Assembly: GCA_028753945.1 (NCBI GenBank)
Contig: JAPNXP010000013.1
Coordinates: 4,775,501-4,839,500, forward strand
Origin: Hexactinellida sp. DTS-2022
Taxonomy: Eukaryota > Porifera > Hexactinellida
Direction of reading: 5' to 3'
DNA length: 64,000 bases
Positions within the stretch are counted from its first letter, which is position 1; every line of letters starts with the position of its first letter. A model generated the notes under the pieces. That model was not told the DNA's origin and made no database searches. It was given only the letters and a program-made list of their open reading frames with translations. A program made the position numbers and the translations under genes. Shown piece after piece: positions 1 through 64,000 of the stretch.

Positions 1-2
1 GA

Positions 3-593
3 GCAGCTGGTAAGTTCGACAGCAAGCTCCTAATGTCCTGTCTAGAGAACTTCAACAACCTTCTCTTGTCGGACATTCAGGCTCACTACAAGGACCCCAC
101 CAAGCCATACCCGGGGGACAACAACCCTCTCATGTTCGAACTCGCTACCTACCTAGAAGCGACCGGGTTACACGATCCCTCCACTAAGATATACATCGCT
201 ACTACACAGCACATCAATATATCTCTCATAAAGTTCCTATTGCTGTACACCCAGCTATCTAAACTGACTTATTTCAGAAAGATAGGGGGCCTCGTGGCTA
301 AGAAACAGTCAGAGGCTATCGACGGGCCTCCCTTCATAACAGGGATGGTGACCCTGCTGAGACAGTTCCATTCTGACGTCACAGACGAGTTCCTACAGTA
401 CACTTGTCAGTACATCCGGTCTCTGTTGTACGAGGACACTTCTAAGGAGAGGGTCGGAGATGTGACAGACGATATTGTGGTTGCGCTCACATTCATGGAT
501 GACTTTATGCGTACAGCGGGTCTCTCAAGAGATAAAGTGCTCAATAGTATTCCTACTTATTTGTTCGATGAGTTCAGAACACTGGCTATTTGA
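3..593 (+). CDS. WASHC5: Strumpellin (WASH complex subunit 5), C-terminal exon
   Basis: The window opens inside an exon; the reading frame is open from base 3 (AGKFDSKLL..) and ends at TGA 591-593. The visible 196 or so residues correspond to the extreme C-terminus of strumpellin. The landmarks are a DGPPF..G.VTLLRQFHS segment and a terminal FDEFRT. Strumpellin is a large helical subunit of the WASH complex, which activates Arp2/3 on endosomes for actin-driven sorting. Most of the roughly 1,150-residue protein lies before the window. The ATG at 33 is internal, not a start. Identification is by remembered family similarity of the tail only, so it is good but not certain. Confidence 0.8.
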   Translation, partial: AAGKFDSKLLMSCLENFNNLLLSDIQAHYKDPTKPYPGDNNPLMFELATYLEATGLHDPSTKIYIATTQHINISLIKFLLLYTQLSKLTYFRKIGGLVAKKQSEAIDGPPFITGMVTLLRQFHSDVTDEFLQYTCQYIRSLLYEDTSKERVGDVTDDIVVALTFMDDFMRTAGLSRDKVLNSIPTYLFDEFRTLAI

Positions 594-1317
594 CCTATCC
601 GCTCTTCGACTATTTATTATGTATATTTTGATAATTGAAGTAATGTAGTATAGTATAATATATAATGGTATATTTCTATTATATGGTTTGTCCCTCTAGG
701 GGCGTTAATTCATCCGCTTTTGCCTTGTATCAGTTATTAACTTATTACCAATGTAATCGTTACTGGTAGATCAAAAACACTTAGGGTAATTAAATTTTAT
801 CTTACAAAGTGGAATTACACCTTGAAATATTATATTGTATTATATAAGTTGTTATTAGAGACTCAATATAACAGTAATATTAAACTAGTAATCAAGGAGT
901 GGTTATAGTACGTCAGTCCCCAACTAAATTATAATAAATTACTAATTGAACTTACGCGCCCACGCCCCACGCCCTATAGATTGAGTAATTTCTCACATTA
1001 TATTACCAATTAAGGGAATTTGAGACTCCTTTTATAAGTTATCCAATATTTCTTACCAAAAGTGCGTAATGTAATTAATAATTATCCTGTCTATTCCTAT
1101 TGAATTAATTTAATTGTATCATGTTAAAATAATATTGGGGTTTGCTTTACTGCTAATTGGCAATAATACCTTTTCAATATAAAAATCCACCTTCGCAAAG
1201 ATGTATTTTTGATGTAAAAAAAAAAAAACTTTTCCAGTGCCTGAAAATCACATTATGCAAAAGTAATTCCAACAAATTATTTTGTTACGTTATTATTGCA
1301 AGCTAGCGAATATTACA
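594..1317. other. AT-rich spacer between strumpellin and U2A'
   Basis: No open frame, RNA gene or repeat with clear ends is visible. It must hold the strumpellin 3' UTR and the U2A' promoter. There is a 12-base A run near 1217. Confidence 0.5.
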
Positions 1318-4300
1318 ATGCCAAGGCTAAGCGTAGAAGTTATAACAGAAGCAGATCAGTACGTAAATGCAATTAGAGACAGGGAACTTAATCTGAGAGG
1401 TGAGACCTCTATTCTACCTAGTAACTAGTTGTGTCTATGGAATGCATTATGTTATATTCCCTCTAGCAAAGAAGATTCCTGCAATTGAGAATTTGGGGGC
1501 AACACTCGTAAGTTGGCATTTATTAATGTTATATCTCAGTTGGTTAATACAATTCATTTTAGGACCAGTTTGATACGATAGACTTTTCGGATAATGACAT
1601 TTGTCGGTTGGATGGGTTCCCATTGCTGAAGAGACTGAAAACGCTACTTTTGAACAACAATAGGATTTGGTAAGGCTTACCTTCCAAACTTATTTAGGGT
1701 TTATACATATTATAATTTATAAACCTTCCTTGCATAGTTTCAAATTGTAACTACAGTAAACTCTCGTTATAACGAAGTGCTTGGGACCTGTAAATTCATT
1801 CGTTATATCCAGATATTCGTTATAAGCGGATAATAATTAATGCATTTATTGCTCTGGGGGAAAATATCCATTTCGTTATATCTGACTTCGTTATAACGGG
1901 AGTTGACTGTATTTGAATGCGTTATTAACTTAAATTACTTATCTCTTTAGCCGATTTGCTGAGGATCTCAATCTCTCTCTCCCAAACCTCGACACTATTA
2001 TACTAACCAACAACACAATGCAGGATCTGGTGAGTATACGTAGAGTCAAACAAAACAGATTAATTTAATACAAATAGTTAATATAAATACGTGAAAAATA
2101 GAATGAAAGATACCAGAGCACACATAACAAAATACAAATTACAGGTTTAATACTCGAATTGAAAGCAGCAGGGAATTAGAGTGAGTGGATAAAATGTGAC
2201 TTTATGATGAGTCAATAAAATCGAGGAAGTTATGTAGAACTGATTTGTAGCTGAGTTTTGTTGGCCCAGTCTCGTTGGTTTTATCCCTAACTAAAGTCGG
2301 GGTTGAGAGATTCAAGAGGAACAGCTCATTGCACTGATTGGGAGCTAAGGCCGCGTCTACGGGAATTGAGATAGTCGAGACGCCCACGGTTACGTTCTGT
2401 TTATGCGTATCGTGGTGGGATTGTATCTTATCGATGATAACGCCTTTGAGGGGAAGTTTGTTAGATTGGAAGAGCTCGCTGTTGGCCCAGTTGGTGAGCA
2501 GGGTCGACAGGTACTGCTTGGGCTGCGGAAGCATTATGTGGAACACGAGTCCGAGCTCCTCTTCCGGCTGATCCAGGACACTCAGGATGTGAGAGGTCAG
2601 TTTGTGGTTGTTCGCGCTAGGCGAATCCGCGAGCTTGAAGCAGAGATAGCGGTAGCCCTTGTCCGTGTATAGGGAGGAATGTTTCACGACTTGTACGGGA
2701 CTGTTCAGAGAGGTTATAGCCACACAAACACCCTTCATCTTTGGCGAGAAAGAAGGGGACTTCGTTTCCTGTGCAAGCTTTGTGGTGTATCGACTGTTGG
2801 AAAAGGGAGAATGCATGTAGCGAACCCCGGCCGGACGAATGAGCCTGCTCAAACGCGGAATGCTTAGTTTGGAAACGAAGGTCGACATTTCTCTACTAAA
2901 TATGAAATTTATAAATTGTTAGAAAAGCTAATGAGTAAGGCATACGATTCTATTTATATTTCTCTCTATAAGCTACTAACTAAGTTGTATGTATTCAGTT
3001 ACTCAAGCCGATACAAATTGCATTAGTGGGAATGTACTAAATACATAATGCACGCAGTAACTTAATATTTTGTGTGTGATGCAATAAATTTAGAAACAGG
3101 TTTTGAGTGCTCAATTTGAGGTTTAATTAATTTATTAATTTATTCGTAATTAATTTTATTTCGACAACAAATTGTTGCAAGTTTATAATACTAAATTCGT
3201 AATCAGCACACTTTCTACCTATTATAATATTTGAAGGTCCCCTATCACTATAACAAACAACTCGCAACAATAGAATTTCAATTTATATATAGATAAATAT
3301 TGTATTATTAATAAAGTTAAACTAGTTTGTTATCAGTTAACAAGTTGTAATTGTCTGCAAGACTCCAAATGCTTTGCAATCTTGTAGAGCGTGATATCCC
3401 AAATAATAAAGTTTTAATTTAAAGATTTCAAGCTTCAGGTTTATTGGCTAGATATAGATTAAGCTCTGCAGCCCATTTATAATGTTTGAAATACACTTTT
3501 ACAACCCTGGGCAACCGCGGGTTTTAATTAATTAATTAATTAATAAATAATAGCGAAATACAACAAATCCAATTCAAGCAAACATAACAAATAAATTACA
3601 AGGGTCTGACTGAATGGTGGAAAATGGTGGAAAATGGTGGAAAACATCCGAGAGTGGTGGAAAATGGTGGAAAATGGTGGAAAACTACTTGACTGAATGG
3701 TGGAAAATGGTGGAAAATGGTGGAATTTCTGAATTTTCGTCGAAATGACTGAATGGTGGAAAGTGGTGGAATTTCTAAAAATCGACTGAAAGGTGGAAAA
3801 TGGTGGAAAATGGTGGAAAACGACTGAATGGTGGAAAATGGTGGAAAACGACTGAATGGTGGAAAATGGTGGAAAACGACTGAATGGTGGAAAATGGTGG
3901 AAAACGACTGAATGGTGGATAGTGGTGGAATTTCTAAAAATCGACTGAAAGGTGGAAAATGGTGGATAATGGTGGAAAATGACTGAATGGTGGAAAATGG
4001 TGGAAAACGACTGAATGGTGGAAAATGGTGGAAAACGCCTGAATGGTGGAAAATGGTGGAAAAACGGGGGCTGACTGAATAGTGGAATCTAGTGGAATCT
4101 TTGACTGAATAGTGGAATCGAGTGGAATTTGATTAAATTGTTAAACACTACGTATATGCTATAAGCTACGTGTGTATCATATTACGTTAATTTTCGCCCA
4201 TGTAAAATTGTTTGCAATGATTGAAGTGACACAATAGGATTTATTAGTTAGGCTTTGTTACCATGTTATTTAGACACATCTTATTACATTATTTATCAAC

Positions 4301-7034
4301 AATTCCTTATCAAATCCAGTTGGTATTCATTGGGCAGTTCAATAGAGATGATTAGTAAGAATACAAATATAGTATCATATTGTCCCACTTCATGCACAAC
4401 ACTAGTTCAATCATTGCAAACAATTTTACATGGGCGAAAATTAACGTAATATGATACACACGTAGCTTATAGCATATACGTAGTGTTTAACAATTTAATC
4501 AAATTCCACTCGATTCCACTATTCAGTCAAAGATTCCACTAGATTCCACTATTCAGTCAGCCCCCGTTTTTCCACCATTTTCCACCATTCAGTCATTTTC
4601 CACCATTATCCACCATTCAGTCGTTTTCCACCATTTTCCACCATTCAGTCGTTTTCCACCATTTTCCACCATTTTCCACCTTTCAGTCGATTTTTAGAAA
4701 TTCCACCACTTCCCACCATTCAGTCATTTCGACGAAAATTCAGAAATTCCACCATTTTCCACCATTTTCCACCATTTTCCACCATTCAGTCAAGTAGTTT
4801 TCCACCATTTTCCACCATTTTCCACCATTATCCACCATTCAGTCGTTTTCCACCATTTTCCACCATTCAGTCGTTTTCCACCATTTTCCACCATTCAGTC
4901 GTTTTCCACCATTTTCCACCATTCAGTCGTTTTCCACCATTTTCCACCATTTTCCACCTTTCAGTCGATTTTTAGAAATTCCACCACTTTCCACCATTCA
5001 GTCGTTTTCCACCATTATCCACCATTCAGTCGTTTTCCACCATTTTCCACCATTCAGTCGTTTTCCACCATTTTCCACCATTTTCCACCTTTCAGTCGAT
5101 TTTTAGAAATTCCACCACTTTCCACCATTCAGTCATTTCGACGAAAATTCAGAAATTCCACCATTTTCCACCATTTTCCACCATTTTCCACCATTCAGTC
5201 AAGTAGTTTTCCACCATTTTCCACCATTTTCCACCACTCTCGGATGTTTTCCACCATTTTCCACCATTTTCCACCATTCAGTCAGACCCAATTACAATCT
5301 CATTTCTGGAATCTGAACTGATTGATTCTAACAAATTTACTTGTCAGAGTATGACAATCAGACCATTACTACTAGTGAGTGATTATGATTACGATTATGA
5401 TTACATCCTTCAAAAAAGCTTGATTATTATTATTCTTACGATTATAGGAAATGTTGTAATCGTAATCAGTCCCAAGCCTGATGACACTGACATGTATTTA
5501 CATGCTCTGTTAGTATTGTTTAATTTGTATATATTTAGAAGGACATACTGCCCCTAAAACCACTCAGAAAGCTTACATGTTTGTGGTGAGTTAATGTTGT
5601 ATAATAATTTTGTTGTTTTAACAAAAAACACAAAACCAAACAATTGTATCTTCAGTTTCCTGAAGAACCCTATTATCCACAAGCCTCACTACAGAATGTA
5701 CGTTATATACCACCTCCCGCAGGTCAGACTGCTGGATTTCCGTAGGATACGACTCAAGGTAAGCGCAACGTAGTCAGTTAGTAACCGAGTTAAACCCACT
5801 TTATATGTTGCAAATTATACACAATTAATGGTTACTCCTTATGAGCAGGTGAAGCTGGGAATTTAATTATTTACTTTGGAAATATTTTACTTACTATGGA
5901 TAAGTGCTTTTGTTAGAATAGTAGGGAGCGAGTATTATGTTGTATAAATTATTTATCAATCTCTCCATATCTAGCTGTTTAGTAGCATGAAGATACAAGG
6001 TGAGTCACAAACAAACAATGAGTGATTGCATCAGAATACGAAGTATCCCCAATTATTATAATACTAGTGCTTTGGCTTTATACAAGTATTCTAATGTGTC
6101 ACCATTATTTGTAAGAACAGTTTATGACTTTGGCATGAACATAAATATTTTATTTATTTTATTTATATACTACGGACAAACTTTTATACAAACGTTACAA
6201 ACACTCGAATTGTATATATGTTTGCTTTACAATAGGAGCGTAATCAAGCTAAGCAGATATTCCAGTCTAGAAGAATGGACTCTGCAACGGAAATACTACC
6301 AGCTACTCCAGCTTCGTAAGTTCGAGGGACAATTATATAATTAGATACAGTCAACTCCCGTTATAACGAAGTGCTTGGGACCGTAGTTTCTTTTCGTTAT
6401 AAGCGGATTTCGATCTTAAAAGTTATAAGCAGGTATTTCGTTATATCCGAATCTGTTATAACGGGAGTTGACTGTAACTGTATTTGTTAATGATTACGTC
6501 ATTGCTATTTATTCGATGCTAATTTTAGAACAACTGTTACTGCGTCTAGTAGTGTTGCTCAGAAGTCTGTTGATGAATTAGAGAAGATACGAGTAAGTTT
6601 ATTGTATTAGTTAATTCTAAATTCAGTAGACTCCGCTTAATAGAGCCACCAGTTAATTGGGTAAACAATTAACAGGATTTATTGAACGGATTTACAATTT
6701 GTTTGCAATATTTTGTTAACTTTTTCTTAATTAAAGTTAACACTGTATTGTTAACTTAATTAAGCAGAAAAATAACGATTCATTTCCTTTCACTTTTCAT
6801 GAATTAATTAATTATGAAGTAATTTCTTTAGAATTTAAAACGTTGCAATTTTGAATATATATTTAGAACAGAAAGTCTAAATTTAGACTATACTAAGGTA
6901 TTATGATACAATACAGCTAACGTTGTATTTCCATTGTGAATCTATAGGCTGCCATAGACCAAGCAAAGACGATTGAAGATATAAAAAGACTCGACAGTAT
7001 TCTGGCTGGAGGAGCTGACATACCTGGCTTTTAG
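1318..7034 (+). CDS. SNRPA1: U2 snRNP protein A' (nine exons)
   Basis: Exons are 1318-1399, 1467-1507, 1563-1669, 1951-2029, 5539-5585, 5656-5758, 6236-6315, 6529-6592 and 6948-7034. Joined they give 229 residues in one frame with GT-AG borders, against about 255 in vertebrates. The start MPRLSVEVI..A.QYVNAIRDREL matches U2A'. It is followed by leucine-rich repeats (IENLGATLDQFDTIDFSDN, LDGFPLLKRLKTLLLNNNRI, LILTNN-type) and the LRR cap (HKPHYRMYVIYHLPQVRLLDF). U2A' holds U2B'' on stem-loop IV of U2 snRNA during branch-site recognition. Intron 4 (2030-5538) carries an opposite-strand gene and a foldback transposon. Introns 3 and 7 each contain a TA-flanked MITE. The repeat-free introns are 55-70 bp. 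Confidence 0.93.
1754..1909. mobile_element. pogo/Tigger-type MITE in SNRPA1 intron 3
   Basis: Inverted ends CAGTAAACTCTCGTTATAAC and GTTATAACGGGAGTTGACTG are flanked by TA on each side (1752-1753, 1910-1911). At 156 bp it has no coding capacity. Ends of the CAGT..CTC type with a TA duplication resemble pogo/Tigger non-autonomous elements. Confidence 0.8.
2202..2888 (-). CDS. Unrecognised protein with probable mitochondrial presequence, nested in SNRPA1 intron
   Basis: A single-exon 228-residue frame lies on the strand opposite to SNRPA1, inside its intron 4. The first 45 or so residues are rich in Ser, Arg and Lys with almost no acids (KLSIPRLSRLIRPAGVRYMH), which looks like a mitochondrial targeting peptide. 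The rest is a mixed alpha/beta-like sequence without a motif I know; a segment reads LGLVFHIMLPQPKQYLSTLLTNWA. A length of 687 bp with no stop in this AT-rich setting argues that it is real. I cannot assign a family. Alternatives are a fast-evolving mitoribosomal or matrix protein, or a lineage-restricted gene. Confidence 0.65.
   Translation of the reverse strand: MSTFVSKLSIPRLSRLIRPAGVRYMHSPFSNSRYTTKLAQETKSPSFSPKMKGVCVAITSLNSPVQVVKHSSLYTDKGYRYLCFKLADSPSANNHKLTSHILSVLDQPEEELGLVFHIMLPQPKQYLSTLLTNWANSELFQSNKLPLKGVIIDKIQSHHDTHKQNVTVGVSTISIPVDAALAPNQCNELFLLNLSTPTLVRDKTNETGPTKLSYKSVLHNFLDFIDSS
3602..4225 (+). repeat. Left inverted arm of the foldback element
   Basis: This 624-bp arm is a tandem array of GGTGGAAAAT-type units to about 4064, then GACTGAATAGTGGAATC variants, then unique sequence up to TTGCAATGATTGAA. 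Confidence 0.9.
4406..5289 (-). repeat. Right inverted arm of the foldback element
   Basis: This 884-bp arm is the reverse complement of the left arm. It is about 260 bp longer because it carries more copies of the 27-bp-type unit. The inner unique part (4406-4540) mirrors the left arm almost perfectly. Confidence 0.9.
6348..6474. mobile_element. pogo/Tigger-type MITE in SNRPA1 intron 7
   Basis: A 127-bp element with ends CAGTCAACTCCCGTTATAAC / GTTATAACGGGAGTTGACTG and a TA on both sides (6346-6347, 6475-6476). Confidence 0.85.
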
Positions 7035-7147
7035 TTTTGAATATTCAGAATAGAACTGACTAAGCCCGTATTTTCCATTAGTTGAATTTACCAATTTATC
7101 TTTTATAGAATAATAATTACTATATTTCGTTAGTATTTGCTAGCTAG

Positions 7148-8248
7148 ATGATGATGAGGAGACGAGGCAGGAGATTTCGCACTGTGGAATGCCCAATATG
7201 CATAGAATCATTTCGAGAAAGTAACATACTGAAAGTGCGTTGTTGCTCAATGCAAATCTGCCAAGAGTGCATGCAGGGCTACTGTTCAGAGCAGATTAGC
7301 GAAGGACTATTCAGTGTAAACTGTCCCTTCACTAAGTGCGATAAGAAACTGGACCATGGCATGATTATGAATAGTCTGGTGAAGCAGAAACAGAAGAAGC
7401 TCTTCGAGAAGATGATAATTGAGTCGACAAGCAACAACCGCTTGAAGACTTGTCCCGGCTGCTCAAAGGCCGAGGAAATATCAGCTGAGAGCATGGCGGC
7501 CATCAACAAAGCTAAAAACGGATGGTTCCCAACCTCCGCGAGCGCCAAGACCCCGAAGATAAAGTGCGCTAGTTGCAGTTTGGAGTGGTGCTTTAGTTGC
7601 CACGCCCCCTGGCACAATGGGATCAGCTGCTCCAAGTACCTCAAGGGCGACCAGGCCTTCAGTGAGTGGATGCGATGGACGACAGGGCCAACCATAAACG
7701 CACACTTCTGTCCGAAATGCCGAATTCCAATCCAGCGTTCGAGCGGGTGTCCCAGCATGGTTTGCAGCTTTTGTAACGTGAGTTGGTGCTACGACTGTGG
7801 ACAGTCCAAGTCCTGGGATAACACGATCCTGGGACCGCACTACTCCATGACGGCTCTAAAGGGGTGTCTCGCGCCCAACTACCTATTCTGTCGCAGCCTA
7901 GTGATCACCTACACGATTCGAATAGGACTTCTAGTTCTAATGCTGCTTGGGATATTGGCATTAGGGACAGTTGTTCTCGTTATTGGAGTTCCAATACTAC
8001 CACTTGTCCTTGTTGGAATGTGCACTACTCTCCCGCTATACAAACTGTTGCAAAGGGAGCGGGCAATAAACGGGGCGACTCCTATGAAAATACTGAACAC
8101 GTGTATCTCTTACTCACTCAGGTTTGGAATGGCTACATTCGTACTAACCCTGCTTATACTACTCTCCCCATTGATAATTCTCGCAATAACTACAATGGCC
8201 CCTCTGTTTAACTACATTACAAAAGTCGTCATGAAAAAACACTATTGA
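7148..8248 (+). CDS. RBR-type (RING-IBR-RING) membrane E3 ubiquitin ligase, RNF217-like
   Basis: This single-exon frame encodes 366 residues. RING1 spans about residues 15-64 (CPIC...CP..KCD). An IBR with paired Cys/His lies at about 81-165, and RING2 at about 188-217 (CPKC..PIQRSSGCPSMVC..C...WCYDCG). RBR ligases take ubiquitin from E2 onto a RING2 cysteine; here that should be Cys201 in the GCPSM motif. After residue 240 two hydrophobic blocks (about 246-292 and 325-358) suggest a membrane hairpin, as in RNF217/RNF19-type ligases, so it probably acts on an internal membrane. Its last 83 codons and 3' flank are repeated just downstream. The subfamily assignment is an inference. Confidence 0.88.
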   Translation: MMMRRRGRRFRTVECPICIESFRESNILKVRCCSMQICQECMQGYCSEQISEGLFSVNCPFTKCDKKLDHGMIMNSLVKQKQKKLFEKMIIESTSNNRLKTCPGCSKAEEISAESMAAINKAKNGWFPTSASAKTPKIKCASCSLEWCFSCHAPWHNGISCSKYLKGDQAFSEWMRWTTGPTINAHFCPKCRIPIQRSSGCPSMVCSFCNVSWCYDCGQSKSWDNTILGPHYSMTALKGCLAPNYLFCRSLVITYTIRIGLLVLMLLGILALGTVVLVIGVPILPLVLVGMCTTLPLYKLLQRERAINGATPMKILNTCISYSLRFGMATFVLTLLILLSPLIILAITTMAPLFNYITKVVMKKHY

Positions 8249-9059
8249 CGTCACACAGCTAGCTAGCTATTATTTGAATTTAATTGTGTTGATGTATATT
8301 TTATAATTGTTAGATTATAAAAGTAAGTATTTTGAACGCTGCATGAATTGTATACTTGTTTATTGGAAGCCGAAAAAACGGGTCAACTTGATGGAAAACG
8401 GATTTTTTATACAAATATTTCACATCAGTTAATTGGGATAAAAAAATTGCCTTACGCGCCATCTATATAGCGGTTTCCACTGTATTTGTATTTATAATAT
8501 CAAGTTTATAGCAATACGATATTCTGTATACCACTTGTCCTTGTTGGAATGTGCACTACTCTCCCGCTATACAAACTGTTGCAAAGAGAGCGGGCAATAA
8601 ACGGGGCGACTCCTATGAAAATACTGAAAACCTGTATCTCTTGCTTGCTCAGGTTTGGAATGGCTACATCCGTACTAACCCTGCTTATACTCTTCTCCCC
8701 ATTAGTTATTATCGCAATAATAACACTGGCCCCTCTGTTAAACTGCATTACAAAAGTCATGAAAAAACGCTACTAACGTCACACGCTAGCTAGCTATTAT
8801 TTGAATTTAATTGTGTTGATGTATATTTTATAATTGTTAGACTATAAAAGCAAGTATTTTGAACGATGCATGAATTATCTACTTGTTTATTGGAAGCCGC
8901 AAGGATGGGGCAACTTGATGGAAAATGGATTTCTTATACAAATATTTCACATCGGTTAATTGGGATAAAATGTTGCTTTACGGGCCATCTATTTAGCGGT
9001 TTCCACTGTAATTGTATTTATTATTATATTAAGTTTATAGCAATACGATATTCTGTATA
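8000..9059 (+). repeat. Tandem duplication covering the RBR ligase 3' end
   Basis: Bases from 8000 to about 8530 and from about 8531 to 9059 are two copies of one roughly 530-bp unit, starting TACCACTTGTCC and ending GCAATACGATATTCTGTATA. The unit covers the last 83 or so codons of the ligase plus its 3' flank. The copies differ by scattered substitutions and a few small indels. Confidence 0.9.
8531..8776 (+). pseudogene. Duplicated C-terminal fragment of the RBR ligase
   Basis: This repeats residues about 285-366 of the upstream ligase (MCTTLPLYKLLQRERAINGA...) with several substitutions and one lost Val, still open to its stop. It has no RING or IBR module and no obvious promoter or start context. 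It is most likely a dead by-product of the tandem duplication, although an alternative 3' exon cannot be excluded. Confidence 0.75.
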
Positions 9060-9103
9060 AAGTTACTGTTTATAATGTATACGATTAGCTAGTATTATAG
9101 TAA

Positions 9104-9370
9104 ATGAGTCGTTCTAACACAGGTCTCAAGTTCCTGACTGACATCGGGTTAATTGAGGACGATGATGAGTTCGACGAGTTTCCCTGCGAGAATTGGGACG
9201 AACACGCCATTGACCAGGAGGACGAACAGCTATGGCAGAACGCTTGGGATGTTAATGAACCACAAGACAGTTTCTTCTTGCAACTCAAAGCCCAGCTTGA
9301 AGCTCTGGGCCACAAGATTTCTCTGAACCAAACTAACTCTAACTCCCAGGAGGATGAAACTATGAACTAA
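9104..9370 (+). CDS. SEM1: 26S proteasome subunit SEM1/DSS1
   Basis: A single-exon frame of 88 residues. The diagnostic acidic and aromatic stretch is present: EDDDEFDEFPCENW, then QLWQNAWD, then the amphipathic helix FFLQLKAQLEALGHKI near the C-terminus. DSS1/SEM1 is an intrinsically disordered acidic protein of the proteasome lid; it also binds BRCA2 and the TREX-2 complex. Human SEM1 is 70 residues. The extra length here is a longer N-terminus (MSRSNTGLKFLTDIG) and a short Asn/Ser-rich tail. It converges on URB2. Confidence 0.92.
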   Translation: MSRSNTGLKFLTDIGLIEDDDEFDEFPCENWDEHAIDQEDEQLWQNAWDVNEPQDSFFLQLKAQLEALGHKISLNQTNSNSQEDETMN

Positions 9371-9769
9371 TCACACACTATTCTACAGCTATTATAGGAT
9401 GAGAATTCCAGTGATTTGATATTAACTAGCACAAATTCTTGAGTTAGATGTAGTTAAGAGTTAATTAATTAAGTGGGATGTTTAATTATAAACATGCATT
9501 ACATTATACGTATATGTGCCAGAGGAGGGAAAAACTTCTAAACCTGCTTAATGCTGAAGAAAAGCCATACGAATTCCCCGGGCAACATCTTCCGTAACTC
9601 TATAACATCATGTAAGTGTTATTTATATTTATATTTGTACTTTAACAAACCGATATAACATTTCGAAAAAGTTAATTGACTGAAACAGGTGAGTTACCCA
9701 GTGCAAGATGTGTATCGCGGACAATCGATCTATTTAATGTTTGTTTATAAATATATTAAATCTACCAAA
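9371..9769. other. Convergent 3' spacer between SEM1 and URB2
   Basis: Short frames occur on both strands around 9500-9600, but none has a start, length and splice context I can defend. Confidence 0.4.
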
Positions 9770-12700
9770 TCAAGTCTTTCCTTTGAACCTATAGAACTTC
9801 TCGTGCTCCTCTCTCATTTCTTTGTAAAACGCTTTTCCGTTCGTGTCCAGCTGAGCTTGCAGAGCCAGCAGAGTTTCAGGTTTCGAGAACCCAATTAGCG
9901 CAAATATGCTCGGCTTTAGTGTTTTCTTTATAATTTGTTTCTCTGCGCACTCCTGTGCAGTGGCTATATACTGCAGTATGAGGTGGTGCGTGTAGTTGGA
10001 GAGAGGAGGGAGGGTTGTGTACGATTCAAACAGACGGGTTAGAATAGGGAATTCTGCGTTGCTGTGGAGACTGAACACGCTTCTTATCAGCTCCTTGGTT
10101 ACGAGTAGGAACGTAGGTATGCAGGAGATAGCGCAATCTGGATAGTTACGCAGCATATTATGGAGAGAGGATGATTTGGTTTGGAAGAGCGACAACAGTG
10201 TGTCCGGGCTGTCCACAAACGAAAGCAGAGGAACTAAGCTAAGACAGGTGAGAGCTTCCACCACGGAGCGACTCGACAGTCCGATTTGACTCGGCAGCTT
10301 AAATACGGCTGCTACAAGCCTGAGTGCCATTAGCGCGCGAATTCGGTCTAACTCTCTCTCCAAGAGATTCTTAGTTAGATTGGAGAGAATCCTTTGGAAT
10401 ACTTTCCTGATTTCGCTGCGATGTGTGTCTGGGATATTTCCTTCTATAACGGAACATAGAATGTGGCAAGACCTGACAAACTCAGTGTCGATTTTATCAA
10501 TAATCTCACACAGGAAATATCTGAAATTGTTAATGTCAGAACACCCAATCCACCCAACTAAAATCTCTCTATTCATATAGGCTTGCTTAGTGCATAGTAT
10601 TTCTGAGCTCTTAGCATGCTCTGATACAAGAACTTCCCAATCCAGATCCTGTACCATTACCAGAGTGACCACTCTCCCTATTTGTATGTCTACAGAGTAA
10701 TTGTGTTGTTTTAGTGTATTTGCAATTGAGACAAGAGACTCCAAAGCTGTTACGTCATCGATTCTACTGTTTTGTATGAGCTTCAGCACTTGTCTTATAA
10801 TTGTATTGATTGCCTCTTCTATTTGCTGAGATTGTTCAGATTTATTCGCGAGTATAATATAGGTTAGATTAGCTGACAGGAGTCTCAATATCTTTCCCCT
10901 AACTTGTACACTTAGAGATTTTAGTAATATCGGTGTTGTTATTTCTACCAGCTCGTTGAGTGCAGCTGTAACATCAACAGGCCTATTGGTGGCAGAACTA
11001 ATTATGGCATAAGTAAGGTCTAGCTGTATATCTGGTATTTGAGAGATATTCGCTTGGGATATCTGGTGGCATAGCTGGATCGCGTAGTTTGTTAGAGATA
11101 AGTATTGGTCTTTGTTTTTATCGAAAAGAAGCAAGCTAATCCCTGCAAACACGTCGTAACATAGACTTGTAGTCAGGCTATTATCTAAGGCTATTCTGTA
11201 TATGCATTTTGCAAAGGGCCCGAGAGTGCTCAAATACGTTAATCCTTCTGTTTTACGGGTTTTGAGTTTGCTACTAACTCCGCGCATTAGTGTTACACAG
11301 TAGCACAGTATTCGCTCAGTTAGTGTATTACTGGCCGCCAGTAATACAAGGAGAACCTCCATTCCTAGAAGCAGATTGAGTTTAAGCTGAATAGAGACAC
11401 AGGAAAGAGGAATAATTCCAAACTTATCCATGAGAAATACAATCTCTTTATGACACTTCGTGTTAACAGCTGTTATACCACTGTTTGTAGTCAGCAGGCT
11501 TTGTATATCTTGAATGATGGAATTCGTATCAACAACAACAACATTTTCCTTCGATTTACTGTCGAGTTTGTTAATTAGTTTCGAATACAATTCTTGATTT
11601 ATCTTCGTTGCCAGATCATGTGAGCTATAACTCTCAATTGTGTTGAAAACTTGTATCATGATTGTATAAGAGAGATAGGGGTGGAGCAACCGTAACTCTT
11701 TGAATTGATCTGAAAACACAATATTTATCAATTCAGTATCATTTGAGTTGTTTGTGTCCAATATAACTATTTTCTCTGAAATGCTCACTAGAGTTAGATG
11801 GCTCAACTTATCTGAATACAGTGAGCAGTGCTGCAGTATTGTAGGCAGTATGGTGTGGCTTGCATCGCATGTCAGGTAGCGTTCCACTGCCTGAGAGAGA
11901 GGGGGAGAGATTGGAATAACTTTAATTGCAGAATGAGAAAAGCGAGATAAAGTTATTAGTGTGTTTATTTGGATCTCTCTCAGTCGCTTCATTAATTCCT
12001 TATCAAATTTGCTGGTGATCTCTTCCCATTTCCCAGCCCATTTAGCAGGGATTATGAACTCATCGAATTGTTCGATTTCCAGATTTTGTATCGAGGAGAG
12101 AGTTGGGAATTTCGAGACAGGCAGCTGAGCTATAACAAGCACAGACAATATGAACGCATCCAGAATTATAAAGTAGCAGATTATGTGTAGAGTTGTGGTT
12201 GTGTCGTATGATTGTATTAGCGAGCAGAGCTGAGTGAGGAGCAGTAGGAATTCATTTCTCTGCGTGGAAGTGGCGTTGAGATCTCCTACGGGAGACACAG
12301 ATAGGATGTAGCTTAGGAAATCAGATTGTATTATCATCCCGGGGTGTGTTTGGGAAGAGCTCGTCTCAACAGCTGATAATATCAATTTAATACACTTGTT
12401 GCAGGTGTTCAGTGAACTCGTACCAAAATACTTTTGTGTTACATTCTTAAATTCAAACCTGGATTGAATCGGCGCTGTATCCAACTTCCCAGCTGCTTCT
12501 ATTATAATCTGAACCAACTTATCCAATTGGCTTAGTTTGGAGTATATTCCGAATACACTGTTTAGCAGTAGCTTGCTATGAACACCGCAGCTGAATGCTA
12601 TCCTGAATATGTCTGTTAGATTAGTTTCCAGTATCGAATGGTTGATTCTCTGTATGTTAGCCATGCACCTGGAGGTTTGCTCTGGGAATAGACTGTACGT

Positions 12701-13591
12701 ACTCATTAGGACTGATAGGATTCCTGAAAACGTCTCTGTTTCCGCTGATAGGAGATCCGGGTCATTGGGGATTACACGCAGATGAGATTCCAACTTTTCT
12801 ATTACCGAAGACAGACATTCGAGTTTATCAACCAAGTAGTCAGCTGTCTCTAGGTTGAGTCCAATAATGAAATGGCTAAATGCTAAAATGGAGAACTGTT
12901 TACAACTTGTTTGGAAGTCACTGAATGCAGTCAGGAAATCAGACACCAACTCGGGTAGGAATTTATAAAAAGATTCTAATGTTAGTGGATCTGCTGAATC
13001 TCCCAAAAGTGTGAGAACTGAGAATAATTTCTGAACGTGTTCTGTCTTTCTAAGTTTCTTGCGAAATAAGTTCGTATAATCTTCCAAAAGGCTTGTGTGA
13101 AAAAGCGCACTCACCATTATCCCCCTCAACCCACTACAATCAGTATCCACCAACGTACCCTGGTGTAATATGAGGATAGAAACTTGTAGCAGATTATCAC
13201 AGAACACGCTACAAACCCGTCTAACATTCGGACTGCTAGTTTGTAGCTGGGAATAGTGCTGCGTGAGATGCCGACTGCATATATCAGTCTCCTCGCTAGC
13301 TCTCCCATTCTCCCTCACCTCTCTATACACCCAGGATAAGAACTCTGCCAGGAGGAGAGAACTCCGTTCTAACGAAGCGAATATCACCAAAGCAGAGGGG
13401 AATGAAAGTACTTTTGGAACAGCGATAGCCGCATAATGGATAGCAGTGCTGTTAGAAGATTTGAATGTGTCCAGCAGTATTGAATCCCATCGTATATTGC
13501 AGCTAATTGTAACTGTAATGTCCCTGCCCTCTCGACTGTACTGGTCTAGCAACTTGTTCAGCTTCAACCAGTCTGATACTGGGCTACTCAT
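9770..13591 (-). CDS. URB2: URB2/Npa2-type ribosome biogenesis protein
   Basis: A single uninterrupted frame of 1,273 residues, long for an intronless animal gene. It is helical and leucine-rich throughout, as expected for an ARM/HEAT-like scaffold. The C-terminal block (KTLKPSIFALIGFSKPETLLALQAQLD..GKAFYKEMREEHEKFYRFKGK) fits the conserved Urb2/Npa2 domain end, and yeast and human URB2 have similar lengths. URB2 acts in the nucleolus in early assembly of the 60S subunit. The gene starts 144 bp from the divergent nucleoside kinase. The call rests mainly on the C-terminal domain and overall size. Confidence 0.83.
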   Translation of the reverse strand: MSSPVSDWLKLNKLLDQYSREGRDITVTISCNIRWDSILLDTFKSSNSTAIHYAAIAVPKVLSFPSALVIFASLERSSLLLAEFLSWVYREVRENGRASEETDICSRHLTQHYSQLQTSSPNVRRVCSVFCDNLLQVSILILHQGTLVDTDCSGLRGIMVSALFHTSLLEDYTNLFRKKLRKTEHVQKLFSVLTLLGDSADPLTLESFYKFLPELVSDFLTAFSDFQTSCKQFSILAFSHFIIGLNLETADYLVDKLECLSSVIEKLESHLRVIPNDPDLLSAETETFSGILSVLMSTYSLFPEQTSRCMANIQRINHSILETNLTDIFRIAFSCGVHSKLLLNSVFGIYSKLSQLDKLVQIIIEAAGKLDTAPIQSRFEFKNVTQKYFGTSSLNTCNKCIKLILSAVETSSSQTHPGMIIQSDFLSYILSVSPVGDLNATSTQRNEFLLLLTQLCSLIQSYDTTTTLHIICYFIILDAFILSVLVIAQLPVSKFPTLSSIQNLEIEQFDEFIIPAKWAGKWEEITSKFDKELMKRLREIQINTLITLSRFSHSAIKVIPISPPLSQAVERYLTCDASHTILPTILQHCSLYSDKLSHLTLVSISEKIVILDTNNSNDTELINIVFSDQFKELRLLHPYLSYTIMIQVFNTIESYSSHDLATKINQELYSKLINKLDSKSKENVVVVDTNSIIQDIQSLLTTNSGITAVNTKCHKEIVFLMDKFGIIPLSCVSIQLKLNLLLGMEVLLVLLAASNTLTERILCYCVTLMRGVSSKLKTRKTEGLTYLSTLGPFAKCIYRIALDNSLTTSLCYDVFAGISLLLFDKNKDQYLSLTNYAIQLCHQISQANISQIPDIQLDLTYAIISSATNRPVDVTAALNELVEITTPILLKSLSVQVRGKILRLLSANLTYIILANKSEQSQQIEEAINTIIRQVLKLIQNSRIDDVTALESLVSIANTLKQHNYSVDIQIGRVVTLVMVQDLDWEVLVSEHAKSSEILCTKQAYMNREILVGWIGCSDINNFRYFLCEIIDKIDTEFVRSCHILCSVIEGNIPDTHRSEIRKVFQRILSNLTKNLLERELDRIRALMALRLVAAVFKLPSQIGLSSRSVVEALTCLSLVPLLSFVDSPDTLLSLFQTKSSSLHNMLRNYPDCAISCIPTFLLVTKELIRSVFSLHSNAEFPILTRLFESYTTLPPLSNYTHHLILQYIATAQECAEKQIIKKTLKPSIFALIGFSKPETLLALQAQLDTNGKAFYKEMREEHEKFYRFKGKT

Positions 13592-13735
13592 ACTTTATAT
13601 ATTTTCAAATTATTTAAACATTAAACAGAAATAATTGTTAGTTTAGTTTGTATTATTTTGAGCATTTAAGTTACTATTATTTGGAAGCATTTAATTGGTA
13701 GCCTCGGCTTATATTTTAGCTAAGTTATTGGTGCT
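13592..13735. promoter_or_regulatory. Shared bidirectional promoter, URB2 / nucleoside kinase
   Basis: Only 144 bp separate the two divergent start codons, so both 5' UTRs and core promoters must share this AT-rich interval. No clear TATA box or initiator is distinguishable. Confidence 0.55.
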
Positions 13736-14431
13736 ATGGAGCTGTTAGAGCATGGCAAGTACAGGATATCAGTGGAGGGTAATATAGCTTGTGGGAAGAG
13801 TACACTGCTGCGACACCTTTCCAGGAACCCCAGCGTGGAGGTGCGATACGAACCGGTGGAGAAGTGGCGGAATGTGGAGGGGGAGAACCTTATGGCTCGG
13901 TACTACGCGGACATTCCTCGCTTCGCGTATTTGTTCCAGCAGAATGTTATGCTTACGATGATGGAGCTACACCACGCCCCACAGACCAAGCCTATATTCG
14001 TGATGGAGAGGAGCGCGTACAGCAGTAGGTACTGCTTCGTTAAGACTCTGTACCAGAGCAAGTTAATGGAGCCACTGGAGTTCAATTGTTTCGACCGTTT
14101 GTTCCATTGGCTGACTAGTCAGAACCCGCCGTCCCTAGATCTTATCGTATACATGCGCGCCTCGCCCGAGACCTGTATCCAGCGTTTGTATTCGCGAAGT
14201 CGCGAGGAAGAGAAGTCGGTCTCACTCTCATACATGCAAGCTCTGCATGAGTGTTATGAGCAGTGGCTGGGCACACCGCATAACCATGTGTGGCATAACA
14301 ATACTCCAGTTCTGTTGCTAGAGAGCAATGTGGATCTCGGGTCAGACGCGGCGCTACATAATAAGATGGCGACGCAAATATGGCAGAAGCTGGAAAATCT
14401 GGAAAGGCCGTTGAAAACATATGTCAAATAG
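13736..14431 (+). CDS. Deoxyribonucleoside kinase (TK2/dCK/dNK family)
   Basis: A single-exon protein of 231 residues. The P-loop GNIACGKS is at 15-22, the substrate-site ERS motif at 91-93 is followed by AYSSRYCF, and an Arg-rich LID (SRSREEEKS) lies at about 153-161. These define the dNK family, which phosphorylates deoxynucleosides in the salvage pathway. There is little N-terminal extension (seven residues before the core), so no mitochondrial presequence is apparent. The form looks like cytosolic insect-type dNK or a processed TK2. Substrate preference cannot be read from sequence alone. Confidence 0.9.
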   Translation: MELLEHGKYRISVEGNIACGKSTLLRHLSRNPSVEVRYEPVEKWRNVEGENLMARYYADIPRFAYLFQQNVMLTMMELHHAPQTKPIFVMERSAYSSRYCFVKTLYQSKLMEPLEFNCFDRLFHWLTSQNPPSLDLIVYMRASPETCIQRLYSRSREEEKSVSLSYMQALHECYEQWLGTPHNHVWHNNTPVLLLESNVDLGSDAALHNKMATQIWQKLENLERPLKTYVK

Positions 14432-14933
14432 GAAAATAAACGTATTTCTATTTGATGCATGTCTAGGATAGCATTTGTATTAGCTTTATTATTTCATTCA
14501 ATTTCAGAAAAAATATACTGATTTATGCATTTTGTTACATGTCTATTCACTTATTTATATGACACCAATTCTATTACGAACATAATTATTTCATTATTAG
14601 AATAGTTAGGGGTATTGGATATGGGATTCGTTATAAGTCATAAAAATCTAAACTTCAAATTTGCATTTGGATAAATGTTTATGATACACTTTGTTTCTAG
14701 TGATTATACTAGATGTAGATCAATACAAGTTACCCCCACATCAGAAATGCAACATAGTAACCAAAATACACCGAACTTACAAAATAGAAAATAACTTCTC
14801 TCAAAAAATCAACAGAGTTATGCTTCTATTCTCAGTCAAGTAAGTTATTCGACAAGTTAGGAGTTATCCTTGGTTTAGTTTAAAAAGATCGTACCCAAGG
14901 TCATAGATTGCTACTTTTGACAAAAAGATAGTC
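14432..14933. other. Spacer between the kinase 3' end and tRNA-Lys
   Basis: AT-rich, with no frame or repeat ends recognised. An AATAAA occurs just after the kinase stop (AGGAAAATAAACG), a plausible polyadenylation signal. Confidence 0.45.
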
Positions 14934-15006
14934 GCCCAGTATGGGACTCGAACCCACGACCCTCAGGTTAAAAGCCTGATGCTCTAGCCAACTGAGCTAA
15001 CTGGGC
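14934..15006 (-). tRNA. tRNA-Lys (anticodon TTT)
   Basis: Read on the minus strand, the 73-nt cloverleaf has acceptor GCCCAGT/ACTGGGC and D-arm TAGCTCAGTTGGCTAGAGCA. The anticodon stem-loop is TCAGG-CTTTTAA-CCTGA and the T-arm is GTGGG-TTCGAGT-CCCAT. The A box (TAGCTCAGTTGG) and B box (GGTTCGAGTCC) are intact and there is no intron. A short T run follows downstream on the minus strand (near 14920-14930), as expected for Pol III termination. Confidence 0.97.
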
Positions 15007-15152
15007 AGACACAGAAATAACAATCTCCATTTTATAGTTTTCATGTTTCACAAGTTCAAAAGTAGCTACAAAGTATAATATTATTTCACCTCCTAACCCT
15101 GTAATTCCATATCTTAATTAACCAATTGTATAATTATTGATAACAGATGCGC

Positions 15153-16976
15153 TTACGCATTGACAAGGGTTTTCTTTCTCTTCTTGCTCTTCACCATGGC
15201 ATGCGCCAGGAACTCAGAAACGAGGTCTGTTCCCTCCGCGTTTTGCAGCGGACCGGAAATCTCCTGTTTGGCGAGAATAGCGTATATCAGCTGTGTCAGC
15301 TCGGCTGAGTAGGGCGGGGAAATCACACTCAGCACTTCGCTCACGAAGTGTCTAATCAGAGACTGATCGTAGCTGCCTCTCTCGCTGCACTCTAGAATAT
15401 AGCTAATAACCTCTATAGAGTATCCGCACACAAACAGGTGTATCATGTGGTCTAGTACGGTCTGCTGTAACTCCAACTCGTGGTATATCTCAACCGACTG
15501 ATTAGTAGTGCTAAACAACTCTGTTAGCAGCTCGAACACGTCAGGATGCAACAGACAATGTTTCTCACATATTTCATCCAACAGCACGAAGTACACCGGA
15601 CCATGGATGGGATACACCTGGAAGAAGTCCGTTCCTTTGAGTGTATGCGAGAACCAACAGAGAGCTCCCTTTGCCACCACGGGGTAGGCTATGAACAGGA
15701 GCAGATTGGAGAAGTGAGATTGTACGTCCGAGAGGTTTAGAGTCAGCTGTTTGAATATCGAGCTGGACAGCTGGAGGGCCTCTATCGTCTCCTGGAGTTC
15801 TGATTGGTTGTCGGGGGGCGTGGCCTCTGGGGAGAGGTCGGACGCTTGCATGGTTACGGCAAAGGCCAGAAGGAATGTGCATTTCTCTACGTGGTCTGGA
15901 TTTGCTGATCCATTCGGATGGTATATCTCCTCAACCAACAACTTAAGGAACTGAGGCGCTCTGAGTAGCAACACGGACCCGCTAGAGGAATGTTCCCCTC
16001 TGAAATACTCGTATATCGTGTTGACATCCGATATGTGCAGCGCATCCTTGGTTAGTATCGAGCTGATGGCTGCCAGCACCTGGTAGTCGCAGGGAATCTG
16101 TTTGACGAGGAGGTCGATGCGTGTTACGTCTAGCCCCTTAGCCCTGGCCTCTTTGGTGAGGTGATGGGAGAGGAACTGCACTAGGAATCTGTTCTGATTC
16201 TGTAGTGTGTTGGGGGACTGTTCTGTTGAGTTCGTATCCTGCTTTGTGAGAGCTAGCACGTTATCGAAGCTAGTCAGGAAGTGCAGGAAGGCTTGTATCA
16301 GGAAATAGGCATGCTGGCTGTTGAGTGCCAGCTGTGTGAACTCCTTCAGTGTGGAATTGTACTTGGAGTTAGGTTCCATTGCCTCGGTTAGATTGCTAAG
16401 GATCTTAGTGAGAGCTGGATTGAGAATAGTTTGGAAATACTGGAAGTTGCTGGACGCAGTTTTGACATTTATGAGTTCGCTTTGGTAGCCGGAGTTGGCA
16501 ATGAGATCCTGCATTAGTTTTAGCATCAGACAGTCCGGATACATGTCCAGGAGCTTGTATATCATCTGTCGCCAGTATTTCTCGTTAATCATTGTCTCCA
16601 GCCAGGGAGGAATCTCGTGCCGCGAGAATATCTCGTCAGCTTTCTTAGGATCGAAGCTCCGCATTATGAATTCTGCGAAATGGTTCATATTGAGTTCATT
16701 GGTGCTCTTGGCCGGGTGTCCGAGAGAGGACAGCAGATCCTGTAACACGTATACCGCAAAGGGGGCACATTCGTACCCCTCGAATAGTAGCTCGTAGACC
16801 TCTCCCAGGGGGCGCCCCTCCCCCAGGTACTTCTCTATCACCGGGCAGAGGGACGGCTCCAATACGAAGTCTTTCTGGGAGAGCTCTTGCTCCAGACCGG
16901 CGGTCTCCTGCTCGTGAGAGAGCTCCAGCGACTTGGAGGCGTCGTGTGACGTATCCGCTTCCGTGCTGTCGTCCAT
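15153..16976 (-). CDS. NELFCD: Negative elongation factor C/D
   Basis: A single-exon frame of 607 residues, close to the 580-590 of other animals. Landmarks of the TH1/NELF-C domain are present: SFDPKKADEIF, PPWLETMI...W..MIYKLLDMYPDCLMLKL, SGYQSEL, LLDEI...LLHPDVFELL and the C-terminal LIRHFVSEVLSVISPPYSAELTQLI. NELF-C/D is a core subunit of the NELF complex, which with DSIF holds Pol II in promoter-proximal pausing. NELF is absent from yeast, nematodes and plants, so its presence supports a metazoan-lineage host. The acidic N-terminus (residues 1-40) is variable. Confidence 0.93.
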   Translation of the reverse strand: MDDSTEADTSHDASKSLELSHEQETAGLEQELSQKDFVLEPSLCPVIEKYLGEGRPLGEVYELLFEGYECAPFAVYVLQDLLSSLGHPAKSTNELNMNHFAEFIMRSFDPKKADEIFSRHEIPPWLETMINEKYWRQMIYKLLDMYPDCLMLKLMQDLIANSGYQSELINVKTASSNFQYFQTILNPALTKILSNLTEAMEPNSKYNSTLKEFTQLALNSQHAYFLIQAFLHFLTSFDNVLALTKQDTNSTEQSPNTLQNQNRFLVQFLSHHLTKEARAKGLDVTRIDLLVKQIPCDYQVLAAISSILTKDALHISDVNTIYEYFRGEHSSSGSVLLLRAPQFLKLLVEEIYHPNGSANPDHVEKCTFLLAFAVTMQASDLSPEATPPDNQSELQETIEALQLSSSIFKQLTLNLSDVQSHFSNLLLFIAYPVVAKGALCWFSHTLKGTDFFQVYPIHGPVYFVLLDEICEKHCLLHPDVFELLTELFSTTNQSVEIYHELELQQTVLDHMIHLFVCGYSIEVISYILECSERGSYDQSLIRHFVSEVLSVISPPYSAELTQLIYAILAKQEISGPLQNAEGTDLVSEFLAHAMVKSKKRKKTLVNA

Positions 16977-17023
16977 TAACCACTGGGTCTCCTATATTCA
17001 GTCAGTTCAGTAATACTCTCTAT

Positions 17024-17248
17024 ACAGTGACTCAGGTCTGCAAGTTATATGAACAACTTTTCGTCTGATTAATATAACAACTTTTCGTCTGTTTGATATT
17101 ATACTGTTAACAGTCTTAACTTAACAATGGCCCCAATTTAGCAACTAACATATGTATTTACCGTAAGTTGAGTTCGCTTATTATGTCTCTCTATTATGAA
17201 CAATTACGTATTTTGTCTATTGAATGTTTTTCGAAAATAACCTGACTG
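17024..17248. mobile_element. MITE, CAGGTCTGC family
   Basis: Ends CAGTGACTCAGGTCTGC and AACCTGACTG are bordered by TA (17022-17023, 17249-17250). The interior shares TATGAACAA and TTTTCGTCTG blocks with the copies near 34.1 kb and 37.9 kb. Confidence 0.7.
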
Positions 17249-17437
17249 TAGTTATCTTCACACTGAACAAACTTTATTTATGGCAACCCCATTGTTTATA
17301 CATAGTATTTATTCTTGTTTCTGAATACAGCGTCTATTTATTGTTTAATTAAGAATTTCGAACAATACAGCTAACAATCACAGTATAACAACATAGTTAT
17401 TATCTGTACTTTGCTACTACAACAGTTTAGCTACTGA

Positions 17438-19276
17438 TTATATTTTGATAATCTGTCCTGAGAATCCCTCCTCGGTTACCCTCAGTCTACAGAAGCTCCC
17501 GCCCGTGTTCCCCCTCACGAGTCTCCCCGGATTAACACACAGCGTGGGGCCCTCCAATCTCAGGAACTCTTTCATCTGAGAGGGCACAACCAGGATGTGC
17601 GGACGCTCGTTAATGGCCAGGTGAATGCTCTTCGTTATTTCCAAATTAACCTCTTCGCTTGGTGGGTACAAAGGGTAGAATCTCCGCTGGAGAAATAAAT
17701 GTCCTAAAATCCGCGAGAATTTATCTTTCATTTCAACAGCCACTTCTTGCATAGCCATATGTGTGACAATATCGGTTGAAGTGACCGCGAATCTGACCGT
17801 GTTGCAGTCGAACTGTGCGGGGTTTGGGAACAGTAGCGAGTAGCTGCTTACTTTATCCTTCACGCCTCTGAGCATTGCGTCTCGTAGGTTCATATCTGAA
17901 TAGGGGGGCTGGGGGAATATCGGGTGATGGAACATGTCCTTAAGAGACGGAATTAGCACCACCTTAGTGCCTATTCTGCTCGTGACGCTTAGAACTAGCT
18001 CCACTTTCCGCCGAAACAGTTCTGTGTAGTTGCACTGCAGCTCTTCAGTCCTAAGCGCAGTGGTGTGGTCCGCTACAAACGGGCCTGTCATTATCAACAG
18101 GTCTGGCTTGGCCTCGGCTATAACGCGAATAAAGTCCTTCAGAGGTTGGTACCCCAGGTTGTTATCGGGCGTATAGGGACCGGACACGATGTACACGTTG
18201 AGAGGGTGAGTAGTGATCGGGCGGCTTATCAGGGGCGGGGGGACGCCTATCCTAAGCTCCTTTACGAATACGAGATTCTCATCAGGGTGTTTAAAACCGC
18301 AGACGGCGATATTCTGACCTGGGAACATTGAATATCTGTCCAGTGCCGACAGGTCTAGCTTGGCCCATCGGTGTCTAATCGAAGTCTCCCTTGTACCCAT
18401 TATAGCGAAGGAGGTGGACCTCATATTGGAAGACTCGTGTTCGTCTTCGTTGTCGAAGTCCGGCGCCACTCGCCCCGACCACCAAATGTTCTGTCCGCCG
18501 GTCTCCAGTGTATCGAAACCAGGGATGTCCAACTCGACTGCTATCAGCTCTGACATTTCGTCCGTCTGTTCGTCCATGACCTGTGCGTCCACCTCTAGGC
18601 GAGGGTACATGTACTTGTATGGGGCGGTTAGGGGGGGCACGTTCGGGTGAGGAGAGACCAGTTCTATGACACAGGGGTCTCTCTCAGAGGGAGGGGCGCT
18701 GTTCTTCCAGCTGGTAGTCAGGTTTGGGTCCTGCCACTCCTCGGGAAGCAGGTGCTCGTGAATGGAGGCGACTATTTTACTCGCGGTTTTCCTCGCAGCA
18801 TACGGAGTCTCCTCTACAGGGTCTGGCTTAGAGGCGGGAGAGGAGAGCTCGTCTCGCTCATCCATGGTTAGCAGTGCCTGTATTGAGTTTATTTCTCGCC
18901 TGGCCTTCTCTTTTGTTTCTTCGTCGGCGTATTTCTCTATCATTTCTAAGTCCTCAGGCGCTACTGGCTCTCCCTGCCTCTTGTTGTCTATGCGGACCAT
19001 GGACACGGGCTTAGCGCTCGGCTGCTTAACTGAGGTCCTCAAGAGCTCCGGCAGGAACTTGTCCAGGTCGTTGGGGGTTAGGATAAAGTTAAGTTCGCCC
19101 GATTCATCTTTGAGAGAATGCGTTATCCACTCGTCTACGAATTTGTCTGCGGAAATTCCATTCTGGTTGCAGGTCTCCTGGATACGTGAGAGGACCACAG
19201 GATCGGTGACACGAATGTCAAAACTGTCCAACTGTTCTCGCACGTTTTCCTCAGTAATCACCATTTTGTTCGACAT
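17438..19276 (-). CDS. POLA2: DNA polymerase alpha subunit B
   Basis: Starting at ATG 19276 (MSNKMVITEENV) the frame gives 612 residues, near the usual 600. The order is an N-terminal helical domain, a linker, an OB-like region and a calcineurin-like phosphoesterase fold. The fold is recognised by NVYIVSGPYTPDNNLGYQPLKDFI, PDLLIMTGPFVADH and KVVLIPSLKDMFHHPIFPQPPY. As in other POLA2 proteins this fold is not expected to be catalytic. POLA2 tethers primase to polymerase alpha at replication origins. A 12-residue upstream extension to 19312 is encoded by the adjoining MITE terminus and is rejected as the start. The gene is intronless and divergent from NPHP1. Confidence 0.94.
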   Translation of the reverse strand: MSNKMVITEENVREQLDSFDIRVTDPVVLSRIQETCNQNGISADKFVDEWITHSLKDESGELNFILTPNDLDKFLPELLRTSVKQPSAKPVSMVRIDNKRQGEPVAPEDLEMIEKYADEETKEKARREINSIQALLTMDERDELSSPASKPDPVEETPYAARKTASKIVASIHEHLLPEEWQDPNLTTSWKNSAPPSERDPCVIELVSPHPNVPPLTAPYKYMYPRLEVDAQVMDEQTDEMSELIAVELDIPGFDTLETGGQNIWWSGRVAPDFDNEDEHESSNMRSTSFAIMGTRETSIRHRWAKLDLSALDRYSMFPGQNIAVCGFKHPDENLVFVKELRIGVPPPLISRPITTHPLNVYIVSGPYTPDNNLGYQPLKDFIRVIAEAKPDLLIMTGPFVADHTTALRTEELQCNYTELFRRKVELVLSVTSRIGTKVVLIPSLKDMFHHPIFPQPPYSDMNLRDAMLRGVKDKVSSYSLLFPNPAQFDCNTVRFAVTSTDIVTHMAMQEVAVEMKDKFSRILGHLFLQRRFYPLYPPSEEVNLEITKSIHLAINERPHILVVPSQMKEFLRLEGPTLCVNPGRLVRGNTGGSFCRLRVTEEGFSGQIIKI

Positions 19277-19286
19277 AACTAGAGTA

Positions 19287-19558
19287 CAGTATACTCTCGT
19301 TAACACGAACACCAGGGGACCTTATATTGTTTGTGTTAACCGGAGTTACTTACCTGTGTTTGTATAGGCTAAGGGAATTTAACCTTACTACTTAATTAAC
19401 CGATATTTCGCATCCTATTAACGAGAGTCTACTGCAGCGATTCCCAAAATTTTCAACCGTGGGCCCGATAAAATATTAGACATTCTGTGACCCCCTCCCA
19501 TTGACCGTAATACAATTTTGATACCATGTAGACCCCAGGTTGGTACCCTGGTCTACTG
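19287..19558. mobile_element. pogo-type MITE split by a hAT MITE
   Basis: The left end CAGTATACTCTCGTTAACACG follows TA at 19285-19286. The right end ATTAACGAGAGTCTACTG closes at 19434 and is interrupted there by the hAT element. It occupies much of the POLA2/NPHP1 intergenic space. Confidence 0.75.
19435..19550. mobile_element. hAT-type MITE with 8-bp target duplication
   Basis: It begins CAGCGATTCCCAAAATTTTC and ends GGTTGGTACCCTG, resembling Charlie-like CAGNGGTTCTCAA termini. It is flanked by GTCTACTG at 19427-19434 and again at 19551-19558. The interior is the GACCCCCTCCCATT motif shared with the copies at 24.8, 39.0 and 62.4 kb. Confidence 0.85.
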
Positions 19559-19587
19559 TCTATGTACGAATAGTTATAGCATAGTGT

Positions 19588-21054
19588 ATGGCCACCCCTG
19601 CGTCAGAAGTTGGGTCCGTGTCCGACCTGGAGGCGGCCCAGGGCTCGGAGGACTCGGACGCGAGTGGGACCGAACTGGACTACCTGTACCAGGTGCGGGC
19701 GCTCTCGCTCTTCAACAGCCAGGAGCCCGAGGACCTCACTTTCCAGAAGGACGAGACTCTCTACGTCATAGATGACAGTCGCAAGGACGGCTGGCTGCTG
19801 GCGTATAACGAGAGCGGGGAGCAGGGCCTGGTGCCCGGGAACCACGTGGCGGTGGAGGAGGGAACAGCTGATCCGGACGTGGTTAGACAGAGCGGAGCTA
19901 CGCTCTGGGAGAAAGTCAGAAAGAGCACCGCCCCCGACGCATTCAGATTGGCGCTCCGAGGATTAGGCATTGCGCTCCCGACTGGGTTCAGGGAGTCCAC
20001 ACTCGCGAAATTTCACACATCCACTCTCTCCTCGCGATTCAAGCCTAAGCTCTCTGCTACCTGGCTCGGGTTTGTGGACCCGTGTTTGAGACCCACGCAG
20101 CCCGCCCTGGAGCGGGAAATGTCGATTCTGTACGCGTCTAACGTTCCGGAGGTGGACAGCCAGCTGGAGGTGGTCAGCAGTCAGCTGCGAGTCTGTGTGT
20201 ACGACCGGAAGACTGAGCCGGTGTCGAACATGCTGAGCTTGTCAGCTGTTATGCCCACAGGCGACAAGAAGACCTGGAAACTTAGCAAGGAGGCCTCCAG
20301 CAGAGAAGTGGTACTCTCCGTGAGCAGAGCGGATTCGAGTCTGGACCTGGCGCTGGAGCTGGGGGTCAGCTACCGGAAGGATGGCTCGAGACACGAGCTG
20401 GCGACTGGGTGGGCCTGTCTCCCTCTCTTCCAACAAAACGGTCGCAGCGCCCTGCGTAACAAAACCTACGTTCTGCCTCTGAGCGGAGGCAACCTGTTCG
20501 AAGCGGGAGTCGAGTTGGACCCAGCTTCCAACCTGTCAAGCAAGAAAAGTATTTTCTTCACAAACAGGAAACCAACTGTGTTTATTCGCTTTTCTCCAAT
20601 CGGCCGAAACACGCGAGAGCTCAGCTCGCACCTCCCCGATGACGTCATAATACCTAAGGCGTATCTCCCGCTGACACACCGCTACCAAAGGATCGCCTCA
20701 CACATTCTCGAGTCCTCTCCTCTCGATATAACCGCGCCGGAAATACACGTGTTTCTAACTGCTCTAGACAGACCCCTCGTCATGGATACCGTAGTGCACG
20801 TATGGAATGATATCAACCAGAATAAGAGGAGAACTCAGCGCTTGAATGATGCAATGCAAAACCAAAGTTTCGTTGATTTTGTTCTACAAAAGATTTACCC
20901 GCTTCTGGTGTCGCCTCAGCTGGAACAGCTGTCCAAAGAGACTCTCATTGAGCTCCTGTCAGGAGAAAATGAATCGGATTCTCCGCTACTGGGCCACAGC
21001 TACCAACTCACGCCTTTCAACGTATCAGAGACTGTCACGCACTTCATCACTTAG
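19588..21054 (+). CDS. NPHP1: Nephrocystin-1
   Basis: A single-exon protein of 488 residues. An SH3 domain lies at about 34-92 (YQVRALSLFNSQEPEDLTFQKDE..Y..DDSRKDGWLLAYN..GEQGLVPGNHV). The rest is the nephrocystin homology region: LPTGFRESTLAKF, an immunoglobulin/C2-like stretch with LELGVSYRKDG...GWACLPLF, and a terminal PFNVSETV. Human NPHP1 is 733 residues; the N-terminal coiled coil (about 150 residues) and much of the acidic linker are missing. NPHP1 organises the ciliary transition zone with NPHP4 and RPGRIP1L, so the organism is ciliated. It shares a 311-bp divergent spacer with POLA2. Confidence 0.9.
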   Translation: MATPASEVGSVSDLEAAQGSEDSDASGTELDYLYQVRALSLFNSQEPEDLTFQKDETLYVIDDSRKDGWLLAYNESGEQGLVPGNHVAVEEGTADPDVVRQSGATLWEKVRKSTAPDAFRLALRGLGIALPTGFRESTLAKFHTSTLSSRFKPKLSATWLGFVDPCLRPTQPALEREMSILYASNVPEVDSQLEVVSSQLRVCVYDRKTEPVSNMLSLSAVMPTGDKKTWKLSKEASSREVVLSVSRADSSLDLALELGVSYRKDGSRHELATGWACLPLFQQNGRSALRNKTYVLPLSGGNLFEAGVELDPASNLSSKKSIFFTNRKPTVFIRFSPIGRNTRELSSHLPDDVIIPKAYLPLTHRYQRIASHILESSPLDITAPEIHVFLTALDRPLVMDTVVHVWNDINQNKRRTQRLNDAMQNQSFVDFVLQKIYPLLVSPQLEQLSKETLIELLSGENESDSPLLGHSYQLTPFNVSETVTHFIT

Positions 21055-21250
21055 TAAGATTATTAACTTAATACTTTCAATGGGATTGTGAATAATAAGG
21101 GTCCAAAATGCGTGCTTTGACTCTAGTCAATTTTTGGTATTTAATAACAAATGGTTTCCCTATTCAAATTGTATGACACTTGAATACAAACACTAGTACA
21201 TTTATTCAATTAATAGTATACATGCATGAGAGTTAATACATTTAATTGCG

Positions 21251-21784
21251 CTACTTCTTCCCCATGTTATCAGCCAGCCAGTCCAGCCCCTCGTAGAGAC
21301 CAGTGCCCTGTGTTCCGACCGCGGGCTGCACGTACCAGTTCTTGCGCACTTTGTTCAGCTGTAGACTCTCAGTCAACTCAGCTGCTGTCATGGCATTCGG
21401 GAGATCTTGTTTGTTCGCGAAAATTAACACGACTGTATCGCGTAGCTCTTCTTCGCTCAGCATTTTCTGTAGCTCGTCGCGCGCCTCGATAATCCTGTCC
21501 TTGTCGCTGCTGTCCACTACGAATATGAGTCCCTGTGTGTTTGTTAAGTACTGTCTCACTATGTGTTTGTACATTATTCTGTTCTGACAGCCGAGATCCC
21601 ACACAGTGAAGTTAAAATTCTTATACGTTGCACTCTCAACAATGAATCCGATAGTGGGTATGGTAGTAACAACTTCTCCTCTTTTCAGTTTGTTGAGAAT
21701 AGTGCTCTTACCCGCTCCGTCCAGTCCAACCATTGAAATCCGCATGTTCTCTTTACAAAATATATTAGAAAACGTCAAACCCAT
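21251..21784 (-). CDS. Divergent ARF-family GTPase (duplicate of the neighbouring ARF1)
   Basis: 177 residues, intronless. The C-terminal 100 or so residues (from [17 protein letters not shown] to the end) are nearly identical to the ARF1 copy at 22791-23330. The N-terminal half differs greatly. It reads DGAGKST for the P-loop, PTIGFIVE for the usual PTIGFNVE, and [18 protein letters not shown] where ARF has [16 protein letters not shown]. It also lacks four to five residues of the N-terminal amphipathic helix. Gln of switch II, NKQD and the N-terminal Gly (for myristoylation) remain. It may be a young paralogue losing GTPase or effector function, or a decaying copy repaired at its 3' half by gene conversion. 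Confidence 0.8.
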
Positions 21785-21902
21785 TCGTATAATTTATTAG
21801 CAATGAAAGAACTATAAATACACAAGAGAGCTAAGCTTTATACAATTTCTAATTACTGCCACGTATACCATTATTACTAGAGTATAGCCACGTATTCATA
21901 TC

Positions 21903-22144
21903 CAGCGTAACCCGACATGTTCCCCTATCCCAGCGTGTGTCGGATTAGACAGGTTCCACTGTACCTTAGGAACTCTGCTTCCTCTTCCATCAGTTTCCGT
22001 CCTTCCTCTTTCTGTTTCTCCAGCGCTGCGGTCTGCAGATCCAGTATCTTCAGAGTCTCCATGTTCCTCTCGATGAGCATGCTGGCTTCGTTCTCCTCTC
22101 GCTCCGCCTTGGAGGCTATGTCGCTCTGCCAGAGCTCTGCGTAC
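21903..22144 (-). pseudogene. Fragment of CFAP53 exon 2 carried in the duplication
   Basis: Bases 21960-22144 match 24982-25168 of CFAP53 almost exactly: the 3' part of exon 2, its splice donor and the flanking MITE end. Upstream and downstream exons are absent. The copy is truncated at GCGTAC, where the duplication junction begins. It is not a functional gene. Confidence 0.88.
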
Positions 22145-22167
22145 TTAGTTAGATTATTAACTTAATA

Positions 22168-22438
22168 CGGTCAACTCCCGTTATAACCAAGTCGGATATA
22201 ACGAAGTACCTGCTTATAACGAAGTCGTTCAATGGTCCGGAAATACTTCTATCTTATTACATTATAAAGACTTCGGTTATAACGAAATGGATAAAACGAA
22301 ATTCCGCTTATAACGAAGTCTTTTAAATCCCATATAGCCTCTAAGCTATTGATTTACTTCGGTTATAACGAACTCCGCTTATAACGAAATGAAACGAAAC
22401 TACGGTCCCGAGCACTTCGTTATAAGGTGAGTTGACTG
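22168..22438. mobile_element. pogo-type MITE with internal TATAACGAAGT repeats
   Basis: Ends CGGTCAACTCCCGTTATAAC and AAGGTGAGTTGACTG. The body repeats TTATAACGAA(G/A)T several times. The left flank is TA; the right flank TC is degenerate. Confidence 0.75.
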
Positions 22439-22790
22439 TCAGTAAAACCTCCAAAATATGAACACATTTTCTTGGTCCCAAATTTCCCCATTGTTTTAGA
22501 CACACATCATGATAAATCATGAAAAGTGAACACCTCTCAAAAGTGAACGTTTTGGCTGATCCCCAGGGTGTTCACTTTCTATAAGTTTTTCCTTACTTTC
22601 AATTGTATTGTGAATATTAAGGGCTGCAAAATGCGTGCTTTAACTCTAGCCAATTTGGTATTTTATAACAAAGGGTTTCCCTATTCAAATAGTATGTCAC
22701 TTGAATACAGACACTAGTAAGTACATTTATTCAATTCATAGTATAAATTTCTACCACAGTGCATGTAGAGAGTTAATACATTTAATTGGG

Positions 22791-23375
<585 letters not shown>

Positions 23376-23682
23376 CTAAGCTTTATACAATTTCTAATTA
23401 CTGCCACGTATACCATTACTACTAGAGCATAGCCACGTATTCATATAAGGGTTCAAGCTATTGATAACTCTCAGTTAATTATAGCTACTCGTATAAGGGG
23501 TGCCTATTTACGATGTACATTCCTGAATGGTTCGCTTCGTAATAATTTATTAAAATATTAAATTTATTTGTGTAGTGAGCGGTAATATCACGTATGTGTT
23601 TTGACTATATTAAATATACTGATAGTACTGCATAGTGGTTAAATACATTGCGATTAGTGGCGTAGTACAAGTAATCAGGTTG

Positions 23683-26033
23683 CTAATTATAAGTGTGTTT
23701 GGATCGTCTCGGATGCGCTCTCCCATCCACCCCGCTCTGCATCACGTTCTGTACGCGGTCCTTGTAGCTCGCCTCGACTTCCTTCCCTCTCAAGAACTCC
23801 ATATGTTCTTGCTGTTTCTCCTCCTCCTTCATTTGGCCCTGGTAGTCCATCTGGTGCAGTAGATCCTGTCTGTATACCTTGTTCGTAGCGCGCATCCTAT
23901 CTTTCTGTTGCTCCTCTAAGACCTTGTGCTCCTGGAGGTTATCCATTATCCGCTGCTGTTCTACCAGCGTCTCGTCCTGCTTAACTCTGTTGCGTCCGAT
24001 CTTCTCATCCAACTACACACGAGTAAGAAATTAAACTCTATAAGTTATGCTAGTACAGTAGACTCTCGTTAAAACAAACACGCACAAGGCATTTATCGGC
24101 TAAGGAGTACAAGGTTTATATACTAACAAATTTCCACTCCATTGATGTTCGTATTAACGAGAGTCTACTGTATACATATTACACACCTGTATTTTCCTAT
24201 CTGCGAGCACATCTTTCATTAGTTTGTCTCTAGCCTGTTTCTCCATTCGCCAGTTCTCCACGCGTTTATTCCACTGCTTTTCTACCTCCACGTTAATCAG
24301 AGAGTCCAGCTCCTTCTCTCTCATTTCCTCGATTTTCTTCTGCTCGGTCAGGTGCTGTCGGTAGAACTGCATTTCCTGCATTCGCTGTCGCTTGCGTGCT
24401 AGCGTCTCTTGCGCCTCGTTCTTAGTGCTAACCAACAGCTCCTCCAGAATCTTCATGTCGAGAGCGAGCTCTTCTTGTACTTCTTTCGCTTGTCGCTTTA
24501 GTTTAAGTTTAAGCGAATAGTCCAGTGTGTTGCATATCTCTTTCTGTCGGTTCCGCTTGTCCTCTCGCCCGCGCTCTGCCTCCACAGCTCGCAAGCGGGA
24601 CTGCTCTCTGGAGACAGGTAGGCACACATGGAATGTTAAATATAATACGGCATACAGCAGAACCTGCATAATGTGACCCTCTATAATCCGGAATTAAGCA
24701 GAACCGACATTTATCTTTATCCCAATGAGCGTCATACTATGCATTAGAGCAGCGTTTCGCAACCTTTTTCAACCGCGGACCCCCTATAACAAATATTAAA
24801 CACTATGCGGACCCCCTCCCATTACGCGTAATACAAATCTCGAGATTTTGCGGACCCCCTACTGCCGTCCGCGGATCCCCAAGGGGTCCGCGGACCACAG
24901 GTTGCGGACCCCTGCATTAGAGCCAGCGTAATCCGACATGTTCTCCCTATCCCAACGTGTGTCGGATTAGACAGGCTCCACTGTACCTTAGGAACTCTGC
25001 TTCCTCTTCCATGAGTTTCCTTCCTTCCTCTTTCTGTTTCTCCAGCGCTGCGGTCTGCAGATCCAGTATCTTCAGTGTCTCCATGTTCCTCTCGATGAGC
25101 ATGCTGGCTTCGTTCTCCTCTCGCTCCGCCTTGGAGGCTATGTCGCTCTGCCAGAGCTCTGCGTACAGACGCTCCTCCTGCTGCTCGCTCTGTCGCTGCT
25201 CCTCTTGCAGGCGCAGCTGCGCCTCTCGGTCCCGGAACACCTGGTCCATGTGCCGCTTCGTCATTATAGACCGCACCTAGGGTAGAGCAAATAATACTAC
25301 GTGTATTGCAGTTCAGTATATGCCAGATATAAGAACACCGGTATAAGAACATTTACTGGAAACGGTTGGTATTATGTATGTACGCTATATAATTATGTCG
25401 GTTATAAGAACATGGCTGTTATAAGAACATGCTGGCTATAAGAACATTGGAATATACCCTATATAATTATGTCGATATAACATTATATACAGTTCCCGAC
25501 TGTTCTTATAACCGTATCCACTGTATATCCATTCATACGCTACGTACCTCCTCGCAGTTATTCCTGAACTGCTGGTCCAGCTTGCTAGCTACGATCTCCT
25601 TCCTCTCTTCCTCCCGCTGGGACTTGTAGCGCCCCAGTTTCTCCCGCATGCCCTGCTGTCGCTCCTCAGCCGTCTCCTGCTGGCTCTCCATCTCCCGGAA
25701 CCACTGATCCTCCTCTTGCCACAAGACACCCCTCAGCTTCTCCTTGCGCTCCTCCAGCGTGTGCTCCTGCTGTCGCTGGAACTCCCCCACCACGCGCTTG
25801 ACTCTGTTCTTCTGTAGCTTCTTGTCGGTCTGCTGCTCCCAGGTGGTCTTTATGTCGTATTCCTGCTGGCTGGTCACCTGGGCCAGGGCCTGGTCCCTCA
25901 GTTCCTCCTGTCTCCGTCGCTCCAGGATCAGGTGCTCCGGCGGGAGTCTGTAGGCCGGACGCGCGAATATTCCCACTGAGTGCGGCGTGGGCCCGTTCAC
26001 CTCCCGCATTTTCCTACTTCGATCCAACTGCAT
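23683..26033 (-). CDS. CFAP53: Cilia- and flagella-associated protein 53 (four exons)
   Basis: Exons on the minus strand are 26033-25548, 25276-24987, 24607-24187 and 24012-23683, joining to 508 residues (human 514). The protein is almost entirely charged coiled coil. The conserved trichohyalin-plectin-like stretches include REVNGPTP near the start, KLDQQFRNNCEEVR and KERKEKLRGVLWQEE. CFAP53/CCDC11 is an axonemal and centriolar-satellite protein needed for motile-cilium function. ATG 26033 is favoured because it places REVNGPTP as in other species. All three introns contain MITEs, and the exon 2 donor (GTACAG) is formed from the TA plus the MITE end. A fragment of exon 2 is duplicated at 21.9-22.1 kb. 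Confidence 0.88.
24056..24170. mobile_element. pogo-type MITE in CFAP53 intron 3
   Basis: Ends CAGTAGACTCTCGTTAAAAC / GTATTAACGAGAGTCTACTG, TA on both sides. 115 bp of the 174-bp intron. Confidence 0.85.
24655..24983. mobile_element. pogo-type MITE filling CFAP53 intron 2, with hAT insertion
   Basis: It starts CAGCAGAACCTGCATAATG after TA 24653-24654 and ends TTAGACAGGCTCCACTG before TA 24984-24985. It takes up 329 of the 379 bp of intron 2, and its right end abuts the splice donor. Confidence 0.8.
24750..24914. mobile_element. hAT-type MITE nested in the pogo-type MITE
   Basis: Ends CAGCGTTTCGCAACC and GGTTGCGGACCCCTG, with perfect 8-bp duplications CATTAGAG at 24742-24749 and 24915-24922. 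The interior repeats GCGGACCCCCT. Confidence 0.9.
25314..25523. mobile_element. MITE with TATAAGAACA repeats in CFAP53 intron 1
   Basis: Left CAGTATATGCCAGATATAAG, right TTCTTATAACCGTATCCACTG then TA. GGTTATAAGAACAT-type blocks recur inside. 210 of 271 intron bases. Confidence 0.65.
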
Positions 26034-26152
26034 GGAGAGATCTACTCTACGGATACTTACAAGCATTCATATGATACAAGTTAACAATATAGTCTATAAA
26101 ACTGTATGCTCGTGTGTTCTTAAAATAGAATAAGAATCTATTCCTAACGTAT

Positions 26153-27493
26153 CTACATGGGAGACATCTGTATGACGGCGTACTCGCCTCCCACCATCCA
26201 CTTATCGCTCTCCTTAGCTGCCAGCTCCGCGGTGCCTTCCCTCAGGCCGCACACGAGGTCGGCTTTCAGCGTCCTCAGCGCCACCAGGTTTGTGGGAGAG
26301 AACTGTTCCAGGGCCCGTTTGAAGGGCGTGGTGTGAGGCCAGGCCCTGTCCCCGAGTAGCTTCCGGTAGTTGAGGTCTCCCTTCAGGATCGCCAGGTAGC
26401 CGCTAGCCATTGCTGAGTAGAGGTCAGGCGCTGTTGAACTCATCGTGGAGAACTGATGAGCTAGAGTCCAGAAGGGATGGTGCCCGAATGTCCACGTTTT
26501 GTCTGCGAAGTAGCCTATCCATCTCTCTGCTAGCGTGTTCAGGTTCTGGTTAGGCGAGGACTTGAGTTGGTCGAGTGTCCAGTGTAAGTCGTGTGGAGTT
26601 ACGTCTGACACGAACCAAGGAATGTTCTTCATTTCAAAATGAACTTCGTTGGCTGATTTTGAGACTGTTAACCAGTCAGCGAAACACAAGTCAGTGAATA
26701 GTTCAAACCCAGAATTATCTAACACGTAACACACACGCTTTTTCACACCTTTTTCATTGCTGATAAGCTCCCAAATCTGTTCTGTGTCATCACATAGGAT
26801 CTTAGATTGAAGGGTCGCGAGGTGGTCATGGCTGGATGCCTGTAGTTTCGATAGATCTTGTGACCCGTCATATTTCGCGATTAACGAGAGATCTGTTTTA
26901 TTCCCCCATAAACAGAACTGCAATAACTTTACAAAATCGTCATGCAATTCATCTCTAGTCATTTCCCCTTTAAATCCATTGATTTTTCCAACTAGAAATT
27001 CAGCCAGGGTCTGCATGGCTGGTAGCGACGAGTTAAATCCTTTTTCCTTTTGAATTCTGAATGGATCGTATTCCTTATAGTATTCGCTATTCAAACAGAG
27101 ATCGGTTATTTTCCTGTACATAAAACATTCTACGAATAACCAAGGCACGTTGTACCAAGAGGGAGTTTCCTTCCTTGCAGCAGCTAGCTTATCAAACAGC
27201 TGTCTCCATTTATCAAGGTCTTCTCCATTTTCCAGAAATACCAAGGGTTTGTCTGTCATCAGCTGATGTCGCATCTCACTTAGATTCGCAATTATTCCTT
27301 TCCCTTCTTCGATTTTCTTGTCAGAGCCTTCTAATTCTGGGTTTACATTTGCCACCTCTTGGTGTAAGGTGTCCACCACCTGTGTCATTATAACCGGCAT
27401 TCTGTCTTTGATTGTCAGGTACGCAAAACTTCCGACTTTGCTCCCAATGAGTCGAGGAGCGTTCTCGTGCGATATGAGCTCATCTGTCGCCAT
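26153..27493 (-). CDS. ARMT1: Damage-control phosphatase ARMT1
   Basis: A single-exon protein of 446 residues (human 441). It has the DUF89 architecture: an N-terminal helical bundle with WYNVPWLFVECFMYR, the metal-binding motif VLDNSGFELFTDL (Asp259 and Asn260 are predicted Mn/Ni ligands), and the late motif LKADLVCG. Family members dephosphorylate reactive sugar phosphates such as fructose-1-phosphate; the human protein was also reported to carboxyl-methylate PCNA. The start MATDELISHENAPRLIGSKVGSFAYLTIKDRMP resembles orthologues. It is divergent from the small membrane protein at 27665, with a 171-bp shared spacer. Confidence 0.93.
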   Translation of the reverse strand: MATDELISHENAPRLIGSKVGSFAYLTIKDRMPVIMTQVVDTLHQEVANVNPELEGSDKKIEEGKGIIANLSEMRHQLMTDKPLVFLENGEDLDKWRQLFDKLAAARKETPSWYNVPWLFVECFMYRKITDLCLNSEYYKEYDPFRIQKEKGFNSSLPAMQTLAEFLVGKINGFKGEMTRDELHDDFVKLLQFCLWGNKTDLSLIAKYDGSQDLSKLQASSHDHLATLQSKILCDDTEQIWELISNEKGVKKRVCYVLDNSGFELFTDLCFADWLTVSKSANEVHFEMKNIPWFVSDVTPHDLHWTLDQLKSSPNQNLNTLAERWIGYFADKTWTFGHHPFWTLAHQFSTMSSTAPDLYSAMASGYLAILKGDLNYRKLLGDRAWPHTTPFKRALEQFSPTNLVALRTLKADLVCGLREGTAELAAKESDKWMVGGEYAVIQMSPM

Positions 27494-27664
27494 ATACGGA
27501 TTAATATTGTGTTCTTGCTGTCATTAAATATACATATAGCTACCATATCCAATTACATATTATAATGGTTCTTCGTAAAATTTACAGAGGAGTTATAAGG
27601 AAATAGGACTTGTAATTAAGATTGAGGTTATTTGTCTGATTAGCAATAGCTGTACAGATGAATT

Positions 27665-27970
27665 ATGTCTAGAAGTAGCAAGCAAGAAACATTAACAGAA
27701 GAACAGTTCGATAAACTGAAAGATAAAGTTTTTCAGAACATAATCAAATCGAGGGAGGAAGATGTAACGGCGACTAAGAAAGGATTCGAAACGATTGAAA
27801 AGAAATTCCAAGAGATCGAAAAGATAGTTACAGATCTGACAATACTAAAGGACAAGAAAAGAAATTTGGAAAAGTACGCAATGATTATTTTCGGCGCTCT
27901 CATTTTATTTGTACTATTCATCGCTCAGATGGTATTCTTCAAGGAGAGAAAATGGGACTTATTTAATTAA
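27665..27970 (+). CDS. Small tail-anchored coiled-coil protein, unrecognised
   Basis: 101 residues in one exon. Residues 10-70 are a charged heptad-like helix (EEQFDKLKDKVFQNIIKSREEDV...FETIEKKFQEIEKIVTDLTILKDKKRNLEK). Residues 71-91 form one hydrophobic segment (YAMIIFGALILFVLFIAQMVF), leaving only FKERKWDLFN after it. This is tail-anchor topology, with the N-terminus cytosolic, like many SNARE regulators and MITRAC-like proteins. I recognise no family. The 5' spacer is shared with ARMT1. Confidence 0.65.
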   Translation: MSRSSKQETLTEEQFDKLKDKVFQNIIKSREEDVTATKKGFETIEKKFQEIEKIVTDLTILKDKKRNLEKYAMIIFGALILFVLFIAQMVFFKERKWDLFN

Positions 27971-28159
27971 GTAATGAACAAACATATTTATCATTTATGT
28001 CCTTATTTTGCGTGTAAGTAAATCACAGTTATTTATAATGCTACAAGTTGAATTAAAGAGGTAGAATAATTACAGTACAGTTGTGTGCAATAAAATACCA
28101 GAAGATTATGTAAATCTACATACAGTGCAGGAGGAGATATAAGTGGTCGGTTGCTGTTT

Positions 28160-28382
28160 TTAACTGGGCAGGTTTTCTGGTAGCCTGAGCCGTTTTGATT
28201 TCCTATAAAAAACAAAAAATATAATCTATTTTTTCCTCTATAATATAACAACTTATAATACCTTTGGTATGTTAGATCGCTTATGCGATTCTCTCTCTCT
28301 TGAAGTATTTTCTCCTTTTCAGTTAATAATCTGTCTTTCTCGACTAGCCTCGCTTCCCACTCTAAACAATTGTATTTTAAAA
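28160..28382 (-). CDS. Last two exons of an unrecognised coiled-coil protein
   Basis: Exon 28382-28262 encodes LKYNCLEWEARLVEKDRLL then a charged helix to DLTYQ. After a 59-bp GT-AG intron, exon 28202-28160 adds KSKRLRLPENLPS and a stop, in phase. The dense Glu/Lys/Arg helix and good splice borders suggest real coding sequence. No upstream exon with a start codon in the right phase could be placed between here and the NSFL1C start at 28508. The 5' end may lie in a very small exon or overlap the neighbouring promoter. Confidence 0.45.
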
Positions 28383-28507
28383 CTGCGCAATTAATAAGTT
28401 ATGATTCAAACATAACATGTTATTCGTTACCATTGATGTAAATACCTATTACCCCATAATCGCCATTTTGCCACACTGTAATTATTTCACAATTAATAGC
28501 CTAGCAA

Positions 28508-29623
28508 ATGGCCGTATTCGTGTCCCCAGGGGAACAGGACAGTTTGGTAGACAGTTTCTGTGGCATAACAGGCATAGAAGCCGACAGGGCCAGGGGGTAC
28601 ATGGAAGCGCACACCTGGAACCTAGAAGCGGCGCTATCTACTTTCTACGACGACAATCCGGGCGGTCACAGTCCCCAGGTAATTCCGCAGCTGAGGCCTG
28701 CCAGCCAGCCGCAGGGCCCCGGGCCTAAGCCACCCGGCTACACGAATATGAAGGACATGCGGTCTGACCAGAGCAAGGACATGGAAGAGAAGAAGAACGA
28801 ACAGTTCTTCGCCGGAGGAAGCGATACTTCCGGACAGATGATCGAGGGTCCCCCCAAGCCGAGCCAGGACGAGGACATCGTAAGCAAGACGTTTAAGTCT
28901 GCGCGCGAGCAGGGCGCAGAGAGCGCAGAGGAGCAGGGCAAAGCCGCGAAGCAGGAGTCCCAGTTTATGGGGACAGGCCACCGACTGGGCAAGAGCGAGA
29001 CCGAAGCGAGCAGAGCGATTCAGGGAGCAGCTGCGCCGCCCAAACCGAGGGTGTACCACCTCAGGTTCTACAAGGACGGGTTCACTATAGACGATGGGGA
29101 ACTGAGGAAGTTCGAAGAGCCGAGCGGTAAGCAGTTTATGATGGCGGTGTCGAAGGGGTACATCCCCGACGAGCTGGTTAAGGAAGCGGGGGGGCAAGAG
29201 GTGCATCTGGAGATGGAGGATAACCGGGAGGAGGAGTACAAGCCTGTAAAGAGAAAGGTACAACCGTTTGGGGGCAGCGGACAGAGATTGGGGAGTGTAG
29301 TCCCCGAGGTGACGTCTAGCAAACCTCAAGCAGAGCCTGTGAATACCGGGACAACCGGTGAAGCGAGTCTACCGACTGTTGACACCTCTGAGCCTGTGAC
29401 CACTCTACAGATACGATTGGCAGACGGTACTCGACTGACTCAAAAGTTCAACCACACCCACACCGTGTCAGATCTGAGACTGTTCATAACGTGTAGAACA
29501 AAACAAACCGACAAAGTGTTTGTTATAATGACAACATTTCCTAACAAAGAGTTGACAGATGACAGTTTGACGCTCTCCGACGCAAACCTACTGAATGCAG
29601 TGGTGGTGCAGCGTTTCAAGTAG
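28508..29623 (+). CDS. NSFL1C: p47 / NSFL1 cofactor (UBA-SEP-UBX)
   Basis: 371 residues, one exon, the usual p47 length. A UBA domain is at about 8-47 (DSLVDSFCGITGIEADRARGYMEAHTWNLEAALSTFYDD). An acidic linker follows with a basic/SHP-like GTGHRLG and a second GSGQRLG (both SHP-type p97-binding motifs). The SEP domain is at about 181-245 (LRFYKDGFTIDDGELRKFEEP...F..AV.KGYIPDELV), and a UBX at about 295-371 ends VVVQRFK. p47 is the p97/VCP adaptor for Golgi and ER membrane fusion. The GC-rich coding sequence contrasts with the AT-rich flanks. Confidence 0.95.
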   Translation: MAVFVSPGEQDSLVDSFCGITGIEADRARGYMEAHTWNLEAALSTFYDDNPGGHSPQVIPQLRPASQPQGPGPKPPGYTNMKDMRSDQSKDMEEKKNEQFFAGGSDTSGQMIEGPPKPSQDEDIVSKTFKSAREQGAESAEEQGKAAKQESQFMGTGHRLGKSETEASRAIQGAAAPPKPRVYHLRFYKDGFTIDDGELRKFEEPSGKQFMMAVSKGYIPDELVKEAGGQEVHLEMEDNREEEYKPVKRKVQPFGGSGQRLGSVVPEVTSSKPQAEPVNTGTTGEASLPTVDTSEPVTTLQIRLADGTRLTQKFNHTHTVSDLRLFITCRTKQTDKVFVIMTTFPNKELTDDSLTLSDANLLNAVVVQRFK

Positions 29624-29751
29624 CATTCCTTAGTTGCATCCGGTAACTACCCTATACATAGCGTTGTAACTGTTAGAATGAGACCTTGATATAAGCAGTG
29701 TTGTGATTGATTATAATTAGTAAAAGTTAGTTGAATCTTAAATCTTAAGTA

Positions 29752-29912
29752 CAGTAGAACACCAGGAGATAGTATAAATTTGTTCGTATTATCCGGAAAA
29801 TTGTATTAACCGTAGTCACTTGCATGCATTTGTATAGGCTAGGGGAGTTAAACCTTGTTACCCTTAGTCGATATTTCATCTTATCAGTGTTCGCCTTCAC
29901 GAGAGTCTACTG
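29752..29912. mobile_element. pogo-type MITE between NSFL1C and ALKBH1
   Basis: Ends CAGTAGAACACCAGGAG and TCACGAGAGTCTACTG, TA on both sides (29750-29751, 29913-29914). Confidence 0.75.
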
Positions 29913-29970
29913 TATTAAGCTAAGGAAGTAACTAACTAACGACTATATAATACGTATAATAGTAAGTAGT

Positions 29971-31014
29971 ATGTGTGCAGCAAAGTACCCCAGTAGCGAG
30001 GTGGACAGCTGTGGAGTTACAGATAATAAGGGAGATAATATAACACCTTTCGATACTCTTTTCAAACTCTACAAAAAGAGAGTTCCTATCTCCACGCTCC
30101 CGTCTCCTCTGAACCTACAACTAATGCCAGTAGACTCACAATGGAACAAGCATATAGGCATACTGCCAATAGGGAACAGAGACATAGAGGGCTATCATAA
30201 CAAGCTAGGCTTAAGGTCTCCCTCCGACTGGACATGCTACACCATGCCAAACCTGTATCCCGGACTCATGTACGTACCGAACATATTCAAACCGGGCTGT
30301 CAGTACCCGTGGGTGTGGCGAGCTATAGCAGAGTACAATCGGTTGCCTAACAAGTGTAATATCGATGCGCATACGCTACGTAGCGACGGGAGCAGGCTAT
30401 GGAATGCAGCAGATTGGCTACACAAGGGCTGTAGCATGAAAAGCAACCCTATGTACCAGCTGAGATGGGCTACGGTAGGCTACCAGTACGATTGGACGCA
30501 TAAAGTGTACCGAGAGAAAGATCACTCTCCCATTCCCGAGGAGCTCACGCTCCTATTCCAGTACATTTCCAGAGCGCTAGGGTTCGGTAGCTTCGAACTG
30601 GAAGCCGGGATTATAAACTACTACCACCTGGACTCTGCTATAGCAGGGCACATAGACCAGGCTGAGTTCGACCAGGAGGCTCCTCTCTTCTCGCTCAGCT
30701 TCGGACTCCCAGCTGTCTTCCTGGTGGGAGGCGCCACTAAGCGCACGGAACCAGTTCCTCTCTTGTTACAGAGCGGAGACCTAGTGGCCATGAGTGGTCC
30801 CACGCGCATGGCTTATCACGCCGTACCGCGGATAATCCCGCAGGAGGGACACACGCCTGCAGTGTGTGTTACAGAGAGAGAAGAGACAATAGAGCTAATG
30901 GAGCCGCTGGTGAGTGAGGAGATGTTCGGTCAAGTGGAGGCTGTTAGGAATTATATGGAATGTTCTAGAATTAATATGAATATGCGACAAGTTGGAATGT
31001 TTCCGAAAAAATAG
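29971..31014 (+). CDS. ALKBH1: ALKBH1 dioxygenase
   Basis: A single-exon protein of 347 residues (human 389). The Fe(II)/2-oxoglutarate site reads GHIDQAEFD (His227, Asp229), YHAVPRI (His283) and Arg287 for 2-oxoglutarate. LRWATVGYQYDWTHKVY and INYYHLDSAIAGH are ALKBH1-specific blocks. ALKBH1 demethylates tRNA m1A, makes f5C in mitochondrial tRNA-Met, and has been reported to act on DNA. The C-terminus stops soon after the catalytic fold (MNMRQVG), lacking the longer human tail. Confidence 0.94.
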   Translation: MCAAKYPSSEVDSCGVTDNKGDNITPFDTLFKLYKKRVPISTLPSPLNLQLMPVDSQWNKHIGILPIGNRDIEGYHNKLGLRSPSDWTCYTMPNLYPGLMYVPNIFKPGCQYPWVWRAIAEYNRLPNKCNIDAHTLRSDGSRLWNAADWLHKGCSMKSNPMYQLRWATVGYQYDWTHKVYREKDHSPIPEELTLLFQYISRALGFGSFELEAGIINYYHLDSAIAGHIDQAEFDQEAPLFSLSFGLPAVFLVGGATKRTEPVPLLLQSGDLVAMSGPTRMAYHAVPRIIPQEGHTPAVCVTEREETIELMEPLVSEEMFGQVEAVRNYMECSRINMNMRQVGMFPKK

Positions 31015-31254
31015 TAACTAATTTGATACAATGATTAGAAATCTTGTCAACAGACAGAAAATAAGTTCGATTGAAATGAGCCCTTCAGTCTCAGTCAATT
31101 AAATTTCATGATTTCTTATGAAATAAATGCTCGCTTAGGGACTGAAAATAACTTGTCAATATCTATTATGGCGAACTCTGTACTGTAATACTTACTATAG
31201 GAGATCCATATTAACACCTTCGTAAATTATTATAAGCTATCCTCTGTTGACGTA
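31015..31254. other. Spacer, ALKBH1 3' end to DDX47 start
   Basis: 240 bp of AT-rich sequence holding the ALKBH1 3' UTR and DDX47 promoter. No repeat ends seen. Confidence 0.4.
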
Positions 31255-32586
31255 ATGGCAGAATGCGTGGAGCCAGCAGACCCAGTCGCTCCGGAGGCTG
31301 TGACTAAGAAAGCGGCGCTCAGCTTCCGATCCCTGGGCATAGCCGAGGTGCTATGCGAGGCCTGTCACCGCCTCAACTGGACCACGCCCACGCGCGTCCA
31401 GGAGGAGGGGATCCCTCTCGCGCTCGAGGGGAGGGACGTCATCGGACTGGCAGAGACCGGATCTGGGAAAACCGCCGCGTTTGCTATTCCGATCCTACAG
31501 GGGCTGCTGGATAAACCGGGGAGACTATTCGCGCTTGTTCTCACCCCGACCCGCGAGCTCGCTTTCCAGATCTCTGAGCAGTTCGACGCACTGGGCTCGG
31601 GTATAGGCGTAAAGTGCGGCGTTATAGTCGGGGGGATGGATATGGTGTCTCAGGCCCTGGTGCTGGGGAAGCGACCGCACGTGCTTATCGCCACGCCAGG
31701 GAGACTGGTAGACCACCTCGAGAACACAAAGGGGTTCAACCTGAAAAGTCTAAAGTACCTCGTAATGGACGAGGCAGATAGAATCCTAAATATGGACTTC
31801 GAAGTTGATTTGGATAAAATCTTAAAAGTAATTCCCAAGCAGAGACACACGTATTTATTCTCTGCCACGATGACTAAGAAGGTTCAGAAGTTACAAAGAG
31901 CGTCACTGAAGGATCCGGTTAAAGTGGAGGTTTCCAGCAAATACCACACCGTGGAGAAACTCCAGCAATTCTACTTATTCATTCCTGCCAAGTACAAGGA
32001 CTGCTATCTAGTCAGTATCATTAACGAACTGGCTGGTAACTCCTTCATGGTATTCTGTGGCACCTGCAATAATACCACTCGCACAGCCCTGTTGCTACGT
32101 TCACTCGGCGTACAAGCTATTCCTCTCAACGGACAGATGAGCCAGACCAAGAGACTTGGGGCTCTTAATAGCTTCAAAGCGAAGCCGGGCTCCATTCTAG
32201 TGGCAACTGACGTGGCGAGCAGGGGACTCGACATACCGCACGTTGACGTCATAGTTAACTTCGATATCCCGACGCACTCCAAGGACTACATACACCGCGT
32301 GGGCCGGACCGCCCGGGCAGGTAGGGCCGGCAGGAGCGTCAGCTTTGTGACGCAATACGACGTGGAGCTGTACCAGCGGATCGAGCATCTCATCGGTAAG
32401 AAACTGCCGGAGTACCCCACTGTGCAGGAGGAAGTGCTGTTGTTAATGGAGAGAGTGAGCGAGGCGCAGAGACTGGCAAAGCTGGAAATGAAAGATTTGG
32501 AAGAAAAGAAGAAAAAGAGGCGGGGCGAGGAGGAAGGGGAGAGCAGACCTGTTGTGAGCTTCAAAAAGAAGAAATATAGGAAATAG
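31255..32586 (+). CDS. DDX47: DEAD-box RNA helicase DDX47/Rrp3
   Basis: 443 residues in one exon (human 455). All helicase motifs are intact: Q motif ([10 protein letters not shown]...PTRVQ), AETGSGKT 66-73, PTRELA 98-103, TPGR 147-150, DEAD 172-175, SAT 203-205, [11 protein letters not shown] and [11 protein letters not shown]. The basic C-terminus ([19 protein letters not shown]) is typical of DDX47/Rrp3, which works in the nucleolus on early cleavages of 18S pre-rRNA. The stop is only 62 bp from the NEK2 stop on the other strand. Confidence 0.95.
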
Positions 32587-32648
32587 AGTGTGTTCTTTGT
32601 TAGAAATATTGTTGTTATTAAACAATACGTTCTTATAATCAGATAATG

Positions 32649-34695
<2,047 letters not shown>

Positions 34696-34837
34696 TCTCT
34701 ACTGATTAACTGAAATTTAACCAATTATAACGTGCATCATCAAATATGGCAATACGTATTATACAATAGTATACAATATACGGTAATCTGTGATTTATAA
34801 TTTTATATGGCAAATGAAATAAACTTTACTATTATAA

Positions 34838-35887
34838 CTAATTTGAGATTTCGCTAAGTTTACTCCTGACATCGGTTCCCTCCCTGATCAGCCTCTGCTC
34901 CTCCTCCTCCAACTCGTTCAGCTCACGCGTGAATCTCTCCTTCAGAAACGGGTTCGTGGTGTCCACAATGCGACTCTTCTGCTTGTTCAGCTTAACCTGC
35001 AGATTCCCCAGCTGCTCACTGGCCCTACACAGCTCCTGTTCCAGCTCTACCTTTCTGCTGTCGTCCGACTCCAGAGTCTCCAGCGGCGCCTCGCTCTCCT
35101 TCTCATGTATCAGATCCACCTGTTCCTCTATAACCTCTTCCGCAGGTTCCGCCGCTTCCTCTGTCGGCCCCGCCCCCGGACCTCCCGGCCCCTCGGACCT
35201 ATCTTCCTCGTCGGAGGAGCTCACCACCCCGATGAGGTTCATCTCGGAGGCGGGTGACGTAATCGGAACTAAGCGGCTCTCGCTCAGCGCGTCAGCTGAC
35301 GGGGAGTCGCTGGTATCCATGGGAACAGAGGGGGTACCCGGCTGCTTAACCTCCTCATCTGTCAGGAGCTCAAACTCCACATTAACCGCCTCTGAGTCCT
35401 CTTTGAGCAGCCGCCGCACCTCGCTCTCGATCTCGGGAGAGTCGATTAGCTTCTTAAGAGCTGTCTTTCTGAATCTCTTCTTGCGCGCGTTCTTAAGCGG
35501 CAGCGTAATCCCGTGTTTGTATTGGTAGCGTCGTTGTAGCTGGTTCCGCTGCTTGAGTGTAAAGTCGTTAATATTCTCCACCGGCAGGTCGAGTGGATCC
35601 TCGCTACACACCACCATCTGGGCGATGTTACCCGACTTGTACACGGTCTTCTTGTCGAGCGTTTTGTTAACGTCCACCACACAGGGCAGGTCCATGACCT
35701 TACCGAAGAGCGAGTTGTCGTCAAACCGGATATTCCAGCGCCTCCCGTCGTGCCCCATTTGTACCTGCAGGCGCTCCTCGAGAGTGTCCGTTGAGATCGC
35801 CTTGTGCACCTGTTGTGCCACGTGAGGAGGCAGCCGCAGCAGAACGTGCTGCTCTAGCTGTCCCACGCTTATGTCAGGCTCAGACAT
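34838..35887 (-). CDS. TAF7: TFIID subunit TAF7
   Basis: From ATG 35887 (MSEPDISVGQLEQHVLLRLP) 349 residues, matching the length of human TAF7. The TAFII55 N-terminal domain shows HVLLRLPPHVA, VMDLPCVVDVNKTLDKKTVYKSGNIAQMVV and HGITLPLKNARKKRFRKTALKK...IESEVRRLL. The acidic middle and C-terminal coiled coil follow. TAF7 sits on TAF1 and restrains its acetyltransferase until initiation. Five extra upstream residues (MLTTP) are possible. The GC-rich coding region has no introns. Confidence 0.94.
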   Translation of the reverse strand: MSEPDISVGQLEQHVLLRLPPHVAQQVHKAISTDTLEERLQVQMGHDGRRWNIRFDDNSLFGKVMDLPCVVDVNKTLDKKTVYKSGNIAQMVVCSEDPLDLPVENINDFTLKQRNQLQRRYQYKHGITLPLKNARKKRFRKTALKKLIDSPEIESEVRRLLKEDSEAVNVEFELLTDEEVKQPGTPSVPMDTSDSPSADALSESRLVPITSPASEMNLIGVVSSSDEEDRSEGPGGPGAGPTEEAAEPAEEVIEEQVDLIHEKESEAPLETLESDDSRKVELEQELCRASEQLGNLQVKLNKQKSRIVDTTNPFLKERFTRELNELEEEEQRLIREGTDVRSKLSEISN

Positions 35888-35902
35888 AGGCGTAGTTAGC
35901 AC

Positions 35903-36267
35903 GGGCGTACTTGGGGTTAATGGGTATGCATGGTATTAGTTTGTCTATTATTGATTGAATTAGTTTTGATATATGTGTATGCAAAAATTGATCGGAAAAT
36001 TTGGCTAGAAAACTTCGATCAAATCCCGATCCAAGTTCCAACGATCTTAAAAAAAGGATCACAATCATGAAATGAAAAATCCAATGCAAACTTTATTTGA
36101 TTCTACTTATATCGAATTAGCTGTCTTTGGAATCGCTATAACGGGAGTTGTCTGTATAAAAATATAGATATATATTACGTATTGTATGTTGCATCGTATT
36201 TTGCTCGGAGGTTCTAATAAAAACTAATTACAGATATCGTTTATATCCTAATAAACACAACAGTTCA
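35903..36267. other. Spacer between TAF7 5' end and TMEM35 3' end
   Basis: AT-rich. One half of a pogo-type end (GCTATAACGGGAGTTGTCTG) is visible at about 36134-36155, without its partner. Confidence 0.45.
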
Positions 36268-36783
36268 TCAATCTTCCTTCACAGACTCCATGCTTATGAA
36301 TATTCCCGTTGTGAAGTGTCTCCACGCGATTAGGAACACGATAACCATGGATGGGATCACTTTAACCACTGGGTCTCCGAGCATGCAGTGTGTGAAGAAC
36401 GCGCCAGTCATCATCAGCACTAGAATGTGGTTCGCGATTCTCCGCAAAACCCTGTTTCCCACGAGCAGCAGAACCGCACAGGTCATTTCTGTGGCGCCGA
36501 CTAGCATTCTGTAGTTATCCGGAGAGGGCGTGTGTCCGAACATCTGCGTCGGGGCAACCGAAGCGAACCGATGGAATTCGCGTTGTAACTCTATGTGTTT
36601 TTCATAGGAAAGCCTAGCTGAAAGCTTAACGAATCCGGCCAATAGGAATATAACTACAATCACTATTGTCAGAATTCTGTTTACGATGGAACGAATGTTG
36701 TTCATATTAGAGTTATCGGTGAATACTAACTGGAATATATAGCCAACGACCTTTGAGGTGGTGCTTGAATCTCTAGAGGACAT
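36268..36783 (-). CDS. TMEM35/NACHO-like four-helix membrane protein
   Basis: 171 residues. After a polar start there are four hydrophobic segments, at about 37-52, 91-107, 113-130 and 136-154. The family pattern FLLAGFVKLSARLSYEKHIELQREFHRFA, VGATEMTCAVLLLVGN and FFTHCMLGDPVVK fits the TMEM35/DoxX-like group (vertebrate GTIKLTPRLS..., FFHQLVGDPLK). TMEM35A (NACHO) is an ER chaperone for nicotinic receptor assembly and TMEM35B is less studied. Which one this corresponds to, or whether the function holds outside bilaterians, is unknown. Met27 is an alternative start. Confidence 0.8.
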   Translation of the reverse strand: MSSRDSSTTSKVVGYIFQLVFTDNSNMNNIRSIVNRILTIVIVVIFLLAGFVKLSARLSYEKHIELQREFHRFASVAPTQMFGHTPSPDNYRMLVGATEMTCAVLLLVGNRVLRRIANHILVLMMTGAFFTHCMLGDPVVKVIPSMVIVFLIAWRHFTTGIFISMESVKED

Positions 36784-36826
36784 CTAACTAGCACAATAAT
36801 AGAATGTCTCTAATAGCATAAATATA

Positions 36827-36998
36827 CGGTAGAACCTCGGTAGTACGAACACCAGGGGATTGCTAAATGCGTTCGCCTTATCCGGAATTTGTATTAACCA
36901 TATAATTTGTAATGAAAAGGCTTTGAAGGGTACTAAAATAGTATTCATATTAACCGGAATTTCATATTAACCGTGTTCGTACTAACGAGGTTCTACTG
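36827..36998. mobile_element. pogo-type MITE upstream of TMEM35
   Basis: Ends CGGTAGAACCTCGGTAGTAC / GTACTAACGAGGTTCTACTG with TA on both sides (36825-36826, 36999-37000). Confidence 0.85.
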
Positions 36999-37153
36999 TA
37001 CGTACATAGTACACATCCAATTACCTGTCAATAAAATAGGATATACAAATGAATTAGTTTAAACTAACCTCAAAATAACATTGCTCTTGTTCATTTTTCG
37101 TTTATCAAAATATCTAATTTATAATACGAAACTCAATAATTCTATCAACTAAG

Positions 37154-37639
37154 TTAGGAGCTTACGAAAGCATTAAAGTGGCAGGATCTGAAAAGGTAGC
37201 CGAGTAGAAAAGTGATCAGAGCTAAGAACAAGAATGAAACCAAGTTTTTGCCCACATCTCTATTTTCCTTTTGAACCGGGGCTAAAGAATTTATAGAAAC
37301 ATCAATATCTCCATTTTTCTCCAAAATGCAAAGTAGTTTGATTCCGTTATTATTATCGTGACTGGGTTGCCTTCCCCTATACCTATACGGAGGGCTCATA
37401 AGCCGCGTGGATCGCCTGATCTCCTTCCTCTCGTGTTTGCAGAAGAGACATGTCCATCTAATGTGCTTCTTTGGGAGCGTATCGAGGGTGAGGCCGACAC
37501 AAGACAGGTGGTACTCTCGCGAGCAGAGAGTCGAGCTACACTCGATCCACCAAATCTTGTCCTCCTCCCCTTCATCCTCTGTTTGGTTACACATCGAACA
37601 GATGTTCTCCGGAATCTTTGATGGGGCTGCCATATACAC
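37154..37639 (-). CDS. PHD-finger protein with C-terminal membrane anchor
   Basis: 161 residues (159 from the second ATG at 37633). A C4HC3 PHD finger lies at about 14-67: Cys14, Cys17, Cys34, Cys39, His44, Cys47, Cys64, Cys67, with the typical W before the last pair (RWTCLFC). A basic linker (KHERKEIRRSTR) and a low-complexity middle follow. Residues 132-150 are strongly hydrophobic (LVSFLFLALITFLLGYLF), ending eleven residues before the stop. The hydrophobic stretch predicts a tail anchor, unusual for a chromatin-reader fold. It could tether to the inner nuclear or ER membrane, or the finger may be RING-like in function. No named family recognised. Confidence 0.75.
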   Translation of the reverse strand: MYMAAPSKIPENICSMCNQTEDEGEEDKIWWIECSSTLCSREYHLSCVGLTLDTLPKKHIRWTCLFCKHERKEIRRSTRLMSPPYRYRGRQPSHDNNNGIKLLCILEKNGDIDVSINSLAPVQKENRDVGKNLVSFLFLALITFLLGYLFRSCHFNAFVSS

Positions 37640-37678
37640 ACTATGCAGTAGTTAAGGAACTGATTTAATTGTGAAGTA

Positions 37679-37811
37679 CAGTGGACTCTCGAAATAATGA
37701 AGGGGATATGTGAATTCCTTCGTTATATGCGGATAATAATTAATGTATTTTGTGCTCTGGAGGAAATCTCCATTTCGTTATATCCGGCTTGGTTATAACG
37801 GGAGTTTACTG
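37679..37811. mobile_element. pogo-type MITE upstream of the PHD gene
   Basis: Ends CAGTGGACTCTCGAAATAATG and GTTATAACGGGAGTTTACTG, TA on both sides. The body resembles the SNRPA1 intron 3 copy (CGGATAATAATTAATG, CTCTGG). Confidence 0.85.
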
Positions 37812-37824
37812 TAGCTGTAGTTTA

Positions 37825-38010
37825 GTCAGGTCTGCTTATTGTGAACAATTATTCGTCTGCTTAATATGGAATTTTTATTATGAACAAGCCCTATGGTCCC
37901 AATTTAACAACTTACATAGGATTTCTATTAGCCTATTATGAAGCTCTCTATTATCCGTATTATGAAGACAATATTTGATCCCTTGAATGTTCATAATAAA
38001 AGAACCTGAC
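37825..38010. mobile_element. MITE, CAGGTCTGC family, adjacent to the previous one
   Basis: Left GTCAGGTCTGCTTATTGTG, right TAATAAAAGAACCTGAC. Shares ATGGTCCCAATTTAACAACT with the 17.1-kb copy (CCCCAATTTAGCAACT). Confidence 0.7.
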
Positions 38011-38044
38011 ATTAAATTAATTTCTCAACAAACATAATTAATAA

Positions 38045-38896
<852 letters not shown>

Positions 38897-38968
38897 TTAT
38901 TGGAGAGGAATACTGGCTGTACTAACCAAAGTAACAAATATATTTCAAGCATTAATTGTGATCTACAT

Positions 38969-39042
38969 CAGTGGTTCCTAACATGGGGTCCACAAGATCT
39001 CAAAATTTGTATTACGGTCAATGGAATGGTTGGAATATGCTG
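38969..39042. mobile_element. hAT-type MITE fragment
   Basis: Left end CAGTGGTTCCTAACATGGGG with the GTCCACAAGAT...ATTACGGTCAATGG body shared with the 62.4-kb copy. The right end is degraded and no target duplication was found. Confidence 0.6.
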
Positions 39043-39129
39043 GCGCTGTAATACAAATGTTTCTATCTATAAACTGATCGAATTCAAATAAAATCACAAA
39101 CAGAGTATCACACTGCTTGCTACTACCCC

Positions 39130-40974
39130 CTAGTTATCTGTCTGTGTACTGTCTGGGGCAATAGCCTTACCAGAGGTGTCCATTAGCTTAATAACGCCGG
39201 TCTTGTTCAGCTTATCAATGGCGTCCATGAGCTTACCGGCCTCTGCCTCCTTCTCCTCCTCCGTCATCCCCTCCAGCTCGCTCGGCTCTGCGGCTTTCGG
39301 CGCCGCGGTTATCGGGTCCAGCTCTTCGCGGCACTGCAGGAACTCCTCCGTGTCTGAGTCGCCGCTGTCGCTGGAGTAGTTCCCCTCCCCCTCGTGCGGC
39401 CCGCCGGCCAGCAGCCCCCGCTGCATGAGCAGACCCGCCGCGTTCCCGAACCCCGTGTACTTGACCAGGCGGTCCACGCTCTCCTTGCAGAGCACGAATA
39501 GGAAGTCGGCCGTGGAGTAGGCTAGCGAGTGCTCCGAGTGTATCATCAGCTTAACCACGCGCGCCTTGAGATCGCCCCCCTCCTCGGGGCGGCCCGTGAC
39601 CCTCCCCAGCGGCGGTAGCACCCGCTTACGCACATAGTGCCGGATGCTGGGACTCCCTCTGCACAGCGTGCGGAGCGTGGGCAGCAGCGTGATCTTAGTC
39701 AGCGTCAGCTCACTCAGGCCCGCGTCGCTGTACTCCAGTCCCTGGTCCATCCTGTCAACTAGCAGCTTTACGAGAGCCAGATTCCTGTCTTCGTACGGCA
39801 TCAGCAGCAGAGGCGGCGCCCCCTTACATGCCCCCTGAGACACGGGACAAGAGGGGGGCGTTACGTCACGCGCCGACTGGCTGGAGATAACACTGCCTGT
39901 CTTGGGGACAATAACGGGTATCATGGGGTAGGGGATGTTCATGAGGAGGTTCACAGCGTCGTTATAAAGTCGCGTGTATGTCTGAGAATGAGTCCACTCA
40001 GAAAAGCTGATGATGATAAGACGCAGGTCGTTATACAGCGTGAGGAGGCACTGCTTGTTGCTGGGTTTCCCGAAGAAGTCACTGCTCCAGTTGGCAGAGA
40101 GGCTGAACAGTATTTTGAGAGAGTCTACAATCAGTGCCACGATTCTCTCCTCGGGCAGAGAGGGCGTACAAAGCGCGTCAAACAGAATGTCAGAAGTTAG
40201 AGGCACCTCGCCTTCCAGAAGAGACAGGTCGGCATCCCTGGTTAGTTCTGTCATAAGATACTTCTTGTGTATCGTGGGAGGGTGTGGTCTGTAGGAGAAG
40301 TGAGTCCACTGATGGACGAGAGAACTGATCGCGTGGAATCCGTCTGTTTCGACCAGAACTCTCTGCCTGTCGTCTGGCGAACAGGCCGTGAGGAGAAATA
40401 ATAGTTTTATATCGAACTTTGTTAGCTCGAGAGGGAGACTGGTGGTTAGCTTGATTCTCTGTAAGAGCTGCTCAAGCAGACCCATCGCATGCAGAGCTTC
40501 TAGAATGTTCGCCATCAGTATGGAGGTGTGGTTCACGAATATAATGTTTATCAGAGTCTTGGTTCCCTCGATCCACGCGTCAGTTTGCACGGGAGACTCG
40601 GGAGAGAACTGGTTCTTCATAGCGAGACAGTAGGGGGTATCCTGGTAGTACAGACCAGCGGTAGAGACGATGTGCTGTAGATTGACAGTCTCTATCTGCT
40701 CATCGGTTGTACCGTCACGAGAGAGCAGACGCAGTGTGTTGGTGCCGACTAACAGAAGCTGGAGGGACTGAGTACTGGGTGTCTCTGTGAATTGTATTGA
40801 GTGGAGCTGTTCCCTTAGGTCCTTCAGGAGGATAGTGATTATTGTAGGTTTGAAGGGACTTTCGAATGTGGCAGTATCTGTGTTGGCTGTATTGAACTCT
40901 TTCAGTTTTTCTATTTTCGTATCTTCGCTAGAGAGGTCTGATTCAAGTGCCTCTTTGAGTGCTGACAAGTCCAT
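39130..40974 (-). CDS. RIC8A: RIC8 / synembryn, G-alpha chaperone and exchange factor
   Basis: 614 residues in one exon, slightly longer than human RIC8A (531-537). It is an armadillo-like helical protein. Recognisable blocks are LKLLFLLTAC, YVRKRVLPPL, LMIHSEHSLAYSTADFLFVLCKESVDRLVKYTGFGNAAGLL (the most conserved RIC-8 stretch) and the acidic, Ser-rich GNYSSDSGDSDTEEF that in vertebrates carries activating CK2 sites. RIC8 folds nascent G-alpha subunits and stimulates nucleotide exchange, and is required for spindle positioning. Whether this is A-type or B-type cannot be settled from sequence here. Confidence 0.93.
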   Translation of the reverse strand: MDLSALKEALESDLSSEDTKIEKLKEFNTANTDTATFESPFKPTIITILLKDLREQLHSIQFTETPSTQSLQLLLVGTNTLRLLSRDGTTDEQIETVNLQHIVSTAGLYYQDTPYCLAMKNQFSPESPVQTDAWIEGTKTLINIIFVNHTSILMANILEALHAMGLLEQLLQRIKLTTSLPLELTKFDIKLLFLLTACSPDDRQRVLVETDGFHAISSLVHQWTHFSYRPHPPTIHKKYLMTELTRDADLSLLEGEVPLTSDILFDALCTPSLPEERIVALIVDSLKILFSLSANWSSDFFGKPSNKQCLLTLYNDLRLIIISFSEWTHSQTYTRLYNDAVNLLMNIPYPMIPVIVPKTGSVISSQSARDVTPPSCPVSQGACKGAPPLLLMPYEDRNLALVKLLVDRMDQGLEYSDAGLSELTLTKITLLPTLRTLCRGSPSIRHYVRKRVLPPLGRVTGRPEEGGDLKARVVKLMIHSEHSLAYSTADFLFVLCKESVDRLVKYTGFGNAAGLLMQRGLLAGGPHEGEGNYSSDSGDSDTEEFLQCREELDPITAAPKAAEPSELEGMTEEEKEAEAGKLMDAIDKLNKTGVIKLMDTSGKAIAPDSTQTDN

Positions 40975-41602
40975 ACTATACTACACTATATATTTGTCCC
41001 CATATACAAGTACAGTAGACCACCAATGTGTGACAAACCATCCTTATTGTATTACAAATGGTCAATTAAGTGTGCATAAGGATTTTTGCATAATTGCATT
41101 ATTTAGTGTATAAATCCAACACAATTTTGCTATTCCCAAAGCTTGTATTGACTATAGAAATTTATTGCAAACAAATTAATTCAAATAGAAATGTAAACTA
41201 CTATGAAATGGTGGTAAGGAAAACTACAACATAGAAAATTATTAAAAATAAAAGTACGTACGTATAATGAATAATAGTTGTTAGAATTATAATAAAGAGT
41301 GACTAGTACGAAAAGAACACATATTTTGTACTCAATATCAGTTTATTAAATTTGTTCAATCATTTGAAGTGGCAGTTCAAAATATGTACAGAATGAAAAT
41401 AATTAAATTAGAAGCAAAATACTGATACCAGTTCCAAGTGACAATCACAAATTGTACAAACTCTGAATAAATTGAAAAAGAAAATAAATACTGTTGTGAT
41501 GAAAGCATGCAGCTAGTGACTGATGATATTTCCAGGTTGATGGGAGCGGGGAAAGGGGATTCAAACAAGCGGAAGCAATAGTACATTGGAGAGTTGAATG
41601 CA
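40975..41602. other. Spacer between RIC8 and hnRNP L
   Basis: AT-rich, about 630 bp. It should contain the RIC8 promoter and the hnRNP L 3' UTR. An AATAAA on the minus strand and several near-palindromic AT runs are present. No gene recognised. Confidence 0.45.
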
Positions 41603-44600
41603 TTACTCAAAACTACTTGAAGAGAATGCTAATTTGAAAGTGTAAGCAGCTTGGCTATTAGCTACAAGAGATACAACACAATATAAATAAACAATACAAT
41701 TTAATTGTATATTAAATACGCGCTTACTTGAGGTGGGAACTGTCGCGTGGTTTGCAAGAACAAATGCGTCTAATGCAGATTCTATGTTTAGCCATTGCAT
41801 CAACCCGGCCCTAGCTTTGCCATCTAAAATACAACATTTGTAAACATTGTCGGTTTATCCAAATACCATAAGAAGTTTGAAACTCACTGTATTCGAAAAA
41901 GCGAATGGCATGAGGTTCTGTGATCAGCAAGGCTTTAAATATCTAATTACAGATAGGGAAAATACAGTGGTGTTCGCCTAATAGCAATTGCTATAATAGC
42001 AATATTGCCGTATTAGCAAGTTATTTTCAGTCCCCAGGCGAACATTTAATGTTAATTCTGTTCCTCTAATAGCAAGTTTGCCTATTAACAAGCAAATTTC
42101 GGCAAAATGCTACTTGCAATCACGCGAACACCACTGTAATATTTTCTTGTGAGGTGTTTAACCAATTCTATAAATCAAAGCATTGAATTGCATCTGTAGA
42201 ATAACTCACGTTTAAGAGAGAGTCATTTGTGCTATCAGGTGGCGCGTTATAAAAGTGCAGTACTTTAGTTGGAGATAATATACCTACACAAATGCTATGT
42301 AAATACTCATTGATATAAGTAAGGTATCTGTTGTATGTAAGCACAATATAATGTGACATAAAGAGAAGTCAATAGATAGTATATTCAAAGTAGTGTGTTG
42401 ATTAATGTTAACTTACGATTCTTAGAAGACGAATCAGAAGGTGTGAATCTATATAAGAGAACGCGCTGGTTATAATCGAGGAATTTATTTAATTTACAGC
42501 AATTCATGCATTTTTTCCCGTTCGACATAATTCGATTATATCAAATTATCAATTGTTTGCAAACTGTTCGTTCCGTGCTACGGGCGTTTTCAAATCTTGC
42601 ACTATAATTACTACACCGCTTATACTAAAAACATATATATTGGGGTTATATGTGGTTAGACGGAACAATACTATAACTAATGGAGTTGCTGTATACATAT
42701 TATTAAGAGAGTTAGTCTCTACCTGTTGTTTCTAGAGTGCGAGTAGTCTTTGACGGCGTGTGAGTGGTCGAAGAGCTCTGCTATATATCCCGAGGGAGGG
42801 TCTGCTATAAACGGGTGACGAGACAGCCTAGTTAACATAATTATTATAACAGAAAGTAGCAACGAAACTAGAGAATATCACATAAAACACGTACGATATT
42901 TCGATTGTATTTCCCAATAGCTTCTGCTGGTTGAGGTGTCTAATAGCGTTGTTGGCAGATTGCTTGGAATGCAGCTGTGCCATCGCAATGCCGTTCTTGT
43001 TGGTCAGAACCTTAACCTTCATAACATTCCCGTAGCTACACATCAAGTTGAAAATGTGGTCGCAATTAAACCTCTCTCCGATCCCGTATATCATAACCAC
43101 GCTATCCTGCTGCACCAGTGTGTTGGGAGGTGGGGTGGGGTCCTCAGTGACAGACAAGTCTAAATAAAGAAATATAGTAGACTCTCGTTAATTTGTTCGT
43201 ATTATCCGTATTTTGGAGTAAGTTGCATGCATTTGTATAGCCTAGGGGAATTCGCTGTATCCGTGTTCGAATTAACGACTGTTTACATGAACAACAACAA
43301 CAACAACAACAACAACATGTTTGTTGTAATTATGAATTTGCCTCACCATCAGAGAAGCCATTGGAGGGGAACTTGCACCTGAAGGGAGGGCTTTCCGTTT
43401 GGAATCCGGTCTGCGGGATGTGGCCCTGACTAGCCAGTAGATGCTGTCCGGCCGGAGTATAGGTTAGACTGTGAAGAGATGCTATAACAACATTTAAGAT
43501 CCCGTTATAGGATAGGAATAGGGAATTGTATAGGAGCGCGAGACGCTCCTTTTGAAGTATGATTTTATGAAAAAAATTAATTAGGAGCGCGAAAAATTGG
43601 AATTTTCTCCTATACCGTAACATTAATTTGTGATTTAGTCGTATGGAAATTGGATGAGAGCAGGATTAGGAGCGTATTTACAAATGGCTGTATAAAAAAC
43701 ACTGGATGGATAATCGGAGGCTATAATTAGTCACGTGAATAGACTAGAATGCTGTAGATTCGATACAAGTTAAAGCGTGCAGATAATTAGATAAACGTGG
43801 ACAACATAAATATTTAATACTCGCATCGCAACCATTTAATAACTTTTCGACTTCTTAATCACAAGATTGAGTGATAATCAAATCAAATGAAGATGCAACA
43901 GTACGAATAGAGATTAAATCACAATGATGTTAAATTCTAAACATGTGCCTCATACCTATATGGTGATGTGAAACGGACAGAAATCATGATTAAAACGCAA
44001 TTAATACAAATCTGTGTTAACAATGCCATCGATTTAGGTGTCAAATAGTGTATAAAAGCTAGTTAATTATGAAGCAGTTAAGAGCTACCTGATGAGCGAT
44101 CTTGTGAGTAGTCCCATGTGAGACGATCATTTCTGAACACATTCAAACGCTCAGTCTAAACATACGCGGATAACTACAATATTTAACAGAGGATATTGTT
44201 ATGAAATGTTGCAGTTGTTAACCTTTGAGAATTCAATTCTTAGTGTACAACAGCCGGCGTAAATATCAGCTCCGTCCAAAGCTTCCTTTGCACGCATTGC
44301 TGACTCGACACTCTCGAATCTACCAAATAACCTGTAAATACAGCTATGCACCATTATGATATAAACCTCATTCAATCTACAATTCTAAGAACTCTAAATA
44401 TTCTAAGAATCAACAAAATATAAAAGAGCTATTCTAATTGAAACAATGTATAATAGATTAGCTGAGAAATACATACATTTGTGAGCAGGAATATGGCTTG
44501 ATTTACCAAGAAACTGACTTTCGTATACTTACTAAATAACCCCATCGGTCATGAAAAATAACAATGCAAAAACAATTGCTTTTGGTTTTTAATTTTAATT

Positions 44601-46398
44601 ATTGAGCCCCAAAAATGGGTTATTCACTTATTCAACAATTGCATTATTTAACAGTTCTCATGTAATTAATTATTTTTGCTGTTTAGCTTTGAGTTATACA
44701 AAGTATTTAAATTTCTATTATAAACAAACAAATAAAAGACTAATGTATTAACACACTATTTAATTATGTGTAATACTATATAAATTGAGCTTATGATACT
44801 CGTTATGCCATAATTCAGAACGAAAATATATAATCTTGTATAATTAAATAATTAGCTTACTCAACCAGTGCTTGCACTCCATTCTTGCTGAAAATAACGA
44901 TCTTCTGCACAGATCCACAAGGACTGCTTATCGTCTGTAGAATATCCTAAACACACACATGCTATAATCCCTAACTAAGCAGTGTGCACGAGCAATGCAA
45001 AAAGTGGATATTTTAAAAAGTATATCTACATTTCCAACAAGTATATCTACATTTCCAAACTGGTAACAAGCAAATACTACATTACATAGTACAGTGGAGT
45101 TCGCGTAATAACAAGTCGCAATTTGCACGAAATTTCCTTGCTAGTAAACAAATATTGCTATTAGATAATGAACAACAATAAATGCTCTCTTGGGAATGAA
45201 AAGTGACATGCTATAATCCTACTATTATACGAATTGCTAATACGCGAACTAACTATAACTGCGTACCACTGAAATGGGGTAGATGGGGTTTAAGACTGTG
45301 TAGAGCAGAATGTGTGTTGGGTGTATGTGGGTTGGAGAGTGCGTGGTGTGTGCGGTCGGTGATTTCGGGTCATAACCATAAGGCGAACTGGAAAGAACAA
45401 AGAGTTATGAAATCAATTAAATGAATTTAATAAAGCGAATAAAGCACGTTACACTTGCAAGTATCAAAGATTCGTTCATCTATAATTCATTAACTGACCG
45501 CGTTATTTCTTGGCTGGTGGAGAAGTTAAAAAAGACAGGTCTTCCCATTATATATTGCTGGTTTTCCTGGGCATCCCTTACACAGCTTAACGCTGCATCG
45601 CATAACTAAACGCGGGAATACATAATGAGATGGAATGCATTCCATAAAGGAAGCACAACAACAGAATGAATTTCTGTAAACAGTACTATGCAGGGCTCTC
45701 ATATTGAGTTAAAAGGACCGATTATGATGTGAAATTGAATACAATTCTGTGTGAAAACCGATACAGCTAATTAGCTACCCAATTTCTTACCTCAAATTCT
45801 ATTAATGCCTGCCTCAGCTTCGGCATCATTGTTACATATCTAGTAATAGGAGACACTGTAAAAACGCCATAGACGTAACACTAATTCAAAGAGAACGTAT
45901 AATCGCAACTTTTGAGGCTAATGGTCTTCAATTAATTTATTGTGCAATAAATTGAAGAACATCAATTTGAACGGTAATTAATGAGCATACTCTAATCGTT
46001 GTGTATTATGTCTCAAACGAGATGGGCATAGCAGAAAAAATGTAGAGGTCATTCATTTCATTGTGTCTTGAGTCATTTGACAAACTCAGTAAGAAAATGA
46101 CTCACTTAATCTTTCCGTACTTAGAAAGCGATTGGTTCATTTCTAAGGCAGTGCACCCGTCTGGCACGGCGCGTGCGTGCACCACGGGAGATTCTGGTGG
46201 CGCGTGTGGATCGAGACTATTTTTGTCTCGTCGCGACTTATCTGTTCGCTGGGATTTCAAATTCGGACTGTATTCAAAAGTATCCTCGCTTGAGTGAAGT
46301 GATAGTTTCTTTTCCAGTAAACTGGCTGTAGTGTCTGTAGGGGAGTTTGGTGTGGGAGGGAGAATAGCAACTCCAAGTTCGATAGGGTGTTCTGCCAT
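41603..46398 (-). CDS. HNRNPL: hnRNP L-type RNA-binding protein (15 exons)
   Basis: Exons are 46398-46106, 45839-45791, 45605-45499, 45387-45267, 44946-44861, 44319-44223, 44155-44089, 43481-43347, 43159-42895, 42827-42723, 42448-42417, 42283-42210, 41942-41888, 41823-41728 and 41661-41603. They form one 546-residue frame (human L 589, LL 542). Four PTB-type RRMs are traceable: VVHARAV...YGKIKYVTMMPKLRQALIEFE (RRM1), HILLYTVLNPIYPISVDILQTI...KNGVQALVEFESVESA (RRM2), VVMIYGIGERFNCDHIFNLMCSYGNVMKVK (RRM3) and KVLHFYNAPPDST (RRM4). KDYSHSRNNRFTPSDSSSKNR matches the signature linker. The protein binds CA-rich RNA and regulates alternative splicing. One exon is only 32 bp. Four introns carry repeats. 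Confidence 0.93.
41965..42136. mobile_element. TA-flanked MITE in hnRNP L intron 12
   Basis: Ends CAGTGGTGTTCGCCTAATAG and CACGCGAACACCACTG, TA both sides (41963-41964, 42137-42138). 172 of 267 intron bases. Body repeats TAATAGCAA. Confidence 0.85.
43175..43286. mobile_element. Worn pogo-type MITE in hnRNP L intron 8
   Basis: Left TAGTAGACTCTCGTTAATTTG, right CGTGTTCGAATTAACGACTG. The interior GCATGCATTTGTATAGCCTAGGGG matches the 29.8-kb copy. Confidence 0.7.
43290..43316. repeat. (AAC)n microsatellite
   Basis: About nine uninterrupted AAC units in hnRNP L intron 8, beside the MITE. Confidence 0.9.
43521..43694 (+). repeat. Dispersed repeat with AGGAGCG motifs, hnRNP L intron 7
   Basis: Shares with 60220-60392 (inverted) the run from GGAATT through AGGAGCGCGAGACGCTCCT, ATTTTCTCCTATACCGTAAC and AGGAGCGTATTTACAAA. 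Class unknown; no terminal inverted repeat seen. Confidence 0.75.
45092..45261. mobile_element. MITE ending at an hnRNP L splice donor (intron 4)
   Basis: Left CAGTGGAGTTCGCGTAATAAC after TA. The right part AATACGCGAACTAACTATAACTG stops five bases inside the exon 4 donor GTACGCAG. Confidence 0.65.
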
Positions 46399-46861
46399 GA
46401 TGCGTATTATATGTAATAAATGACTCTGTGCTCTTAATAAGTGTTCAAGTGCTACAAACATAAATTCTTAAAACTTATCGCTCCGATTATCAACGGTTAT
46501 AAGCAATGTTGAGTGCTATATTAGGATTTATAAGAGTACAGGGTTTATCGGGAATACATGGTAGATTACGCAGTAAATGTATTATAATATCATTTCATTA
46601 GAATAAATAATCAATGTTTCTTTGAAGAAACCTCTGAGTAAAAGAAAATTCTCATTTATATAAAACTATTCACTAAAGGACCGATACGTGCGTTGCATTG
46701 AAATTTAGTCGTATCAAAGGCCTAATAATCTAGCTATTATTACAAAATTTTATCAGCTATTGGTGCTGTTTTTTCTAAGACTGCATACAATTGTTAGTTA
46801 AATTATATTAACCAATTTATTCAGCTTTGTATTAGCACTAGGAGGGCACTAATGAATGCAG

Positions 46862-47626
46862 TCAGAACAGAAAGAGTTTCGTTTGGCGAGTCAGCACTAA
46901 TGGCATTACATACTGAGTTAGGAAAAAAGACAAAGGCTCCTTGTTTTCTGAGATATCGATTAGCCTTCGCTGCTTTGCGTCCTTTCTTTGCCAGTCGAGT
47001 ACAACTAACTTTAATGGAATTTTTAGAAAGTCGTATTTTGTTATAATTTGTAGCAGTCTTCCAGGTGTCCCTGTAGCTATATGGCAAACACGATTTGTAA
47101 GGAATTTCAGTTGCTTATCAATTTTCATGTGTTTTGCGAAAAGTTTCGCTACAATGCAATTTTGTCCAAGTCCCTCTTTCGCCTCTCTCGCTAGCTCGAG
47201 AGATCGAACAGCTGATGAGCTAACAAAGAGCAAAAGAGGAGCTCCTTTCTCAGTTAGCTCGGCTTTGTCTAATTCCCAATTCGACAGGAATAGCGGGAGA
47301 AACTCGGTTAGCAACGTGTTAAAATCCGTTACATTGCATTTAGCAAAGTGCTTATTGGTGAGTGCTGTAAATTTGTCTGATATTTTATAATCAGAACAAA
47401 AAGCATTGAAATGCATGCATTGTGATTTTCTTGAAAGAGCACAAGGTGCCTCTTCTGGCTCTGTTACTACAATTGCAGACAACTTTTGTTTTTTCGCAGC
47501 AGGAATTTCATCAACATCTACTACGCTTGCAGATTTTCGTCGTTTTTTATTCTTTTTATTTTGCGACTCAACCTGTACTTCAGGTTGTATTGGGTCTATT
47601 TGGATGTTGCCAGACAATCCGTCCAT
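46862..47626 (-). CDS. CMSS1: CMSS1/Cms1 small-subunit-associated protein
   Basis: 254 residues in one exon (human 279). The N-terminus has a Lys/Arg-rich nuclear signal (NKKNKKRRKS, AAKKQKL). The DEAD-like but motif-poor fold shows LLLFVSSSAVRSLELAREAK, IVAKLFAKHMKIDKQLKFL, RVCHIATGTPGRLLQII and LKLVVLDWQRKDAKQRRLIDI. Cms1 proteins associate with the small-subunit processome. They retain the TPGR motif of helicases but lack an ATP site, as here. It ends KLFLF, close to the family C-terminus (LKLGLF-like). Confidence 0.9.
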   Translation of the reverse strand: MDGLSGNIQIDPIQPEVQVESQNKKNKKRRKSASVVDVDEIPAAKKQKLSAIVVTEPEEAPCALSRKSQCMHFNAFCSDYKISDKFTALTNKHFAKCNVTDFNTLLTEFLPLFLSNWELDKAELTEKGAPLLLFVSSSAVRSLELAREAKEGLGQNCIVAKLFAKHMKIDKQLKFLTNRVCHIATGTPGRLLQIITKYDFLKIPLKLVVLDWQRKDAKQRRLIDISENKEPLSFFLTQYVMPLVLTRQTKLFLF

Positions 47627-48419
47627 CTTAAATTCTTATACAATCTCTTAATTGAATTTACAGTACTACTTGGTGAAAAGAAATGTAGAGATTAGTGTAT
47701 CACTCTCATTTATTTTATTCCAAAACTGAATGTGCATAAATTAAATTTAAAGATGTTGAATACAATGTTAGCTATAAATTCAGATTAGCAATATTATTTG
47801 AAAAAGTATATGTATATGGCAGATGATAAATAAGTGGTTCGAGTTTGTTATCTATCTATTTGATTGGTGGAATAAATACATCTTCAGATTATTTATAAAT
47901 ATTTTTTTGTGTGTAACCTTTAATTACTGAAGCCAGTTTTTTTAAATTGAGTAGAAAAATATAAACAAAAATATTTTAATCTGATAATCTTGCATAAAAT
48001 TCTAAATGAACATCCCTACAAATCCAGGAATGTTTACCAAATATTTATTACAAAATTAAAGATAAATATTCTAAAATTTTAATTGATATAAGTACACACA
48101 AAATGCAAACAAAAAACAAAAACTCACTTCATTTCAAAATGCCCGTGTCCACACAGGTATGCAGAGGACAAATAGGATTTAATAGAACAGTCAAATCGAA
48201 AAAAGTAAATGCACAAAGTCAGATAGTATCTCAACAAACATGACTGGAATATATATAAAAGCGGTACACACTAGCATAGGTCATACAACCATTTTAGGGG
48301 ATTCTAAGGCATACTTGATAATTAGAGCTCATAAAAATGTAGGATTCTATCTGAAAAGCACTAAGGTTAATAGTTAACCCAGTTAAATACTCATATACAT
48401 TCGTAGCAGTAGGGTTTAA
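47627..48419. other. AT-rich spacer, CMSS1 5' end to ankyrin-FYVE 3' end
   Basis: About 790 bp of low-complexity A/T sequence. No gene, RNA or repeat with recognisable ends. Confidence 0.5.
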
Positions 48420-50003
48420 CTATGATACACTTCTTGTAAGGTCGCTAGGACTATCTCTCCCGTTGTTATTACCGTACAACGAAATGGTATCCATAGTTAG
48501 TATGTTATTATCAGATGTTGTTACCTCGATAAAAATAACTTCCAATAGAGCGAAGCAGGTTTTACACACCCTAACCGGTTTGCTGTAGCCTATACATTGG
48601 ATAGGGGCTTGGTTACTGCTACAAGACTGGCAGAATACTCTTCCGCAGGACCGACAGTGGTGCTTCCGAGTTTTGTTGTCGAAGGGAGAGAGACACTTTG
48701 AGTTCATGCATTTATCAACCAGCGAGTCGTGTATCCAAACCAGTTTATTTTTTAAGCCTGAGGCTTGTAGATCATCGAAGGCGGCTTGCTTTTCTTCAGA
48801 CTGCTGTTTGTACTGCTGAATAATGGCTTCGCAATCGCTGCGGAGTTTGGCCACTTGGTTTTCCTGGGCTGTTCTGAGTCTCTGTGTGTCCAGAAGATGC
48901 AGCTCCTCCTGTTTGCGAAGTTTCTGCTTAATGCGGTCTATGTCGCCAGCCTTCTGGGAGAGACTGTACATTAACTTCTGGTTATCCTTCTTTAGGCTGC
49001 GGAGTTTATCTCCGGATTCCAAGTCCTGAGAGTCAGCTGTTTTGTATTGAGTGAGACAAGACACGGAGCGGTCTAATACAGGTGTTTCCGTACTCAGGTT
49101 TATTTCATTATTAAAGTTATCTTTCTCTCTAATTATCTCCTCGAACTGTTCCAGAACAAACCCGATTGGCCTCTTGATGTCTTCAATGCGGACACTGCCA
49201 TGGCTAGAACCCTCTATCATATTCGCAAGTAACTTCCGGTAAGATTCCAGTTCTTTTTCGCGGAAAAAACTGATCAGCTGTTCATTCTTCATCCCCATTC
49301 GTATCGCGAGTTGGTACGGAGTCTCATTACTCTTTGTCTTTGCTATCGGATTGGCTTCTCCCATTCTAATTAGAGTGTCTGCACACTCCAAGTGCTCGTT
49401 TGAATCTCCCTTCCAAGCGATCGCGTGCAGCGGGGTCCACCCTATGTTGTTGGCGAGATTAGCGCTGGATTTGTGTTCCAGCAGAAGCAGGAGGGAAGGG
49501 TACCGACCGTTCTTAGCGGCGAGAAGCAGAGCAGTGTTCTTATCAGAATCCGTGAGATTAGGATCGACACCCTTCTCCAAGAGAGTTACGAGAATATGGT
49601 GGTCCCCCCTCTTGGCCGCGGCTAGGAGCTCCTCGCAAGAACCACTTGAGTTTGGACAGTCGAACTGCAATGGGAGGTCTATTCCGTGCTTCGATTTCGT
49701 AATATCTCTCAACGCAACTCGCGTGGTCTCGTTGTGTCTAACTTCCTCGTCTTTGCAGTTGAGACATATTTTGACAAGATTGCCGTGAGAGGCCAGACAA
49801 GACTTACAGATAGGCCCATAGCAGGACCGGCAGTGGGAACGCACACCGATCGATAGCTTAGCAAATGTTCTCTGACAAACCGAACAGTTTCTACAGACAC
49901 AACTTTTGAAAGATTTGGAACAGAGCGTACACAAGATTATAATTTTAGTTGAGAGGTCTGACGGAGAAGTAGCGAGGGACGTCTGCGAGGAAGAGTGATA
50001 CAT
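48420..50003 (-). CDS. Ankyrin-repeat and FYVE-domain protein
   Basis: 527 residues, one exon. Residues 22-85 hold paired Cys motifs (CTLC, CRNCSVC, HCRSCYGPICKSC, CLNC), a degenerate FYVE/RING-like zinc module. Three to four ankyrin repeats lie at about 125-245 (NTALLLAAKNGRYPSLLLLLEH; GWTPLHAIAWKGD). A coiled coil spans about 325-415. A canonical FYVE domain occupies 420-487, with WIHD 423-426, RKHHCR 446-451 and RVC near 479-481. The FYVE domain binds PI3P, so endosomal localisation is predicted. The order zinc module, ankyrins, coil, FYVE is not that of ANKFY1 (BTB-ankyrin-FYVE). Function unknown. Confidence 0.85.
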   Translation of the reverse strand: MYHSSSQTSLATSPSDLSTKIIILCTLCSKSFKSCVCRNCSVCQRTFAKLSIGVRSHCRSCYGPICKSCLASHGNLVKICLNCKDEEVRHNETTRVALRDITKSKHGIDLPLQFDCPNSSGSCEELLAAAKRGDHHILVTLLEKGVDPNLTDSDKNTALLLAAKNGRYPSLLLLLEHKSSANLANNIGWTPLHAIAWKGDSNEHLECADTLIRMGEANPIAKTKSNETPYQLAIRMGMKNEQLISFFREKELESYRKLLANMIEGSSHGSVRIEDIKRPIGFVLEQFEEIIREKDNFNNEINLSTETPVLDRSVSCLTQYKTADSQDLESGDKLRSLKKDNQKLMYSLSQKAGDIDRIKQKLRKQEELHLLDTQRLRTAQENQVAKLRSDCEAIIQQYKQQSEEKQAAFDDLQASGLKNKLVWIHDSLVDKCMNSKCLSPFDNKTRKHHCRSCGRVFCQSCSSNQAPIQCIGYSKPVRVCKTCFALLEVIFIEVTTSDNNILTMDTISLYGNNNGRDSPSDLTRSVS

Positions 50004-50626
50004 TGTAATTAGGTTTCTAAATAATTTGATGTCGTTTCGATTTGTTATTAAAATTACTAAAGTTGAATGATTTATAGTATATATGTTAATGAAACAAATT
50101 ACTGAAATGATCTAATTTTTAATGACGAATTTGGCAGAATTATCAAGCAAAAATTCAAAAAAACTTTTGTACTTTTGTAAATGTAGGATTACTCAATATA
50201 TTTTAACAAGCTAATTTTAAATGATACAAGCAAAGTTAGCAAACAGTACTAGTCTGAAGATTCTCGCTTAGTCGAAATGATTTGTACGTATATCTGAATA
50301 CTTGCAGCTTGAACGTAAATTAACTTTACAGATAAACCTCAGACTTGAGTCAACAAACACATCATCCTCAATTCATTTTTAATTATCCGTTTTTAATACT
50401 TTTTATTAGAGTTCTTAAGGGTACGTGTAAACACGCCTTATGTGATATTTAATACAAAACGTGAAGTTAATTAACAGTAGATGATGTTAGATCATAGAAC
50501 AGCCCGCGTGAATCGAATTCTAAATGAACTATCTACATACTTAGATTGAAATTAATATGCCTTCTCCTGACTATAAAATTAAATATTCGATAATAATTTG
50601 TAGTAATTCAATTCTCTAAAAGCAGT
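50004..50626. promoter_or_regulatory. Divergent spacer, ankyrin-FYVE gene / perilipin
   Basis: 623 bp between two divergent starts must hold both promoters. AT-rich, with no element ends seen. Confidence 0.4.
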
Positions 50627-53032
50627 ATGGAATACAGCGCGGACAAAATCAAGGAAAACGGAGGCTATATGAGTGGGGCCTTGTGGCAAGGCTACGAACG
50701 TTTTTGTGAGATTAAGGAAAATTCTTATCTACAGAGCGGAATCGAGAAATCTATGTCGACCGTCACATACATGACTCCAACCTTTGCACAAGAATCAATA
50801 AAACAATACTGTAAGTATATACAATAATTTATTGCATTAATAGTCAAGCTGTCTGTTAGCATCTACCAATTTCCTTACAATTAAATAATTATTGCCAATT
50901 CAAGAGCTACCGTAGCACGTGATAATTTAAAGCGTCTTTGAAATTCAACTAAAAATCATCGGAATAGCAAATAAATAAATTATGTGAAATAAATCCATAA
51001 TTATCTGTTACTGCAGAGGTTAAAGGAGAATGTGTCGTAACTTGGTGCGAGAAATTATTTCTATTTACGGAATTACAACAGTTCGCAAAAGTTTTTGGTA
51101 CCATTTGTTAATTACGCAAAAATGTGAATGTAATGAATTTCCAACGAAATAATATTTTATTGATTCCGATAATAGAATTAATTGATTTAATGGTTTTAAG
51201 AATTTAAAATTTTGAAACGTGTGTGTAGATAGTGATGCTTCTCATGCCCTCGCGAATATTTACACCCACTCTACAGACAGTCTTTCGAGTGGAAAGGGAT
51301 ACATCGGAGTAAAGATATCTGATGGTAAGAACAAGTAATTCTAATCAATATTAATAAATAATTTAAGCGGACAAATTAAGAGGACAAATTTTACTTTTGA
51401 AATGGATATGGTATTCATTACGATCTATATACGTACAGTACGTACAATATTAATTATAATAAGCTAGCAATTGAAATTCGTATTAACCGTTTAATTTCTA
51501 ACAAGAACGTTTGGAAGAGGACTGAAATAGTGTATGTATTACAAGAAATAAGGAATACCGAGGTTCTACAGTAGTATTTACTGGTTTACGGCCCATTAGG
51601 CAAGGGCTACGTCCAGGAGTACATAGAAGGGAAGGTGACAAGCGGACGAGATATCGTGTCAGGCGCGAAAGACAGAGTGGGAGCCCAAGTAAGCTCCAGC
51701 ACTGATTACGTGAAGGGCAGACTGAATAGCAATGCTGAGTACGTACAGTCCACTCGAGTGGGACAGGCCCTGAAGACTGGTGTCGACAAGGGACTGACAG
51801 CAGCAGACGGAGTGATTGATTATCTCCTGCCAGGGGAAGGGGAGTCGCGCCGAGATGACGGGGTCTGGGAACACGGGAAGGAGGTCACCTCCAAAGCAAA
51901 GGAGCGAGTAACATCGGCTATAGCCAATAAATGCTATGAAACCAGCGGTTACTTCAGCAATGTAAGAACTTGCTGTTGTGATAGTACAGTCGACTCCGGT
52001 TAATAGAAATCACTGCTTAATCGAGTCAAACTTCACAGGATTTATAGGACGGAATTACATTTTGGCTTAAAATATTTTCGGTTAATAGATTTCTCCGGTT
52101 AATCGGGTCAAAATTTCACAGGATTTATAGGACGGAATTACATTTTGGCTTAAAATATTTTCGATTAATATATTTCACTGCTTAATCGGGTCAAAACGAC
52201 CTGGTCCCGAGGTGACTCTATTAAGCGGAGTCGACTGTAGTATAAACTATGCATTACAAGCTATTCAATGTAGAAATATACCAGGAGCAAGGAGAGCATG
52301 GATATGGCGAAAGGGTACGCGTACGAAGTTACGGTCGCGAAGGGGACTCAAATCAGCCAACAATTCAAGCACGGGATGGACTACCTGGACACACTAACCG
52401 TGGTACAAAGGTTGGCTAAGAACTTTGGGGAGGCAGTGATTTCAGCGGAAGACATAATAGATACATACATTCCTGAGAACGAAATGGTATCCGGGGAGGG
52501 CGATGAAATCGAGAGGGGCTCCCTCGAACATGCTGTTAAGCTGACGAGAAGAATTCAGAAAAAGCTTATAGGGAAAATAAGGGAGGTTACTGGTCGATTC
52601 CCTTCCTTGGAAACTGGACTTATAAATAGAGTAAGTGTTTATTGCAATTGTTACAGATTATGTTGATATATTTAATTGGATTCTTTAGAACATCTTCATC
52701 AAGGTTAATCAGTTGCCGTTACCAAGAGTTGTAAAAAGCTACTTCCCTCAATACTTCAAAGAGGTATGTTATTAATCTTAGATTAATACTAAGGAATTAT
52801 TTATATATATCGGCCAAAACCTTTTGCAGTGTAATTTTCAGGCGCAAAAAATGTCATGTTTTAACATTAAAATTCTCCTTTGCGAAGCCGGGTTTTAATA
52901 TTGGCCGGTAGTATATGTAAGCCGATTATTCATCATATATTGTCTACTAAGTTCAATTTAAATAAATCTTTTTAGAAAAATGAAGATTTAAAAGTTGAAG
53001 ATAAGACAGTTACCGTCAGTGACATGAGTTGA
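50627..53032 (+). CDS. Perilipin (PAT family lipid-droplet protein), six exons
   Basis: Exons are 50627-50810, 51229-51324, 51600-51961, 52292-52630, 52689-52763 and 52976-53032, giving 370 residues. Exon 3 carries 11-mer-type amphipathic repeats (GAKDRVGAQVSSSTDYVKGRLNSNAEYV) and VGQALKTGVDKGLTAADGVIDYLLP, matching the perilipin block SGVENALTKSELLVEQYLP. Exon 4 has a second DIIDTYIPEN-like segment and the four-helix start. Perilipins coat lipid droplets and gate lipolysis. The acceptor of exon 4 (GCAAG before GAGAGC) is chosen on phase and is the weakest border. Intron 3 contains a MITE. Confidence 0.78.
51987..52237. mobile_element. TA-flanked MITE in perilipin intron 3
   Basis: Ends CAGTCGACTCCGGTTAATAG and TATTAAGCGGAGTCGACTG, TA on both sides (51985-51986, 52238-52239). 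An internal stretch of about 80 bp is itself repeated (GGTCAAA..CACAGGATTTATAGGACGG twice). Confidence 0.85.
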
Positions 53033-53261
53033 TCAGAATCGAGTTAGGTTTTCAATTGCAAAGAATATAAGTTTAGATATCCAGAGTTATTAGCTATTAA
53101 ACTATATTTGTGTATTTTAATATTACAGATACCCCTAAGACTGTATATTGTATAAGATTAAGTGTGAGATTATGTTAGTTGGTATAATTATATGTTTCGG
53201 TCTATTTATTTTTTCCGTGCAAGCAAGGTTTGGACAGTGGATAGCACCACCTAGATTAGTA

Positions 53262-53393
53262 CACACTGTTCTCTCTAATAGTCCACCAGTGTACAATTGG
53301 CCCAAAGTGGACTATTAGATAATATGGACTATTACAGATATATAAATAGTGATTTGACAAGTAAATAAGTGGACTATTAGAGAGAACAGACTG
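53262..53393. mobile_element. TA-flanked MITE 3' of perilipin
   Basis: Ends CACACTGTTCTCTCTAATAG / CTATTAGAGAGAACAGACTG, TA both sides. Between the convergent perilipin and CCDC174 genes. Confidence 0.8.
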
Positions 53394-53489
53394 TACCCCA
53401 AAGTCTTGTAATAATAATAATAATAAGTATTAAAGGTATAATCAACAGAACTGATTGTTTAATGTCATAATTTTATTATTATATACAAA

Positions 53490-54560
53490 TCACTTTTTTC
53501 TTATATTTCTCTTGTAACTACCAGGTGGTGCAAATTCTGGATTTCTTTCCTCTTCTCTTTCCGAAAAATATTTATTTGTTGTGAGTATGAGTTTGTCTTT
53601 GTCCCATTCTCTGATGTTTGGCTGTCTAGTCGATTCTCTGATTGAATCGATTAATTTAAAAACTTCATCTTTCTGTTTATTAAGTTGTTCTTTTTCACCA
53701 ATAACTTTTCCTTCTGTCTCTGCTGAAGTTTCATTTGATTCCGTCTCCATTTTTATAGAATTCTCTTTTTCGATCTCATCTGCCTCGTCCAGGAAACTTA
53801 CGTCTTTACCAAGAGCGGTCAGCTTTCTCCTCATCTCATCTCGCACCAGCCGCATTCGGGCATCTTTCTTAGCTTTCCGTTCTCTCAGTTCCTTCTGTCT
53901 CTTCGCGATACTCTTCTCAGTCTCTTTATGCAGTTTCTCCAAATCCTCCATTTCCTGTCTCCGAGTAGACTCGTCAGTCGAGAAGGAGAAGTACCCCACC
54001 CCATGCTGTCGGATCTCGTCACCAATCGCTTCCTGGTAGTGCATGTACTCGCTGTCTCCGGGATTAAACTCGCTTAGTTTATTTGAATCATTTGAAACAT
54101 TTGGAATATATGGACCGCTATAACCGCCTAAATTACCAAAAAAATTCCTGGGTTCATCTGAAGTTTCTTGTGTGAACTTTTCATTAAATTCATTCTCAAC
54201 CATTTTCTGTTCAAAGTCGACAAGGCAAGTCTCTGAACTTTTAATGACAGAATCCAAATTATCAATTTTATTCATTTGGTCATATATACGACACTTCTTC
54301 TGAAGTGCTATTTGAGATTTAGCAAGCAATTCCTCTGTTTCTAAATCAATTGAATTTGTTTTTTTCTTTTTCTTTTGTTTGTTGGTATTTACATTTTTGT
54401 GTTGTTTATTCTTTTTAAACAGAGGCGTGTTTGTTTTGCGGATCGAAATTTCTTTTTGTGCTTTCAAATGATTAAAAGCTTTTCGTTTATTTATGATTTC
54501 AGCTTGAAGATTTAAAGTAAGACCAGTTACTGTATGTGTTAATATATCGTCCTTATTCAT
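53490..54560 (-). CDS. CCDC174: CCDC174-type protein
   Basis: 356 residues, one exon (human 467). Landmarks of the family are ELLAKSQIALQKKCRIYDQM, LVDFEQKMVE, RQHGVGYFSFSTDESTRRQEMEDL (family GVGYFAFARDKELR), a basic helix KRQKELRERKAKKDARMRLVRDEMRR, and PNIREWDKDK...REEERNPEFAPPGSY near the C-terminus. CCDC174 is a nuclear protein associated with the exon-junction complex. The Lys-rich N-terminal segment (QKKKKKTN) serves as a likely nuclear signal. AT-biased codons compared with neighbours such as DDX47. Confidence 0.9.
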   Translation of the reverse strand: MNKDDILTHTVTGLTLNLQAEIINKRKAFNHLKAQKEISIRKTNTPLFKKNKQHKNVNTNKQKKKKKTNSIDLETEELLAKSQIALQKKCRIYDQMNKIDNLDSVIKSSETCLVDFEQKMVENEFNEKFTQETSDEPRNFFGNLGGYSGPYIPNVSNDSNKLSEFNPGDSEYMHYQEAIGDEIRQHGVGYFSFSTDESTRRQEMEDLEKLHKETEKSIAKRQKELRERKAKKDARMRLVRDEMRRKLTALGKDVSFLDEADEIEKENSIKMETESNETSAETEGKVIGEKEQLNKQKDEVFKLIDSIRESTRQPNIREWDKDKLILTTNKYFSEREEERNPEFAPPGSYKRNIRKK

Positions 54561-54660
54561 GCTATCTACTATTAATTAGTTAGTTAAAAATAGTTTAAAA
54601 CTTTTCAATTTGTATTTGAAAGATACTAACTAATAAATAATTCAATTAAAATACAAATAG

Positions 54661-54869
54661 TGTGTGAAAATAAATTAAGTTATAATGAACAAACGGTGCA
54701 GGAGAATTTCTTTAACAAAATCTGGTTACTAAATGAGCCACATAAGATATCTTGTAGTGGCCAAATAAAATCACCATTCAAGAAAGAGAAAATAACGTCA
54801 ACTGTAGAAACCAAAAATTCAATACTACTCCCATCACAAAGCGTTGTTAGAGGCAAATGGAATGTGATA
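54661..54869 (+). CDS. Possible internal exon of an unrecognised protein
   Basis: An open stretch flanked by an acceptor-like ATAG and a donor GTGAGT. It encodes ENFFNKIWLLNEPHKI, SPFKKEKITSTVETKN and SILLPSQSVVRGKWNV, which read like coding sequence rather than AT noise. There is no ATG, no neighbouring exon was found, and an opposing frame exists. It lies just upstream of the CCDC174 start. Confidence 0.3.
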
Positions 54870-55108
54870 GTGAGTACCACAATACAATAGTATATCGTTA
54901 CAGAGATATTATTAACAAACAGTAGAATAGTAATAACAAAGTGATATTAAAAGCAATCCATGAGGGCTGTGTGTCAGTTTCAAGTCTATACACAATATAA
55001 TATTCTATAATCTACTTTCTAGTAGGGCAATTCAATGTGCGTGATTGGGAGTAGATGTATCAGTAAAAATGTTACAAGAATTACAGTCAAAACTTATCCT
55101 AGTTTGTT

Positions 55109-62018
<6,910 letters not shown>

Positions 62019-62046
62019 TCGACAAATTAAAAATCTAATCTAACTA

Positions 62047-62199
62047 CAGTAGAACCTCGTTAGTACGAACACGAAGGGACTGTCAAATGCGTTCGCCTTA
62101 TCCGGTTTATTTGTATTGAATGGCTTTGAAGGGGAGTGAAATAGTGTTCATATTAACCGGAATTTCGTATCAACCGTGTTCGTATAACGAGGTTTACTG
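62047..62199. mobile_element. pogo-type MITE upstream of ISWI
   Basis: Ends CAGTAGAACCTCGTTAGTAC / GTATAACGAGGTTTACTG, TA on both sides. Starts 28 bp upstream of the ISWI start codon, so it lies in the 5' UTR or core promoter. The body matches the 36.8-kb copy (AAATGCGTTCGCCTTATCCGG). Confidence 0.85.
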
Positions 62200-62328
62200 T
62201 AACATTATAAGTAGAGCTCTATCTAAGTACTTTATGCCTCACAAGATTATACTATAGATCAGGTATGCTAGTGTAATTTCACTGGTGCTATCCATTGTCC
62301 AAAACATAACTTGTAGAGAGCCTTTAAA

Positions 62329-62420
62329 CAGGGGTCCACAAGATGTATTACGGTCAATGGGAGGGGGGTCCACAGATGTCTAATATTTACTATAGGTGAA
62401 GAAATGGTTGGGAATCTCTG
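62329..62420. mobile_element. hAT-type MITE upstream of ISWI, 3' of PPIL1
   Basis: Left CAGGGGTCCACAAGATG, right GGTTGGGAATCTCTG. Contains ATTACGGTCAATGGGAGGGGGGTCC. Flanks CCTTTAAA and CTTTAACC share only six bases, offset by one, so the duplication is imperfect. Confidence 0.65.
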
Positions 62421-62467
62421 CTTTAACCAATGTATACCAATACAGTCACCATTACAGGAGTATAATG

Positions 62468-62953
62468 CTACTCCTCAGCATAGGCTCTGGCTATCCTAAC
62501 GTCCTCAGTGGGCTGATCCCCCGCGTCCGTTGGCACCAAACCGATTCTGTTAACGACGCCTAACCCGGCACACACTCGCCCGAATATAGTGTGCTTCCCG
62601 TCCAGGTTCTGCGTGGGGCCTAGCGTTATGAAGAATTGACTCCCGTTAGTGTCGGGCCCGCTGTTAGCCATGGAGAGGATGCCCGCGCCCGTGTGCTTAA
62701 GCTCAGCGTGTATTTCGTCCGGAAACGATTCTCCGTAAATGGAGCTGCCTCCCCTCCCGGTGCCTGTCGGGTCTCCCGTCTGTATCACGAAGTCCGGCAC
62801 TATTCTGTGGAACCTGCAGTTGTCGTAGTATCCTTGGTGCGCCAGTGTTGCGAAGTTCTGACAGGTGCGCGGCGCGTGGTCCCAGTAGAGCTCGCAGGAC
62901 ACCCGACCCATCGTGGTCTCCATGATAACGTAGCGGGGCGGAGCCTCAGTCAT
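62468..62953 (-). CDS. PPIL1: Spliceosomal cyclophilin PPIL1
   Basis: 161 residues, one exon (human 166). Single cyclophilin domain with CRFHRIVPDFVIQTGDPTGTGRGG, MANSGPDTNGSQFFITLGPT and LDGKHTIFGRV; the active-site Arg, Phe and Gln residues are present. A TEAPPRYVIMETTMGRVSCELYWDHAPRTCQNF start is typical of PPIL1, which binds SKIP in the active spliceosome and has prolyl isomerase activity. Confidence 0.95.
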   Translation of the reverse strand: MTEAPPRYVIMETTMGRVSCELYWDHAPRTCQNFATLAHQGYYDNCRFHRIVPDFVIQTGDPTGTGRGGSSIYGESFPDEIHAELKHTGAGILSMANSGPDTNGSQFFITLGPTQNLDGKHTIFGRVCAGLGVVNRIGLVPTDAGDQPTEDVRIARAYAEE

Positions 62954-62979
62954 GCTATAAACAGTGCTGTAAAGGAAAT

Positions 62980-63172
62980 GTAACTTGGTTATAATGTACT
63001 CCTTGGGAGAGGAAAATAAGTACGTACTAAGTTACTAACCGAGTTCAATCCTACATAGAAATACATACTACTGCTTTATAAACTAGTTAAAAAATAGTAG
63101 TACGTACTGTCATACAACAATACTAAGCCGAATTACGTTATAACCCATGTACGTTATAACAGAGTCCTACTG
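62980..63172. mobile_element. Diverged pogo-type MITE between PPIL1 and EMC2
   Basis: Right end CGTTATAACAGAGTCCTACTG then TA 63173-63174. The interior is the reverse complement of the 56.2-kb element (CCTACATAGAAATACATACT; AGTACGTACT). The left end is approximate. Confidence 0.6.
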
Positions 63173-63239
63173 TATTTCACTGTACTATATTTCCAGTATT
63201 ACATTTGATATAGCTACAACTGATATAACCTAGCAGTGT

Positions 63240-64000
63240 CTATTTATCAAAATAACTGATTGCATTATGTAACATCCTCGCCCCCGCTTCGTTACCAGAT
63301 TCCGCATACATCTCCATTAGCCGCCCCTTAGCCCAGTCCACCATTCTCCTCTCCTTGCCCTGTAGACTCTGTTTAGTAGCTCTCGTTATAGAATAGAAAG
63401 TTAGAATAACCCCGTACATAGCTCGTGTGGAGTCCCGTTTGAGAGCCAGCACCTGTGTGTAGTGCTTAGCGGCGCTGTCCCAATGCTCCTCTCCCTTCGT
63501 GTAGCAAATCTCAGCGTACTTCAAGTGGTGCAGGTAGCTGAGTGGGTTGGTAAGAATCAACTCTTCTATGCAGAACCCTGCATTGTGCATATCAAGCTCT
63601 TGTGCGTACAAATCGCATAGCTCCAGCCAGCCCTCTGTGTCGCCCATAAACAGAGTCAGATACTTACACAGCTCTTGAATCGCCAGTTTTATTTGCCCTT
63701 TCGATTTGTGTAAAGACACCTTGCGTCTGCGACACCCCCTATTAAGCGGCTCCCTATTTATAGTGTCCTGATAAAGCGTGAGTGCCTCCTCTGTTAATCC
63801 CTGTGCTTCTAACAGCAAACCCTTTAGCATAAGGACACGAATGCTCTTAGGGAAGCGAGCAGACAGCTTAGAGAGAGCAGATTTAGTTATATCGTACTCA
63901 CTGCAGTCTAGAGAGGCTATAACAAGAGACTCGTATACCTCCCATACGGTCCCCCCCAGGCTGCCGGCGTGATGCGACACCAGGTGATTAGAGAGGGATA
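63240..64000 (-). CDS. EMC2: ER membrane protein complex subunit 2 (5' end outside window)
   Basis: The frame is open to the window edge; 253 codons are visible and the N-terminus lies beyond base 64000. TPR-like helices read VYESLVIASLDCSEYDITKSALSKLSARFPKSIRVLMLKGLLLEAQG, then ALTLYQDTINREPLNRGCRRRKVSLHKSKG and LAIQELCKYLTLFMGDTEGWLELCDLY. These match EMC2/TTC35 (REPTNTAARKRKIAIRKAQG.. type). EMC2 is the cytosolic TPR core of the EMC insertase for tail-anchored and multipass proteins. No introns in the visible part. Confidence 0.9.
   Translation of the reverse strand, partial: SLSNHLVSHHAGSLGGTVWEVYESLVIASLDCSEYDITKSALSKLSARFPKSIRVLMLKGLLLEAQGLTEEALTLYQDTINREPLNRGCRRRKVSLHKSKGQIKLAIQELCKYLTLFMGDTEGWLELCDLYAQELDMHNAGFCIEELILTNPLSYLHHLKYAEICYTKGEEHWDSAAKHYTQVLALKRDSTRAMYGVILTFYSITRATKQSLQGKERRMVDWAKGRLMEMYAESGNEAGARMLHNAISYFDK

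What the first reader, a model, noticed from the sequence alone, without database searches (positions are those of the whole stretch)
3594..5297. Foldback transposon whose arms are satellite-like arrays, with a perfect 8-bp target duplication
Two inverted arms (624 and 884 bp) made of 27-bp-type GGTGGAAAAT units enclose a 180-bp loop, and identical AATTACAA octamers flank them. Unequal unit number between arms implies expansion or contraction since insertion. The structure resembles Galileo/FB-type foldback elements, but the unit sequence and termini (GGGTCTGACTGAATGG) are unfamiliar to me. The unit recurs so often that it may be a subterminal transposase-binding array.
Basis: partly seen in the sequence, partly recalled or inferred. 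Interest (0 to 1): 0.75.

Follow-up and report, generated by a model that had tools for sequence, protein, structure and literature searches.

The report
Chimeric Mutator-type foldback transposon, hypervariable arms
This is a small, gene-less jumping DNA element of the Mutator group, stitched together from pieces of two related larger transposons and flanked by long mirrored minisatellite arms whose length differs in every copy compared, although the element's centre hardly differs between copies.

Summary
It is one of many copies. The 21-base terminus occurs 189+194 times in the genome (control 0+0). Of 36 elements paired, 18 have perfect 8- or 9-bp duplications, against 0 of 1260 mispaired flanks. 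Joined flanks of two sister copies match paralogous empty sites.

Transposase-bearing relatives exist, but they are Mutator-like (MULE), not hAT, P or Merlin. Two decayed copies with the same terminus and arm units, and two open-frame (994-aa) copies with a sister terminus, encode a PHD-like-OTU-MULE protein.

The element is chimeric. Its 371-bp inner core is the left subterminal region of the sister (B-type) MULE folded back on itself; arrays of the A-type MULE stand outside it at one conserved junction (43 matches at 23 loci). Cores are nearly alike (0-10 mismatches), yet all 38 arms compared are different unit strings and 0 of 19 copies have equal arms.

Foldback MULEs are known (FB, Tm1, FARE), so this is a new variant of a known kind. 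Use of the array as transposase-binding sites is plausible but untested; the order of fold and array capture is unresolved.

The parts
3594..3601 (.). target site duplication, left copy (AATTACAA)
   Evidence: perfect match to 5290-5297
5290..5297 (.). target site duplication, right copy (AATTACAA)
3602..4225 (+). left foldback arm (624 bp)
4406..5289 (-). right foldback arm (884 bp)
3602..4066 (+). A-type array of the left arm: terminus GGGTCTGACTGAAT plus 31 units starting GGTGG (465 bp)
   Evidence: tokenised; same ordered unit types in arms of the coding A-type relatives L042/L043
4565..5289 (-). A-type array of the right arm: terminus plus 49 units (725 bp)
4067..4564 (.). B-type core (498 bp) with its own inverted termini GGGGCTGACTGAATAGTGGAATC; 159 bp of each side perfectly complementary
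4132..4502 (.). folded-back left subterminal region of a B-type PHD-like-OTU-MULE element (91-94% identical to positions 580-853 of the C1 copy)
4226..4405 (.). loop (180 bp); in the C17 copy the core region holds a nested 8.4-kb element with its own 9-bp duplication

Best explanation
A non-autonomous Mutator-like (MULE) foldback element. Shown from sequence: (1) its outer arms are terminal minisatellite arrays of the same type and order as those of A-type MULEs that carry remains of a PHD-like-OTU-MULE protein; (2) its core is the left end of a B-type MULE of the same protein family, duplicated head-to-head, with neither the gene nor the other end; (3) the A array abuts the B terminus at one conserved junction on both sides, at 23 loci (20 of them two-sided), so the chimera most likely arose once and then spread, with 8- or 9-bp target duplications. 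Inferred: the core arose by snap-back or template-switch repair of one transposon end. The A array was gained at one end and copied to the other, or was there before the fold; the order is unresolved. A MULE transposase acting in trans cuts at GGGTCTGACTG..., using the repeated units as binding sites. The arms lose and gain units at or after each insertion by slippage, unequal exchange or hairpin repair.
For: Terminus: 189+194 genomic matches, control 0+0. Duplications: 18 of 36 paired elements perfect (10 of 9 bp, 8 of 8 bp) and 24 of 36 with at most 1 mismatch, against 0 and 1 of 1260 mispaired flanks. Paralogous empty sites: joined flanks with one TSD copy of L067 and L062 span the junction at 40 scored places each. 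MULE: the 956-aa part of the intact B-type frame scores OTU 1.7e-8 and MULE 3.1e-7 (31.2 bits, cut-off 27.6) and weakly matches IS256 transposase. A-type: L043 has the window's terminus, a perfect 9-bp TSD, and OTU, PHD and MULE (0.0015) hits that are all below cut-off; L042 has OTU 1.1e-11 and MULE 0.0031, the latter below cut-off; both are 69-74% identical to the B-type copy in the coding part. Core origin. Same folded core between B termini only: L076, L095, L096, L097. Junction 22+21, control 0+0. Arm grammar shared with L042/L043. Near-identical cores with hypervariable arms.
Against: The two A-type coding copies examined, L042 and L043, are broken; two more matching loci (C6, C16) appear only as fragments and their ends were not examined. 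So no intact transposase with exactly the window's termini was seen; the two intact frames have the B terminus. MULE scores of the A-type fragments are below the Pfam cut-off. 6 of 36 elements show 4 or more mismatches at the duplication, and 6 show two, a level also reached by 32 of 1260 mispaired flanks. In the two intact B copies extra bases lie between terminus and duplication on one side (5 and 9 bases). No binding or transposition data. No empty-site allele of the window copy.
Confidence: 0.86

Rival explanations
1. The foldback is mobilised by the NOF-like OTU protein (1096 aa) found inside the C17 copy, as in Drosophila FB-NOF.
For: The C17 copy has the same arms and core pieces 99.6-100% identical to the window's, and encloses an intact 1096-aa frame with an OTU domain.
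Against: The 8428-bp block has its own long inverted ends (ACGAGTGTGAAG..., 98.6% over 718 bp, 177-bp units) and its own 9-bp duplication CATATTGTC in the core, so it is a nested, separate element. Its termini do not resemble the foldback's.
Confidence: 0.06
2. hAT, P (Galileo) or Merlin foldback.
For: 8-bp duplication and FB/Galileo-like shape.
Against: Mixed 8- and 9-bp duplications. Relatives encode a MULE domain, and no hAT, P or Merlin family was hit; THAP only at E 0.055, below its cut-off, in one fragment.
Confidence: 0.02
3. The arm-length variation is an assembly artefact of a repetitive region.
For: Short-unit arrays are easily collapsed or expanded; no reads were available.
Against: Arms are 104-950 bp, well within one long read. 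Variation is by whole, mostly exact units with a conserved outer and inner order. The genome is in 18 contigs.
Confidence: 0.08
4. One-step origin: a B-type element sat in an A array, and one head-to-head duplication made the whole palindrome at once; foldbacks with only B ends are inner elements that later jumped out using their own termini.
For: The junction is the same on both sides and genome-wide. Over the 278 bp of core compared, the four B-only folded cores are no more diverged from the window (3-6 mismatches) than the composites (0-6), and L076 (B-only, own 9-bp duplication) is identical to L053 (composite).
Against: The core tree has no supported fork (0 of 15 inner branches), so the order fold first, arms later fits as well. 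No A array with a B element complete to its right end was seen, but none was searched for.
Confidence: 0.35

Closest known systems
Tm1 (Mutator/Foldback, root-knot nematodes; PMC3169594, abstract, section 9 and part 1 of section 11 read)
   Same: FB-like composite inverted ends of variable length built from short tandem motifs differing between the two ends of one element; 9-bp duplications; gene-less majority plus few coding copies with a MULE-type transposase.
   Different: Tm1 is described as Phantom-type with a FLYWCH finger, 1-9 units of about 14 bp, apparently inactive, no two elements identical. Here: OTU domain and PHD-like finger, another unit, up to tens of units per arm, near-identical cores, chimeric A/B build.
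Drosophila FB and FB-NOF (recalled; PMC3169594 states that some foldbacks group with Mutator)
   Same: Short nested tandem units in long inverted ends, unequal arms, about 9-bp duplications, and here too a large OTU-bearing protein element lodged in one copy.
   Different: Unit sequences unrelated as far as recalled (not compared); the protein element inside the C17 copy is a nested insertion with its own ends.
Rehavkus (MULE outgroup with PHD finger, 9-bp duplication, minisatellite before the 3' end; passages of PMC6446971)
   Same: PHD-like finger, 9-bp duplications, minisatellite near the ends.
   Different: Here arrays are at both ends and an OTU domain is present; no Rehavkus sequence was available for comparison.
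Plant MULEs with multiple long TIRs (PMC3310237, abstract and section 17 read)
   Same: Two nested sets of termini at each end, amplified as such.
   Different: There duplicated ends, mostly in tandem; here the outer and inner ends come from two families.
Galileo (P superfamily; PMC3688188, abstract and outline read) and Tetris (PMC4079207, abstract and passages read)
   Same: Long internally repeated ends; for Galileo multiple transposase-binding sites in the repeats were identified.
   Different: Galileo is a P-type transposon; the Tetris transposase is unknown and its unit is about 220 bp.

Membership tests
Mutator-like (MULE) superfamily | 8- to 11-bp target site duplication | tested here: met
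   18 of 36 perfect (10 at 9 bp, 8 at 8 bp), 0 of 1260 mispaired
Mutator-like (MULE) superfamily | relative with the same termini encodes a MULE transposase | tested here: met
   A-type L043 (9-bp TSD) has MULE at E 0.0015, below cut-off; its coding part is 69-73% identical at DNA level to the B-type copy, whose frame passes the MULE cut-off. No intact frame with exactly A termini was found.
Mutator-like (MULE) superfamily | catalytic activity | not testable with these tools
   no experiment possible
Phantom (MULE subgroup) | N-terminal FLYWCH finger plus MULE domain (as described in PMC3169594) | tested here: not met
   no FLYWCH hit in the eight pieces or the 956-aa frame (which lacks about 40 N-terminal residues; the L042/L043 pieces cover that end)
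Rehavkus | PHD finger | tested here: inconclusive
   PHD 0.0066 and 0.25, both below cut-off; the first about 40 residues of the intact frame were not in the piece
Rehavkus | transposase groups with Rehavkus in a tree | not testable with these tools
   no Rehavkus protein sequence held
Foldback (FB) elements as a structural class | long inverted ends made of short tandem repeats, variable between ends and copies | tested here: met
Galileo / P superfamily | P-type transposase with THAP finger | tested here: not met
   no P transposase hit; THAP 0.055 below cut-off in one fragment only
hAT / Merlin | hAT or Merlin transposase in relatives | tested here: not met
   no such family among the Pfam hits

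The most novel reading that the evidence does not exclude
Arm length is re-made at essentially every transposition. The element jumps or is repaired through a hairpin, so the minisatellite arms are rewritten in whole units each time while the core is copied faithfully; foldback arms are then a by-product of the transposition mechanism and not of slow slippage. Both nested sets of termini can be used, so A arms are captured and shed while the same core keeps moving.
Probability: 0.2. Interest if true: 0.65.

Novelty: new variant of a known kind. Interest (0 to 1): 0.42.

Why it matters
How foldback transposons get their long repeated arms is an old open point. This family gives a readable series in one genome: two coding MULE families, folded cores with one set of ends, and chimeric foldbacks capped with the other family's arrays. 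With near-identical cores and all 38 compared arms different, the tempo of arm change can be measured against a substitution clock, and the binding-array idea can be tested with defined unit numbers. The PHD-like-OTU-MULE protein is also a domain set that I did not see in the listings or the passages; most listed papers were not opened and Repbase could not be searched.

Tried and rejected
Rejected: that the 9.6-kb C17 copy, with an intact 1096-aa frame and window-type arms, is the autonomous parent. Its identity to the window core looked decisive, but the 10-base overlap of the two core pieces contains a 9-bp target duplication around an independent element. Rejected: hAT, P and Merlin. I had inferred this from overall identities of 91.7-94.1%, which are lowered by gaps; on a 278-bp stretch of the core the difference vanishes and the tree is unresolved. 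I therefore raised the one-step rival from 0.25 to 0.35; no other odds changed. L039 (8.3 kb between A termini, duplication with one mismatch) gave 6 frames of 100 aa or more, none of them searched. L078 is the space between two elements, and L074 has no right end within the fetched stretch. L073 shows no direct duplication and L068 a 9-bp match shifted by two bases.

Literature searches that gave nothing on point: 0 papers; 4 papers, none relevant by title. Searches (4 papers; 85 papers, 20 listed) listed no paper that by title describes an OTU-bearing MULE. PMC2836005 passages mention Ulp1 in Mutator and OTU in Ginger1 and Helitron. PMC6875170 uses OTU only as operational taxonomic unit. PMC8277862 matched only in its reference list. 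PMC13359780 passages had no OTU or foldback. Absence from print is not claimed.

Neighbouring genes look animal-like by recalled family distributions (NHL, TH1, Ric8); no species was established. No structure prediction was made: the coding relatives come from genome-search loci, which are not on that tool's list of allowed sources.

Full report
What is there. The window holds, at 3602-5289, a foldback of two arms (624 and 884 bp) around a 180-bp loop, with AATTACAA directly on both sides. The basic array unit is 10 bp, GGTGGAAAAT, often in 28-bp dimers, with longer periods of 159 bp (left) and 131 bp (right). The array fills only the outer 465 and 725 bp. Inside it, on both sides, stands a second terminus-like sequence, GGGGCTGACTGAATAGTGGAATC (4067 and, mirrored, 4564), and then a non-array inverted stretch and the loop.

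Copies and insertion. The window lies in a 112.4-Mb genome of 18 contigs. GGGTCTGACTGAATGGTGGAA with up to 3 mismatches occurs 189 times forward and 194 times reverse; the reversed control pattern occurs 0 times. I fetched 40 stretches and paired left and right ends. Left out: L077 (a duplicate of L046), L076 (B-type ends), and L074 and L078 (no pair); L040 and L041 are one element. For the resulting 36 elements, the window included, the flanks give 18 perfect duplications (10 of 9 bp, 8 of 8 bp), 6 with one mismatch, 6 with two, and 6 with four or more. Of 1260 mispaired flank combinations, 0 are perfect, 1 has one mismatch and 32 have two, so the two-mismatch cases are weak. For two sister copies, L067 and L062 (2 of the 21 prepared), the flanks joined with a single duplication match 40 scored places each that span the junction; examples of equal length are C11:15239320-15239490 at 98% over 171 bases and C14:1834403-1834588 at 90% over 186. 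Several matches differ in length from the query, so they hold small gaps. These are paralogous empty sites. The window copy itself could not be tested in this way.

Transposase. Two long elements with the window's A-type terminus hold the remains of one protein in broken frames: L042 (C1, 3.9 kb, no duplication seen) and L043 (C12, 4.5 kb, perfect 9-bp duplication). Their pieces match OTU (L042 1.1e-11; L043 0.02, below cut-off), PHD (0.25 and 0.0066, below cut-off) and MULE (0.0031 and 0.0015, below cut-off). A search with one piece gave 12 matches at six loci. Two lie in 994-aa frames without stops, on C1 and C17, at 69% identity; those on C6 and C16 are fragments. The 956-aa part of the C1 frame in hand matches OTU (1.7e-8) and MULE (3.1e-7, 31.2 bits, above the cut-off of 27.6), OTU domains of solved structures (best 5.2e-4) and, weakly and far below its cut-off, IS256 transposase. 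The two intact copies have the B terminus GGGGCTGACTGAATAGTGGAATC (C17: GGGGCTGACTGAATAGTGG read) at both ends and B-type arrays of about 581/457 and 392/437 bp. Their duplications are imperfectly placed. C17 has TTCATTCAT on both sides, with 9 extra bases before the left terminus. C1 has a 7-base match with 5 extra bases.

Origin of the window element. The inner 371 bp (4132-4502) align in full to the left subterminal region of the intact C1 element. Bases 94-371 match its positions 853-580 (91.4%) and bases 1-94 match 583-673 (93.6%); no hit fell on its right end. The core is therefore one transposon end folded back on itself, without the gene and without the other end. The same folded core occurs between B termini only in four examined elements: L076 (duplication GTAAATGTC), L096 (CTCTTACGC), and L095 and L097 (no duplication). 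The outer arrays of the window are of the other family: the order of unit types from the terminus inward is that of the A-type coding elements L042 (left arm) and L043 (both arms). The A/B junction GGTGGAAAAACG-GGGGCTGACTGAATAGTGGAATC is found 22+21 times, 39 of the 43 without mismatch, control 0+0; by position these are 23 loci, 20 of them with the junction on both sides. The B terminus itself is found 105+106 times, control 0+0. The chimera thus most likely arose once and multiplied. 22 of the 37 elements analysed have the composite core together with A ends (L076 also matches the core but has B ends). 15 of these 22 have perfect duplications.

Order of steps. Over a 278-bp stretch of the core, the four B-only foldbacks differ from the window by 3 to 6 mismatches and the other composites compared by 0 to 6 (L048 and L061 over shorter stretches; the C17 copy was not included); L076 is identical to the composite L053. 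The two intact MULEs differ by 18. The tree has 0 supported inner branches of 15, and its bootstrap had not settled. Whether the fold came before the A arms, or whether inner elements jumped out of composites with their own B ends, is open.

Arms. In 19 composites both junctions can be read exactly. None of the 19 has the same number of units in both arms, and all 38 arms differ as unit strings, from 104 to 950 bp. Against this, the window core differs from 16 other cores by 0 to 10 mismatches in the best aligned piece (445-536 bases, 0 to 8 gaps), 15 of 16 by 4 or fewer; the L066 core is identical over 498 bases. Three composites (L049, L057, L061) were left out of the arm comparison for want of a regular junction, and the cores of the C17 copy and L048 were left out of the core comparison because they are long. 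The two arms of one element are somewhat more alike than arms of different elements (mean normalised distance 0.42 against 0.50; 1 of 300 shuffled pairings as low). Unit number therefore changes much faster than sequence. Without reads I cannot exclude assembly error in single arms.

A false lead. The C17 composite (9.6 kb, perfect 9-bp duplication) holds a 1096-aa frame with an OTU domain and looked like the parent. The 8428-bp block has its own ends, 98.6% complementary over 718 bp and made of 177-bp units, and its own duplication CATATTGTC in the foldback's core. It is a separate element that landed there. It resembles the Drosophila FB-NOF arrangement as I recall it; no NOF sequence was compared.

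How it probably works. Shown: insertion with 8/9-bp duplication, amplification, chimeric build, arms that vary faster than cores. Inferred from established knowledge of MULEs: cut-and-paste by a MULE transposase in trans that recognises GGGTCTGACTG ends. The source is either an intact A-type element not found here or the intact B-type protein. Inferred: the array serves as multiple binding sites, as reported for Galileo (PMC3688188, abstract). Inferred: the fold arose by snap-back repair of one end.

Place among known things. Foldback elements of the Mutator group are known. The nearest described is Tm1 (PMC3169594). Nested double ends are known in plant MULEs (PMC3310237). A MULE group with PHD finger and minisatellite is Rehavkus (PMC6446971, passages). 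The Phantom definition (FLYWCH) was tested and not met. I file this as a MULE foldback, new variant, with its subgroup open.

Noticed in passing
L040+L041 (C17:3758738-3768331), inner 8428 bp: A separate NOF-like element with inverted ends of 177-bp units, 9-bp duplication and an intact 1096-aa OTU-bearing frame sits inside a foldback copy; 54 matches to its protein in the genome (42 of 1218 candidates scored), several in frames over 1200 aa.
   Followed up: partly
L040:2799-4850: A block of about 2.05 kb inside that element matches 39 other genomic places at 99% among the 40 candidates scored: a young, abundant repeat of unknown kind.
   Followed up: no
C1:7975281-7979746 (L091, L081, L092): The intact B-type MULE is inserted into a NOF-like coding sequence: its right flank encodes residues 470-576 (88.8%) and its left flank residues 587-738 (60.9%) of the C17 protein.
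   Followed up: yes
window 21251-21793 and 22791-23375, - strand: Two neighbouring ARF-like frames, 85% identical (156 of 184); the last 78 residues are identical while the first half of one is strongly altered, including the usual DVGGQ stretch, as if conversion had kept only the 3' half alike.
   Followed up: partly
L067 and L062 flanks: Two foldback copies are inserted in multicopy repeats of this genome (618 and 1978 first-look candidates), which supply the empty sites.
   Followed up: yes
L074 (C9:1317800-1320200): About 1.4 kb lie between the A terminus and the B junction, a longer left arm than any of the 38 compared, with no right end within the stretch; possibly an array on its way to a satellite.
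   Followed up: no
window 51997-52197: A tandem repeat of 83 bp, 2.4 copies at 88%, outside the element.
   Followed up: no
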